Assembly (NCBI GenBank): GCA_021209875.1
Contig: JAGYVD010000005.1
Span: 2,821,001-2,885,000, forward strand
DNA: 64,000 bases
Source of the DNA: Rosellinia necatrix
Taxonomy: Eukaryota; Ascomycota; Sordariomycetes; Xylariales; Xylariaceae
Reading direction: 5' to 3'
The notes below the pieces were generated by a model. That model worked only from the letters and a program-made list of their open reading frames with translations, was not told where the DNA came from and ran no database searches. This document shows, in pieces, positions 1-64,000 of this stretch. The stretch's first letter is position 1. Every line of letters begins with the position of its first letter. The position numbers and the translations under genes were made by a program.

Positions 1-25
1 AGTAGTCATATACATACACACTCAC

Positions 26-192
26 CTACCCGAGGAAGCAGGACAAAAAGGATCGTCCGCGGGTTCGCGGGTAGCGAGCTTCGATGCACGACACTCCAGA
101 TAGGTGCCCCGAAGAGTTCTGTTCTCGGCCTCCTCAGCCAGTGAAAACGGGACGCACGGAGAGGATGGACGCGTCGTTGTTTCGAAACTCAT
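26..192 (-). CDS. First exon of an unidentified gene leaving the left edge (partial)
   Basis: Reading the minus strand from the ATG at 192-190 there are 55 open codons, followed by a strong donor (AG|GTGAGT, exon end at 26). The next exon would lie outside the window. The translation starts MSFETTTRPSSP and contains RTLRGTYLE and DDPFCPASSG. It is rich in S, T, P, E and R and looks like the flexible N-terminus of a regulatory or membrane protein. I do not recognise the family. The ATG, the open frame and a consensus donor at the right place are the only support, so both the gene and its start are provisional. Confidence 0.45.
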
Positions 193-1570
193 CGCCCTAG
201 TATAGAATCATTTCTCATTCGTTTGAGTGCCTATCAAATAATGTCTCGTCGCCGGTATTCAAACACGCCTGCTTTTTGTTCCCTCCAAATTATTGCACTA
301 CGGTGACAGCACCCGTCCGCTCCCCTTTCGCAGGTGAAGCTTTCGAGTCGTCTCTACTAAACTAGTATTCTGCCTTGTGTCGTGTGGGTTGCCTCTTACG
401 TGATAAGGTGGAGACAACAAAGACGTAATGCATGAACATTGGGTCTCCGCCACCTCACCTCTCTCTCCCTCCTACCCCTTTTCTCAGGAGGCGACGCGCA
501 ATGAAGTGCGACAGCGGCGGGGGAAGGCGTGTTCCCTACTACATAAAACAACTAAACAAGTATGCTTTTGTGAGGAGTGAACGCAGCGTGTTGACTATCT
601 ACCCCGAGAAAACTTGCCGAAGTATTCTTGACCACCATCCACTGGTTGCCTCTTAATCCATCACGGGCCACCACTACCGCCTCCGGTTTATGTCTGTTCG
701 TATAATATTGATCATCATCGTCATCCTATTAGGTGTGTTGCGATATCTGGTTGCGGCCTAGTTGAGGGGTTTGCTGTTTGCGGAGCGTGGCGGTCCCGTT
801 AGACAAACAAACCGACCGGCCGGTGAGGGCTACCGAGCTAATGTCACCATCCCCGTGATTATACCTATGCATAGGCATCCAGTAGCGACGAACAGGCCAT
901 GGTTGTCTTGCGCTCTCGACTTTGGGACCTAAGATACAACTGTCCTTCTCCGCCGGTAGATTCAACACCCCTGCTCACATACTTCCTAAGGCTTTTTTCA
1001 TCCTGTTTCTCAAGCAGAGTCGAGGCTAGTGGATCTGCAATTTTTTATCTCGAGGCAACGGAGGCCGTTTGGACCAGAACCGGTGCAGCGTCCTCACCAT
1101 CTACTGCTCGCTCTTCTTCCCTGAAGCTCACTAATGCTTCCCGTGCTGGTCTCCATCTCCCCTCGACTACTCCAATGCAACGCATCTTCCTGGCCGGGAT
1201 CTTGTGTCAAGGATCAGACAGCAGGAAGAGTTAGGGTGATATCCCACGGGTCGAGAGTTGAAAGGCAACATAAGATACCTGAAACCTGGGGAATTTTTTC
1301 AAGACCCAGTAGGCTTGTATATCACTGGAACACCAACCTAACTGTCCCAACGGCAAGGGAATGCCATGGACTATCTCGAGTTGGATCATGGACTACCGGC
1401 CATCCGCATATGCGTAACTAAATCGTTGCTATGATCACCGTCTCGATGGCCTGCATGATGCTCGGGTCGGAGAAGCACGCCGTTCTGGTAATTCTGGATT
1501 GACTGGAAAAGAAGACGGACGCTCAAAGCGCGGCGCTGATATCCTTTACTGGTAGTCACGGTTTTCACAC
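193..1570. other. Intergenic, no supported gene
   Basis: This separates the left-edge gene start from the 3' end of the PBP1 homologue. Short open frames exist on both strands, the longest about 111 codons, but none shows family motifs or a splice structure. It probably holds the upstream region of the left-edge gene and the 3' UTR of PBP1. Confidence 0.6.
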
Positions 1571-4551
1571 TCATTTTGCTTCCTCCGGCCCTTCGGATGT
1601 TCGGCCCTGGGGACCACTGGGGACCGTATGGGTGCCTAGGCCGTGGTGCTGGTTGTGATTTTGATAATTCTTGTTATAGCCGCTGCTTCCATTGCGGTGG
1701 GGTGGCCCGGCGTATTGATGCATCTGCTGGGGACTGCTGCCGTATTGTTGCGAGCCGGCACCATTATAAGATGGACGCATATTATTTACTTCAGTCCCGC
1801 GTTAGCTTCCGGTTCTTGCGCAATTCGTATGATGTGGGGTTTTTAGTAGACATACTTTGGCCTTGCTGCGGCGCATATGGTTGCTGGTATTGCATGCTTG
1901 GACTTTGTGCATACATTACTTGGCCTTGAGATGAGCCTCCGGGTACCATCATGGGCGCCGACGGGCGACCGGGACTAGGGTAGCCATTAGCGGCCCCAGG
2001 CATAGGCTGCTGGGTTGCCCCTGGCGGTATGAAAGGTTGCCCACCAGCATACATATGCATCTGAGGAGGCCCAGCCACCATTCCAGGCCCAATGAAAGGA
2101 GGCTGCATCATTATCGGCGCACCCATAGCTCCGGATTGCTGAGGCATAAATTGGGCATTATTTGATAGACTCCGGTTGAAGTTATTCATCTGTGGTGTTC
2201 CCGGTCCCATAAAGGAGGGCATCATATGCTGACCGTAGGGTACTTGGGGGGTGGAATGCATAGTCGCCGGGTATCCCATTAGCACTTGGTGGCCCATCCT
2301 AGGAGAAGAGAAAGATTGGCTTGAATTGGAGTGCATCATCCTATGATCATCACCACTATTAAAAGGGGCGTGAGGAACCGGGTTATGTTGACCCCCATGC
2401 ATTTGAACGGCGGATGCGTGGGGCGAGTGCCGTGGCCCCACGTTGTGAGCGCCGTGTTGCATATGGAGAGGTAGCTGATGGTGTGGTATATGCTGAGGCA
2501 GAATATGAGATGGATTCGGAGTTGGTTGGGCAGCGGAAGGCTGTCGCTCAAAGAACTCATCGCAAGTCAGACGCATTGTGGAGTCAGGGCTCTCGTTATC
2601 TGCGAGGGAACGCCAAGTCGGTGGTGTGTCGTAAGAGGGTCTTAGGTTTCCATTTTCACCCCAGTTCTTTGTCTCTGGGGGTTGGATCGTTTTCGCATAA
2701 GTCAAGATGTTGCACTTTTGAGGGTCTGGTTTTCTACCCTTCTTAGAGATGACGATGGGCACGCTGACATGGGCTGTGGCGTTTGCGGGGGGTCCATTGG
2801 CATGGTTAATGGCAGATCGAGGACTGGAGCCCCCACTAGGGTGTCCGTTTGGACTAAAGCTCGGTGCAAAAGCATTTGGACGAAATTCGTGGCTGTTGGG
2901 GTTTAATTTAGCGCCTAAGTGATTAGGCACGCCTATGCGGTGTGTGAAGGAAGGATTCATAGAGCTAGCTGGCCCAGTGGGTGGCATTCGCATCTCCGGA
3001 ACTTGGGATTTTTGTGATTCTCGGATACGATGAGTAAGGCCACCTTGCCTGCCCGGCTGGGTCATATGCTGTTGCCCAGAGCGATTGTGAGCAAACGATG
3101 GATAGCTAGGAGGCGCTCGTCCCCCTTGGTTACGCATTGGCGCCGACGGACCGGTCGCAGAGGAGGCGTTTGTGGTGCGGGTCGCTCTGCTTTCAACTGA
3201 TGCGGCGGTCGCGACGCTTGGTTGAGGTTCCGCCGCGCCCCCTAAAGGCTCCTTTTTCTCTTTCTCTTTCGCCTCTTCAGCTTTGCGCTTTGCAACTTCT
3301 ATAGCATCTCGATTGGCTTTTTCCTGGATTTCACGTTGCTTTGCAGGGTCTTTAGCGATAATGCTAATCAAGTCGAGCGGGACGGGAGTTGGCAGCTTAA
3401 AGCTGTCAGCAAATCTTCTTAGCTCAATCAACTTCACTTCCTTATCCGCCTTGGCTTTGCTGTGTCGGGCCTTATCAACTGTCATGCGTTGCTGTTGGGC
3501 AAAACTTTTGAACTCCTTCAACACATCACGCTCAACGGTAGCAGTCGCATTTGGTACAGGGCTTTGGGTATCTTTCGCCCGAGGCGATATGGTTCGACTG
3601 GTCGCCGCTGATGGTTTCAATGGAGCAGATGCCAGGTTCGCTAGCTTAGCTTCTGCGAGTTGCTGCGGGGGGTCTGATCTTGTTTCTGATACGGGCTCTG
3701 AGGCGGGCACCGGCGCGACCTCCGCTACAGAAGCTGCCCGGATTCCGTTGTCCCCCTGTCCGGGGGCCGGCCGGGGTTCCCGAGTCCGCAGTTGTGACGA
3801 TATTATAGCAGGGTCTACAGGGGCCCCCTTCACAGTTGAAGCAGCCGTAGGCGCTCGCCTGGCAGGAGGCGTATACTTAGTATCACGATTGCCGGGGGCA
3901 GGGAAATCCTGCCGTTTCACACCACTATACCTGTAATCAAGTTAGCAACATCCCACGAGCTAGTCATGAATGAGGCTTACTTCTCTTCCTCATCATCTCC
4001 CGCATTATCGCCACCTACAAAATTCATCTGCCGTTCCTCGGCATGATGGGCAGTGGTCGTGGCACTGCTCTCAATTTCTTTAGCCGCCTTATCGGCTTTA
4101 GCTAGCCTCTCCTTATACTGAGGATGGCTTTTGTCAATGGCGGTTGTGTAAATGTTCTCGTCATACGTCGTTTTGATCCCAAACTGACGTTCGTTCACGG
4201 CGAACTGATCCCATGGCCGACCACCCGTGGACTTCTCAAGTGTCATATCTAATCCTTCAGAGCCGCTCGGTGCTACCCAGGGTTGCAGCATTCGTTCGCG
4301 GTTGGGGCGGGACGACGAGATAGCGGCATCTGTACGGAAGCCGGAAGATGAGCCTGCAAGCATAGTGTCAGTATGTCACCAATGCGACAGCTCAGGTTCG
4401 ACTGACCATTAGCTTTATTGGTGCCCTTGCCACCATTACCACCAGTTGACCGGCTATCCGGCATGTCTCTCTTCTGGTAAGACATCCTGGACGACTCCTT
4501 GCTAATGTTTCCGTTTGTACTATTATAGGAGTTCTTCTTTTGCTGTACCAT
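1571..4551 (-). CDS. PBP1: Ataxin-2 / Pbp1-like protein (LsmAD domain, PAM2 motif)
   Basis: Homologue of ataxin-2/Pbp1, a poly(A)-binding-protein partner acting in mRNA polyadenylation, translation and stress granules. Predicted exons: 4551-4407, 4353-3981, 3930-1856 and 1788-1571. Phases join cleanly (NG|SSSGFRTD; EEEK|YSGVKRQ; a last intron with an AAG acceptor leads to INNMRPSYNG and the family-like C-terminal EEAK). Exon 2 carries the LsmAD domain (WDQFAVNERQFGIKTTYDEN, then IYTTAIDKSHPQY). Exon 3 has a charged coiled segment and a PAM2 motif (LNPNSHEFRPNAFAP), which binds the MLLE domain of Pab1. The rest is low-complexity P/Q/M/G-rich sequence typical of the family. Oddity: homologues carry an Lsm (SM-ATX) domain before LsmAD. 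Here only about 48 Ser/Asn-rich residues precede it, and no Lsm-like sequence was found upstream to about 5.8 kb. The ATG at 4551 is therefore provisional. Confidence 0.85.
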
Positions 4552-5879
4552 TCTCAGGCGACAGATAGAGACGCTCAGTATCGAACCTCAAGGTATCTCT
4601 TCACCCTTTCACCCTGTTCACGACGGTAGGTGAGCTATGCTTTGTTTCCAGGACGACAACAATTCGGGTCACCCATGTGTATAGGGCGTAATTGGGGTAT
4701 CTAAATATAATGGCCCGATGAAATTGTGCGATAGGAGGATGCGGAGAGCTACTGTTGACGCCGGAGCGAAGTAGTGGAGGTGATGCGAACCGCTGAAGTC
4801 CAAGGACGGCCGGAGCCAAAGCAGGCTCGGTGGGTTTGAATCCCGAGTCGACTTACTTCGCGGGAGAACAAGAAAATACCGGCTTGTCATACGACAAGCT
4901 GTGTAGATTAATTCGGGCCGGGGGTTGATGAGCGCCGTAGAGATAGAATAGTCGGCCGATGGAGAGCCGCCGCCTCTCCTATTGTCCAAATTACTCGACA
5001 GCCGTATCTGGGAGGGGGAAGGAAGGCGACAGTCAGCGCACGGGACGGAAAGACGGTGAGTGCGAAAGATAACAACAAATAGTCGAATGAGCGGTAGAAA
5101 GAAAAAGAGTAGCTTCGCTCACACGCGAGGGAGGTGGTCAAGGGGTGCAGCGGGTATAGATTGAGAGTGGCCTGGGGCAGAGTGCTTGGTTGTTGACAAA
5201 ACCAACTCCAACAGAAGTTGCTGCAGACTGGAAGTTGCCAGAAAAAAAGGTGGTCAAGGTCGCTTTCTGCGTCTTAGTGGTACTTCACTTTTGGTGCTAC
5301 GACTGCTCACACGGACACATTCTGACACTCCCTTGAAAGGAAAAAAAAGGACAGGGCGGTGCGGGCCAGCTGTTGGCTACGGGTGCTATACCCATGTTAC
5401 ATTACCTAAAATACATAGTCGATGGTAAGGTACTGGGGGGAGAAAGGAAACTATGTCTCACCTCGGAGGGCTGGCAGTGCTAGACTCCGATTCTCTGCTA
5501 GGCGATGCTGAATGTTGCTGCTCCTGTCAATTCTCGCCTGCTGACGTACCCCCGCTTGAGGGTAACTATACGAGAGGGCCTCGCGAGGACGACTATGCGT
5601 TGAATTTGTGGAAGTCGCTGCGACGGCAGATGGTAATGTCGACAGGAGAAATTGAGAAGCGCTGAGAACGTGGGAAAAAAAGACTGGGGTTGGTGAGATG
5701 GATGACTGGGCGGTTGACGAAGCTCCAGGGACAGTTGTGGAGTTGATGGGTGCCTCTTGGGAGGCACGATTTGTCTCCTGCTTGCTTCTGTGCTTGCTCT
5801 TCCCATTCATTCGGCAATACACGCTAGGTGCCATTAGGAAACATCAATGGATATTGCCCTGGTCCGTGCACTGTCTACC

Positions 5880-7520
5880 CATAATGCCAACAAGTACCTT
5901 AGGGGAGGTAGGTACTTGCTGCAGTTACCTTGGGTAGGTACGTATTTTGGTAGATAGTAGGAAAGCCCACTGTTTAGGACGCTATACCCTAGGTGCATTG
6001 CTATTGAGTGGTCGTACAGCTCGTCTGTTTAGTCGTCAATAACACCCGCACCTACTAATACATACCTAGTATACTTATTCCTTCTGTAGATATACGTACC
6101 TAGTTAGGTTGTAGGCACACGTACGGTCTGCTTCTAGGTAGGTATCTAGCCCATACTTAAGGTATTCAGGCACTCTATGTAGCCGCCTGATCTTAGTACC
6201 TCGGTACAGTTTTTCTTAATAAGTAGTACGGTGCATCGTTAAACTACAACCTCTACCTATAAGTACCGCTAACCAACATCGACGGCTCCAAGGGTGTGGT
6301 GTGGGATGCTGATAGATAGGCACCTGCTTAGATCTTTATCTATTCCGCCCCTAAGTATCCAATGGTGTTGGCATGTGCAGGTAAGGAATGACGCGATATG
6401 AATTGGCTGGGTAATTCCCGCACTGTGTCATATGTCATATGTCATAGTTTCGTCCGTGTCTGTATGCACACTGACAGCTGCAAATGTAAACCTTGTAGGT
6501 TTTCTCAAGAATGCCATTTTACCATAAGGCACCGAATTATGTGGGCTCTGTTCGAAGAGGTACTAGACCACAGCTCATACATCCATAGACGTAACCGTAA
6601 GAAACAACAGAGTGGCGCCCATGTAGCGTATCTGTATCTGTATAGGTTCGAGATCCTGCCGTATCGTACCACTATATCATTTATAAAATATCAAGGGGCT
6701 CACTAGAGAAACGACCCATCCAGCACGTACTACCGTACACCTCCACTTCAGCAGCAAGAGGACCAGCCACGATAGGTTCCAGAATGTACCTAAATAGATG
6801 CCCAGGCTTTCATCATTATAATATCCCTTCGCTTGACTCTCTCGGTCAGAATATAATGTGCGCACAAGGAAGCTCAGACGGTCATCGATTACCAATACAA
6901 AAAATCTCGACGTGAGGATCCTACCGCCATGTATATGTAGATAGATACGTTACTCTTGTCGAATGTCTCGCAGGCTGCCAGATGTGGGTGAGACCCTGCT
7001 AGGCTTATACATAATACTGCAGCCGCCCGTATTTACTGGCCTCAATTGACGTGACCTCGCTTAGAGGAGACAGGATGTGACTTCTTCGTCAAAAAGTAAT
7101 AATTTGTATATAGGAAGATACAATCCCCGTCAAGTAGAGAGATTTTCCCATGCTATAGCCTACCTACCTAGATAGATGCTCTAAATGACCTAGGCTACCT
7201 AGGTAGGTAGGCAGGTACCTAGGTGATTCAGTGGGCAAGACGTAGGTAAGGCAGGCACCTAAACCTTAGGTACCTAGGTAGGTTAGTAGGTAACAGTAGG
7301 CATCCATTAGTTATTTGCCGTCCAACTTCGAGTTGAATGCAGGTCCCAATTCGCTGAGTACCCACACACTAGATGGAACCTACCTACCTAGGTAGGTAGG
7401 TACTTACGTATGCAGGACACATATTGTCACTTTCAGCGCCTATAACTACCCGTATTGCTTTATTGTTGAGACCCAAGGTACTAGGTAGGTTTATTAGTTA
7501 CTTTAAATCTACCTATCCGA
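5880..7520. repeat. Cluster of ACCTAGGT / TAGGTAGG palindromic motifs
   Basis: CCTAGG-centred motifs, often extended to ACCTACCTAGGTAGGT, recur here and in other intergenic stretches (10.36-10.92, 28.1-28.3, 44.23-44.27, 49.04-49.11, 54.26-54.53 and 62.62-62.74 kb). They are essentially absent from coding exons. Similar motifs are common in Sordariomycete intergenic DNA; their function is unknown to me. Confidence 0.7.
7378..7401. repeat. Perfect 24-bp palindrome of CCTA units
   Basis: Reading outward from the centre at 7389/7390, twelve bases on each side are perfectly complementary. The arms are three ACCT units and their inverse. It is the longest perfect example of the intergenic palindromic motif noted in the window. 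Confidence 0.85.
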
Positions 7521-10500
7521 GATGTTAAACCCAGGTAATCCTGATATAACATCTTCGTTGCTGCGGCATCTGCTCTATCAAAATTTTGTCTAGCCTCTGG
7601 GTTCTGCTCTGCCAGGCCGAGGTGCCACCACTCAACCCAGTCCGCTGCGGCCCAGGCCTACCGACATCGGCTCGCATGTTGCTGGATCAAGTTGGCATCG
7701 TGATTGACGCAGGCACCTGCGCAGGCTCGATAGGCCGAACACATTCCTTTTAGAATGGCGACTGGGGGCGGTGCCCCCTCGCATCAGACGAGGCTCTTGT
7801 CCGTTTGCATAGCCGCTGGTCGCATACCGACTTAGAAATCCCCTGGGTGATTTTGACAACTTCGTAAGCCCCATGGTAGGAAATACGGTGGACATGCCGG
7901 CCAATGGCCGCCGGGGGAACTCGTTCAAATGTTAAACAGAAGTGTTGTGCCTTCCTCACCGAAAATTACCTAGCGATTGTATTGCGCCGACGTGTAGCGA
8001 CTGCCGACCTTTCCACATAGATACTAAGGCGCTTACAACCTTGAGGCGAAGTGGCCTTGGCCTTGAGGCACCCCCTAGCTGACCACAGGGCTCGCCGAGT
8101 ACGTGGTAGGTAGTAGGTCCATCGTGGCTCTTGTGAAACCTATGTGCGATGGCTCAAAACAGGACTACAATTGGTATGCTTGGAGATTCTTGTAGCCGAA
8201 GAGCACAAATGAGTTCTTTCGCCCATTTGCGCTCGAGGTCCAAGTTTCCTCCGTCATTCAACTATACAGTTGAGTCTCAGCTCAATATCCCGCCCTCGAA
8301 TCTAGCGCGACATTCTTGGAAGGAGGCATTTCGCAACCTGGGCCAGGTCGTGTGCTCGCGAACAGTGAAGAAAACAGCGAAGAAAACTACACAGAAAAAG
8401 ACGAGTGTTTGTTTGGGCGGCGAACAACGGATAGGTGAGACAGGTGAACGCTTCGGTTTGGTTTATTGGCCGGTGCGAGGTCTCATGCCACCAAACCCTA
8501 TTCTACCATCGCTCTCTCCCATGCGTTCAAAAGAAAAGGGAGGCGGTCAGAAAAGAAACCATGATGACAACTAGCATGGCTGTTGGCCAATGGGTACAAC
8601 ATACTTAATTTCCCCAATCAGGATCGCGATCCGGTCCCGTGTGGCGCGGCCTTTCGGTTCCTTTCCCTCTTTTCTTGGCTTCTCGTTTCCTTCCATCTCT
8701 GTGCTGGGGCCAATGACAGCATGTGTGCGCGGGCAAACGAGATTCATCTAAGTTAAGTGGTCTCCGATGTGGGTACGGGCCGTTCCAACTCAATCCAACT
8801 CGAAGTCCCATGCCGCCTACTACAACCATGGGGCCGGATGCTAGGCATTTCGGGCTCCGGCCGTCAAACATAATTCCTGCGCCATCTGGAGTTACACGTC
8901 TACCTTTTTTCAGACCCTCGCCCGAGGGAGGCCTGTGTTCAGACCGACTGGGCAGAAAGATATACAGGACAGTCCCGAGATACAAACGCGATCTCCGCGC
9001 CTCATGTAGATCCCGCTGCCGTACGTCTCCATAGCTCCGCTATAGCCGCTGTAGTCAAGTGATTCCGAGCTGGGGTGTTCGGTTCTTAGATAGATAGTTG
9101 TTTCTTGTATCCCGCTGTTAGCTATAGGCAAATTCTCCTTTCTCCTTGATATATATTTTCTATTCCGAGTTGTTTTCGCATCAAGGTCAGTAGCGATGCT
9201 GCATAAGACTCAAGCGGCCTTTGGACTGCCGTGTTGCAAAGCCTCTCAACGCCCAATTAATATGAACAAGGTTCCGACTTTTTCGACCAGTGATGCCTTG
9301 CCGCTGAAACAAGGCGAGCATGTGTCGGACTTTTCTATCGTAAGACTAGCCGCGACACTTACATAACGAAAGCCCAGTACTAGGGCTGTGGTAGATGGAG
9401 TACTGTGAAACGGGATAGAACGAACAAGTATAATGGTGGTCAAAATCATCGGTCAATTAGGGTAAATCCTACATCACCCGTATCGGACGAGAGATCCCAC
9501 GTGCGCCGGCGTCGTGGGAAAAAGGACCCCCTAGAATTCGAGCCAGAGTTCCAAACTCTGTGATTAACAGTGTGAGGAAAGAATAACGCTGTTCGCGTTT
9601 TGAGCAGCTTCCGAAATACAAGCGCACCCGCTGGAAGAATAGACCAACGTGCTCGCAAGGCTATGTAGGTCCTTATTTATTTGCCTTGACCACGAGACAG
9701 CTCGATCGGGCGTGTTGAGCCACCGGCCAGCCCGAGGATACGTATATGCATGGTAACATCCCGTCAGCATGGTTCCACCCTGGGCCAAGATGAGACAAGT
9801 TAGGAAGTCTACGTAGGATGGGAAGTCTTTGCTACATAACTAAGAGAGCAAAGGCAGAGGGTTTCGTCAGGTCTCCCTCATAGCCGGAGTCAGCGCATCA
9901 CCCGGATGAGGGCCATCTGAACCTCGCTAAAAGCAGTAACGAGCCTTCATTTCTCAAACCTATGTGCGAACTCATCGTGCATCTAAGCGATATTCGCCGA
10001 TACGACTTGACACATTGCAAGTGGCACGAATAGTGCCGTATCTTCAGGCGTTGCAATTGGTAGGTCCCTATCTATGCCTTGCTATAAACATGACTTGGAA
10101 CTTCTCATCTATCCCTGGACTATTGGATTGGTTGACAAACCTAGGTCTGGACCGGCTTTGGTGACCCTCTGTAGGGATGGAAAGGATAACTACTGGGATG
10201 GCTAGTTGAGATTCCCTATTGTCAGGCGACCAAGATGACGTCCTCCTACAGTAGCGTGCTCTTCGGTTTGAACGTTGTCCAGACTACTGGTATACCCCTC
10301 CCTTCCCCTCGTGACCCTTCTATTCCTGTTGTCGGGCTGATTTGCGCAAGCTCGGTGAGATACCTACCTAGGTATTAGGTTGTTGTCGGTGGTCTTGGCA
10401 CTTCTACTACGATTAGCGAATGGTCAAGAAGTCCAATTCACGAACCCCGGAAACGCCAGGAACCGGAACTACTGATCAGGTTTTGGCTGCCGAAAGGCCA

Positions 10501-11564
10501 GCGTGCTCCAAGAGACCGAAGGAAAGATCATTATATCCATCATATTTTTATACAGGTGCCAGAGGAAAAATAACCCAGTAGCTCGGGTCATCAAGCTCAC
10601 ATAAGTGCCTTCAATAAAAATAAAAATGCCATGCCGTGGGCTGCACAAGGTTGATAGTGACAGCGTGCTTATAGAACCACAAACCCCGTCAAGGACAGAT
10701 GGGATGGGTATTTAAGTAGGTACTTAATATAGATGGCCCATGGCTTACCTAAACTATCCGTGCTGAGAGTCTACCTAGGTACAGTATCATGGGGGAGGTA
10801 ATTATTGGCTTAAGTAAGTAGTTAACAGGTGCATGTGTAGGTACCTACCTAGGTAGGTGCTTACGTGCCCGCTAAGTACCTAAAAGTAGGCACTTGGCAG
10901 TCCCATATATGTACTCACCTACCTGTTGAAATACTGTCACACATGTCACTCACTCCTCCCTACCAACCCCTTTGCTTGGATCTAACAGCCCTAGACATGC
11001 ATCCCCCATACCTGCTTTGGTACCTGCTATATTAAGAATAAGAAAAACCCTAGTGATCGAAAGAGCACCCTTGGTCCGCCCTTGGTATCGAAACAAAAAC
11101 GCTCTTGCAGTGGTTGGTGCCAAACTCCTCCCCCTGGCTCTTGTCTTTTGTTACAGAATGGAGCTTGACTGATCTGGGACTAGTGTGGGTTAGTAACATC
11201 CACACCAAATCAGGCTGTTCTGCTTTTCGACGTCGCGCTCTAGCATTGTCGCTATCGTCCATCACCCGAGGCATTAGGGCTACCCGTCTTCATCTGCACA
11301 TCTATACTTAGTGTTAGAGAGTCCCATTGATAACCCCTCGTCATCCATCATCACGCTTTCGACCTCCTAATCCTTGCCACCATCGCCGTAGACCTTGCTA
11401 CCGTTCCGTTCCACAGCGCCTAGATTCCCTCTTGATAGCATAATTCCGGTGGCTTCCCACACTTTGTCGAATACGACCCTGTCGTCGCCGAAACGCTCGG
11501 TTTTAGGATACATATACATCGGCCTAGGCCTAGAGACTAGTCACGGCCGCGGTCGCTTAAGTAG

Positions 11565-11725
11565 AGAAGAGAGGAGAAGAGAGGAGAAGAGAAGAGAAGA
11601 GAAGAGAAGAGGGAGAAGAGGGGAGAGACCATATTACGAGAGAGAGCACGAGAGAGAGCAAGAGAGAGTACGGAGAGAATACGAGAGAGAATACGAGAGA
11701 ATACGAGAGAATACGAGAGAATAGA
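11565..11725 (+). repeat. Purine-rich (GA) tract with GAGAGAATAC repeats in the BUD6 leader
   Basis: The tract opens with AGAAG/AGGAG units and then has several near-perfect GAGAGAATAC decamers. It ends about 50 bp before the predicted BUD6 ATG, so it probably lies in the promoter or 5' UTR. It is strongly strand-asymmetric: the plus strand is almost all purine. Confidence 0.75.
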
Positions 11726-11773
11726 TAGAAGAGGAGGCGAGCGCCAGAGCCGGAAACCAACGTCGACGTCGCT

Positions 11774-14700
11774 ATGCAGGCGCCGAACCCTCCGTCGCAG
11801 CGCGCCATGCAGCGACGGTCTCCCGGGCCCGAGGCAGGTCCCCAGGCAAATGCTCCCATACGGTCCATGTCGCCGGCGAATGTGCAGCCGCGCTCGTCGA
11901 CGGCGTCGAGTAGATCGGGGGGTGGGGGTGGTGGAGGTAGTTCACGGCGGAATGTGAGTCTATACCAGAACCGCACCGGAGCCAGCGTTTATCTTGTTGC
12001 GCTCGACCTCTGCTCTGCATCTCTCCTCTGCACTGTGAATGGCCGGCGCCGCGCTCTGAATGGCCACCCCGCCAACGGTTGTTGTTATGAATGACTCTGT
12101 CCATTACCTTCCCCCCTTTTCCAAAGCAAACAAACCCCTCCGCTGACCAGGCCATTCACCCCAGCAATCAAATGGCTCGAGCATGCCCCCTCTCGCAAAT
12201 AGAAAAGAGCGTAACGCACCTCCTTGTTGCCACAAAACAGCTCCTGGAAACCCTGACGCAGTGGTCCCGAGGCGCTGCTACCGACACCCAAGTGTCCGAC
12301 GTCTACGTGCGCTTGGGATACGAATTCAATATGGCATGTCGCGCCTTCACTGCAATCAACGTAGACACATCAGACCTTGGGAACGTGCCCGAATCTTTAC
12401 GACACATCCTTGAAGCCACCTTGAGCCAAGAGGCGAGCACAGAGAGTCTCGAGAAATACCTGCCCCGCATACGCGATATAATAATAAACCTACTCCACGG
12501 CCTGAAGAGGAAGCAGCAAAAGCTCAGGCAGAGGCAGTCTAAAGAAAAAGACGGCGGCTCCCCCGAAGATAACAACGGCATCGCTTCCCGCACCATGAGC
12601 ACCAGCACAGTCGGGAGCAACGGCACCGGCCTGACTACTCTCTTGAATGAAGGCCTCGAGAATGGATATGGCACCACGGCACAGAGGGATAGCAACGGCC
12701 GGGTATCTGGGAGCGGCACAGCTCCGTTTGGCATCGAGACCTCCCCTAGCCGAAGATTTCAGCGAGACCAGTCACAGACCTCGCTTGCCTCGGAAATGTC
12801 ATCTCTCTCCAGCAACACAATGCAAAACATCCCCGTGTTACCGCCGTACCCTGGAGATGAAACTATCCCAACTGGTCCATCTAAAGGCAGTATAGATATT
12901 GACTCTTTCCCCCCGCCACCTCCGCCACCCAAATCACAACAAAGCGCCCTTGCCGCCCTCCAAAAAGGAAAAGACCTTGAAAGAAGGGCATCTCGTAGGT
13001 ACTCGGCATACCAAATATCCAAACACTTAGGGGCACCAACCAATGGCGTGCCTATGCTCCCCACACAGAACACGCCAGCGCCTAACCGAGGCCGCGCCGA
13101 GGTTCGGGAATCGATGCGAGCTGTTCAGGGTCGAGAAGCCATGCGCCATAGCCGAAACACATCCAGTCGATCCAACACTATGTTCGATAGCTCCCCCGTT
13201 CGAGTTCCGAGTCATATATCCGAAGAAAGCTCAGTAGCCGACTTCCCACCGCCTCGTGAGGCTTCAACGGCTCATTCACCTGTTGAAAAATATCGACCAA
13301 GCGCCACAATATCTGGACCATTACAGGACGGGCTTGCAATCAATGGCCTGAACCCCTCTGATGAGGTTAAGCCAAAGGTCGATCTTTCTAGGGAGTTGAA
13401 GCAACGACCCGAAACACCTAGCAACAAGGAGCCGAGAGAACTCGCCCAGGAACAATCCCCACCGCTAGATAAGGATTTAACTCTGTTCCTGCAATACAAG
13501 TCAAAAGTGAAAAAAATTGTCCTGCCGGAAGGTTATACGGAGTTATCTATTGGACGGCTCCAACTAGCCTTTATCGAAAAATTCTCCTGGAACACTGCGT
13601 TAAATGGAGCCGATCTACCCGAGATATACATTCAAGACCCGGTCTCCGGCGTGCGACACGAACTCGAGGACCTTTCTGACATCAAAGATCGTACTGTACT
13701 AGCGCTTAATATCGAGCCCCTCGATGAGGTCAGAAGGCATATCGACGAAGGTCTGGGTACTCTCAAAAAAACCATGGAAGAGGTTCGCCAGAACGTAACC
13801 GACCAAGCGGCAGCTCTCCAGCAAGTGTCGGATAGGCAGCTGGAGACCGCAAAGGAAATGGCACGCATGGCAACAGCGCCTCCTGTTGTTGAGGGCGCCA
13901 GAGCCAGTGGCCCGGATACGGGGGGTAAGCTGAGCCCTGGCCAGCTTAGGGAGTTACAAAATCTACGCCGTGATCTTGCCGTGTTGCGTCAGACATACTC
14001 CAATTTTCAGACCGACATTCAGAGCTCCATGTCTTCCCTTCGGAACAAGGCCGCCAATGTTAAGGTCGCAGCCGTCAAAGCAGCGTTGCCCAATGCAGGA
14101 GGTAACTCGGGGTATGTCTATGTTGTGGAAGGCCGAAAACAACTCAACTCGGACTCTGATCGACTCGTCACCAAAGTTGACGATCTTCAAGATCTTGTCG
14201 AGGATTTGCGGAAGGATGTCGTTAACCGCGGTGTCCGGCCCTTGCCTCGCCAGCTCGAAGGCGTATCCAAAGACATCCAGGTCTTGACTAAGGAGCTTAA
14301 GAAGATGGAAGACTACATGAAGCGCGAGAAACCCGTGTGGACAAAGATCTGGGAGAAGGAATTAGAAGAAGTATGCCAAGGCCGTGACGAACTCAAGCTG
14401 ATGGAGGACCTCATGGTTGATCTGAAGGACGATCTCGAAAAAGCAACCGAGACATTCACACTGGTAGAACAGGCAACTAAAGAACAGATGAAGGAGAATA
14501 CCCCGGCCGCGAGACAATTTTCACGGGGTTTACAGAATCTTGGCAACAGCTCCGATCAAACCGCCGCAAAGGAAGGCGTCCTGGGCGAAGTGCGGGCACT
14601 CCAGCCCAATCACCAAGATCGACTCGAGGCGATTGAGCGAGCCGAGAAGCTGCGACAGAAGGAACTCGAGAGCCGGAAAGACAACCCCATGAAAAAGGAG

Positions 14701-14907
14701 CTAGCAAACTTCGTAGAAGAAGGCAAGCTAAGGAAAAGTGGTGGGTTTGAGGAGGTTGAGAGAGCGAGGAGGGCTCAGGACGATCGCATTAGAAGAGAAG
14801 TTTGGGAGCGTATGAACGGCATCATCCCGGAGAACCCGGTAGGAGAGGAGGCCAATGGTGACAACGCTCCGATGGAGATGGAGGATGAAGGAGAAATCCA
14901 ATCATGA
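11774..14907 (+). CDS. BUD6: Bud6/Aip3 polarisome protein
   Basis: Actin-interacting protein 3 (Bud6) homologue. In fungi it sits with formin at growth tips and sites of polarity, binding G-actin and stimulating actin-cable nucleation. Exon 1 is 11774-11953 (Ser/Gly/Arg-rich, ending SSRRN before GTGAGT). Exon 2 runs from about 12151 to 14907; the acceptor at 12150 keeps the frame, though the CAG at 12162-12164 is better placed but out of phase. The product is about 978 residues. The conserved N-terminal block QIEKSVTHLLVATKQLLETL follows the junction. A long Ser/Pro-rich linker with a poly-Pro run comes next. The AIP3 core starts near residue 497 (LTLFLQYKSKVKKIVLPEGY, then ELSIGRLQLAFIEKF). 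A coiled-coil C-terminal half includes LQDLVEDLRKDV and KELKKMEDYMKREKP. Length and order match the family. The purine tract upstream lies in its leader. Only the first splice junction is uncertain. Confidence 0.92.
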
Positions 14908-15442
14908 TTGAAACGGAAAAGAAGACCAACGAGGAGATGATGTGTTCTAGCTGTATACCCCTATATTCGTGTTTGCACAGGTTTCTACCCCTCCACTGTC
15001 CATGGTTCCTATACCTACATGGTGTCTCGTCACGCCGTCTTTATTGTCTTATCATAGCCTCGGAGTGCCTGCTTTATATTATTGATTTTCAACCACCTGT
15101 CAGACCATAACTTGGTATTGAGCTAACTATCCCTCGATGACCAAAGGCATTACTTAAAGCACTCTTCCTTTCAGCTTTGACTGGTAGCTTTTCTGTGGCA
15201 TTAATTAATGCCCACCTATTCCGTGCCGGCTTCTATGGTAGATACGACCCATAATTACGAGATGTCTTGTGCCAGCCATATTGCTGCTGTCTTACCCCAG
15301 GGGGGGGAACGGAAATATCTACGAATACTTATTGCGAAGTATCCATCCTAAAGTATACGATGCGCTTCCAATATCACTTCGGGGTTTGGAGCAATAGTTA
15401 GTATTGTGTCCTTATTTGGAATTTAGCAACTGAGCCCTATCG
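14908..15442. other. Intergenic between convergent BUD6 and CE1 esterase genes
   Basis: The two flanking genes converge here, so the stretch should hold both 3' UTRs. It contains a G8 run near 15301 but no supported gene or RNA. Confidence 0.6.
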
Positions 15443-16843
15443 CTACAAGCTTACTCGTTTCCTAAAATTACTTGAGTGCCTGTTTGCAGCTGCTACTTTC
15501 CCACCGCCTCCACGTACTTCAATCAGATCCCGAAAAAATGCGAGATCCATGGTCGCGTGGACGGGGACGGTATGGCCGACCCCATTGGCGCTGTATCCGA
15601 CGAGCTGAGCAGTGGTGGCGGTACCCTCCCCGTAGATTGTCATGGTATATCCGCTCTGGGGCGTGTTGGCCGTGTCCTTGGACGTCGTAAGCCCGAATAC
15701 GTTCGACCACTGCTTCATCGTCTCGGCATCTGCGATCGGAGTTAGGCTATGCTACCGGGAGTAACCAGGAACCCCCCAAGACTCACAGTTGGGATAGCGA
15801 AGAGTGCTGTCAGCAGTACCGTGCCAGCTAATGTCCCCCCCCCCCTTACGTTAGCACGCACGCTCGTGTGTGTGTGGGGTTGTATACACAGGTCATCCAT
15901 CTCGGGGGGAAACAACTTACATCTGCATTCTTGGCCTAGTGCCGTTGTAGCCGGGGTAGTAGCCTCGGACTTGGTCACCCCACTGGGCCGCCGTCTTGGT
16001 GAGCTGGCCGTTGGCGCATTGGTTGTTCCATCCCGGCGGATCCTGCGTGGCGGTCGACCCGGCGACGTAGAAGCATCCGTCCGGCACACCGGAGTAGACC
16101 GAGCCAGCCTTGAATACGTCGGGGTAGGCGCCGACGAGCACGTTGGTCATCATGGCGCCGGAACTAGTTCCGGTCACGAATACTCTGTTGGCGTCTCCAC
16201 CGCTATAACATTCGACATCAGTAACCGTGAATCTCGAGAGCGATTGGCGCGTGATTCGAAAGCGTGGGATGTTTCCAGGACATTTCTATACTTTAAAGGC
16301 AACCAGAACGTAAAGGGCGACACTCTAGAAATTACTTACTACTTCTGTACGGCGTATGTGACCATATTGGCAACGGTCTGGCTATCACCACCGCCATTAT
16401 GAGTTAGAGCTGGGAACGCATCATTAGAACAGGTTCGAGGAGATATGTCTATTGCAGCCCCGAGCACCAGCAACAAACGAGAAAAGGGGGGGAGCGTTAT
16501 GATATGCAAGAACAGCCCGTCGATTGAGCAGGAAAAACATACACGCTGTCGAGGCAACATCGAAGCAGCCACCGCCTGACTTCGAGTTGGGAAAGATCAC
16601 GATGAAGCCGCGTTGGCCGGCCAATGGCATGAGACCGGATTCTCCAGAGTATTGCTGTGCGGACCCCTGGCAGTGATGTACGGCCACGATGATAGGGGCT
16701 GGTGTCTTGAGGTTCGGCGGCACATAAACATACATGCCAAGCTTGGTGGGAGTGGCATTAAAGTCATTGACTTTCGTAATCGATTGGCAGCTGCCAATCG
16801 ACAGGAGGCCGGCGAGGACAGAAAGGGTAGATAGAACCTGCAT
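15443..16843 (-). CDS. Secreted CE1-family carbohydrate esterase (acetylxylan/feruloyl esterase type)
   Basis: Secreted esterase of the PHB-depolymerase-like CE1 group, which removes acetyl or feruloyl groups from plant cell-wall xylan. Five exons: 16843-16543, 16409-16340, 16202-15921, 15827-15787 and 15729-15443. All phases agree, giving 326 residues. The N-terminus is a signal peptide (MQVLSTLSVLAGLLSIGSCQ). The fold is marked by VAVHHCQGSAQQY and FIVIFPNSKSGGGCFD. The nucleophile elbow GTSSGAMMTN supplies the catalytic Ser, GTAD the acid and GVGHTVPV the His. The junctions regenerate the conserved blocks SLTHNGGGDSQTVANMVTYA, KYGGDANRVFVTG, RMQIWHGTADS and YAETMKQWSNVFGL. There is no CBM1 cellulose-binding tail; after the His the protein has an unusual basic tail ending near RKRVSL, so an unseen last intron is possible. 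Substrate choice within CE1 cannot be settled from sequence. Confidence 0.88.
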
Positions 16844-18217
16844 GTTGCCGTGATGCTCGCGAATAATCCGGTGCTTGTTTACTCGTGATCAGCCCGAAAA
16901 CCTTACAGCGAGCAGCCGTATATATATAAATGCCCGGCGAATAAGGGACCCTTGTCTATTAACGCTGGCCAGTCCATACTTCCTATTCCCCGGATATGTG
17001 CCAAGGCCTGACTGCCGCCTGACGGGTCTTCGTTTTAGCCGCTGTTGACCAACGGCTAATGTGTGAACACGCATGTAGAGTTGTTTGCGAGTGGGAGAAC
17101 GCTAATTTGGGGCGTCGACGACTCCGCGCGGAGTTGGAGCGGCCTTAATCAATATGGCTTTCGTTCGAGGAGCACTCGGAGCCTCGGTGACCGAATTCGC
17201 AACTAGAATTTGGTGAAATCAGATCGGACTGTCATGTATACCGAAGGCCGTCAGAGTGAACGGTAATAGCTTGCTTGAGAACTAGGGTATGTCTACATGA
17301 CAAGACCCTGAAGTCACCCACCGTGAAGCTAGCTGTGTCAATGTTAGTCTCGTAAGCATGGTAGGTAGAGGAGCGACAGCTGAAAAAACTAGCTTGACAC
17401 AGGTTGTGACGAACAGCGCGAGACAAGTTGGAAATCGAAGCGGTAATTACAACATAAACTCCTGCTCAGGGCGGGTTGAACTAAGCCAACACGGGAGCCC
17501 ATATAGGGACCCAAGTCTATTCTCAAGCGCTTTGAATGATGCCGCATGATGTTTAGAAGGGGGGTTGGGACGCTGGCAGCTATGACCGCATCCAGATCAT
17601 GGTGTAATATCAGTTCGGGGCCCAGAGGCTGAATTAAACTTAAAGAAACACTTTAACCGAGCTGGGGTAGCTGGGTTGTATTCTCAGATAACCATTATTA
17701 CCGTTGAGCAACCAAGGTAAATATATCTCGAGGTGACGTCGATCACATAGCCATTATTGATTATCATACTTACTCCTTGCGGTAATATATTAGCGAATCA
17801 AAGAGCAAAAAAAAACCCCCCGATTAGTTTTCTCCCTTGCTCCCCGCAACTGTTCGCGTTTGGTTTAGGTGGACACATAGCTGCCTTCATATCACGGTAC
17901 GAATAATAATATGAGGCAAATCCCACACAAGAATTGGGAAACATGGGATCCATAGAAATAGATGAGAGAATATTTATACTCCTTTAGGCCTCCTCACATT
18001 CGCCGACTTCAGGGATTGCCATTGGGAGATTTATTGATACCAAAACATCATGGCAAGAACCATATAGGTTATTGCCAAGGTAGCATCAGGACGAAAGGCT
18101 CAAGTTTATTTCACAGCAGCAGCTTCGACTACCTACACAATTAGCCTGGGTCGCCTATGCTGCACGTCCCCCTCCTAGTCAAGAAATCACATGAGTTGGG
18201 AGCAGATATCCTTCGCC
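16844..18217. other. Intergenic, promoter side of the CE1 esterase gene
   Basis: It holds the upstream region of the esterase and the 3' region of the JEN1-type permease. Open frames are short, without domains or splice logic. An A-run followed by a C-run lies near 17810. No gene or RNA is supported. Confidence 0.55.
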
Positions 18218-19905
18218 CTACTCGATGTGCTCGATATCTATAGGTTTCTCTGAATGAGCCAATCGGGACGACTCGTCACCTAGAGAAGATAGCTTGGCCC
18301 TGTTGGCCCCTATCTCAGCCAAGCTGATACCTTCCTTTCGCATCTTTTCGATATGGTTTGCCGCGGCCCCATACTCGGCCCTCTCCTCCTGAGTCATCTC
18401 AGGGCCGAGGAGGAGAAAGATGAGCATATAAACCCATACGGCTGCCATGAAGATGCCAATTACCTTCCCGTAGTCGTAGCGTTTCATGCCATCCTTTGGG
18501 GGCAAAGGGAAGCGTTCACCGATCGTTGCCTGGATGGTGGCCGCCGCTGATGAGGCCAAGTTTCCAAGCTGGTAGGTCAACCCCACGGCCGTCGTCCGAA
18601 GCACCGGGGGCGAGAGCTCGCTCAGGTGGATGGGGATTGGACCCCAAACCCCGCCGACGAAGATCTGCAAGAAGAACGCGCTGGCGATGAGGGATAGAGA
18701 CCTGGGGAATATATAGGCCGGGAGGACTGCAGCGCCGATGACGCAGCAGGTGATCATGCTCAGTCTTCGCCCAAAAAAGGTGCTCGCGTAACCGACGATG
18801 GTGCCTCCAACTAGAGAGCCGATTTGACCAACCACGCTTATGACGGTCACCTGCGTTGGGCCCATTTCGACCTCTATGACAAGTTAGTTAGTGTACCACA
18901 CGCAACAAAAGTTACTTTTCGGAAATCTGACGCCTTACGATTTTTCAGGAATGTTGGGTATAGGTCCTGGGATCCATGGCTACACGAATTAAACCCTGTC
19001 ATCAGGACAATCATGTAGACGAAGAGAAACCAATTTTCCCGAACAGACACCCGCACGTCGCGTAGCCAGGCCTTCGCGGTGACCAACGGGGTGACTTCGG
19101 CGCCGTGCCTCTGAGTCATGTAAAAATCTCTCTCGGCCCTCATCACCTGCGAGGCATTGGTCTCGGGCAAGCACCAGCGATAGGCAATGATCAGAACAGG
19201 AGGGCCGGAACCAAACCAAAACAACGACCTCCACCCGTAGGCAGTCGTAGGCACAAGCTATTTCCCCGTCAGGTCGGCCCCGAGGCCAGGAATTGGTCTT
19301 CTTTGGCAGAGACGTACCGCTCGGTAAAAGATGGCGGCCAGCAGATAACCGGCGGCATAGCCCTGCTGGTACAGGCCCGACAACAGCCCGCGGGCGTCGT
19401 AGGGCAGGTCCTCGAGCGCGGTGGCGGCGGCGGGGCCGTACAGGCCGCCCATGGCGATGCCGTAGAGCGCCCTGACGCCCAGGAACTGGGGCAGCGAGCG
19501 CGCGAACCCCGAGGCGAGCTCGAACACGATGAAGAGGAAGAGGTTGGTGATCATGGTCCACTTGCGCCCGTAGCGGTCCGACAGGCCGCCGAAGACGAGG
19601 GCCCCGACGGACCGCAGCATCAGGGTGATGGTGATGCCCCACGAGACGGCCGAGTTGGTCGTGTTGAACTCGGCGGCGATCTCGGTCACACACAGCGACA
19701 CGGTGAAGAAATCGAACGCGTCCCAGGCCCAGGCGAGGAAGCCGACGGAGAACATCAGCCACTGGTGGCGGTCGAGGTCGCCGAGCACATGGATCGGGTT
19801 GCGCAGCTTCTCCTTGGGCGGCCTCAGGCTCGTGAGGCGGGTTGCGAAGTACCGCCTGATCTGTTCGGGGGAGTAGAACCACCCGGCAGCCATGTGGTTT
19901 CGCAT
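18218..19905 (-). CDS. JEN1: JEN1-type monocarboxylate/H+ symporter (MFS)
   Basis: Major facilitator permease of the Jen1 family, which imports lactate, pyruvate or related mono/dicarboxylates with protons at the plasma membrane. Exons 19905-19318, 19257-18939 and 18873-18218 join in phase to 520 residues. Evidence: the N-terminal block [20 protein letters not shown], the MFS loop [14 protein letters not shown], and the family signature N-x2-[ST]-H-x-[ST]-Q-D-x3-T, seen here as [13 protein letters not shown]. The junctions restore [18 protein letters not shown] and [16 protein letters not shown]. Hydrophobic segments fit a 12-helix transporter with an acidic cytosolic tail. The start could also be the Met four residues further in (MAAGWF). 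In other fungi these genes are glucose-repressed; nothing here shows that directly. Dicarboxylate (Jen2-like) specificity is not excluded. Confidence 0.9.
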
Positions 19906-20789
19906 CCTGTCGAGAGATCTCTAGGGCTCGGTGCTACGGCTCGGAGGATACAGAATCGAACGACCAGACGAAGGACACAGAATAGAATGATGACCTGCGA
20001 TGGAAAGAAGACATCGTGTTCTCGGCCCCCCGTCCGAGTCCGACCTTGATGGCCATTGCCTGATGCGTGTACCCGACTCCGGCACTTCCCGTACGACACC
20101 AGCCGTGTCTCAAAAGCTTATCATCAGGCCGGGGAGGCGCGGGGAAGCTCATCGTAGCATCGATGGCGATCTGATGCATTTGCCATCGTCACGAGACCTT
20201 CGATGGTTGGGTTGTATTCTTGATTGGAGATATACGGGGGACGAAGGACGGGGGACGGGGGGATTGATCGTTGGGGTGAGGCTTCATTGGTGATCGGATT
20301 TCTTTAGCCAGCATCCTTTGGATGCTATCATACGAACCAGCTTCTTCATTGGGTCTTCACCTCCAAGCCGACGCGCACGCAAGTATGTATTGACGCAAAA
20401 CCACCCCCGTCGTGAGTCGGCTCCGACGTGGGTTGTTCTAATCTCTGTGGATAAGTGTTTTAAGTGTTACCCTATCTGCCATCAAGGCATACATACACCT
20501 ACCTGAGTAGCTTGTTCAAGTATTCCGATCCAGTGCGAGTCTCTGGTGGTTCGGCGCGCTGATGTCAAGTTTTGGTGGTAAGAAAGTCGGCCACGGCCCA
20601 GACTCATCTCAGGGCATTCATTGCCACATTAATCAATCCAAAATACCAAAATACAAAAATACAAAACGATATGACTACAAATAAGACTAGTTCATAAACG
20701 TCGCCGAGTCCCTGCGAGAACAACAAGGCAGAAAAGTATTATTGAGAGAGCAAAAAAGGATGGTACAGGAGGAATCTAACCTCCGGCGA
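19906..20789. other. Intergenic upstream of the JEN1-type gene
   Basis: Promoter region of the permease on the minus strand, followed by AT-rich sequence up to the tRNA-Ala gene. No supported ORF. Confidence 0.55.
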
Positions 20790-20861
20790 TGGACTCGCGG
20801 GGAATCGAACCCCGGACCACTCCCATGCTAAGGGAGTATTATACCACTAAACCACAAGCCC
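20790..20861 (-). tRNA. tRNA-Ala (anticodon AGC)
   Basis: Seventy-two bases on the minus strand fold as a cloverleaf. Acceptor GGGCTTG pairs with CGAGTCC, including the G3-U70 wobble that identifies alanine tRNAs. The anticodon stem CTCCC/GGGAG closes the loop TTAGCAT, giving anticodon AGC. The T arm is CGGGG TTCGATT CCCCG. The discriminator is A. No intron. Confidence 0.95.
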
Positions 20862-21527
20862 GAGTGGGGACAGATCAGCAACCCAGGTGGGTCACGTCCT
20901 TGTTGAGGCTTCGATCGGGATCAGAATTCATATCCAAGCGTTCGAGGATCAATCTTGTTTTGCCCTAAAAAAAGGTAGTATAGTATTACTTGTCCCTGAT
21001 CAAGCGATATATATCAGGAGGATTGTATTTATTTTGTAATTTGATCATGACGGTTGTCAATATTTATTTACTTATTTATTTTCGATTTGTTTTGTTCTTA
21101 CGTTGAGATGCTAGGAAGCAATACAACTATGTTTACGTGCACACGGATAACCATGATGTTCCTCCTGCTCACAGCTGCGCACCATGGCCCTCAGCCATCA
21201 TACATGCCGCAGACTTGTCGCAATTCCAAACAACAAGCACATTATCGAACAAATCGCCCTAAAGCACTACACCAGTTAAACCACTAGATATTCTAGCGTC
21301 TTGATAAATTGTCACGTAGACATAATGCATCGATTTTCGAGATTCATTGGTAGTCAATTAGAAGAGTCATAAGCATAACTTTTAGATCGGTCTAGAATCC
21401 TTATCATGCCCATGTAGGTGACACCGATTTTCTATAAGGAATAACCCCTCGCCCTAATCATTTTATAATCTAAGAGGTCGTGATGGGGTTTCATCACGTA
21501 CCCGCTCTATGTGACGGACGACCTTCT
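20862..21527. other. Intergenic, AT-rich
   Basis: Between the tRNA-Ala and the 3' end of LYS9. It contains T/A-rich sequence around 21050-21100. The 77-codon open frame at 21054-21287 shows no family features and is not called. Confidence 0.55.
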
Positions 21528-24111
21528 CTATGCGACAACCTTTTCCTTACACTCGATCCTAGAACGCCATTAGCCACAGGCATTTCCGATGACTTTGTGA
21601 GACGAATTGTACTTACCCGTACTTCTCCTTCAATTCTTTCATTAAGGGGTTGTTAATCTCGGGGGACATCGGTGCAAGAACGCCCCTCTCGGAAATAACG
21701 CCGCTAAGGACTTGCTGGACGGCTGTATATGCAGAATTAGCAATACATTCATCACACAGCTTGAGGGATTATCCACAACTCGGGCAGACAAAACCAAATG
21801 GGTAGAAATAATGCCACTTACCAACGGCACACGGTACTCCAACCACTGTACGGTTAGGAAACATGATGTCAGTTCAGATCGACCAATTCAAATTCTCAGG
21901 CACTCCGAAACACATAGCCGTACTGCTGGGGGCGGGAAACAAGCCTGTACTAACTGAAGAGAATGTTAGCATCAAACATGGTAGACTAGAAGTGATGAAA
22001 ACGCCAAGGAGACATGCACTGGGAATTTAATGCGTACCATTTTGCCATGGCTGAGTAGCCCCCTGATCCGACTGGGGCGCCGTACTCGCACAGCGTCGAG
22101 GTTCTTGTCTCCTTGCTGCCATCCTTGTTCTCGATCTCGAACTTGTGCTGGAGCAGCACAAGGTCTGCAATAGTTAGGCTCCGCTTTTGGGTGCCTATAG
22201 GCTCGTGCCTGTGAAGTTTTACTTACCACGTTCGCCCTCTTCGAATTGCATCTTTTTTTCCAAGGTAGCACAAAGGGTATCGAGAGGGTTACCCATCGGG
22301 ACGATTTTCTCTGATGAAAACTGCACCCTAATGTTAGTATTTCCTAGCATTAGGATAGGAGGGTGAGAAATGCGCGCCCATAGACAGGCGTTGCTTTCAC
22401 TCCGAGTGAGGTAGGGCAGATAATGACATGTAAAATAACATACCAATCCTATCCATTTGAGCCCTGCTAGAAGCTGTTCACTTTGTTCGCTGTTCTTGAA
22501 GTTTGCTTTGGTTGTGATAGCCGAGATCAAATCGTGTTCGCTATTACCTGATGCGCCGAGAATCTTCTGTGTAGCCTCATTCCATGGAATCGACTCCTTC
22601 AGGGCATCGTTCTCGTCGTCACTTAGAAAACCCACTGCAACCACAATTAATTAGACTGGAGATTTCTAAGGGCGGCGTAACCAAAGTAGGTTAAACTCAC
22701 GGTCGACTAGTAATTTAATGAACTCCCTTTGCATTGAGACGTTAGCAGTCTCCCTCAAATATCATAGCAAAATTGTATGCAGACTGGAACACATTGATGC
22801 GGCATCCGACATGGCTAGGGTGGCGTTCGTTCCTCCCATGCTCAAGTGAAGAGTGGATCGGAAGAATGCAGGGCTACTTACGGGAATCCTCCGTATCTGA
22901 GGGTACCACGGATGATAGTCTGGGCCTCTGGAATGTTGTATCTACCATATGGCTGCGTTAGATATGGGTCTACTCTCGAAGAGGGGAAGCTGACGAACCG
23001 CTCTTTGTATGGCGTAGAATCCCTATTTGGATAGGCAACGAATGCGAACCCGGGATATATTAGATAAGGCTTTGCCTCTGCCATAAGTTCGGGTCCTGGG
23101 ACATTGACGACCTTTCCTCCCTGGTAGAAGCTAGCGGGGTTTCGTAGGGCTAAAAGTACACCCCTGTATTCTTATATGTCAGTTACAAAGTCTAGATACG
23201 CCATCGCCAAGACATCCTTTCCACAAGTAAAAACAGAAACTGGGAGCTCTCGAGGATTGCAGGGTTGGATGTACCTCGATGACCAACTAAACTTATACCC
23301 AAGAGGGTTACCGGAATCCTCTAGATTTAGTTAATACTTGTCCTCGCTATGAAATGGTGGCGTCTCTGGGGGGACATACCAGGAGCGCAAAGCCCTCCGC
23401 AATAGGATTTGAAAGAGAGAATCTTCCCTCCAGCTTCGTGGACCTCTGAAATAGTCTTGATGGCGTATAGGTGCTATTCGGGTTCATGGGTTAGCCCTGC
23501 GGGTCATGGCTTCATGGAACTGCCAGCCGATATGGCATGAAGTGCAGCGGGACTTTAGGTGGCAGTCATCTGGTGGCAGGTGCTGCTCCGATGTCGGGGA
23601 TACTTACATCGATACCAGGGTCCAGGCCAATTTCGTTCATAACGGTGATGCCAGCGTCTTTGCATTGCTGGTCGAGCTCGAGCATGGCCGGCGAGACATA
23701 GCTCGTGGTGACAACGTGTTTCTTTTGTCTAATGGCGCTCTTGATGACGGTGGCGTGGAAAGTGTATGGGATGAGGGAGATGACCAGATCGTTCTTAGCC
23801 ACCTCAGCGTCGAGGGCCGCCTGGTTGTTCACGTCGAGGGCGATGGCATGGGCATTTTCGACACCCTTCGCGAGCTCCTGTGCCTGTGCCAGAACTCTGC
23901 AGGCTGGAGGACGTCAGTAAGGAGCTGGCCAGTGATACGTGTGACCGGGCGGCATACCAACGGTGACCTTGATACCAGCGCTGGTGAGGACATCGAGCGT
24001 AGGTCGCGTCACGAACCCCGCACCCAGCATGAGAACTTGTCTGCGACATGGTCAATAAACGGTCAATAAAGGCTCGCAATCGGGGGCCGGGTGGCATTAC
24101 GCTTGCGCCAT
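21528..24111 (-). CDS. LYS9: Saccharopine reductase (alpha-aminoadipate pathway, lysine biosynthesis)
   Basis: Saccharopine dehydrogenase (NADP+, L-glutamate-forming): condenses alpha-aminoadipate semialdehyde with glutamate in fungal lysine synthesis. Fourteen exons are predicted: 24111-24101 (11 nt), 24040-23958, 23903-23608, 23473-23380, 23320-23275, 23163-22999, 22941-22882, 22726-22701, 22634-22444, 22320-22227, 22164-22038, 21845-21822, 21722-21617 and 21558-21528, about 450 residues. The Rossmann start reads QVLMLGAGFVTRPTLDVL. Later landmarks are VTTSYVSPAMLELDQQC, NEIGLDPGID, SYCGGLCAP, NPLGYKFSWSSRG and the C-terminal block EINNPLMKELKEKYG, with a last exon IECKEKVVA. All junctions join in phase except exon 11 to 12 (22038/21845). 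There the only good donor adds one base relative to the family frame AK|LVGVPCAVAVQQ, so a frameshift, sequence error or unusual splice is implied. Intron density is unusually high. Confidence 0.9.
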
Positions 24112-25655
24112 GGTTGCAATTTGCAATGGCACGAATACGCGGTTTTCAGGAAGTTTGCGTGTTGAGAAGAGTAGAACGTCGCGATCTGGGAGGTTTTGCG
24201 GTTCGTGCTGTGACTTAAACGCCGGAGGACCCCTCCTAAATACTCACTAACTTTTTCGACCAGATGAACCAAATGGGTGCCAAATGGGGTGCCAAGCGGG
24301 TGCCAAACGGGGACCCGATTGGATCCACGCTTGTTTCTGTGCGACACTAAGAACTTTTTTAATGGAGCCAAAAGCTCCCCTGTAGCGTAGCCTATGTACC
24401 GTCCCGCCGTCCTCCACTATGGCCGCCCCGCGCATCGGCGTGGCCAGAACCCTGATGACTCTTAACAATGCCTAAGGCACTGACTGTGTTTGGGCACATA
24501 GACTACCTAATAGACTCCGTCCTTACAGTTCGGGAGCTGTACCTACGTAGTAGGTAGCTCGAGCTTCTGCCCAAAACTCCCTCTCAACGTTTACACAAAA
24601 ATCAGAGTAGGCAACGAACCATACTTTCTCCTTTTGCATGTCCTTGCTTAGGACCATGGCGATCGAGATCCCCGCCGCTGGTATTCCCACCGACTACCGT
24701 TTTGCACAGATCTCGGCCAGACATCCGCATTTTGCTGTGGAGAGAGCGCATCCAGGTAAGCTGAATATCACAGCTGCTTGGCATCATCTGGCGCCGCCTA
24801 GCATCTTTGCAGTTGGCTAGCTCTTCCATCTCGGTGTCTCTCGGTCGAGTAAACATCCTCTGGGAGTGCATGGCATCGTTTCTACCTATCTGGGGAAACG
24901 TCGTGATGAGGAACTCGGAACGGCGCCGAGAAACCCCTGTCGGCCTCGCCCGAGCTCTGTAAATCCATCGATAACCGCACGTAAGAGGCACATAGCTTCT
25001 TAGGAGGTCCCAGTTTTCTTCAGCTTTTTCGCATGCTGCCCGGAATGGAGTTGTTGGAATTGTAGAGTATTCAGCTCGGCCAGCGCAGTCCGGTGGGGGG
25101 GGCGTTTATAAGTGCGCAACTAACTCAAATCGCCTCCCCTGACCTGGTTGTGTGAGCCCGGCATGCAATGAACATCGCGGCCGCATTTACAGTCTTAGGT
25201 AGTACTTGTGGTGTGTGCGCCGTGACACCACAGCGTGACACAGCCGTACCTCATAGCCTACGGACTACAGTAAACCTACCCTTTGCAATTCGATATCGTA
25301 ACTTTCCCAAGCCACGGGCAGCGAGTCACGGAAAGCGAGCCACGGGAAGCGAAGCGAGCCGTCGAATCAATCGAGACAATAACCGCCTTTGAGCTCCTGA
25401 CTAGCTCGTTGCATGGCTTAGCCGTGTTATACCGGCGCTTACTTGTCGACGGTCGTCGTTGTGGGCAGGGTGCAGCCTTGGGATGGTGCCAGAGCTCATC
25501 AATCGTCTTTCAGCAATCAAAACCAATGATCCAACGCAATACCGAAACTACCCAATTGGGTTTGTCCAGTTTACTTAGATCCCATTGGGCATTGTACAGA
25601 TCGCTGTTGTCGGATATGATCTGCGATCGAGCCGCCTTTGACGTGCGGTTTATCT
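24112..25655. other. Intergenic between LYS9 and membrane protein A
   Basis: It contains the LYS9 promoter. On the plus strand a weak spliced candidate starts at the ATG 24656 (MAIEIPAAGIPTDYRF), with donor CCAG|GTAAGC and an acceptor near 24800, ending around 24960; it has no recognised family and competes with open frames on the other strand, so I do not annotate it as a gene. A short G-rich run occurs near 25090. Confidence 0.4.
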
Positions 25656-27074
25656 TTAAACCTCGCTTGATGGATCATCGTTCCTTCGTCCCGGCAGTTT
25701 CGCCTCCTCTTTAATCTTGGCCGCGAGGTAAATACCTTCGAGGATAAAGGGTGCCCAGAACTCGTGTTTGTACTTTTCTTTCCATTCTGCATTTGGAGTC
25801 ACGACCCCTAAAGCTTTATTTTTCTCAGGCGGAGAATATTTAGCGATATGGTTCATTGCTTCTAAAGTAGCTGTCTCCCACTTGGCACGACCAGGCCCGG
25901 CGACAAGAATCGGGTCCATCCACTTTATGGCTTCCGGTGCGAACTGGCTTCTATCTTCTTGTGCCTTCCCTTGTGAAAGAGCAAACGTGTCCGGGTTGAG
26001 CGCGACGATTGTGTTGAGAAGTCCCCTCCGAGAACTTACTGTGGTGCAGTAGCGTTCGATTTTGATACCAGCATACGATTTCATCCACTTTTTGGCGCCC
26101 TGGTCAGGCGGCATCCCATAGGCTTGCATAAATATACAAAAGGCGATCCAGAAGGTAATGAAGTATGAACTCCAGTCCTTTACCGCCGCCGCTCCGAGAG
26201 CGATTGCCCACTGACCTAAGATGAGCACCCTCAGAGTCATGCGAAGACCGGCGGCGAGGGCCGGCCTATCTTGCGAGCTTAGAGGTTTCAGAGGCCGGTT
26301 GAGTAAAGAATTGATAATAGTAGATTCTCCATAAAACGCGACCCAGTCAGTCGTGTTCTCATGCTCGGCGACCAAGACCAAACGGTTCCACGGTGTTGGT
26401 TTCTCGACGAGCAGGCGTCGGGGGTTGCTTCCGTGAAGCGCAAAAACGACGATGCCTGTTATGGGCATAAGAACAAGGAATGCCAATGATAGCCAGGTTT
26501 GTAGGATGCCGCTCATCACAATCATCCCTAACAGGACTATCCAGCCACAAGCATCCGCCCATCCCATTGTGGCCGACCGGGGGAAGATACGACGCGGCCA
26601 TGCGGACGAGGTCTCACGCCTTTCGAGATGTGGAAGGCGAGAGACATGGACGACTTCGAGTCTCTGCAACCTGATATCATCGTCCTTCATATTTTCGTGC
26701 AAATTTTGAACATTATGGGCGGGGTGAGCTCGAAGACACATGCGGATTGTCTCGGGGCTGCTGAGATAGTATCGACTACCAAAGCGGCCATCTAGGCCAA
26801 GTAGGCCGATGCTCTTGCCAAAGCGATCTAAGTAACAGTGTTGGGGCGGAGGCTGATCTCTGGACAAGAGGAGTCGGCTTCCGGCGGGGGTGATCGGAGA
26901 GTTCCATAACGCGGTAAATCCTGCGAGCTGGTGTACGTGAAGTTTCGGTGGTAGATCGATGAATTCGATGAGAGCGGATAGGGGGAGTATACCAGCCAAC
27001 TCCGCTACCCAGCCATTCCGGCTCAGGATGCCAGCGAGCTCCTTGATAGCTTGCTCAAACATAGTGGTTGACAT
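25656..27074 (-). CDS. Membrane protein A of the HET/membrane-protein pair (unknown function)
   Basis: Single-exon gene of 472 codons with no family I recognise. The N-terminal half is soluble and includes ELAGILPLSALIEFIDLP, TPAGSRLLLS and LDRFGKSIGLLGLDGRFG. Four hydrophobic segments lie in two hairpins at about residues 176-193, 195-214, 281-299 and 303-320, with a conserved loop between them (DWVAFYGESTIINSLLNRPL). The tail carries RRGLLNTIVALNPDTF and a charged end (AAKIKEEAKLPGR). It is clearly paralogous to the gene at 35947-37293: the same blocks occur in the same order. It is transcribed divergently from HET protein A, 1.4 kb away. Pairing suggests a shared role, perhaps a membrane partner or effector for the HET protein; this is inference. 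The start MSTTMFEQ is the first Met; a second Met four codons on is equally possible. Confidence 0.75.
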   Translation of the reverse strand: MSTTMFEQAIKELAGILSRNGWVAELAGILPLSALIEFIDLPPKLHVHQLAGFTALWNSPITPAGSRLLLSRDQPPPQHCYLDRFGKSIGLLGLDGRFGSRYYLSSPETIRMCLRAHPAHNVQNLHENMKDDDIRLQRLEVVHVSRLPHLERRETSSAWPRRIFPRSATMGWADACGWIVLLGMIVMSGILQTWLSLAFLVLMPITGIVVFALHGSNPRRLLVEKPTPWNRLVLVAEHENTTDWVAFYGESTIINSLLNRPLKPLSSQDRPALAAGLRMTLRVLILGQWAIALGAAAVKDWSSYFITFWIAFCIFMQAYGMPPDQGAKKWMKSYAGIKIERYCTTVSSRRGLLNTIVALNPDTFALSQGKAQEDRSQFAPEAIKWMDPILVAGPGRAKWETATLEAMNHIAKYSPPEKNKALGVVTPNAEWKEKYKHEFWAPFILEGIYLAAKIKEEAKLPGRRNDDPSSEV

Positions 27075-28455
27075 TTACCGAGCGGTGAAAAGATGAAGAG
27101 GAGGAGGCGATATCGTGACACGCAGGGCGTACTTTGCATGATATTATCTTCGCAGAACCCAAAGAGCGGCGCAGCTCCCGTCCTCCAGGATCCCTTACAG
27201 CTCCAAAACCCATAATTTAGCGCGTCAATACAAGCACAGGATGGCCATAGGCATGCGATCGTTTAGGGGGAACCGGCTAGGCCTCCAGCCGCAGTGTAAT
27301 AGCCTACTAGGAAACCGGATCAGCTGACAGCTGCGTTTATGCGGCAAACGTCCTATCTTACTCGGACTTGTTCGTTTTTGAGCCTTGACAGCTAGCAAGA
27401 GCGGATACTTCATAATCAATGTATCGGAGGATTATGAAGCAATATAGAGCCTAAAGGTCTACTTCGGCACCCTAGAAAGTAGGATTGAGCTGTACCTGTA
27501 GATTGGGCCCTCTGCGATCGTTGCCCCTGCGACTCCAGATCCGACTTCCAACTTCCGGTGGCGGGTGGTGATCTGACACGTCGCTCGCGCCGACGCAGCA
27601 AGCTAGCATTCTATCCGATTTGCATTCTAAGCCCTGGATGAGAGAGTGTGTCAGTTTCAAACACGTTACATACATATTCCTTTAGCTGTTTTCGGTATAT
27701 CACCGGCAGGAGAGCGTGCAAAGCATCTATTGGCACGTCAAAGCAGGCAAGGGATTTATCTCCACTTTCCTCCATCACTGGACGCACTATAACAACTGTG
27801 GCGGTATTACAGGGGTTGGTAAGAAGTTATGGTGCATGTGTAAAAACGAAATACTATAGGTCTATGTTTGTATTCCTCAATGGCCTCGATAACTAAAAGA
27901 GAATATTCCTTCAGCAATTATGGGTGGTGATACGTTTAATCTTGTTAAGCTTCAATATACTATAGTTATGTAGACTACCGTATAACTAGATAATAACTAG
28001 ATTTAGTTATATGATATGTCTTCAACTTATGACCTATCTCAAATGCCTACTTTGGCCCCAATATCGTATTTAATAACCAATAACTAAGTTCTTCATATCC
28101 AAGCGCTCTTGGGGTACCTACTTACCTGCCTTATATCTTGGGTGATGTAAATGCATGATCGCTCAGGTACCTATATAGTTATAAGTACCTCTGCTGCTAC
28201 TGTAGGTACCTAGGCACAGGTAACCTACCTGGGTACTTACTTAGGTAGGTAACTGTAGGTAACTACTTAAGTAAACTACCTACCTAGTGTAAGCGGGAAG
28301 GGCAGCAGCGGGCTAAGTAACCTAGCGTGATGAGGGCTGGTGGAAAAGTGGAGTCGAATTTCTACACACATCATCTCTCTAGCTAGCTGTTCACGATTTA
28401 CCCACGACTCGTGATTGTTATCCCCAAATCAAGGCGACTATTCAGCTAGGCCTCC
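27075..28455. other. Divergent intergenic region between membrane protein A and HET protein A
   Basis: Shared upstream region of two divergently transcribed genes. It is AT-rich around 27900-28080 and has a dense ACCTAGGT-type motif cluster at about 28170-28290, within 300 bp of the HET-A start. No RNA or ORF is supported. Confidence 0.55.
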
Positions 28456-31400
28456 ATGTGTCTTGGTACCGGCGAGCCTGTTCTCATTACGACGTCCCCA
28501 TTACGTGACAAATCTCCTAAGTTCACTTTCAAGGATCCCAGCGACCCTGGCCAGCGTGATTTTGGTGTCAACTTGCTCACGCCGCTCGAGACTCCGGGGC
28601 ATCTCGGCCCTTTTCTAAGGGCGCAGTTTGATGGCTGGAAACCTGACCGGGAACCTACAGAAGCACTTATTGAGGACTTGAATAGGTGCCGGAATGGAGA
28701 GTACTATATGCGAGGGTGCGTCACCCAGATGAGGCGCGATATACCATGTTTTCCGGAAGAACCCCAATGCTATGGACAGTCAACGTTCGCCAATGCGTTT
28801 AAATACTGGTATTTCTCGGGTGTACGGTCTTGCGATAACTTAACGTGTAAAGCCAGGAAGGAAGCCCTGGAGAAGTCTGCGCCCGAATGCGGCTGGGCTC
28901 CCTTTCGAGATATTGTCTTGACTTGTATTGCCTGCTGGCGGCCAGCGTATGAGGTACTGCCTTTCGATATGATGCTCCCAAAGGAGGACGATACCGTTCA
29001 TCCTCCGGGGGCCTTTTGCATCGACGTTCGCGGGATGGTCAATCTATGGCTCTGGGCTACCCGTCTTATGTCCGGGCCTGTTAGTCAATTAGTTCAAGAG
29101 CTAGCCATGAAGGGGAATTCTGACGACGCGTTTTTTCGACTCTGGCAGACGTTTAAACCCGACCACAACTTGCGCGCTACGGCAAGTTCGCAGAAATTCC
29201 ACGAGCGTGGCTTTTGTGTCAATCGCCTCTGGAATGTTTCGTTCCAGAGCAGACGTGGCATAGCAGATATTCCTTACATAGTCGAGAAGGCCCTGGAATC
29301 CTCGGCCTCCAAATCTGGGAGTAAGCATATGGACTGCACCGAGGAGAGTTGTCTGATTGCCCACGAGAACAGCACGCTCGTCAAACAAGCGCACAAGTGC
29401 CCCTCCGGATCATGCTCCGACGAGGTCGCTTTCCCTCCCGTTGTACTGAATAAAGCTTTCGATTTCGGTGCTCGCACCTCGCCCCTAGGCGCACATCCAT
29501 TTGAGATTACCGCATGGCGCATTCCGGGACCTGGCCAAGAACCATCTTCTTTGTGCACTCCCTGCGATGACTACGTCGCTATTTCTCATGTATGGTCCGA
29601 TGGCACCGGTGTTGGGATGAAATCGGGTGCAGGCATCGTCAATGCCTGCCTTTTCGAGCATTTCTCAGATATTGCTAATCGTGACGAGGTGTCGTGTAAT
29701 GGCGTCTGGTGGGACGCAATCTCTATCCCGACAGAGCGCCACGCCAGAGCTATCGCCATGGATAGCATGCTCGAAAACTACGAGAACGCCAAGGTGACTG
29801 TGGTCCATGACCAGGATTTGTTGGAATTTGAATGGAAGGAAGATGGGAGTCCTGCTGTAGCCATGGTTCTATCGTCTTGGTTCACGAGGGGTTGGACGGC
29901 AGCTGAATTATGGGCTTCGAGAGGCCACCCTGTGAAAGTTCTCTTCAAAGACCCCAACGATCCAACGGGGCAACGGCCACTTATCAAGGACCTGGACATG
30001 GACATCTTGGCCGGAGACTTATCTCGCTGGTTTGATCCCGAAACCGAGGGACATCAAAGCCCGTATAATAACCGCGCATTAGCCCCGACAGACACACTTC
30101 CCGAATTGGCTCATATGATTGCGACCGATATCCTAGCTTTATTTCGCTGGACCGAACACCAAACAATTCCAGACTTGCAAGCTCTTCTGCGCATGCTACA
30201 GACACGGGTAACCTCCTGGGCACGCGATCGTACCCTGATTGCCGCCTTACTGTGCCTACCGCGCGATGCAATCGACTCGACTACTACTACCCCTCAAATG
30301 ACGCAGAAAATCTTGGCCAATTTTGGAAGCCTTAGGACTACGGAAATCATTAATCATCGGGTGCCAATGTCTAGCGATGGGCCTTGGGACTGGGCCCCTC
30401 AGTCAATATTTGAGCTTGGTCAGTGGTCGCTATCAAACGACCCAATGGGGGGCTGGTCTTATATCCAAGAGAATGGTAGCATCAAATGCGAGTTCCTAGC
30501 TTACGAGGTCCTACAAGAAGATGTCATCACCGAGTATCGCCACCACCCTGCTCTCGCAGCTCGAATATCGGTCGCCCTGTCAAAAAGACGGAGCTGCCTG
30601 CTGTTGACAACGCGAAGGATCCAACAGGAAGATACGTACATTCTATTCCAACCCGTTTCCGTCACCGCTTGGATGGTTATGGGAAGATGGATAGGATGCG
30701 TTTCTTTAAAAACTCAATTAGGAGCATCCAGGCGCCACCTGCAGGTCTGGAATAAAGATTCGAACGGCAGAGATATCATCGGATTGAGCCCACCTACTTA
30801 TGTGCTTGGTAAGAGTAGGAGCAGCATCGGGAAATCGCTGCCTGTAATGAATTTCGAATCTGCGTTTTTAGCTCTGGAAGCTCTCAGGCGGAATACATCG
30901 GCAGTGATACCGAAGACATGGTGTTTATCAACTAGCAACCTTGAGGTATGTTCCCGCTAACGACATCGTAACAAACCTAGATATTAACATCAAATTTAGG
31001 AGCCATTAATTTCGCCACCTCAACCCGTTTACATTTACGGGCCAAGTGCCGGCTTGATACTCAATATTGGCAGAACGGGGCCGACTCATCCATCCGGTAC
31101 GGTTGTCTTCGATACTAAGGGCCATGACAATTGGATCCGGTTATCTTTCTTCTCGGGGCTCATTGACTCCCTTAACCTAGATGAAATGGTAGCCTGCCCC
31201 AAGGACCACGACGGCTGCAATGGTATTGCGACGATCACTTGGTCTTTACCTTGTTCGGAAGGTGATTATTATGCGTGCTGGGCCGTCGTGCCCCTTGTTT
31301 ACACATCTGCGTTCCACGTCACCACTAAAATTCACGCCGCGGGGGGTAATTACGATATGGCCATCGGATCGGGTACTTTCAATGATGATATAAAAGCGCA

Positions 31401-31482
31401 TTTGATTCGGAATGAAGCGCCTGGTACATATCTGCAGACCTGCAATCCATGCGGGAAATGCACGAGCTGTCTAAAGAAATAG
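28456..31482 (+). CDS. HET-domain protein A (heterokaryon incompatibility type)
   Basis: Large HET-domain protein. HET domains trigger vegetative incompatibility and programmed cell death in filamentous ascomycetes. Exons 28456-30945 and 31000-31482 are joined by a GTATGT...TTTAG intron in phase 0, giving 990 residues. The HET blocks are AISHVWSDGTG (from about 375), WWDAISIPTE (418) and SSWFTRGWTAAELWAS (473). Before them comes a cysteine/histidine-rich part with CGWAPF and the block DCTEESCLIAHENSTLV followed by HKCPSGSC, which could bind metal. After the HET core are about 500 residues without a known domain. The last residues form a C-x2-C-x2-C-x2-C cluster (CNPCGKCTSC) that HET protein B lacks. 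No NACHT, WD40 or ankyrin repeats are seen, so it is not a classical NLR. It converges with its paralogue at 31761-35123, 278 bp away, and diverges from membrane protein A. Partner and trigger are unknown. Confidence 0.87.
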
Positions 31483-31760
31483 ACTATCGGCTGGCTAGTT
31501 TCAAAGCTCGTTAACTAGAACGTGATATAGGGAGGGCAAAGTGAATCAATTTATCAACCGGACATTTGAACACCCTACGGAGGCGAAAACGAAAGCATAC
31601 ATAACATACGTTTGAGGTAAGGTGGGGACGCGCTGGATTAATTGAGATCTAAACACGAACAAATGCATCTCATCTCCTAAGACTCTTATTGTAGCTAACG
31701 CATGTAGGGCCAAGGCGGAAATCCCCGCATGCTGCATGTTTCCATCTCCGCCTGGAATCA

Positions 31761-34700
31761 TTAGAGCCCAATGTCTTTGAATATGCTATCAAATGTCGGG
31801 CCCTTGATGGCGTCGCCGAGGTTGCCGTGTGATGTGTATTTCCTCGGACATCGTTCATGAAGAAGCTCATCCTCCTGCAGCGGCTTATTCCAGTCGAGGA
31901 TCTCTGCAGAAATCTCTCTTATGCTAGACGTTAGAACCTGGACGTCCCTATCCTTTTCTACGCCATCGCCCCGTGCTCTGACGCAACGTGTGGCTATGTG
32001 TTTTGAGTATGTCAGCCACCCTATTCGCATGTCAGTCTCTGTCCAACCGGTCTCCATGACATGAAATGGGGACCGGAATATTCTTCGAAGTATTGGCCCG
32101 TCAGTAATAGGTGCGTGAGGAAACGACCATGCCAAATGTATGATTCCCTTGCAGCCACGGTGACTAATCTCGCAACGTTGCAAAACAGACTCTTCCTTGG
32201 TGTAGAAGGGTAGCTTCGACACAATCAAAGGATCCAGAGCATTGTGATCTCGGCTTTCGTCTATTATTGCGTGGAATGAAGGGTGAATATCTCGTTCGTG
32301 ATCGTCTAATCTCTCTGTCGTATTCGGTGGATATACACATACAGGCTGGGGCCGCCTTTCCCATTCCACCTTGCCCTACCCATAAGATTAGCATCTCACA
32401 TTTGTGGTTAGGAAGGCAGGTTTGGGATTCCGCACAGATTTTTCAGTTTGCATGCCTATAACCCATTTACAGCTCCCTCTTCGATCTATTGTTGCTCTTG
32501 CGAAACTAGACAACGCTGAACTGACTGCTGTTGGCCGCATAGGCGGTAGTAAGCGGTTCTTTTCATCCGCATCCGCCCCGAAGAGGAATTTCACAGACCC
32601 AGTTCCCCAAAGACGAAGTCTCATATTTGAATATCCGAGCTCCTTGGCCGTTACAAGTGGTTTATCTAACGCCGCCTTAGGGGGCTGATATGGGTCAATA
32701 GCATTTGGTATGCCCAAGTAAACGCACCCAGCCCAGTGACACGATATGGCTAGCGTCCTTCCAACCCAACCCACCCAGACGGGACAGGCGAGGATATACT
32801 GGCGGTGAGATTGATCTCGGTCATCCGGGTCTGTAAGGAGAAGACAACTCCACTTGTCACGCAGAGCTTCTGATATGCGGGAGCTCACAGCTGGGTGCCG
32901 CCCGAAAGGCACTACGACGTCATCTCTCTTGAGGGTGTATGCTGTAAAATCTCCAAGCAGGAGCCCTTCTTTTAAAAGGGTGCATTTTGAAATGGGACGA
33001 CGACTAAGCGAGTTTTGCGATACCCCTAAATCAAAGATGGACGGGGGGCACCACGACCATGCTCCGCTAGGGTTAATCGGAACCTCGCCATGGAATAGAT
33101 CACTGCAAAGGATCGTCCCGAAGTGCGAAAGTATATCTCGAGTGATTTGGGGGCCCGTGGAGTTAGAATCGATTGACTCAAGACACATCAACCCTGGAAT
33201 AATAAACAGATCTTTGACCCAGGATGTCACGCGAGCGCGCAGGTTAAGTAACAAATCGCGTAGGTTCGAGGTGGTAGTAATGCCCGAGGCACCACCATCC
33301 CGTAAGCGTCGAAGGATGTCGGTGGCAACGAAATGACCGTAGCTTGGGACCAAACCCTCTCGGTTGAGCAAGAAATCTCCTCTAATCTGGCCAAACGCAT
33401 CCAGTGCGGCCAGGTCATCGAGGTGAACGGAGCGCATGCTTTTCGGATCCCAAGCGAGAATGTCTTCGTCCAAATCCTTGATCAGCGGCTCTGTTTTTGT
33501 TTTGTCGGGATCCTTGAATAGGATCTTGACAGGATGTTTCCTGGACGCCCAAAGCTCGGCGGCTGTCCATCCTCTGGTAAACCAGGATGAGAGTATAACA
33601 GCAACCGCCGGGCTTCCGTCATTTCTCCATTCAAAGTCGACTAGTTCGCGATCATGAACCAATGTGGCGGCTGCGTTCTCATAGTTGACTAGCATGTTAT
33701 CAATCGCCGCCGCCCGCAAGGGCCCGGTTGGGACGGAGATGGCATCCCACCAGATCCCACAGCAGTCAAGCCTATGCGCGATCCCGGAGAAGTAGTTCAT
33801 CAAGCAGGTATTAACCTCCCCGGAGTCCCTACTGCGCTCCCCAGTTCCGTCTGCCCAGACATGAGATATCGCCATGTATCTCTGCCCGATCACGCATAAT
33901 GAAGGTTTGCCACCCCCGATACGCCAGGCCGATGGAGCCCATGGACGGCCTTTTGGACGTCCCTCCGCCACCAGCCCTGGGGAACCGAGTGCTGCATTCA
34001 GAATGTTCTTCGGAAATATGGCCACCGGGCCACAATCTTCGGACGCACAGGCGTGATGCTGTGGTACTAGTGTACTGTTTTTGTGACTGAAGAGGCAAGA
34101 TTGCTCTGTACAGTCTAAATGCGGGTTTTCCTGGTCGCCAACGCCGATCTCGTTTCTCAACGCTACGGCCGCAATGCTTGGAAGATCGGCGACCCCTCCT
34201 ACCCCTAGCATAGAGACATTCCATAGTCTGTTGGGGCAAGGGCCTCGCAATCGGCACTGCTGCGTAGCTTGGAGTGCACTCGTCTCATAGTATGAACCGA
34301 GGCGGGACAGCAGCCCTTCGAGTTGGTTGTATGCCTGCGTTTGCTGCCCCCGAAGACGCGGTTCGTCGCTCCAGTTCCCTCCATATGCGATGCGAAACAC
34401 CCACCGACACAGGTCAGCCACCCCATCAACATTGAGACACACTACGCGCGGCAGTTCCTCGACCTCAAAAACAGTATGGCGGTGGCCACGCTTATCGACC
34501 TTGAAGTCGTCACGCAGGATGGCCCTGCCATCCTCCGGTATCAGGTCGAGTAGGACTGACAATATAAGCTGGATGAAATTCGGCAACCAGCAAGCCAGCG
34601 CCCTCACTGCCAGTGCCTCGAGCGCTGGCCATCCGCACCGAGGGACGGCCTTGTCCAGGGCGATCCGCCGCTGCTCGCAAATGTTATCCCGGCATTCTCG

Positions 34701-35123
34701 GAGCTGTGTAACCTTGGAGATCACAAAGACGTACGCGAGAATCTCCTGACCCAGGCATTGGGGATACTCTCGGAACCCACTGGTCCGCCGCGTCCACCCC
34801 GGCTGCGCTGTATACTGATCCCAGGTGTGGTGGACCGAATCTATCAGCTTTAGGAACGGGCCTTGGGGATTCCGGATGTCGGAGAACAATTTGAGCCCGA
34901 GGGTCTCGCCTTGTACATCATTTTCGCAATATTCGTGGACGCGGGTCAAGTCCAGCCGGCTCGGTAGGAGGAGATTGGTGTCGAGGGAAATGTCGCTAAA
35001 ACACTCGGCGACAGACTGGCCAGGGGTATTATATTTCCAACACCTTATCTCATAGTCGTCCTCCGTAAATGTAACCACGGGCTTGCTGAGTACCTGGCCG
35101 ACCCAACCTTTGGATTTGCACAT
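31761..35123 (-). CDS. HET-domain protein B, paralogue of HET protein A
   Basis: Second HET-domain protein, about 1100 residues. Exon 1 is 35123-32436 and exon 2 is 32375-31761. The intron (GTGCGG...GGGTAG, 60 bp, with a TGCTAAT branch) is preferred over a 30-bp alternative and falls where HET-A has its intron. The HET blocks are ISHVWADGTG (from 419), WWDAISVPTG (458) and SSWFTRGWTAAELWAS (512). The upstream block CTEQSCLFSHKNSTLV plus HHACASEDC matches HET-A, as do CLGQEILAY, RCGWPALEAL and the C-terminal IIHLAWSFPHAP region. It is longer than HET-A at the N-terminus (MCKSKGWVGQVL...). Identity in the HET core is high, roughly 60 percent by eye, but flanks are diverged, so the duplication is not recent. 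It is transcribed divergently from membrane protein B. Function as in HET-A is inferred from the domain only. Confidence 0.85.
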
Positions 35124-35946
35124 GCTTGTTCGGGATTTACGAGTCTTATAATTTTGGAACGGTAGAAGCAGATCAGGATTCTGACTCTTACTTACTCAAT
35201 GAGTACCTAGGTAATGTTATGGGGACGCTTGACCTCCTCTAACTATCTTATATAACCCCCGCGTCGCCCTCACAGGAAGCGGCCCCCTCCCCCTCCCCCC
35301 CCAAACCCCATTAAGCACTCAAATTATTTACTCATGGCCTAGTATTCGCCTCTTTTTTTTTTTCTATCTCGAACACCTCGCACCAAGCGCAAATATGAAT
35401 AGCATACTTGCGCATCTGGATATCGTAACAAGCACCCGGTCAAACTCACTAGAACGTACAAACTCGACGAATTGGTGTACCATAAAACCTGACGATCGGC
35501 ATGTAAGTAGTAAGCTCTTGGGGGCTTGGACGCCACGGTTTCGCAGCTGATCTCGGTAGGCGGGGACGAAGCCCGGCCCGTGGGGGCCAGACTCGTTCTA
35601 CCAGACTCGTTCTACCACATCTTCGTAGGCAACTTGCCTTCAGCCCCCAGGTGAGGAAACGGCAGTTTGCCTCTTCCGAACCCCTCAGGGCCGCCCCATT
35701 TCCCGGGCGTCTACCGCGCGTCCTAGCTAGGACTATAGGATCGGGACACCACTAGTGAAGGAGTGATGCCTGCTATAACAAGACACATATTGTGTGCGCC
35801 AATCTATTAAGACCGCTCGACCTGGATAGCTGCATCGCCCCCCAGCTCGGCCCGCTTTGCGCTCACCCCTTAAGCCAGAAATACTACACTCGTCAATGTG
35901 TTGACTTATTTCTATCGTCATGGCTTTAAAACCTGTCTAGAAAGCC
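35124..35946. other. Divergent intergenic region between HET protein B and membrane protein B
   Basis: Shared promoter region of a divergent pair, mirroring 27075-28455 but shorter. It has C- and T-rich runs at about 35285-35370 and a duplicated CTCGTTCTACCA at 35592-35618. No ORF is supported. Confidence 0.55.
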
Positions 35947-37293
35947 ATGTTAGAGCATCAGCTTGCGGTATTTAAAGGTCTCGTAAAAGCCTACGATTGG
36001 CCTCAACAGCTTGCCGGGATCCTCCCCCTCTCCGCCCTCATTGACTTCCTCGACGTCCCCCGCGCACTCCATGTCTTTGAGCTGACCGGCTCCGTTCCGG
36101 CGTGGTGCTGGCCCGTCACCCCGTCGGGGAGCCGTCTTCTTTTATCCCCGCGCACTGTCGAGGAACCGTGTTGTCTCGATAAGTTCGGGAACAGCCAAGG
36201 CTTGATCTGCCTGGACGGGCGGTACGGAGACATGTATAACGCGACCAGCCCCGAGACTCTTCGTCTTTGCCTCGCCATCGCCCCGACGATTTCGGTCGTC
36301 AATGACCAGAACACACAGGACCGCCGCCGGCCCCAGAACCTCACGGTCGTTCATGTGACGCGCGCGAACTGCGCAAAGAGGTCCCGCCAGTCCTGGGCTT
36401 TGCTCGGTGCCTCGGCTATCGGATGGATCCTCCTCTTGGGGCTTCTCGTGATGACAGCCATCTTGAGATGCTACATATCGTTTACCTTCTTGCTCGTCAT
36501 CCCACTCACCGGAGGTGTTATTTATGCCACCCGGGGAGGTCATCCGCCCACGCTCAAGGACACCCCCGGGAGCAACTACAACCGTCTTGTGGTCGCTGCT
36601 CTGCACATGAACGAGACGGACTGGTTGGCATTCTATGGCGAGACCACGGTAGTCAACGCACTCCTAAACCTACCGCTGCGGATGAAGAGATTCTCAGGGG
36701 CGAACCACTGGGCGCTCAACGTCGCGCTCAGGCTTCTCATCCTCGGGCAGTGGTCGCTGGCGATCGGCGCGGCCGCCACCCAGGGCTGGGACGCGTATGT
36801 CATCACGTTCTGGATCCTCCTCTGCATCTTCTTCCACGTCTTCATCTTCTCGACCCGGCACTCCTGCCAGGACTGGCTGGAGCAGTCCGCGAGCTTCCGC
36901 CTGAGTCGCATCGAGGTGGAGCTGAGCTCGCGGAGGGCGCTCCTGAACACCCTGGTCGCGCTGAACCCCGACAGCTTCCCGTTCGATCCCGCTTCGCAGA
37001 AGGACGTGCTCGCCGCCTTCTACCCCAACTCGCTGGCCTGGATAGACCCGATCCTCAAGTGCTGCCCTGACCGGTCCGTGTGGGAGGAGGCCACCCGGAT
37101 GGCCATGGCCGCGGAGCGCAATCCCGTGAAGGTCGTCCAGGGGCAGAAGCCCGCGAGCGCAAACGGACCGGCGGAGCCGGAATGGGTAAGTAAGTTCAAG
37201 CAGTGGTACTGGTGTAGGTTCATCTCTGAAGGCATCTTGGTCGCGTCCAAGATTAAGAAAGAAGCCAACCTCTCCGGACGATTCGTCAAATAA
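35947..37293 (+). CDS. Membrane protein B, paralogue of membrane protein A (unknown function)
   Basis: Single-exon gene of 448 residues, paralogous to the protein at 25656-27074. Shared blocks in the same order are QLAGILPLSALIDFLDVP, TPSGSRLLLS, LDKFGNSQGLICLDGRYG, TDWLAFYGETTVVNALL, LRLLILGQWSLAIGAAA and RRALLNTLVALNPDSFPF. Four hydrophobic segments lie at about 152-172, 174-195, 257-277 and 281-302, again as two hairpins. The C-terminus is charged (SKIKKEANLSGRFVK). Its codons, mainly in the 3' half, are richer in G/C at third positions than those of paralogue A, so the copies have had different mutational or selective histories. It is transcribed divergently from HET protein B. No established family is recognised. 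A role as a HET partner is inference from the conserved pairing. Confidence 0.78.
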   Translation: MLEHQLAVFKGLVKAYDWPQQLAGILPLSALIDFLDVPRALHVFELTGSVPAWCWPVTPSGSRLLLSPRTVEEPCCLDKFGNSQGLICLDGRYGDMYNATSPETLRLCLAIAPTISVVNDQNTQDRRRPQNLTVVHVTRANCAKRSRQSWALLGASAIGWILLLGLLVMTAILRCYISFTFLLVIPLTGGVIYATRGGHPPTLKDTPGSNYNRLVVAALHMNETDWLAFYGETTVVNALLNLPLRMKRFSGANHWALNVALRLLILGQWSLAIGAAATQGWDAYVITFWILLCIFFHVFIFSTRHSCQDWLEQSASFRLSRIEVELSSRRALLNTLVALNPDSFPFDPASQKDVLAAFYPNSLAWIDPILKCCPDRSVWEEATRMAMAAERNPVKVVQGQKPASANGPAEPEWVSKFKQWYWCRFISEGILVASKIKKEANLSGRFVK

Positions 37294-38034
37294 ATCGGAC
37301 CATAACAGCCATAGTCGTTTGCACATATAATTAACTGTAGATAGCTAATCCACGTAGCCGATATTCTAACGCTATCCTTACGAGGTTTTTATTACAATGA
37401 TAGGCCGAGCGAGAACAGGCGCATTATATCGATAATTGCTGGAGGAGTTGCCTAACTGTTTCCCCAAGGGGCTCAACCTCTTTGCAACCAAGCTGCTTAC
37501 TTATATGGAGGGAGCGGCTCGTAGTACAGCGCCAGATACAGCGCTGGCGAAGCGCCGTGCATAAACCCGACCGAATTAGAGCCGCCGCCTATCACAAGGT
37601 GCAACATGAATATGTCTTGTTTCATCGAGTACAGAGCCGCAACCAGGGGCCGGCAGTATTGTCTGCCCTCACAACAGTAAGCAAGCAACCGGATCACATA
37701 ATACACATATAGGTTAACCTCACGTGTTTCAGTAGCCCACCAAAGCCCCGGCTACATTTATCCATGAAATTCGCCTGAGCAGGAACCTACGCTCGTACTT
37801 GGGAGGTGGACATTTGCCGCCCTAGGCTAGGCGGACTATCTAGCGAATGATGCAATTAAAGCGCTCCATGGTCGTCAAATCTAATACTTCAAACAGCATT
37901 GATAGGCGGAATGAAGATTCACAAAACATCATCATCATAGCTGACTGCATTAGGCGCGGCACGATATAGACCGAGTATATCTCGAATAACAAGCAGGCCT
38001 CTAGACCGGCGGCCTCTTGCACTAGAGCTATAGC
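37294..38034. other. Intergenic between convergent membrane protein B and ABC transporter genes
   Basis: Both flanking genes end here, so 3' UTRs are expected. Short open frames on both strands have no domains. Nothing else is recognised. Confidence 0.55.
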
Positions 38035-40287
38035 CTACTCAGCAGTCAATTCACCGATCCGCCTCTCGATCTCAGGCACCTGTCTCAGTAATACTTCGAG
38101 ATCCTCCTTCTCGTCTTCCAACTGTAACCGCTTCTCGGCATCAAGCTTCGTAAACACGTAGTTCCCCTGTCCATCGAACTGTAGAATCCTACTGTGGTAC
38201 TTCCAGAGACTTCGCCGATGGCTAACGGTCATAAGTGTGATGCCGAGCGCCTTGGCGTTGTCGTACATGATCTTCTCCGTCTCTAGCGTTACGCTGCTGG
38301 TGCACTCGTCGAGGATGGCATACCGAGGCTGGTGATAAAACAGACGAGCCATCGCCACACGTTGTTGCAGCCCTCCGGAGAGGACGTCTCGCCATTCGGC
38401 TTCAGCATCCCAGCCCTCGGGGTAGAGCTCGACTAGATGCTCGAGCGAAAGGATTTTTAGGATGTCGAGTAGCTGGGCGTCGGTCACACCACGTGCACGC
38501 ACCGCCCGTAGACTGTCTGGGTACGTGATCTGTTGACGCAGGCTGCCCCGGGATAGATAGGGCCGCTGGGGGATATAGAAAATGTCCGTGAAAGGAGGCT
38601 TGTACACGGTGCCGCCATAGACAGGCCACAGGCCACCCAGTATACGGAAAAGACTTGACTTGCCACAGCCGTTCGGCCCAACAACTAACAGATGGTCACC
38701 CTGCTTCAGGGAGAAGGACAGTGCTTTCACAAGCACGTCGCCGTTGGGAGAGATGATGGGGACATCGATGAACTCAATATCTTTGCTTTCGACCACTTTA
38801 CCACGGCCTTTCAAGACGGCCTCGTGCTCCTCGGTTCCCGAGCTTGACACGAGCTTTTTCTCGAAATGACCTGCTTGTATGTCATCCATGACTTCCAGCA
38901 GAGATGCTACACGAGATGTGTAGCCCGCCAGCTCCATAATTTCGCGGTATGAAAACATGATCCGGCCGAAGGCGTCTGATGCGCTCAAAAGCATGCGGCG
39001 GTTTGTAACAAAGGTCTCCGTCCGGTCACCCATGCTTACTGTGTCGCTTAGTTGGCCTGGGAGTTTGAAAAATACCGGGACACTGCAGAGCAACAGGCCC
39101 AGTGCCCCCCAAAAGTATTTTATCACGAAATCCTCCATGACACCGTGATAAAATCTCCGACGGAGGATATAGTTCACATGCTTGATTAACGTGAAATATC
39201 CCTTGTCAAGTGTGTCCTTCTCCGCCTCGTGGCCATGATAGAGGGCCACCTCTTCGCTATGATCGATCAGCCTGGAGTGCTGGAACCGGAACTCGCCCTC
39301 AAGTCGCGCCTCATCGGCCACGTATTTACCAAAAGGCGGAGTAAGGGCTCGCATAACACCGGCCGATAACTGGACAAGTAGAGACATGAAAACGACGCCT
39401 TCACCGCCAACGCTCTTGGATAACGACCACGTGTATATTGTCTGCCGGCAAGTTAGGTAAAAACGAAGGTGAATTGATCAGCCATGATACATACCATATC
39501 GAGCATTGGCTTAGCCAAGTTACTGTATAGCTCAGCCAAGCTATTCGAGAACTTGGCGACATCTACGGATATAACTTGGTCGGGATTTTTTATTCGGTCG
39601 TCTAAGGCAGATATGCCGTAAAAGGTGAGTTTGGAAAGATATTTGTCGTGTATGTGCTGGGTTAGTCGTGTTCGGTATTTGAGCGAGAGTTCGGCTTGGT
39701 GGTAGGACAACTAGAATAGGAATTGATGGTCAGCAACTGGGCGATGGGTTTCCTAAAGCCCGAGCGATCGCGGTACGTACCATGGAATTTGTGAATGTTG
39801 CCGGGACAGCAATCAGCATCCACCACACTATGCGCGTCAGAAACTCTTTCCCGCTTCCTTTCACGAGCGCCTTGACAATAGCGCCGTCCATCTCCGCAAC
39901 TTTCAAGCTGATAAGAGAGCGCACGACAAGAAAGAAGCTGTGGCTGAGAAGTAGCCGAGCCTCCTTGCTAGTGGCGCCGGGTATGACCACCTTCAGCAAT
40001 CTCAACAGGGAGCGGAAGAATTCGCGATTGAGCTCGACCCTCTTCTTGCCGGCCACGTCTTGGGTGTCGCTCGACGTCGTACCAGAGCGCCTCTTGGCGA
40101 CTTCACGGGCCGAGGCGGCCTTCTGCTCGGAGATGGCATGGCGGATGCGATTGAGGAGGGCGAGGAAAAGCGTCAGGTAGACGGCGCGGGAGACGCGCGT
40201 GCGGTTTGCGACGTAGAGCTCGACCAACCGTGCGACGGCGGCTTTGATGGACTGGCCCGGCAGGACTGGCTTGGAGTGCACCACCAT
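38035..40287 (-). CDS. PXA2: Peroxisomal ABC half-transporter, ABCD family (PXA2 type)
   Basis: Half-size ABCD transporter. In fungi Pxa1 and Pxa2 form a heterodimer in the peroxisomal membrane that imports long-chain fatty acyl-CoA for beta-oxidation. Exons 40287-39781, 39710-39495 and 39441-38035 join in phase 0 to 709 residues. The N-terminal half is the membrane domain, with the ABCD hallmark [14 protein letters not shown]. The nucleotide-binding domain has Walker [10 protein letters not shown], signature [14 protein letters not shown], Walker [11 protein letters not shown] and the switch His in [12 protein letters not shown]. The C-terminus [20 protein letters not shown] resembles Pxa2 more than Pxa1, which is my basis for the subtype. 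Length fits the family. The start [11 protein letters not shown] is the first in-frame Met. The sibling subunit is not in the window. Confidence 0.9.
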
Positions 40288-41133
40288 CGCGACGGGCTGA
40301 TGGGAATGCGCCCCCTGTGCGCCCCGGCAAAGAGGACGGGAGAGGTTGGTGGGACGGTATTCGGCGCAATTGATCGGTGGCGGCGATCAGCCCATCAAGG
40401 GCGTGGTAGGCAGGTGTGATATTACGCGATCGGTCCTATGTTGGTGCAATTCTGCGTGTCATCACATGGCGAAAACGAAACGCGGTGATCAGTCGTAGAC
40501 ACTGAAGCGCGCAGAGGACTTGGATGGACTTGGATGGACTTGGATGGACTTGGATGGACTTGGATGAACCTGGATGGACTATGGATCATGAACAGCGTGA
40601 TCAGGATGATGGGGTTGGGGAAGTCAGTCTAGCGACGAGAAGAGAACCTGTCGCAAAGCTCTGGTTAGGTAACCTACCTAGTCCATGTATGGATGTTCCT
40701 CGGTGATAGCCTGCCATTGCATAGTTAAGTACATATGTACATGGCAACAGCTTGCATGTGATTCCCCAGGGGCCGGTGCTTGGCGGGCTTCAAATAATAA
40801 CACCAGCCACACCAGCCACATATGCTCTTAGTCATGGCCGATACATATTATTCGATAAATAACTAAACTTGGATTAATAAATAAATACAGGGGGAATACA
40901 GTTCCTATATCCGAACAACCGCCCCTCCCGACTGCACCGCGGGGTTGCCGATTAGAATTTCGTGCCTAGGCGGCATTGCAGCCTGCAAGTGGCATTGATT
41001 GATCCTATCTACACTACTACCTCCTATCTAACATCTAACTCATTGCTCACTTTGACGGCTACCCCCCAGAGAACGTCCGCTTGCGTCTTTCGTGATCTCC
41101 GCACAGAGGTCATTCATATTTTTATCATCAAAG
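40288..41133. other. Divergent intergenic region between PXA2 and DPH3
   Basis: Upstream DNA of two divergent genes. It holds a decamer minisatellite at 40516-40580 and AT-rich sequence at 40840-40890. No extra gene is supported. Confidence 0.6.
40516..40580 (+). repeat. Decamer minisatellite (TGGATGGACT)
   Basis: At least four perfect tandem copies of TGGATGGACT, then degenerate copies (TGGATGAACC, TGGATGGACT). It lies about 230 bp upstream of the ABC transporter ATG. Confidence 0.9.
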
Positions 41134-41484
41134 ATGGCAGAGGAAGAGGAAATTGCAGTTTACGATGAGGTCGAGATCGAGGACATGACCTTCGATGAGA
41201 TACTCCAAATCTTCCACTACCCTTGTCCATGTGGCGATCGATTCGAGATTGCGCTCGTAGACCTTCAAGACGAGTCCACCGATATAGCCGTGTGCCCTAG
41301 TTGTAGTTTGATGATACGGGTCATCTTTGATCAGGTTTGCAGCCCATAAAATTGCGCGACGCTCCAGACAGTTTCGACTCGTCAAGCTGACAGTTGCCTC
41401 TAGGATAATCTTCCTCGACCTCCTCCTGAGGATCCTGCCCCAGAACCCGTCGAACAGCAGCAGCAAATCCTCGTTGCTGCATGA
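41134..41484 (+). CDS. DPH3: Dph3/Kti11, CSL zinc-finger protein
   Basis: Small zinc/iron protein that donates electrons to the Dph1-Dph2 enzyme in the first step of diphthamide formation on elongation factor 2, and also serves Elongator-dependent tRNA modification. Exons 41134-41334 and 41404-41484 join in phase 0 to 93 residues; the intron has donor GTTTGC and branch GCTGACAG before CTCTAG. The N-terminus [18 protein letters not shown] leads into the CSL finger: [12 protein letters not shown] gives the first Cys pair and [13 protein letters not shown] the second. The second exon adds the short Pro/Glu/Gln tail [20 protein letters not shown]. An upstream in-frame ATG at 41092 is rejected because family members begin with MAEEE or similar. 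Confidence 0.93.
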
Positions 41485-42099
41485 GCGCCCAGTCCATGTA
41501 ACAGACAGCTATAAAAACAAAAGAGTGCCCTGCCCACTTGGCGCGTACCGGGTTGCACCGCGAAGCGTACATCGGCGCCGTAACGACGCCAGTGCGAAAG
41601 CCAGTGCGACACTCAAGCGCGAGCAATCCCGATCGCCTTGGGCAGAACTCTGTACCCACCGCCGCAGCCCCCATATTGTATATGGCTTTTGGGTCAGTCA
41701 CTATAACGATATGGTAATTGGCTTCAAGGGAAATCATATCTGGGAAGATCTTCCATCACACGAAAGGTCCATTATCGCTAACCGATTATTCGCCAACGCT
41801 CGATCCCGTGGTGTTAGGGGGCTGGCGTCATATCGCGTTCAAGGCGGGATAGGTGCATGGAACCAAGGACCAACGTAACATTGGGAGTCTATTATCGACT
41901 ATCTCGTCGGTCGATACGACGAAGGGTATATAGCAAAAGCATGCCAGGAAATTCCAGAACGCCGCTGCTCAGAACCCCATAATCCCTCTTGGTATCGCCG
42001 TTCCCCATGCGATCATGCCATCATGGCGGCCCAATCATGGTCGCCCAACCATTCCCCAACTCCATTAAATGCTTAAATTAGATGTTGTGATATCCATTG
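41485..42099. other. Intergenic between DPH3 and the small secreted-protein gene
   Basis: Convergent 3' regions of the two flanking genes. An open frame overlapping the DPH3 second exon in another frame (41327-41878) is a shadow. Nothing else is supported. Confidence 0.5.
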
Positions 42100-42419
42100 T
42101 CATAATAAAACGAGCCCAGCTGCCGAGAATACTATGAGACCCATCATAGATGCTTCGAGTGCAGGCCTGTCCGGTACAACTGTTTGGAGTGGTGGAGGCG
42201 GTTTGGTGATGGTTTCTGTGAAGTCGCTCATGTCTGTCCCTTCGTTAGCTCCTTGCTTGGCGAATTGATATCCTAAAATACCGCAAGTCATAGGTGAAGC
42301 ATACTGGAACTCGGCGTTGTCATTTCAATAGAGCCAGCGGAGTGCGCAACCACGCGTTGACGCGCCGCCGATGCGGTTGGAACAGCTGCTGCGAAGAAGA
42401 GGATGTCGCGCAACCTCAT
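42100..42419 (-). CDS. Small secreted, probably GPI-anchored protein (unknown family)
   Basis: Two exons on the minus strand, 42419-42305 and 42233-42100, join in phase to 82 residues. The 71-bp intron has donor GTATGC, a GAGCTAACG branch site and acceptor GGGACAG. Exon 1 gives a signal-peptide-like start (MRLRDILFFAAAVPTASA). The mature part is short, Thr/Pro-rich and has one N-glycosylation sequon (NMS). The C-terminus has a small-residue site followed by a hydrophobic tail (ALEASMMGLIVFSAAGLVLL), as in GPI-anchor signals. No homologue is recalled. Secretion plus tail suggest a cell-wall or plasma-membrane surface peptide. The combination of phase, branch site and terminal signals is the evidence; transcription is unproven. 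The tail could instead be a plain membrane anchor. Confidence 0.55.
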
Positions 42420-45400
42420 TCTGTCCAGCACTCCAATGTGGTGAATTCCGAGCTACAGTGACAACGCAAGGTGCTTAAAACACGAGCACGAGCCAACCCC
42501 CAATGAACCACGCCTTGGAATGAGTGCCCAGACGATCGGTGAACCGAGCCAAGGTGAGGGATGGGGCCAGAAGTCGAAAAGCTTTAATAAGGGCGTCTCG
42601 TTGACTGGAAAAAGCAACCCAATTATTGATGCAGGCGCGTGGGTACAAGCTGAAGCGATCAAAGGGAAAGGAGAGAATGGGGGATCCCGGCAGCATAAGA
42701 CCAGGTTGCAAGGTGGTCAACCAAGGTATTATGAAGGGTTGCAATGTTTCGTGCATGGCATCCTCGTCACAAGTCAGGGCCGGTCTAGATAGAAAGCGAA
42801 TGAATAATGAACAATGAACAATGAATAATGGAACAGGACAAAGGCGGTTCTAAAAGCTTATCAACTTGACTACTGCAACTCCATCAATGTCCCACCGGCA
42901 TATACCGAATGCCAACTACACTAGTTATAGAACCGGGCAAAGGCTCCATCCGTCAACGTCGTGAGCACTTGGAGTGGTTAGGGCCGAATTACATATGCCA
43001 CACTAATTCGTACGAGAGATTGGCCTAGCGCGGATCGTATCCCGCGCCGTGCCACATTTGTTTGGATCCATCCAGCGCACTTAACCATGGAAGCCCTCTC
43101 GGCTTCCTAGTCCGTCAAGGAATGGTGTTGTGGACCATGTACCAACCACGAACCACACAACATTCCAACAACACTCCGAGCAAGGACGCAAGGCCGGCTA
43201 CTGCTTGCAAGAGAGCACCAAAACCCTCCAACAGGTGCGAAGTAACCATCCACAGATTTTTACCTACCTGCTTCGTACCCACACAACATACATAACCCGC
43301 ACTGTTTGGCATAACTAGTAGCTCCGATAATACATAGTGTGTGTAGTGCCATTAGACAACGCCGTGCGAACCAACCTTGGAGCCGGCACTGTTTCGATAG
43401 TCCGGACAATCCAGTCCAGATAATACCTCGCTAGTGTACCGGACCGATGATGCAGCCAGATCTCCCGACGTCGGATGACATGCGTACTACTGTATCTGGC
43501 CCCTCCAACACATGTATGTAAACACGGAGGAAGATCCCAAGAATGCATCGCTCGTTCTTGGCCGGTTGCAGCAGCATGTCGATCCCTCCGACCCAGCAGA
43601 CAAACGCTCTGTCGCGCCGCTCGGATTCGTAGATCGACACAACAGCGTTAGGAACCTAGGCTTGAAGGCTGGGTAGGGGGGCGGGCTGGCTGCGTCTGGG
43701 CGACGTCTGGGCTGCGTAATCCTCCGTCGCGTCGTGTTGATGGCGGCGGCGGCGTGGCGTCTCCGAAACACAGATACACTACTACTACAACTACACTACA
43801 CTAGAGGAGCTGACGAACGGCGGCAGAGTAACCATCTGCCACACACATCCTCCTGCCCCTCCCGACCTGAGTTCTTACGAAGTGCAGCTCTAGGCTCGGA
43901 AACCAGCCCCTCTCCCTCCCCTCCCCTCCCCTGGTCCGCCTGCGCCAGTCCCGATTCCTGATGGAGGGCAAAAGAGCCTTGGCCTGTCTCATGCTGTTTG
44001 CCGAAATACCGACCGGGGCTCGTATCCTGCCTACTGATGTATCCAGTTACTGCCCGTTAGCATGACGATGGCTAAACAAAAGAAAAATTTATCGGGATGT
44101 CGAGTTACAGGCATTTACGAATGAGTGCGGTCCCCACAGCCCGGCTTTATTGAGTAGAGTATACAGCTCGTATAAAGGAGGATTATGGCTTAAACTAATA
44201 TAGATTTAATTAATCGTCCTCCCGAGGTGGCCTACCTAGGTAGGTAGGTACCTAGCGTACATGATATGTAGTGTACACTACACTATCCGTAGTGCATGGT
44301 GCCTATCTGTTGGTAAGCCCAGCTGAGGAAAGTTCAGGTGTTATTTTTGGAGATACCTTTTCCTGCTACTTGTAGGGTTATATGTACATACGCGGGTTAC
44401 TGCATAAAGATAAGCGATAACCCCTGCCCGCTTGCCAAGACTTTTTGCATATCTTTTCCTTTGCCAGAGAATACTCTGACGTCATTAAGTAGTCTGCGAG
44501 ATTTCTTGATACAGAATGTCAGTCTCTTTGAAACCCAAAACCTGTCAGAGGTTTAAAACTCACACGGCTTTTTCTCTCTGCAGCGTGGAGAAGCAAAGCA
44601 ATTCGTATGACTGATTTTCATCGGCCATATTTCTTCATCCGCCCATGATGATACCCCATTCCGTCACTCATGCGCACAATAAACAGTTCTACGACAATTA
44701 AGAAGAGGGGTAATACATACAATACATGCATGCCATTGCACACAGTTTCAAGCGTCCTGCCTCCGAATGCGCCATCGTCTCGAGATTACCCAGCCGATCA
44801 GCCGAACTGACATAGCACGGAAAATAACCCGATAGCATCGGCGTGAAATACAATTATCATCACCTTCTGCATCTTCATCCTCATCTTCGTCATCTTCGTC
44901 ATCTTCGTTATCATTATTTTCATCTTCGCCACCCTCATGCTCACCCCCTGCTGAACCCTAGACCTAAGTGGTCCCCAACGCCGTAGCTTGACCGTGGCCT
45001 GACCGTAGCATCACCGCAAACACCGACGCTTTGGACAGGTGATTGGGAGTCATGCCCCTCCTCCACCCCTCCTCAGGTAATATGACATCAGTACAAGTTC
45101 CTCAGCACGGTTGAGTAGAGCATAATACCGAAAGTGCCTCACGCGACAATCGCGGGGATATGGGGTCTCGGTATTATCCACAGCAGAACAACCGGAAGGG
45201 GTTTCATGATAATTGATTTTCAATCTTGACTAAGTTGCCCATGGCCATGTCCATGTTCCGTGACAAGCTTCCAGGGCCCTCGTCATCGATGTTCACTGCT
45301 CTCGATGTACCATAGAGCTATTTTTGCCGTTAGCCGTACCCTAGAGCTCTATATCAATCTCCAAGATTGCAGACATATACGGTTCTCGTCCTCACCTATA

Positions 45401-46966
45401 TCACAAAAGCAGATAATATGCTGGCCACTCCAAACGCGGTTGGGTCCTCTCTTCATGTCACATGATATACCTAGTCCTGGAAGCTTGTCTAATTGGTCTT
45501 TTACTGCGGCGACGAGGCTCATATCTAATTATTTATCTCGGCCGAGGGCGAAGACGCAAAATGATTAAGCAAGCACTATCTCAGAACACGGAGGCGGTAA
45601 CGATATTCTACAAAGCGACCCCCGAAAAGAAAACTACCTTGACCATAAATCCTGAGTAGAACGCAATTTCATACAACTCGTTCGTTCCGAATAACAGAGG
45701 GCATATCTAGTGTCTACCAACACCGGGTGCGAGTCGCGTGAAGCCTGGTCTGACTATTAGGTGAGATGAGGTAACCGAAAATCACTTAGTATCTCGGGTG
45801 AGGGGAATTGGTTCATTCGGGTGCCTTTTCCATTTCTCTGTGTACCCTAGACCCAAGCGAAGATTTCGTCCCGGTCCAACCGCTACCTGGGCGTCCCTCC
45901 TTTCCTTCAGGTAACCGCCAATTGCAACCACAGTCCCACCCCTCGTAGGTCATATTAGATAATCGGCTGGATAGGCCTAACATGCAGAGAAGTTGGTCAT
46001 ACTCTCAACCACTTTGAATTGAGGGCTAGCCATATTAGGTATGTTGACAATTAGTGATTGACGCAATGAAGCTGTGGACTACACAAGCTGCTTTATATAG
46101 ATTGTTCAATGGCCTAGTAACATTACAAAAGCCGTTATGTTGATGCTGAAGCTATACTAACAAGACTTACAGCGTAGCGGCCAGCAAGCGAAGATAGTAT
46201 ATGTTAATTGATGCACTAGTTATACGTTGTCAAAAACCTCTGTTTAGATGTTCATAACAGGTATGGAACAACCTTTAAAACCATTAAGCTAACATAGGCA
46301 CCAAAGGGAGGGGAAAAAACCCCCCCGTCTCAACCACCATATATACCGTGCTGTAGTTGTCAGTTGTAGGGATCACGGAATGTGTAGATAGGCTTATTTT
46401 AGGCCGTAGGTGGTTGTATTCAGGGCTCAATAGGATTAACAATTGATTCCTGAACCCTTCAAGGCCCAAGGGGTCCCGAAGGTTCTTATATACACACATT
46501 TCTAGGACTGGAACCACCGTAGGTATCGGATAGTAGTTAGCAGGGTCATCATTGGACCTGACAGTAGTGCTACCCATGTATTAGAGATACCAGCCCGATA
46601 AAGTTCCGGGTTGCTGAACTATAGCCATATAATGTTGGATCATGTTATATTAGTACTAAATTTCGCAGTTTCCCCAGGTTTTTAACTCTTATTGATTTTA
46701 GCTAACTGGTCTTCTTTTTGAATACGTCTCTGTCACCTTCCCCCACTTTGGAAATAATAGATGCCCTCTCTCTGTAAAATTGCTATGCATGGTAGCTAAC
46801 GATTTATATTTCAGGTAGCTATATATTTGCTACCCGGTATAAACCTAATAGGACGAGTTGACACCCCCTACGAAACGTACATATTACATGCCAAAACACA
46901 CTATTGTTCAAAAGTGCCTGTCTATCAGGTGTATGAGCCACATAATGTGGCATCGGCTATTCTACG
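42420..46966. other. Long gene-poor intergenic region
   Basis: Open frames are short and overlap on both strands. Palindromic CCTAGG motifs occur near 44230-44270. An acidic codon run lies on the minus strand at 44851-44955. The stretch 45900-46900 is AT-rich. The 97-codon frame at 46284-46577 (-) starts with ATG but has no recognisable family or intron context. I see no intact transposon, tRNA or rRNA. Confidence 0.5.
44851..44955 (-). other. Asp/Glu-rich codon run, possible orphan exon
   Basis: Read on the minus strand this stretch encodes an acidic run (blocks such as EDENNDNEDD and DEDEDEDAEG) in an open frame bounded upstream by a stop whose TAG could serve as a 3' splice site. No start codon or partner exon was found. 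It may be a GAT/GAA microsatellite rather than coding. Confidence 0.3.
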
Positions 46967-47262
46967 GTGTGGCTCTGGTGGTGTATTGATATATATAAGG
47001 CCGAAGAGCCAGCCACTTAGATGCTGAGCTCATAAATCAATGAAACTAAGCCCTACCTTACAGTGTAGCTCTAGCGGTATATTTGTTTATATAAGGGCTG
47101 AAGGCTTCTCACTTTAGATGTGTCAGATAAATGGATCACATAGCGAGGTACCTGCTACCCTAGGGGGGTGGCTCTAGAAGCATATCTGTGTATATAAGGA
47201 CTGAAGACCTCCCACCTAGATGGTAGGCTCAGGAATCAATGATATTGAGCCCTACCCCTATA
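46967..47262 (+). repeat. Three diverged tandem copies of a ~100-bp unit
   Basis: Copies start at about 46967, 47063 and 47167. Each has GCTCT near its start, then TATATAAGG followed by a GAAG, then TTAGATG or CTAGATG. Copies 1 and 3 end with ATCAATGA and GCCCTACC. Divergence is considerable, so the array is old. Confidence 0.75.
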
Positions 47263-47633
47263 CTAAGTAAGCTATCTACCTACGACCCAGCTGCTGCCTC
47301 ACAGTGACTAGACCTCACTCTGAACATTCTCCATATGACATCCTTATATTACGCTATCTACTCGCTATCTAGCTTTTCCCCTCGTATGAGTAGAGCTCCC
47401 TCCAGGCATTCCGTTCATGACACTGCCTATCAATAGTCTCCTAGAATGCCGTCCACTCACACTGTTGCTGGGCTGTTTTGCCCCCCTAGGATAACTCCAC
47501 CTACGGAACAAACTACGTGACTATACAATACTCTAACGTCGACTACATACGGAGAAGAAATAAACCGCGTCGGAATTTGTAGACTGTCTTTATTAGTTAT
47601 TTGCCGATTTTTACGTAGAGAGGTATGCCGAGG

Positions 47634-47945
47634 TCACTGGGGCTGATCCTCGGATTTGGTTATATCTGATTCAACTCCCTCCCCGGTTGCTTGCATTTCT
47701 TGCGGATCCTGGGCCTTAGGCGGCGCAATGAGGGCTACGACTTCCAATTCTGCAATATGTATTGCTCCTACGTACTGTATACACCAAGCCGGCAGATGCA
47801 AACATTGTTTATACTGGAAGCACTTGTCGCAAGTCAACTTGAGATTTGAAGTACCAATGAAGCAGCTTTTCTCGCGGGCGCAAAAAGAACACGTCAAACA
47901 TCTACCTAGCAGCGTAAGGTTAATTTGTTCTTGCTCGTGTTGCAA
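47634..47945 (-). other. Cysteine-rich coding fragment without a start codon
   Basis: About 100 open codons on the minus strand with clustered cysteines: CLTCSFCAREKSC, then CDKCFQYKQC. The frame has no ATG and is preceded directly by TGA, so it is either a 3' exon of an unseen gene or a relic. The spacing suggests metal binding. No family is assigned. The 99-codon frame on the opposite strand is treated as its shadow. Confidence 0.3.
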
Positions 47946-48147
47946 TCACTAACTAACTTAGTGTACGTGGGTAAGGACGCAAAGTACCAGCCCCCCATTC
48001 AATTCAATATGGGGCAGCATTAAAGACACATGGATGGCGAGGATGAAGTGATTGATCTATGCGATACCTATTGCGTGTTAATTGCCATGAAATTGTGTTT
48101 TTATCTATTATATGTGCCTAATATACGGTGAGAAACGGGAAAAAAGA

Positions 48148-48219
48148 TGAAGCTGGCCCGATTTGAACGGACAACCTTCGGGACTGGAATCCGACGCGCT
48201 ACCGTTGCGCCACAGCTCC
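48148..48219 (-). tRNA. tRNA-Trp (CCA), intronless
   Basis: Seventy-two bases. Acceptor GGAGCTG pairs with CAGCTTC; the D arm is GCGC/GCGC; the anticodon stem TCGGA/CCCGA closes the loop TTCCAGT, anticodon CCA; T arm GTCCG TTCAAAT CGGGC; discriminator A. The last pair of the anticodon stem is an A31-C39 mismatch and position 32 is T, both unusual. It is the closest match to a normal fungal tRNA-Trp in this pair. Confidence 0.8.
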
Positions 48220-48377
48220 ATGGACGTGCAATTTAACTGGTCGATGCATAAAGCATTGTCAGCATCGGGTGGCTGAAAGCAAAAAAGGAACACAAGGACA
48301 TCAGTTTTATAATTATTATAAAAATATAAAAAATCATAGAATCGTTTTTTCTGCGTAGAAATAACAATATCGTGTAT

Positions 48378-48487
48378 TGAACCCAACCCGATTTGAACGG
48401 ATGACCTTCTGGAGGCAGCTGATGTACTTCACTGTTTGTAAAGTGTCAAACTGGAATCAGATGCTCTAGCCGCTGAGCTATGGGTCC
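48378..48487 (-). tRNA. tRNA-Trp-like (CCA) with a 37-nt intron
   Basis: Acceptor GGACCCA pairs with TGGGTTC; the D arm is GCTC/GAGC; the anticodon half TCTGATTCCAG is followed by a 37-base insertion at the canonical position after base 37, then TCCAGA. T arm ATCCG TTCAAAT CGGGT, discriminator A; mature length 73. Anticodon CCA implies Trp. It shares the T loop and the A31-C39 mismatch of the gene 158 bp away but has a different acceptor stem. It could be an atypical isodecoder or a degenerating copy. Confidence 0.7.
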
Positions 48488-50127
48488 AGTGTTGAAGAAC
48501 TCGGGGTTTATGCCGATCTAAGACCTTGGATCATGCAGCTCGGTGGAGGGGTCTAGCTTAGTGGGCAGGTAAGGATTAGACTCATTTCGGCTTCCCTCGG
48601 AAAGGGCGGTCAGAAACGGCAGAGCCCTTTGGACCTTGGTACCGCCGCAATAAGTCACCAGAGCATTCCGTACACAAAGCCTTTCTGTTCACAACACTGT
48701 TCTAACACTAAGCTCTGTACAACAACAGTAATTAAATGAAATGCAATACCGATCATGGGGCATGGATAAGGAGTTCAGCATCAGTAGTCAATCCATGACG
48801 ATTAGCATAGTAACTAACAAACACTAATCCGCTTACTTGAGTAAGTGTGGTCTAATGGGTTCCTGAATAACTGCTAATCAATTTGAACATAAGTTTTAAT
48901 GTTAACTAGGCAACAAGGACTATCGCGAACTTATCGAAAATACCACATACTTTAGTTCCAGCTGTCACTCAGCTGTCGTATGAAATATTTGACTCCCTTG
49001 GTTCCAACTAACACCAGACAAGACAAACCTGACGAAGGTGCTCGTCTAGCTACATAGGTAGGTACCTATTTAGGTACTTACAGGTGGGTATCAAGTAAGG
49101 TATAGTAACAGGTAAGTACCTACCCGCTGGAAGGGACTGCAGGTGTTAGTTACACTACATGGATTGGGTACTTGTACCTCTTGAGGGCTGGGCAAAGGGT
49201 AATCATCAAAGCTCTGTAAAGCTCTTTCTGCGTGTCTCCAGATTATCTCTCGACGCCATTTGAGGTCGCGGATCAATCGGCTTCGCAGGGTCGCTGTCAA
49301 ATATCCCAAGTGCGACAGCCACTAAGTAGGTGCCAAGGTTAGGTACCCAGCTGCAGCACAATCCCGGAACACAGCCCCGAAAGCTGACGCACGTAAACCG
49401 CACGGCATTGACCTACATGCCTAGACCTACCTACCTAGACCTACCTACCTGGACCTACCTACCTGGACCTACCTACCTGGACCTACCTACCTGGACTAGG
49501 TATCAGCTATATCCATTTTGAGGTCTGACGATATGGAAGGTTGCCTCTTGCAGAACGACCATTGTTTGTTCGGGGTCTTACAAGACTAGTTCCCCAGCCT
49601 AACCCATATGGAATACCTATTTACGTGGCTTCAACTGATCACTCAGTATAAATTAGCACCTGGGAGACATGTTATAGCCTGTCTTGGTGGGGTCCGCGTC
49701 ATTCGTCATTCGTAGTTTGCCGCCGCCGTCGTCTGGTTGCCGCCGTCTGGTGCGTGCTTGTCTTTTACAAGGTGCTAGTTGCCACCTCTTATCCGAGTTT
49801 CATACTCTCATACTCCCATACTCCCATATTCCTATATTCCATATTGTTGAAGCCCGACGCCCCCCCGACGACTGTGATTTTACTGCAGACCCATCGAGTG
49901 TATGGTGTGTCTGAAACATTTATAACTACAGCCAAGGGCTGCGGACATCCGTTTGCTCCCCCTGCCCTTTTTCACCACAGCCAAAGGCCGATTATTGAAC
50001 AGAACGGAGGTACAGAACGAAAGCACAGAACGAGGATACAGAACGAGGCTCGATTATCAACTCAGCCAGCCTCGTCATCCGAAAGCCGAATTTGTTTTAC
50101 GGCCTCGCGCCATACCTCTCACTGGCT
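48488..50127. other. Intergenic between the tRNA-Trp pair and an unknown conserved gene
   Basis: Contains palindromic TAGGTAGG motifs at 49040-49110 and a 14-bp minisatellite at 49423-49497. The segment from about 49700 is probably promoter and 5' UTR of the gene at 50128. No other gene is supported. Confidence 0.55.
49423..49497 (+). repeat. 14-bp minisatellite (CTACCTACCTGGAC)
   Basis: Five near-identical tandem copies of a 14-bp unit built from CTAC/CTGG blocks (first copies with TAGAC, later ones TGGAC). It appears to be an expanded version of the intergenic ACCT motif. Confidence 0.9.
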
Positions 50128-51860
50128 ATGAGTGAGTATGTCGAGGCACGGTCTTTGGCCGCTTTAAATCAGCTTGCCGCCAACCCTCCTCAATACCCGA
50201 CCAAACCAAACGAAGTAAAGCAAGATCCGCTCACCCTTTACATCTCCAGAGTCCCTGGTACAAGGGGTACGTGTGCAGAGCTAGACAATTACTGCAACCG
50301 CGCCTAACTGATTCCACAGATGTCATTTTATCGACCTTGAAGCCACAGATCAAGAATGTAACTGCAGAGGATGTTTCCAGTTCGCTGTACTATGTACATT
50401 TTCAGACACCCGAGGACGAACCCTTGGTACCTCTGAACCACCCCAGGCAGCCTGTTTCTCCCAGATCGAGCGGAGAGACCCCAAGGCCACGAATTCATCG
50501 AAAACCCTTGCCGAAAACGGCGGGTCAGCCTACGTCCGGGATTACGCCCACCTCACCGGCAGCTCCCTCAGGGAGGGAAAACGGGGCGGCTGGCCATCGC
50601 ATTCCGCTCAGTCCTCGGTCGCCCCTCGCCGACGTGGCCGAAGGTAACACCCCGCCACTGCCTACCGTACCTCGTCCGCCTCCCTATGAACTGCCCCATC
50701 TCGAGGATCGACCGCCACCCCTTCCCGTCCGTCCAAGAAATAACCATTCCCCCCCTGACATAACCGACGCGCCCTATTCAACCTTTGACCCTACCGTAGG
50801 CGCCCATGCCATGTCCACAAAGCGACGGGTGTTCACGCCTTTCTCTTTAACGCTAATCCGGAGAGACCCCAGCTCGGGGCAACAATGGAACGTTGGCAAA
50901 ATCGCGTCTTTCCAGCTTGAAAATCCCGATCTTATCGATGACGAAAAACGTCACCAGCCATCCCCCTCGATTCAGGTTCATCTAGAGACGTCGGGGTATG
51001 CTAAATTCCGTGGCATGCCGGCAGGAGCCGAGGTGGGTTTGCGGGGGAGTCTTGATTTGCGGCCGGGTAGCTCGTCATCAACAGCTAGGCAGTTCCCTAG
51101 CATTCTAACAAGTATGCCTGCATCGGGCGCATTCGAGCGCCAGGTGAAGATGATGTATTCGCCATCTTTTACGGCTGCATTTCGAAAACATTTCCGAAGT
51201 CGAAGTTCAGTAGATGAAGGTCGGCCCACTTCCCCTATTAAACGTCCCGGCCATGGCCGAGAGGACAGTCAAATATCGTTGGGGTCTTTTGGGGGGGATT
51301 TTGATGGTGGCGACGCCCCAATTATCACACAGCCCGCTCCCGGTCTTAAGCCCAGGGGCTACGTCTTTTACAGCCCTTGGAATGGGCGTTGCGAGTTTAT
51401 GACAGGGAAGGCTGGACGCACGCTGAAATGTAGACATGTTCTACCATCTTACGGAGGAGGGGTCTACAATCCACTGGTTGAAGGATCTGACCTCGAGCAC
51501 GGAGACGAGAGGGCGGATAGCGCGCGTCCCATCAGCGAGTTGCGGTTTAATCTCCCAAGCAATGAGCTGCTGACGGATAAAAAATCAATAGAAGGTGGCG
51601 CGAGAGCAAGAGACCAGATACAGAGCCAGTTTAACAAGATGGTGGCGAAGGCACAGGGCTTGGAGGATAGTGACGATGGAGAGTCATACCTTGACCTCAG
51701 CCTCGGCCGGGAGAAAGCAGGCGGGGGAAATAGGGGTAAGCGGGCGAAAATGGGCAAGCTCATCATTTTAGATGAAGGCCTCAAGATGCTTGATCTCGCA
51801 GTTGCTGCGAACGTGGGGATATGGTGGACTACATGGGAGCGGACCTTTGAGTCCTCCTAG
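50128..51860 (+). CDS. Conserved fungal protein of unknown function
   Basis: Two exons, 50128-50266 and 50320-51860, joined in phase (VPGTR|DVILSTLKPQIKNV) across a 53-bp intron with a CTAACTGA branch; 559 residues. The N-terminus MSEYVEARSLAALNQLAANP is helical; a Pro-rich linker follows (PRPPPYELPHLEDRPPPLPV). The C-terminal part looks folded and conserved: RRVFTPFSLTLIRRDP, QQWNVGKIASFQLE, GYVFYSPWNGRCEFMTGKAG and TLKCRHVLPSYGGG. The protein ends with a basic/hydrophobic block (LDLAVAANVGIWWTTWERTF). I recognise this as the kind of single-copy protein seen across Pezizomycotina but cannot name a function. No signal peptide. Start chosen at the Met of MSEYVEAR, which opens the helical region; a Met 12 codons upstream would add a hydrophobic stretch. 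Confidence 0.8.
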
Positions 51861-52410
51861 GTAGCGGTTGGGTTCTCTGTGAAGTTGAGATGAGGAATAT
51901 CCGAACCCATGGCGACATGCTGTGCCGTATGGCTTGCGGTAGTGCAAGCGAATATCATCTAACCCATGGATCAATACCGATACCTGTTATACGGTGACCG
52001 TGTTGGGGGCTAAACTAAGTGAATCCATCCCCCTCTCCTACCCATACGGCAGCACTTTTCCTTTAGTGGCCCTGCGCTCTAATTCTATATCTAAGACATG
52101 CTCAGAGACAGCGGCCGGATTTGCCGGCCACTTTGATCGGGCTGTCCGAGATGCGATAATCACAGACTACCTATTGTTCCTAATAAGCAGAAGTGAGGCG
52201 CTCCGCGATATATGCATATATGTAAAAAAAAAATTCATTTATCGTGAATAGCAAAACCAGCCACAGTAATCAGCCGAAAAGCCACAGCAAGCTCTCTGGA
52301 GTTAACCACCTACCTTGGTACCTAGCAGCTCTCTAACTCCCAGCTAGGACAAGGTAAAAGCCGAGGGCGAACAACACCACCCGCAGAGCAATCGACGGCG
52401 CGGGGGACAG
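51861..52410. other. Intergenic, 3' region of unknown gene and promoter of small membrane protein
   Basis: No supported ORF or RNA. An A-run lies near 52226. Confidence 0.6.
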
Positions 52411-53003
52411 ATGTTTGCCACGCTCGCAAGACGAATGGCCACGGCCAATCCGCCGCCGCCGCCGCCGACGACGACGACAACGACGACGGCTACCTACGCA
52501 TCAAGCCGGCATAGGCCGAAGAAGGTGTGGCCGCCCGACTTCTCGAAGCTCTCGGAGGCGGAGCAGTTCAGGTTCGAGAAGCGGTACAAACGCCGCGTCA
52601 AGCTAGCGTCGGCGCGGCCGCGCTGGGACAGATACGTGAAGCTGGCCCAGCTGGGGACCGTGACGTGTGAGTTCTTTCGCGGGCCGGCGCGGCCGGGATC
52701 GGGGACGCCCGACACGCTGAGCCCAGCCCCGGCCGGACGCACGGAGCAGGCACGCTGACAATTATCGGGTTTTCTTAAGTTGTGATCGTGTATTCGGTGT
52801 TGTTCATGGATTGGAATTCGGATAGCAAGCCTTTCGAGGGGGTATGTGTTCCCCACCCGGTACCTGGATGGGACGGCCGGCTGGAGGTAACGGGAAACTA
52901 ACTTGGGATACAGGTCCGAAGCAGATTCTGGGGCTTCTTTTCACCAAGGGAACGACCTGTGCGGCAGTCGCCCGATCTCCCAACAACAGCAGACGAGAAA
53001 TAA
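52411..53003 (+). CDS. Small single-pass membrane protein, conserved fungal type
   Basis: Three exons, 52411-52666, 52780-52841 and 52914-53003, join in phase to 135 residues. The N-terminus is Ala/Pro/Thr-rich with a (Pro)6(Thr)7 run and could be a mitochondrial presequence (MFATLARRMATA). A basic block follows (KKVWPPDFSKLSEAEQFRFE, then KRYKRRVKLASARPRWDRYV). The second exon completes one membrane helix (TVTFVIVYSVLFMDW). The tail is short and ends TTADEK. The WPPDFSKL...RFEKRYKRR pattern looks like a conserved small fungal protein; I cannot name it. Introns have GTGAGT and GTATGT donors and CTGAC/CTAAC branches. Inner mitochondrial or ER membrane location is a guess. It converges with APS3, 234 bp away. 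Confidence 0.72.
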
Positions 53004-53237
53004 AGAGATGCATTGCACACTACCCACCCCTCACATCTCGGATCGCATTGGCTGGAGTTACGGACTTGTTGAGATACCATATGATATTATAAAGTGAATG
53101 TGTATACCGAAAGCGCCAGGAGGATGCCCCTTCTTTCTAGGACACGTGTGTCTCGCATTGTGCCAAAGTGCCCACCTTCCAAGAAACGCCGCTGAATGCC
53201 GTGATGATACCCTGCACCGCGATGCGGTGCAAATTAC

Positions 53238-53929
53238 CTACCTACCTGGCCAAACGAAATTCCCACCCATACCTAAACCGGCCCCCAGACCCGTACCTCT
53301 CGACTCGTTCACGGGCCTCTTGGCAACGGTGCCCTGGGCTTTGACGCCGGCGACGATGCGGTCGAGGTTGGTCTCGATGACGACGCCGCCGACGATCATC
53401 TCGCTCAGGGCCGCGTGGAGGGTCTCGAAATTGAAGATGAGGTCCAGCTCGCAGACGTTCTCGAACAGCTTGTCCAGCGCCTCGACGTACACCTGGATGA
53501 GGTCCAGCAGCGCCAGGGGCGACTCGGTGGACGTCGAGATGACGATAAAGTACAGGGTCGCGTAGTTCCGGTATGTCACGAGCGAGGGGACGTCGTTGTG
53601 CTGCTCGGAGGAGGACTGCGACGTGCCGGAGGCGGCGAGGAGGGGGGGCAGCGGGAGGAAGTTGCACGCGCCGCTCGGTCGGTTCGACACGAGCGCGAAG
53701 ATCTCGGAGAGCAGGCGCTGCTGGATGCTCGTTTCCTGGGGCGGTGTCATATCATGTCAGAAGGTGGGCCAATGCGACGGCTCAGGCGATTCCGGGGCAG
53801 CCAGCATTAGATCGGCCCTCCGTCCAACCCCCCTCAACCCCCCAGATGGGTTTCACGTACTAGCTGGGTGTAGAATTTAGTCAGACGAGGCTGACCTTGG
53901 CCGTTGAAGACCAAGACCGCGTTTATCAT
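53238..53929 (-). CDS. APS3: AP-3 adaptor complex small (sigma) subunit
   Basis: Sigma subunit of AP-3, the coat adaptor that sorts cargo from Golgi/endosome to the vacuole. Exon 1 is 53929-53861 (MINAVLVFNGQGQPRLTKFY, TQL) and exon 2 is 53735-53238 (ETSIQQRLLSEIFALVSNRP...). Phase 0; 188 residues. Conserved blocks include NFLPLPPLLA, RNYATLYFIVISTSTESPLA, LDLIQVYVEALDKLFENVCE, LDLIFNFETLHAALSEMIVG and GVVIETNLDRIV. The Gly/Arg-rich tail ends FVWPGR. Length fits the family plus a fungal tail. Confidence 0.95.
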
Positions 53930-54556
53930 GACGAGAGATGATTTTCGACGGACATGGGTGGATTTCTGGCGTGCGCTGTGATCTCCTTCGCCCGTCGCAA
54001 AATACTGCTTCTGCGGCGGCGCCTGGATAAGACTTGGAGAGATCTGCCCTCAGATGCGGTCCGGCCGTGGGGCAAATATGGTTGGTGCTAAACCCAGGGT
54101 AGTTTAATGACATAATCCTCAAAGTGCCCTGCAGAAGGACGGTGTAGAGTGGTGGCTGTGCTTGCTGCTGCTGTCCAGAACCTTGTGCAATCGGTTTCGG
54201 GCGGTGCACGAGCCACCCTCCGGCCATATGCTGACTCCGAGATTGGACAGGGCCGACATTTGGTATACCTACCTACCTAGGTACACTTGCCTTAGCTCCA
54301 AGTTGGTACCGAGCTAACTGTACCTTACTGTCTCCAAGTGCCCAGGTATGCACACTACATACACTACCTATATTAGGTATCTTTCAGACACCTAGATTAG
54401 ACGTTAATACTACTACTACTATATTAGGTATCTACAGGTAGTTTGGTATCGCTTGCGGGGATTGGACACCACCTGCTGTGTGTCTGGCTACCTAGGTACC
54501 TACCTAGTAGTTTAGGTAGTAGGCAGTGTAGGTAGTGTACTTGTCTATCACGACAG
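53930..54556. other. Divergent intergenic region between APS3 and the bZIP gene
   Basis: Holds promoters of both genes. ACCTAGGT-type palindromic motifs are dense at 54260-54535, up to the predicted bZIP gene. Confidence 0.6.
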
Positions 54557-55815
54557 GTGCACCGACAGGCGCGGATCCCGCAAGCCACCCAAGGTGGTGT
54601 TGGCCCGACAAGCACAAAACGCCGCCGTCTCCCCTCCCCTCGTCCTCCTTTCTTCCCTTCCCTCCCCAACCACATCCTTGGGAACCTACCCAACACACCA
54701 AATTCTCTCGCCGTTCGAGAGAAGGAGCGGCGTCACCGAGCAATTACCCTACCTTGTTCAGATAGTTTTCACCCGGCCTCGCAAGGAGGCCATCCTACCA
54801 TATCATCATGGCTTCAATCACCGCTTTCGCAGCATACACCACCAGACAAAGCGAGTTCGCGCTCTGCCCACCGTGTCAGCCCGCTATCGCCCTCCAGCCA
54901 ACCTAATTACCACTTGGACTGGCAGAGCTCCGCGTTCGAGCCCGGCGCGGACCTCTTCCAGTCCTTCGGGGGCGATCCTGCGTCCGTCGCGCCCCTGACG
55001 AGTGATTGGCTGTACGGATACGGACTCGGCGACGGGAGCTCGAGCGGAGGCAACTCGAGTGGGGGCGAAGGGGACGGGATTTTGGACGGAGGACTAAACC
55101 TGGGGATAGACTGGTCGTCGCTTGCCGACTTGGGTTCGTCACACGAGACGACGCCCATCCTGGGAAGCGCCGTGTCGCCCGCGAGCCTAGATGGTGAGTC
55201 ATGCATATAACTACATACGCCCACCTTCCTCCTGTCTATCCAGATATCTATCTACCCTTCCATCCGCCCTTTCATCCACCCTTTCATCCACCCTTCCATT
55301 CACCCTTCCATCCATGGCTTCGGTAGTCATGGGTTACCCCTCGAGTTCCTCCTGCCTGCTACCTCTTACTCGCCCCGGTCCGGGTCCACACCCAGGCTAA
55401 CAATATTATCTCCCGCCACCCAGACCTCCTACCCTCTGAGGATTCAACCTTTCTCTTTAACTCCTTACCTGTTTCGACCATGCCATCGGCAACTTCAATG
55501 CCTGCCAGCCAACCTGACCCTTATTCCATGTCACCCCCGTCAATCCATTATGATCAAGCTCCACTCGCCACATCAGGGAAACGCCGCACTCCTCCTGTCG
55601 ACCACGTCACCGCACTGAAACGCCAACGGAACAACGTTGCGGCTCGCAAGTACCGTCAGAAGCGGATTGACCGTATCAACGAACTCGAGTTGGAGCTTGA
55701 TGAAGTGAAGCAGGAACGGGACGACCTGAAGATTCGCCTCGCGCGTCAGGAGGCCGAGGCAGCCGCCCTCAGGACCATGTTGCAGATGAAATCTGGAGAA
55801 GGCCAGAAAAGTTAG
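54557..55815 (+). CDS. bZIP transcription factor
   Basis: Basic leucine-zipper regulator. Exon 2 (55424-55815) is clear: DLLPSEDSTFLFNSLPVSTM leads to the basic region KRQRNNVAARKYRQKR (matching N-x7-R with Tyr in the second-last position) and a zipper with Leu heptads (INELELELDEVKQERDDLKI, RLARQEAEAAALRTML). Exon 1 ends at 55193 (ASLD|G) and contains a Trp/Asp-rich acidic region (YHLDWQSSAFEPGADLFQSF and NLGIDWSSLADLG), a likely activation segment. Exon joining is in phase. The N-terminus is uncertain: the only in-frame Met is at 54557, but another ATG at 54808 (MASITAFAAY...) in a different frame has good context and may mark the true start, if an unseen splice corrects the frame. The overall architecture resembles CPC1/GCN4-like amino-acid-control factors, but the subfamily is not assigned. 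Confidence 0.8.
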
Positions 55816-58800
55816 CCTGCCTATTTAGACGGATCTCTAGGAATGTTGGGTAGCGTGAATTTGAAACTTGTTTGCTCTCAGACGATGTCGGCTCGTTGTT
55901 TCTTCTCATTGTGATAAATCGTGGTTGTGTTCATCGATGTAGGGAACGCCTTGTCATCATATCGTGTTGATCTCACCCATAGGTTTTGACATCCCCATCC
56001 CGGAATGTAGGCTTGGCAAACTCACCGCACTCTTCGATTCAACCCGGACCTCATAGAAAGGACAGTGGCGTCACGATATCGCTCTACACACCACACTACG
56101 AGACATCACCAGCTTCACTCTTGCTTTTACACTTATATAGGGACGTTTCTTACATCTCATGATGGCTCATTTCACATCACAACTCGACATGTATGATATC
56201 ATCTCGTCTGCCTACTCTATATGCCATCGTTGCCTTACGTTCTACCCCTACTACCAAGACATTTGCTATATTTACTCCACTACACTCCGGATGTCCTGGA
56301 GTTTGTAAAGATGAGAGTTTGAGGATGCCCGGGCATAAGCATGCAAGGGGCCTCATTTCAATGGTTGATAGAGTGCGAACACCCACACATGGCCTGTATC
56401 GTTGTCTATCTCAGCTATCTAACTCGTGCATCAACTGGTGCATCATACCTGCGGACAAAGCTCAGGACGTCACCCCCACCCGAGTATGGAGTAGAACATG
56501 ATTGGCCAAGCGATGCGATGAGTGAGAATGATTCATAGCCCCACTTACCCCGCTGGGGCGAGAGTAGGGTATCATTGTCCAATAGACGCTTTGGCATGCC
56601 AGCTGAGCCACGATGATTCATTTCTTGGCGGTTTTCTTACCCGCAGGCTGCATCACTAGCCCGTACTACTGGCGTCTTAGCGACCCTCTGCATGATGCAG
56701 ATCCGTCCCAACTCAATGTTTTCTGGTATATTGCCGAATCTGGATTGTTGCACGACATTCGTCGAAAATACGTCGTATTCCATTACGTGCGATAAATTTT
56801 TAATTTTTTTTTAATTTTTTTTTTGGTCACTCCCGAGCGAGATTAGGGACGAGCGATTGGTACCTAGGTAAGTGTAGACCGGTAATTAGGTAGTTACACA
56901 TTTTGTTTATTCACTTGTGGGAGAATATTCACACGATCAATCCAATTTGGAAACAGAACAAACAAGGCAAATACCTAGAATACGCATAGAGCATACATGT
57001 GTGACAGGTTTGGTTTATCAAATGCCACTAGATTCGTTCCTGTCTGTATATAATTGCTGTGACACCCGTCGTCGGTTTGGAAAGGGACAATGAGCTTCCT
57101 ATGACGCCAAGACGAATCGATTGTCCCCTCCATCGTCGAACACGCTTCTCACTTCTGCTTACAAACTTGTCGAAATCCGCAGACCCCCGCCAGGTTCGTC
57201 ATCGACTTCGGCAGCCCTTATGAAGGCGAAATATCACGAATGGGTACGTCAAACAATACACTTTGGGGGGTGGGTACGCGGTCAAGAGGGATGCTGGCAC
57301 GCAATCCGCCGCGTCTCGCCTCAGGTAGGAGAATGGTATCCTAGGAATGGCAGCGATTCGGAAATTGGCTAAGTAAGATTCTCTGGTAATAAATCAGCGG
57401 TCTGACTGTCTTCGCCTGAAATAGGATATTAAGGGCTTAAGCTTTCCTTGTAATTGGGGCTAAGTTTGATATGGCATATTCCCATATTACAAAGCTTAAA
57501 AATCTCTGTTCTTGGTGCTTCTCGTGTGACTCTAACGGATATCACCGAAAGATTCCCCCCAGCAAGACTGCGGAGAGCTACTGACATCCGGCACTTGTAG
57601 TTTGCATTTGGCTGGAATGGAAAATTGCCCAATATCTTTCCTCTCTGATTTGTACCAAAGGACGTATACGGCTCCATATGCCAGCTAGATAAGTCATATA
57701 ACGTGCCACTAGCTACACTTTACAGTATATACCTAGTAGAACATTAGTATGTAGAAGGCCCTAGGATCTCTGGTTTCCATCCCATGTGTCGATTACGCCA
57801 ACTTGTATCAAGGAAGACGGTTAACAGGGTGCATTTTCCTCTTAAGGCATTATATGATATTGAATAGGATGTATGAACAGAACCCCACTTTAAGACCGCT
57901 ACCAAGACGACTCCATCCCAGCTCATTGGGTAGTACAGTGTACTAGGTTGCAATTCTAGGGGCTTCACGTTGTACGTGGCGTGGCGAACTGTCTCGCTGT
58001 CAAACGTTACTAGGCGTGTTACACAATGGGTTTAGGTATCATCTTATAGCCTCGAAAAGTGCCTTCTAGGACTGCCGTACTGTAAAAGCTTTCGGTAATC
58101 TTGTAGGAATTGGTGTAGTGCCTTATTTCGCCATTTTCAGAGTGACCAAGCGCAGCGGGAGACTCTATAATAATGCTGGACGACGAATCTCTTAGCCGCA
58201 AAGGGACTCGATCGCCTTGAAGAAATACTGGAAGAACTTTCAACGCCTTTGGAAAGCTTAGATAGCATGTGTATTAGTGGAAGGTACATGAACTAGTGTC
58301 GGTTGCTTCCCCGGACATCCCTGAGTAGTAGTAGTGATGAAGGTCACATGAGCATTGCAGGCACCTCTAAGTGTTGGATTATTGGTATTTAGGCATATAA
58401 GCACCTCACCTATCAGCGAAGTAGGCAAGCGGAAATAACGTCCTAGGTCTCAATATCCTGACCTGCTGTATAATGCCAGGAAATTGGTTTCCAGGCGCTA
58501 TCCGTTCAAATACAAGCATAGAAATGCCTTACATAAACCGTTTTATGAACTATAGATCCGGTGCATGCGACCTTCTCTTCCACCCAAACCTGGCAGGAAT
58601 GAGCCAAGAATGTAGCCCAAGTACTGAAATTCTACTAAGTAGCCATTGGTAATAGCTCCTGCTTTGTTTCATAGACTTCTCTAATCGTCTGTCTGCCTTG
58701 GTATTAACGCATATATAGTCCATATTTATAGCATTGATATGAAACAGTTTCTTTCCTACGCTCAGACCATTTTTCGGTGTGATCAATACCTAAAAGAGAT

Positions 58801-59219
58801 AGTTGACATGACTTCGAAAGTGCGCTTGAAGCTAGACAGAGAAAATATCAAACAGACAGACTGACTATGTTTCGCTAAGATGTCACCCCGAGTGTAATCA
58901 ATATATCAATCAGGAGGTTTCGACGTCAATGCTCCAACTTAAGACAGAGTCTATAACTGTCACCTGGGCATATATGTATATTGTCTTTAGTCTAACAGTA
59001 GTGAACAGGTCATTTTTGCCCCTGACGAGATAGATTTCCTGCCACCCCGGCCGAGCGAGGCCAATGTCTCGCCTCCTTCTCGGCCTCCATGTCTCACCCG
59101 CCCCCGCATGGAGTTTTTTTGGTGAAAAAAAAAAACGGTGCGGATCAACCTCGACCGACAGACAGAGACAGCTTGAACCACACCCCCCCCCTTTCTTCTC
59201 ATAGTTCCCCTTTAACCCC
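55816..59219. other. Gene-poor region with a possible decayed gene
   Basis: About 3.4 kb between the bZIP and UCH genes. The first part is the bZIP 3' region. From about 57430 to 58800 the minus strand carries several adjacent open frames with protein-like composition interrupted by stops and frame changes (for example KWSERRKETVSYQCYKYG and ALGHSENGEIRHYTNSYKI), suggesting a decayed coding sequence. No family was recognised. Runs of T near 56810 and A near 59125 are simple repeats. No tRNA or 5S rRNA seen. Confidence 0.4.
57429..58800 (-). pseudogene. Possible decayed coding sequence, unknown family
   Basis: Successive minus-strand frames read like protein but are broken by stops: near 58795 GIDHTEKWSERRKETVSYQC then a TAA after about 30 codons; 58019-58243 FLQGDRVPLRLRDSSSSIII; 57744-57968; 57429-57677 PFQPNANYKCRMSVALRS. 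No single splice model restores them. The low certainty reflects that AT-rich intergenic DNA can mimic this. Confidence 0.25.
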
Positions 59220-60315
59220 TCACTCGGCTCCCTCCGTGACGCAAAGCGCCATGGCGCTGTACCCGTAGGAGACGCCGTTGCCGGCCTTCTCGATGAACCC
59301 GCGAACGGTGTCGAGGGCGCGCCGGGACAGCAGGTCCTCGTCGGCGGCGAGCTCGCAGCCGAGGTCGACGGGCGCCTTCCGGCAGCCCTCGACCTGGTAC
59401 AGGCGGCCGCTGCCCCGCCTGCCCTTGACGAATGTCATGTAAGCGAACAGGGCCGGGACCGTGATGTCAGCCGGGGGTGCCGTGCAGCCGCGCGAGGCCG
59501 CCGCGGCGTGCGCCGCGGCGAGTCGGGCGTCGGCCTCCAGCGCCGCGATGCGCCCCTCGGGGCCCAGCGGCGTGCACTGCTCGATGAGGCGTGCGATGTG
59601 CGTGCCTGGCTCTGAACCGGCGGAGGGGAAGACGGGGGGGCTCCGTCAGCGGATGAAAGGAAGGCACCAATTTAACATATATCTTAAGTATAACTATATA
59701 TTAAAAAAAAACTGCGAATGTGCGATATGTGACAAGACTTGATGATTGGGGCGTTCCCTTTCCTCTCCTCGTCTTTCAATCTACCTATGCGGAGTCCCTC
59801 TCCCCCGCGGACACAATACCTGGCAGGGAGGGAGGAGGAGGAGGAGGAGAGGGGGAGGGTGACGCGGGCAATGGTTGACAGATGGTAGGGGGGATATGAT
59901 ATACTCACCGACGAACGCCCTGGCCTCGCCGTTACTTACGGCGTGCAGGGTGGCGTATAGCCCGCACGCGTTCCCGATGGTCTGGTGGTAGAACATGACG
60001 CGCTCCTCGTCCCCCCCTGCCGTCATGCGCGGCCACGTCCGTCTCCTCCTCTGCGAGCCGGGCGGTGTAGCCCTCCGGCGCCGGGATGACGACGATGAGC
60101 GCTAGCGCGGGCCGCGGCACCGACGCGAGCAAGCCATCGCTGTTGCCGCCGCCGCCGCCGCCGTCGTCGTCGTCGTTGTCGTCGCTGCCCGGCGGCGAGA
60201 GGGTGAGGAGGTCGTGGAACGCAAGCCGCCTCGACATACCGAGCTCGTGGATCAGCCCCGTGAAGAGCTCCGGGTCGGACTCTAGCGGGATGAAGTGCTT
60301 CTTGCCCATCGTCAT
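59220..60315 (-). pseudogene. Ubiquitin C-terminal hydrolase (UCH, peptidase C12) with frameshift and lost catalytic residues
   Basis: Peptidase C12 family member; such enzymes trim small adducts from ubiquitin. Exon 1 (60315-59909) begins MTMGKKHFIPLESDPELFTG and has an Asp/Gly-rich insertion, then PRPALALIVVIPAPEGYTA. The frame changes in a G7 run (plus-strand C7 at 60011-60017): dropping one G would rejoin EEETDVAAHDGRG to DEERVMFYHQTIGNACGLYA. The nucleophile site NACGLYATLHAVSNGEARAF keeps the Cys. A 297-bp intron (59908-59612) leads to exon 2 (59611-59220), EPGTHIARLIEQCTPLGPEG to AMALCVTEGAE. At the site of the catalytic His the sequence is FAYMTFV (family: FHY), and the acid position reads LYQVEG (family: LYELDG), so His and Asp are replaced by Ala and Glu. 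The His change does not depend on the frameshift. It may be a dead or pseudo-enzyme. Confidence 0.75.
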
Positions 60316-60807
60316 GTCTTGATGAAGGAGAGGGAAGGGGAGGGGAAGAAAAAAAATTAAGAAAAAGGAAAAGAGGGTGCGTAGACCTTGTTTCTCTACG
60401 CCGTCCTTCTCGTTCTCAATATCCGCCCGCTCGGGTTGGTAATGGGGCCAGGTCTTGGTTGGCACCACACGAATATTGGAGGAGGGTGATGTGGAAGGCG
60501 CTTTAAGTGTTCTATTGCCTCTTGTAGTTCGGGGCCGAGGATAGTGAGGGCTCGGTATAGTATTTCAATCGGATCGGGTGAGGAAAGAAGCTTACGTGCT
60601 TCGCTTGCTGCCTGGGTTTTAGGGCCTCGCTGGTCTTGCACCGTGTGTGCTGCTTTGAGCACTGCTAAACCTAGCTAGGCGACGAGAACGAATCAAGCTT
60701 GGCAACGTCCACACCGGCTCATATCCACGATTACCCTGAGTACTTAGCAACGTTGGTCTATAGACTATTTAGTATCATATAAAAACCCGACTTATATCTG
60801 GGGTGCT

Positions 60808-60840
<33 letters not shown>

Positions 60841-60934
60841 ACATATATATATGTGTTTGTATGTGTGTGTGTGTGTGTGTGTGTTTGTGTTTGTTGAACG
60901 GACGAGTCGCACTGCCCTGGCCAAGATCTGGACA
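60316..60934. other. Intergenic between the UCH and HEM13 genes, with microsatellite
   Basis: Contains a microsatellite at 60811-60895 just downstream of the HEM13 stop. An 88-codon frame at 60396-60662 (-) has helix-like sequence (LLSSPDPIEILYRALTILGP) but begins at GTG with no ATG; it may be an upstream exon, a separate small gene or chance. Confidence 0.45.
60811..60895 (+). repeat. Compound microsatellite (ATGTAT)n and (TG)n
   Basis: Four or more ATGTAT repeats, an AT run, then about ten TG dinucleotides. It lies about 40 bp beyond the HEM13 stop codon, probably in its 3' UTR. Confidence 0.9.
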
Positions 60935-62218
60935 TCATACCCATTCCTTGGGATTTTGAAGAACATCGACGAGACGCTGTTCGCGACTTCGTGGCTCCGG
61001 CTCGTACATATACCTCCACGAGGCTGTCAAAGGTAGGCTCATCAGGATACTCTCGACCCTCGATCCGGGGACGTTCAGGCCGAAAGAAGTGCCGCGGTCG
61101 TGCACGAGGTTGAACTCGACATAACGTCCTCTGCGCACCTGTTGCCACTCCTTCTCCTTCTCGGTAAACGGCATATCTTTTCTCTTCTCAATGATGGGGA
61201 GATAGGAGGGGAGGAAACTCTTCAGGCAGTCTTGGATGAAGGCGAACGTGTTTTCGGAATCGGCCACCGCGTCATCCAGGTCGTCGAAGAATATGCCGCC
61301 AACGCCACGCGATTCGCCACGGTGCTTATTGGAGAAGTACTCGTCGCACCATTTCTTGAAGCGGGGGTAGTAGCCCTTGTCGTGCTTGTCGCAGGCCTCT
61401 TTGAGCGTCTTATGGAAATGTACCGCGTCCTCGTCGAATAGGTAGCTCGGGGTCAAATCGCTCCCGCCACCGAACCACCAGGCCTGCGATGTCCCGTCCG
61501 GCCGCATCGTCTCAAAGTACCTGTAGTTCAGGTGTACGGTAGGGGCCATGGGATTGCGTGGGTGGAGGACCAGGCTGAGGCCCAGGGCGTAGAAGTCAAG
61601 AGTGTCGGCTTCGGCGGCCACGCTCTTGTGGTTTTCCCGCATCTTCGCAATGGCCGGCTTCGGTAAGGTCCCGTACACGACGCTGATGTTCACACCGGCC
61701 TTCTCGAACACATTGCCCTCTTGGAGGACACAGGACAGGCCGCCGCCACCGTTCGGACGCGCCCATGTGTCCTCGCGGAAACTCGTCCCATCGATCTTCT
61801 CGAGCGCAAAAACGATCTCCTTCTGCTGCTCACGTATGAACTTTTCCATGCGCAGGCGCATAGGTGATTCGTTCGTAATGTCCTGCTCACGTTTGGTGCG
61901 CTCGTCAAGCTCGGCGAGAGAGCGCGCGTCGAACCTGGTGGGTTTCTGGATGGCCTGGGGGGTCAGAAATGGGGTCAATTGGCCGCCCATCGGCTGCGAT
62001 ATGTCAGGGGAGGGCTGAGGTCATGTTACCATGGCGTAGGTTGCCGCCGCTGTCGCTATGCAGGCAGTCCCAATGGCGGCTATGATGATGCCTTGGGCCC
62101 GGCGCGAGCTCTGGCTGCTTGGCTGGGAGGTAAACGACCGGCGTAGAGGCTGGGGGGACGAAGGCAAGGATGATCGTAGGCGCGTGAGGACAAGCCGATA
62201 TAGTTGCCTCTTCGCCAT
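60935..62218 (-). CDS. HEM13: Coproporphyrinogen III oxidase (oxygen-dependent), heme biosynthesis
   Basis: Oxygen-dependent oxidase converting coproporphyrinogen III to protoporphyrinogen IX, the sixth heme-pathway enzyme. Exon 1 (62218-62030) encodes a basic, Arg/Ser-rich presequence ([20 protein letters not shown]) and one hydrophobic stretch ([20 protein letters not shown]), i.e. mitochondrial import plus an inner-membrane anchor, a filamentous-fungal arrangement. Exon 2 (61993-60935) carries the catalytic domain: [20 protein letters not shown], the conserved [36 protein letters not shown] and [20 protein letters not shown]. Splicing is phase 0 (TYAM|PMGGQL). Total 415 residues; the conserved core is complete. 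Microsatellites flank the gene on both sides. Confidence 0.96.
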
Positions 62219-63219
62219 GGCTAAAGTGGGAGGAGACGATCATATGTATATATATATATATATATAGTTATATATATATTTTATACGTATATATGCATGG
62301 ATGTATGTATACGTAAGTATCTCTACGAGATATAATGTGACTGTGTATGGGTATGTGTATGGGTATGTGTAGAAACAGAGGAATTCTCGGATCGAAAGAT
62401 CTCTCGCTAATTGTCAGGTTGAAGATCGTAAGATGTATGAGGCGACGAACGGTCTGTCTGTCTGTCTGTCTATGTCTTCGGTTTTCGGAAGCTCCCATCT
62501 GCTCTGCTCTCTGAGCGAAAGCCGGACTGGCAGGGGTATTGTTGCTTGTTAGGCCACAGCTGCCCCCGCTTCAGCTGTCAATCCGTGAGGTTGGACTAGT
62601 TTGCCAGCTGTCAGGGCTAGTCAGTAACTACCCCCCTAACTAAGGTTAGTTAGGTACCTACCTAAAATAAGTGCTTATCTACCATAGGTAGGCGGTAACC
62701 ATTAGGTAACTATTAGGTAGGTACTTAGGTAGGTTTCATATGTCTCGCCATGGGTCAAGTATGTTCTCGCGTCGGATACTATGCGTAAGTGCGCGAGGGA
62801 GTTAAAAAAAGGAAAAAGAAAAAGAAAGGAATTAGTAGTTAGAAGTATAGTAGGTAGCACACTAAAGGATACAAACGATGCAGTTGAAGACAATACATAT
62901 ATGTACATTGATGTATGAACCAAGCCGTTACAACCCGACCGTCGGCAAAGCAGAGCAGCGGGCGCCGTATAAAATCACATAAACCGACCCGGTTTACACC
63001 TCTCGACATCCCATCCCATATACACAATTAGTCTTCAAGGCGCGAGAACCCTCTGGCCAGCATCTCATTACCGCTAGCCGGCTGTCTGGGTGAGCGGCGA
63101 CACGTGCAGGTCTTCTGCCTCCCTGCGCCTCCCCTTCCCCCCGTGCCCCTGACTTGGCGTATGGCCGATGTCAATGGGAGAACATCAGGAGCCATGCGCA
63201 CCATTCCTATCGCTGCCTA
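62219..63219. other. Intergenic upstream of HEM13, downstream of ATG27
   Basis: The HEM13 promoter begins with a TA microsatellite (about 62246-62281) and a CTGT tetranucleotide run (62449-62471). Palindromic CCTAGG-type motifs recur at 62620-62740. No ORF is supported. Confidence 0.6.
62246..62281. repeat. TA dinucleotide run immediately upstream of HEM13
   Basis: An almost pure TA run ends within 30 bp of the HEM13 ATG. It could lie in the core promoter or 5' UTR. Confidence 0.85.
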
Positions 63220-64000
63220 TCAGACAGCGCTATACCCTCCGCGGCTTCCACTCCCTTGCACTGTGTTTAAAACCCGCCTTACCCAATCTTTCATCAGGTA
63301 CGGTATGTCGCGGATCGTATCACCATGAGGCAATAGATCCCAGCCCCGTGCACCGTAACGATTGTAATTAAGCCAGGAACCGAATATCAGGTAGGCTGCT
63401 GTGCCAAGAAAGAACCTTTGGGCTGTGTGAGCGCGTTGCGGGTTATAAGGAAAGCATGTCATCGTGATCACTTACAAAAGGACGATCCAGGTAAAGGCGC
63501 CCCAGTGGGAGCCAGGTCTTTTCGCGTCACCGTCGTTACCGCCGCCTCCACCCTCATCATCGTCCGCCTTGCTTTCGCAAACGTATTTTGAGGACCATGT
63601 CAGATGCAATACGTCCACGTTTGTATCGCCATCGCTGGGGCCATAGCCATCGAAGACAAGACTTGGGTTTTTCTCGATCCCTAGTTGCACCTCCTTTGGA
63701 GGGGCGTTCTCATCACCCTCGCCCTCGCCCTCGCCCTCACCCTCGCCCTCGCCGCCCTTGCCATCCTTGCCATCCTTGCCATCCTTGCCATCATCCCCAT
63801 TATCCTTGGCTTGGGCTGCGCGGGGATCGTTGCTGGGTTCATACTTGTCCTCCGATTTGTACTCGCCCTCGGTCCCGTCGAGGTCCTTGTTACAGACGAA
63901 ATTTATAACTGTGTGCTTCTTTCGCTTATGGCCATCTGCTGTATAGCCATAACCGCCTTTCAAAAGGACATGTAGCCCCTCCTTGCCCGACTCTGGATCG
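63220..64000 (-). CDS. ATG27: Atg27, autophagy transmembrane protein (5' part outside window)
   Basis: Type I membrane protein that cycles between Golgi, endosome, vacuole and the autophagosome assembly site and helps Atg9 traffic. The window holds the 3' exons: 64000-63477/63476 (continuing beyond the edge) and 63415-63220, with an intron 63475-63416 region in phase 2. Upstream sequence reads DPESGKEGLHVLLKGGYGYT, then NFVCNKDLDGTEGEY from the lumenal mannose-6-phosphate-receptor-like domain, followed by repeats of GKD and GE, LHLTWSSKYVCE and the membrane helix SHWGAFTWIVLL|FFLGTAAYL. The cytosolic tail is the family signature NYNRYGARGWDLLPHGDTIR and ends with the sorting motif YSAV. The GE/GKD repeats are a lineage-specific expansion. 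Confidence 0.93.

What the first reader, a model, noticed from the sequence alone, without database searches (positions are those of the whole stretch)
25656..37293. Mirror-image HET / four-helix membrane-protein modules
Four genes read membrane-A (-), HET-A (+), HET-B (-), membrane-B (+). Each HET gene diverges from a paralogous membrane protein, and the two HET genes converge with 278 bp between stop codons. This is an inverted duplication of a two-gene unit, and both paralogue pairs are clear from shared blocks in the same order. Retained pairing after divergence suggests that the HET protein and the membrane protein work together, perhaps with the HET protein as trigger and the membrane protein as receptor, anchor or effector. 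HET domains are known in fungal incompatibility and cell death; a fixed link to this membrane family is not something I recall from the literature. Function is inferred.
Basis: partly seen in the sequence, partly recalled or inferred. Interest (0 to 1): 0.88.

Follow-up and report, generated by a model that had tools for sequence, protein, structure and literature searches.

The report
Linked HET and membrane-protein genes
In this fungus two cell-death-type (HET) genes each sit back to back with a gene for an undescribed membrane protein; relatives of the two gene types lie on the same contigs in fungi of three classes, so they probably work together, but the mirror-image layout is not a recent duplication.

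Summary
The four genes and their order are confirmed: membrane A and B are 43% identical, the spliced HET proteins (990 and 1,100 aa) 35%. The genome is Rosellinia necatrix or a close relative. Consecutive gene or model numbers occur in six strains of two classes.
The simple inverted-duplication story fails: A and B are not sisters in either family (AU p 0.0017 membrane; 6e-35 and 8.5e-6 HET). An ancient joint duplication is only weakly contradicted (p 0.045).
The modelled membrane protein (pLDDT 91) has two membrane hairpins and probably all its soluble mass on one side, which speaks against a surface receptor. The HET protein ends in a retropepsin-like fold without the catalytic motif. Best reading: a HET effector with a cytosol-facing membrane partner, the same kind as het-c/pin-c or Bh/Bp, with a partner family for which nine paper searches showed no description.

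The parts
25656..27074 (-). Membrane-A gene, 472 aa, single exon; relatives named 'hypothetical', 'uncharacterized' or 'peptidase family M3' by depositors; no Pfam family
26433..26576 (-). First modelled transmembrane hairpin of membrane-A (residues 167-189 and 193-214)
   Evidence: AlphaFold2 model, pLDDT 91 overall; hydropathy peak at 195-213 only
26118..26267 (-). Second modelled transmembrane hairpin of membrane-A (residues 270-297 and 300-319)
   Evidence: hydropathy peak at 280-298 only
27075..28455 (.). 1,381-bp region between the divergent starts of membrane-A and HET-A
28456..30945 (+). HET-A exon 1 (residues 1-830)
29215..29415 (+). Cys/His cluster of HET-A (C254, H291, C294, C299, H313, C315, C320), invariant in 40 aligned relatives; metal binding is inference
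29572..29955 (+). HET core of HET-A (about residues 373-500) with the R-x-W-T-x-x-E motif
   Evidence: Pfam HET at 373-451, below cut-off; motif in 116 of 120 listed relatives
31000..31482 (+). HET-A exon 2; with the end of exon 1 it codes a retropepsin-like C-terminal fold (residues 822-979) lacking the D-[ST]-G motif
31483..31760 (.). 278-bp gap between the convergent HET-A and HET-B stop codons
31761..32375 (-). HET-B exon 2
32436..35123 (-). HET-B exon 1
   Evidence: whole protein 97.5% identical to R. necatrix P0171
35124..35946 (.). 823-bp region between the divergent starts of HET-B and membrane-B
35947..37293 (+). Membrane-B gene, 448 aa, single exon

Best explanation
This is a conserved HET/membrane-protein gene association. 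The HET protein is the likely death or signalling effector. The membrane protein is a cytosol-facing partner, built from two membrane hairpins with its soluble parts on one side, that holds or senses on behalf of the HET protein at an internal or plasma membrane. When that partner, or the membrane it sits in, is disturbed (by fusion with an unlike hypha, a mycovirus or an invader), the HET protein is freed or clustered and its TIR-like HET domain starts cell death. Shown here: the genes, recurrent same-contig linkage in three classes, the modelled fold and its layout, and conserved HET, Cys/His and W-x-x-x-E features. Inferred: physical interaction, the cytosolic side, cell death and the trigger. 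The A and B genes are old paralogues gathered in one locus; they are not the product of a recent mirror duplication.
For: Linkage: 31 of 156 membrane relatives share an exactly equal contig length with a listed HET relative, over 24 contigs; lengths differing by 1-10 bp give only 3 coincidences in all. In the 22 named strains with both families listed, 28 of 35 membrane proteins and 36 of 70 pairs share a contig against 0.9 expected for 45-Mb genomes. Consecutive gene numbers: Xylographa carneopallida 002117/002118 (Lecanoromycetes), Zarea fungicola g3455/g3456 (Hypocreales), Neopestalotiopsis clavispora g2538/g2539 (Amphisphaeriales), Xylaria curta g4839/g4840; consecutive model numbers, which suggest but do not prove adjacency: Jackrogersella minutella 319649/319650, Annulohypoxylon truncatum 236774/236775. 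A Leotiomycetes contig (Hyaloscypha, 103 kb) also carries both. Fold: pLDDT 91.2, pTM 0.89, four long helices as two hairpins with turns of 3 and 2 residues; Lys+Arg 20, 6 and 23 on the soluble side against 0 and 1 in the turns. HET: 37 of 40 members match PF06985; R-x-W-[TCSV]-x-x-E in 116 of 120. Precedents: het-c (plasma-membrane protein) with pin-c (PMC2988816, passages); Bh/Bp (PMC10890737, passages); the HET domain is reported to suffice for cell death (PMC12881547 and PMC10197012, passages).
Against: Two further close HET relatives in this genome (C1:4688701, C8:75371) have no membrane-family gene in the 17 kb fetched around each, and no third membrane copy was found, so this HET family can exist without the partner. 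125 of 156 membrane relatives have no listed HET on their contig; of 68 on contigs up to 30 kb only 4 share; the lists were cut at the best 120 (of 372 HET, 172 and 236 membrane). Whalleya, Xylaria scruposa and Arthrobotrys entomopaga have both families but no shared contig. No fused membrane/HET protein among 277 relatives, in searches limited to 0.55-1.75 times the query length. Acidic residues nearly balance the basic ones on the soluble side (41 against 49), and a further hydrophobic stretch at residues 23-41 of membrane-A leaves the one-sided layout open to doubt. Physical contact, location and cell death are untested. The membrane protein is well conserved (25 invariant columns in 82 sequences), unlike a fast-changing recognition protein.
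Confidence: 0.42

Rival explanations
1. The membrane protein is the executioner: the HET protein senses or makes a nucleotide signal (TIR-like), and the four-helix protein then permeabilises or remodels the membrane.
For: Hairpin layout with no extracellular domain in the model; conserved W-x-x-x-E in HET; two-gene killer/sensor clusters such as fungal gasdermin with protease or HET-S with NWD2 are known (PMC10197012, passages).
Against: No good match to any solved fold, pore formers and channels included (a weak test); the HET domain alone is reported to suffice for killing; nucleotide binding untested.
Confidence: 0.2
2. The genes are functionally linked but not in immunity: a membrane enzyme or transporter accessory with a HET-type regulator in development or stress.
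For: 25 invariant columns, many polar (H45, D82, D94, R230, N254, R348, E445), look enzyme-like; most HET genes are not known to act in incompatibility (PMC10197012, passages).
Against: No convincing enzyme family or fold match.
Confidence: 0.2
3. Linkage without joint work: HET genes are numerous and mobile and happen to lodge by this family, or old microsynteny persists.
For: 129 PF06985 matches in this genome; the HET types listed with the core differ between species; HET paralogues at C1 and C8 lack the partner. I could not compare with the neighbours of other HET subfamilies, so specificity is untested.
Against: 36 same-contig pairs against 0.9 expected; consecutive gene numbers in Lecanoromycetes and in several orders of Sordariomycetes, where local gene order is otherwise little kept (general knowledge).
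Confidence: 0.13
4. One reading: one inverted duplication of a two-gene unit produced the mirror image and kept the pairs together.
For: Order and orientation are exactly mirror-like, and both pairs are paralogous.
Against: Sister relation of A and B rejected: membrane p 0.0017, HET p 5.6e-35 and 8.5e-6. Membrane-A groups with Aspergillus, Fusarium and lichen proteins, 99% SH-aLRT. HET-B-clade relatives of Xylariaceae sp. AK1471 and Hypoxylon crocopeplum sit on other contigs than HET-A. A very old joint duplication is not excluded: HET-A plus the Xylographa HET is rejected only at p 0.045.
Confidence: 0.05

Closest known systems
Neurospora het-c / pin-c
   Same: A cytoplasmic HET protein of about 900 aa linked to a membrane protein gene (PMC2988816, passages).
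   Different: [quoted passage not shown] Here the partner is a modelled four-helix protein and linkage is seen in three classes. Allelic incompatibility is unknown here.
Podospora het-B (Bh HET-lectin / Bp PII-like)
   Same: HET gene with a conserved adjacent non-HET partner: kept in 28 of 31 taxa, orientation variable; other HET lineages also adopt the partner (PMC10890737, passages).
   Different: The partner is a PII-like protein; Bh carries a C-terminal lectin fold, here a retropepsin-like fold.
Cryphonectria vic loci (vic1, vic6, vic7)
   Same: Two or more linked genes per locus, with a HET gene (PMC7849911, passages).
   Different: Partner sequences were not compared here; I have no allelic data for this locus.
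Gasdermin/protease and HET-S/NWD2 two-gene clusters
   Same: Neighbouring genes split sensing and membrane killing (PMC10197012, passages).
   Different: Pfam found no NLR, gasdermin or HeLo domain in the window proteins or in the members scanned.

Membership tests
HET domain family (PF06985) | Match to the Pfam HET model | tested here: inconclusive
   Window proteins 20.7 and 14.8 bits against a cut-off of 22.5; 37 of 40 relatives match at E <= 0.01, and several carry precomputed PF06985.
HET domain family (PF06985) | Ordered HET motifs (Y-x-A-x-S-H-x-W; W-W-D-x-I-x-x-P; R-x-W-T-x-x-E) | tested here: met
   Invariant or nearly invariant columns in 76- and 40-row alignments; third motif in 116 of 120. 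That these correspond to the HET motifs is recalled.
TIR-like NAD-cleaving enzymes | TIR fold with a catalytic glutamate | tested here: inconclusive
   W480/E484 nearly invariant; the likeness to a TIR W-x-x-x-E is recalled. The whole-protein fold search was filled by another domain.
Retropepsin-like aspartic proteases | Retropepsin fold | tested here: met
   [not shown]
Retropepsin-like aspartic proteases | Catalytic D-[ST]-G | tested here: not met
   Upstream of the W-x-[FLM]-P motif in 1 of 40 relatives that have that motif; absent there in HET-A and HET-B.
Peptidase family M3 (deposited name of the membrane protein) | Match to a peptidase M3 Pfam model | tested here: not met
   No M3 match in any of 82 members at E <= 0.1. 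An H-E-x-x-H motif was not searched for.
het locus (het-c/pin-c or het-B type) | Alleles that trigger incompatibility; polymorphism kept in populations | not testable with these tools
   No population data or strains at hand.
het locus (het-c/pin-c or het-B type) | HET gene tightly linked to a non-HET partner | tested here: met
   Window and relatives.

The most novel reading that the evidence does not exclude
A Pezizomycotina-wide two-component death or immune system: a HET (TIR-like) protein with a pseudo-protease tail, coupled to a membrane-hairpin protein family with no close match found among solved structures, in which the membrane partner (not an NLR or an allelic protein) sets where and when the HET domain fires. 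Loci such as this one combine two old membrane paralogues with exchangeable HET partners.
Probability: 0.3. Interest if true: 0.75.

Novelty: new variant of a known kind. Interest (0 to 1): 0.5.

Why it matters
HET genes can number over a hundred in a mould, yet how most are triggered and what they work with is unknown. A partner family linked to one HET subfamily in three fungal classes gives a concrete, testable handle: delete it, mislocalise it, or co-fold it. A cytosol-facing membrane partner would also suggest that some HET proteins act at membranes, beyond the few allelic incompatibility loci studied so far.

Tried and rejected
Recent inverted duplication: rejected by AU tests. One further test, B-side partners held together, was badly posed because unlinked relatives were left outside the group; its p value is not used. 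The first co-duplication test (p 1.8e-66) rests on long branches and on a contig with two HET genes; the cleaner set gives only p 0.045. In all AU tests the groups were chosen after the first trees had been seen, and the rows were chosen by me: 67 of 157 membrane and 67 of 120 HET relatives in the large trees, then 41 membrane and 36, 30 and 19 HET relatives, plus window and own-genome rows.

Literature: nine searches, read as listings with abstract starts, plus passages of six papers, showed no HET gene linked to a four-helix membrane family and no retropepsin-like tail on HET proteins. The library lacks most subscription papers.
Full report
What is there. The window holds four intact genes in the order membrane-A (25656-27074, minus), HET-A (plus), HET-B (minus), membrane-B (35947-37293, plus). 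Each HET gene has one short intron near its end. The spliced products of 990 and 1,100 aa agree in length with the annotated R. necatrix proteins P0121 (990 aa, 97.2% identical) and P0171 (1,101 aa, 97.5%). Membrane-A and -B are 43% identical, the spliced HET proteins 34.7% over 963 columns. The window lies at 2.82-2.89 Mb of a 4.65-Mb contig; the four genes sit between a saccharopine-dehydrogenase-like gene and an ABC transporter gene, not at a contig end.

The HET identity is real but remote. Both window proteins fall below the Pfam cut-off and are missing from the 129 PF06985 matches of the genome search. Relatives match better: 37 of 40 aligned ones (of 120 listed) at E <= 0.01. Invariant columns include S-H-x-W, G-T-G and W-W-D, and the third motif R-x-W-[TCSV]-x-x-E is present in 116 of 120 listed relatives. 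Before the HET core, seven Cys/His positions are invariant in 40 aligned relatives.

The membrane protein. The family has no Pfam family (none for membrane-A; nine families with at most 3 of 82 members each), and its deposited name 'peptidase family M3' has no Pfam support there. The model is confident (pLDDT 91.2, pTM 0.89). Four long helices form two hairpins with turns of 3 and 2 residues; the 166-residue N-terminal part, the 55-residue loop and the 153-residue C-terminal part then fall on one side, with 49 Lys/Arg (and 41 Asp/Glu) against 1 Lys/Arg in the turns. By the positive-inside rule (established knowledge) that side is cytosolic. The assignment rests mainly on the model: a hydropathy scan marks 2 of the 4 helices in A and 3 of 4 in B, and in A also a stretch at residues 23-41 outside the four, which could alter the layout if it enters the membrane. 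A protein with almost nothing outside is a poor candidate for a surface receptor. No solved fold matched well.

Linkage elsewhere. The three protein searches gave 157 membrane and 120 HET relatives, most with contig lengths and some with species and gene numbers; the lists were cut at the best 120 of 172 and 236 (membrane) and of 372 (HET). 31 of 156 membrane relatives with a contig share an equal contig length with a listed HET relative, on 24 contigs. In the 22 named strains with both families listed, 19 have at least one shared contig; 28 of 35 membrane proteins and 36 of 70 pairs share, against 0.9 expected for 45-Mb genomes. Misses: Whalleya, Xylaria scruposa and Arthrobotrys entomopaga have no shared contig, and four further membrane proteins of linked strains lie alone. 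Six strains show consecutive numbers: Xylographa, Zarea, Neopestalotiopsis and Xylaria curta (gene numbers), Jackrogersella and Annulohypoxylon truncatum (model numbers, a weaker sign). Classes: Sordariomycetes, Leotiomycetes, Lecanoromycetes. Against this, 125 of 156 membrane relatives had no listed HET on their contig, and only 4 of 68 on contigs up to 30 kb share; short contigs and the cut HET list may explain part of that.

History. Membrane-A belongs with Aspergillus, Fusarium, lichen and Diplodia proteins, membrane-B with another deep group. Holding the locus's A and B together costs 143 log-likelihood units (p 0.0017). For HET it costs 180 (p 5.6e-35) and, in a careful tree of 21 rows, 51 (p 8.5e-6). 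HET-A is sister to HET relatives of which one lies with a B-side membrane protein (Ustulina contig 142413), so the trees are not simple mirror images; the decisive grouping with the lichen HET is only weakly against joint duplication (p 0.045). Membrane-A, HET-A and membrane-B occur together on one contig in five strains (R. necatrix, Ustulina deusta, Biscogniauxia marginata, Annulohypoxylon truncatum, Jackrogersella minutella); strain FL1272 is an exception, with its HET-A-clade gene on another contig. The further HET listed on such contigs is of HET-B type in R. necatrix, Annulohypoxylon bovei (which also has another type) and Rostrohypoxylon, and of other types in A. truncatum, B. marginata and FL1272; same contig is not proof of the same locus. 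In Xylaria curta membrane-B has the next gene number to HET-A on a 14-kb contig. In Xylariaceae sp. AK1471 and Hypoxylon crocopeplum the HET-B-clade gene lies on another contig than HET-A.

Mechanism and comparison. HET/partner pairs are a known kind: het-c/pin-c with a plasma-membrane partner, Bh/Bp with a PII-like partner kept in 28 of 31 taxa, vic loci. The best reading is the same kind with a new partner family: a HET effector held or sensed by a cytosol-facing membrane protein. Linkage and structure models are shown; interaction, side, death and trigger are inferred. HET relatives at C1 and C8 of this genome lack the partner, so the partner is not needed for every member.

Noticed in passing
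HET-A residues 822-979, window 30919-30945 and 31000-31446: Retropepsin-like C-terminal fold without the catalytic D-[ST]-G; the W-x-[FLM]-P motif that marks this region is found in 40 of 120 HET relatives.
   Followed up: partly
G000:C1:4688641-4691705 (L017) and G000:C8:74524-77767 (L019): Two more members of this HET subfamily in the genome, one beside a nucleoporin gene, the other 75 kb from a contig end with a citrate-synthase-like ORF close by; no membrane-family gene in the 17 kb fetched around each.
   Followed up: partly
L018:552-1289: A 245-aa ORF with several hydrophobic stretches (by eye) about 0.85 kb downstream of the C1 HET paralogue; only its own copy was found in the genome, and it shows no relation to the membrane family.
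   Followed up: partly
P0081 and P0087 (Fusarium falciforme NW754_000294 and NW754_000291): Two membrane-family genes only three gene numbers apart on one contig, perhaps a similar two-membrane-gene locus in Fusarium.
   Followed up: no
P0001, P0029, P0058, P0061, P0107, P0112: Depositors named this family 'peptidase family M3'; no M3 Pfam match in any of 82 members scanned, so the name looks like propagated misannotation.
   Followed up: partly
HET-B residues 177-195, 303-321, 777-795: Three hydropathy peaks above 1.4 in HET-B, none in HET-A.
   Followed up: no
window 40506-40585: Imperfect ten-base tandem repeat (GGACTTGGAT) near the ABC transporter gene.
   Followed up: no
window 28190-28290: Dense run of ACCTACC/TAGGTAGG-like words upstream of HET-A (read by eye).
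   Followed up: no
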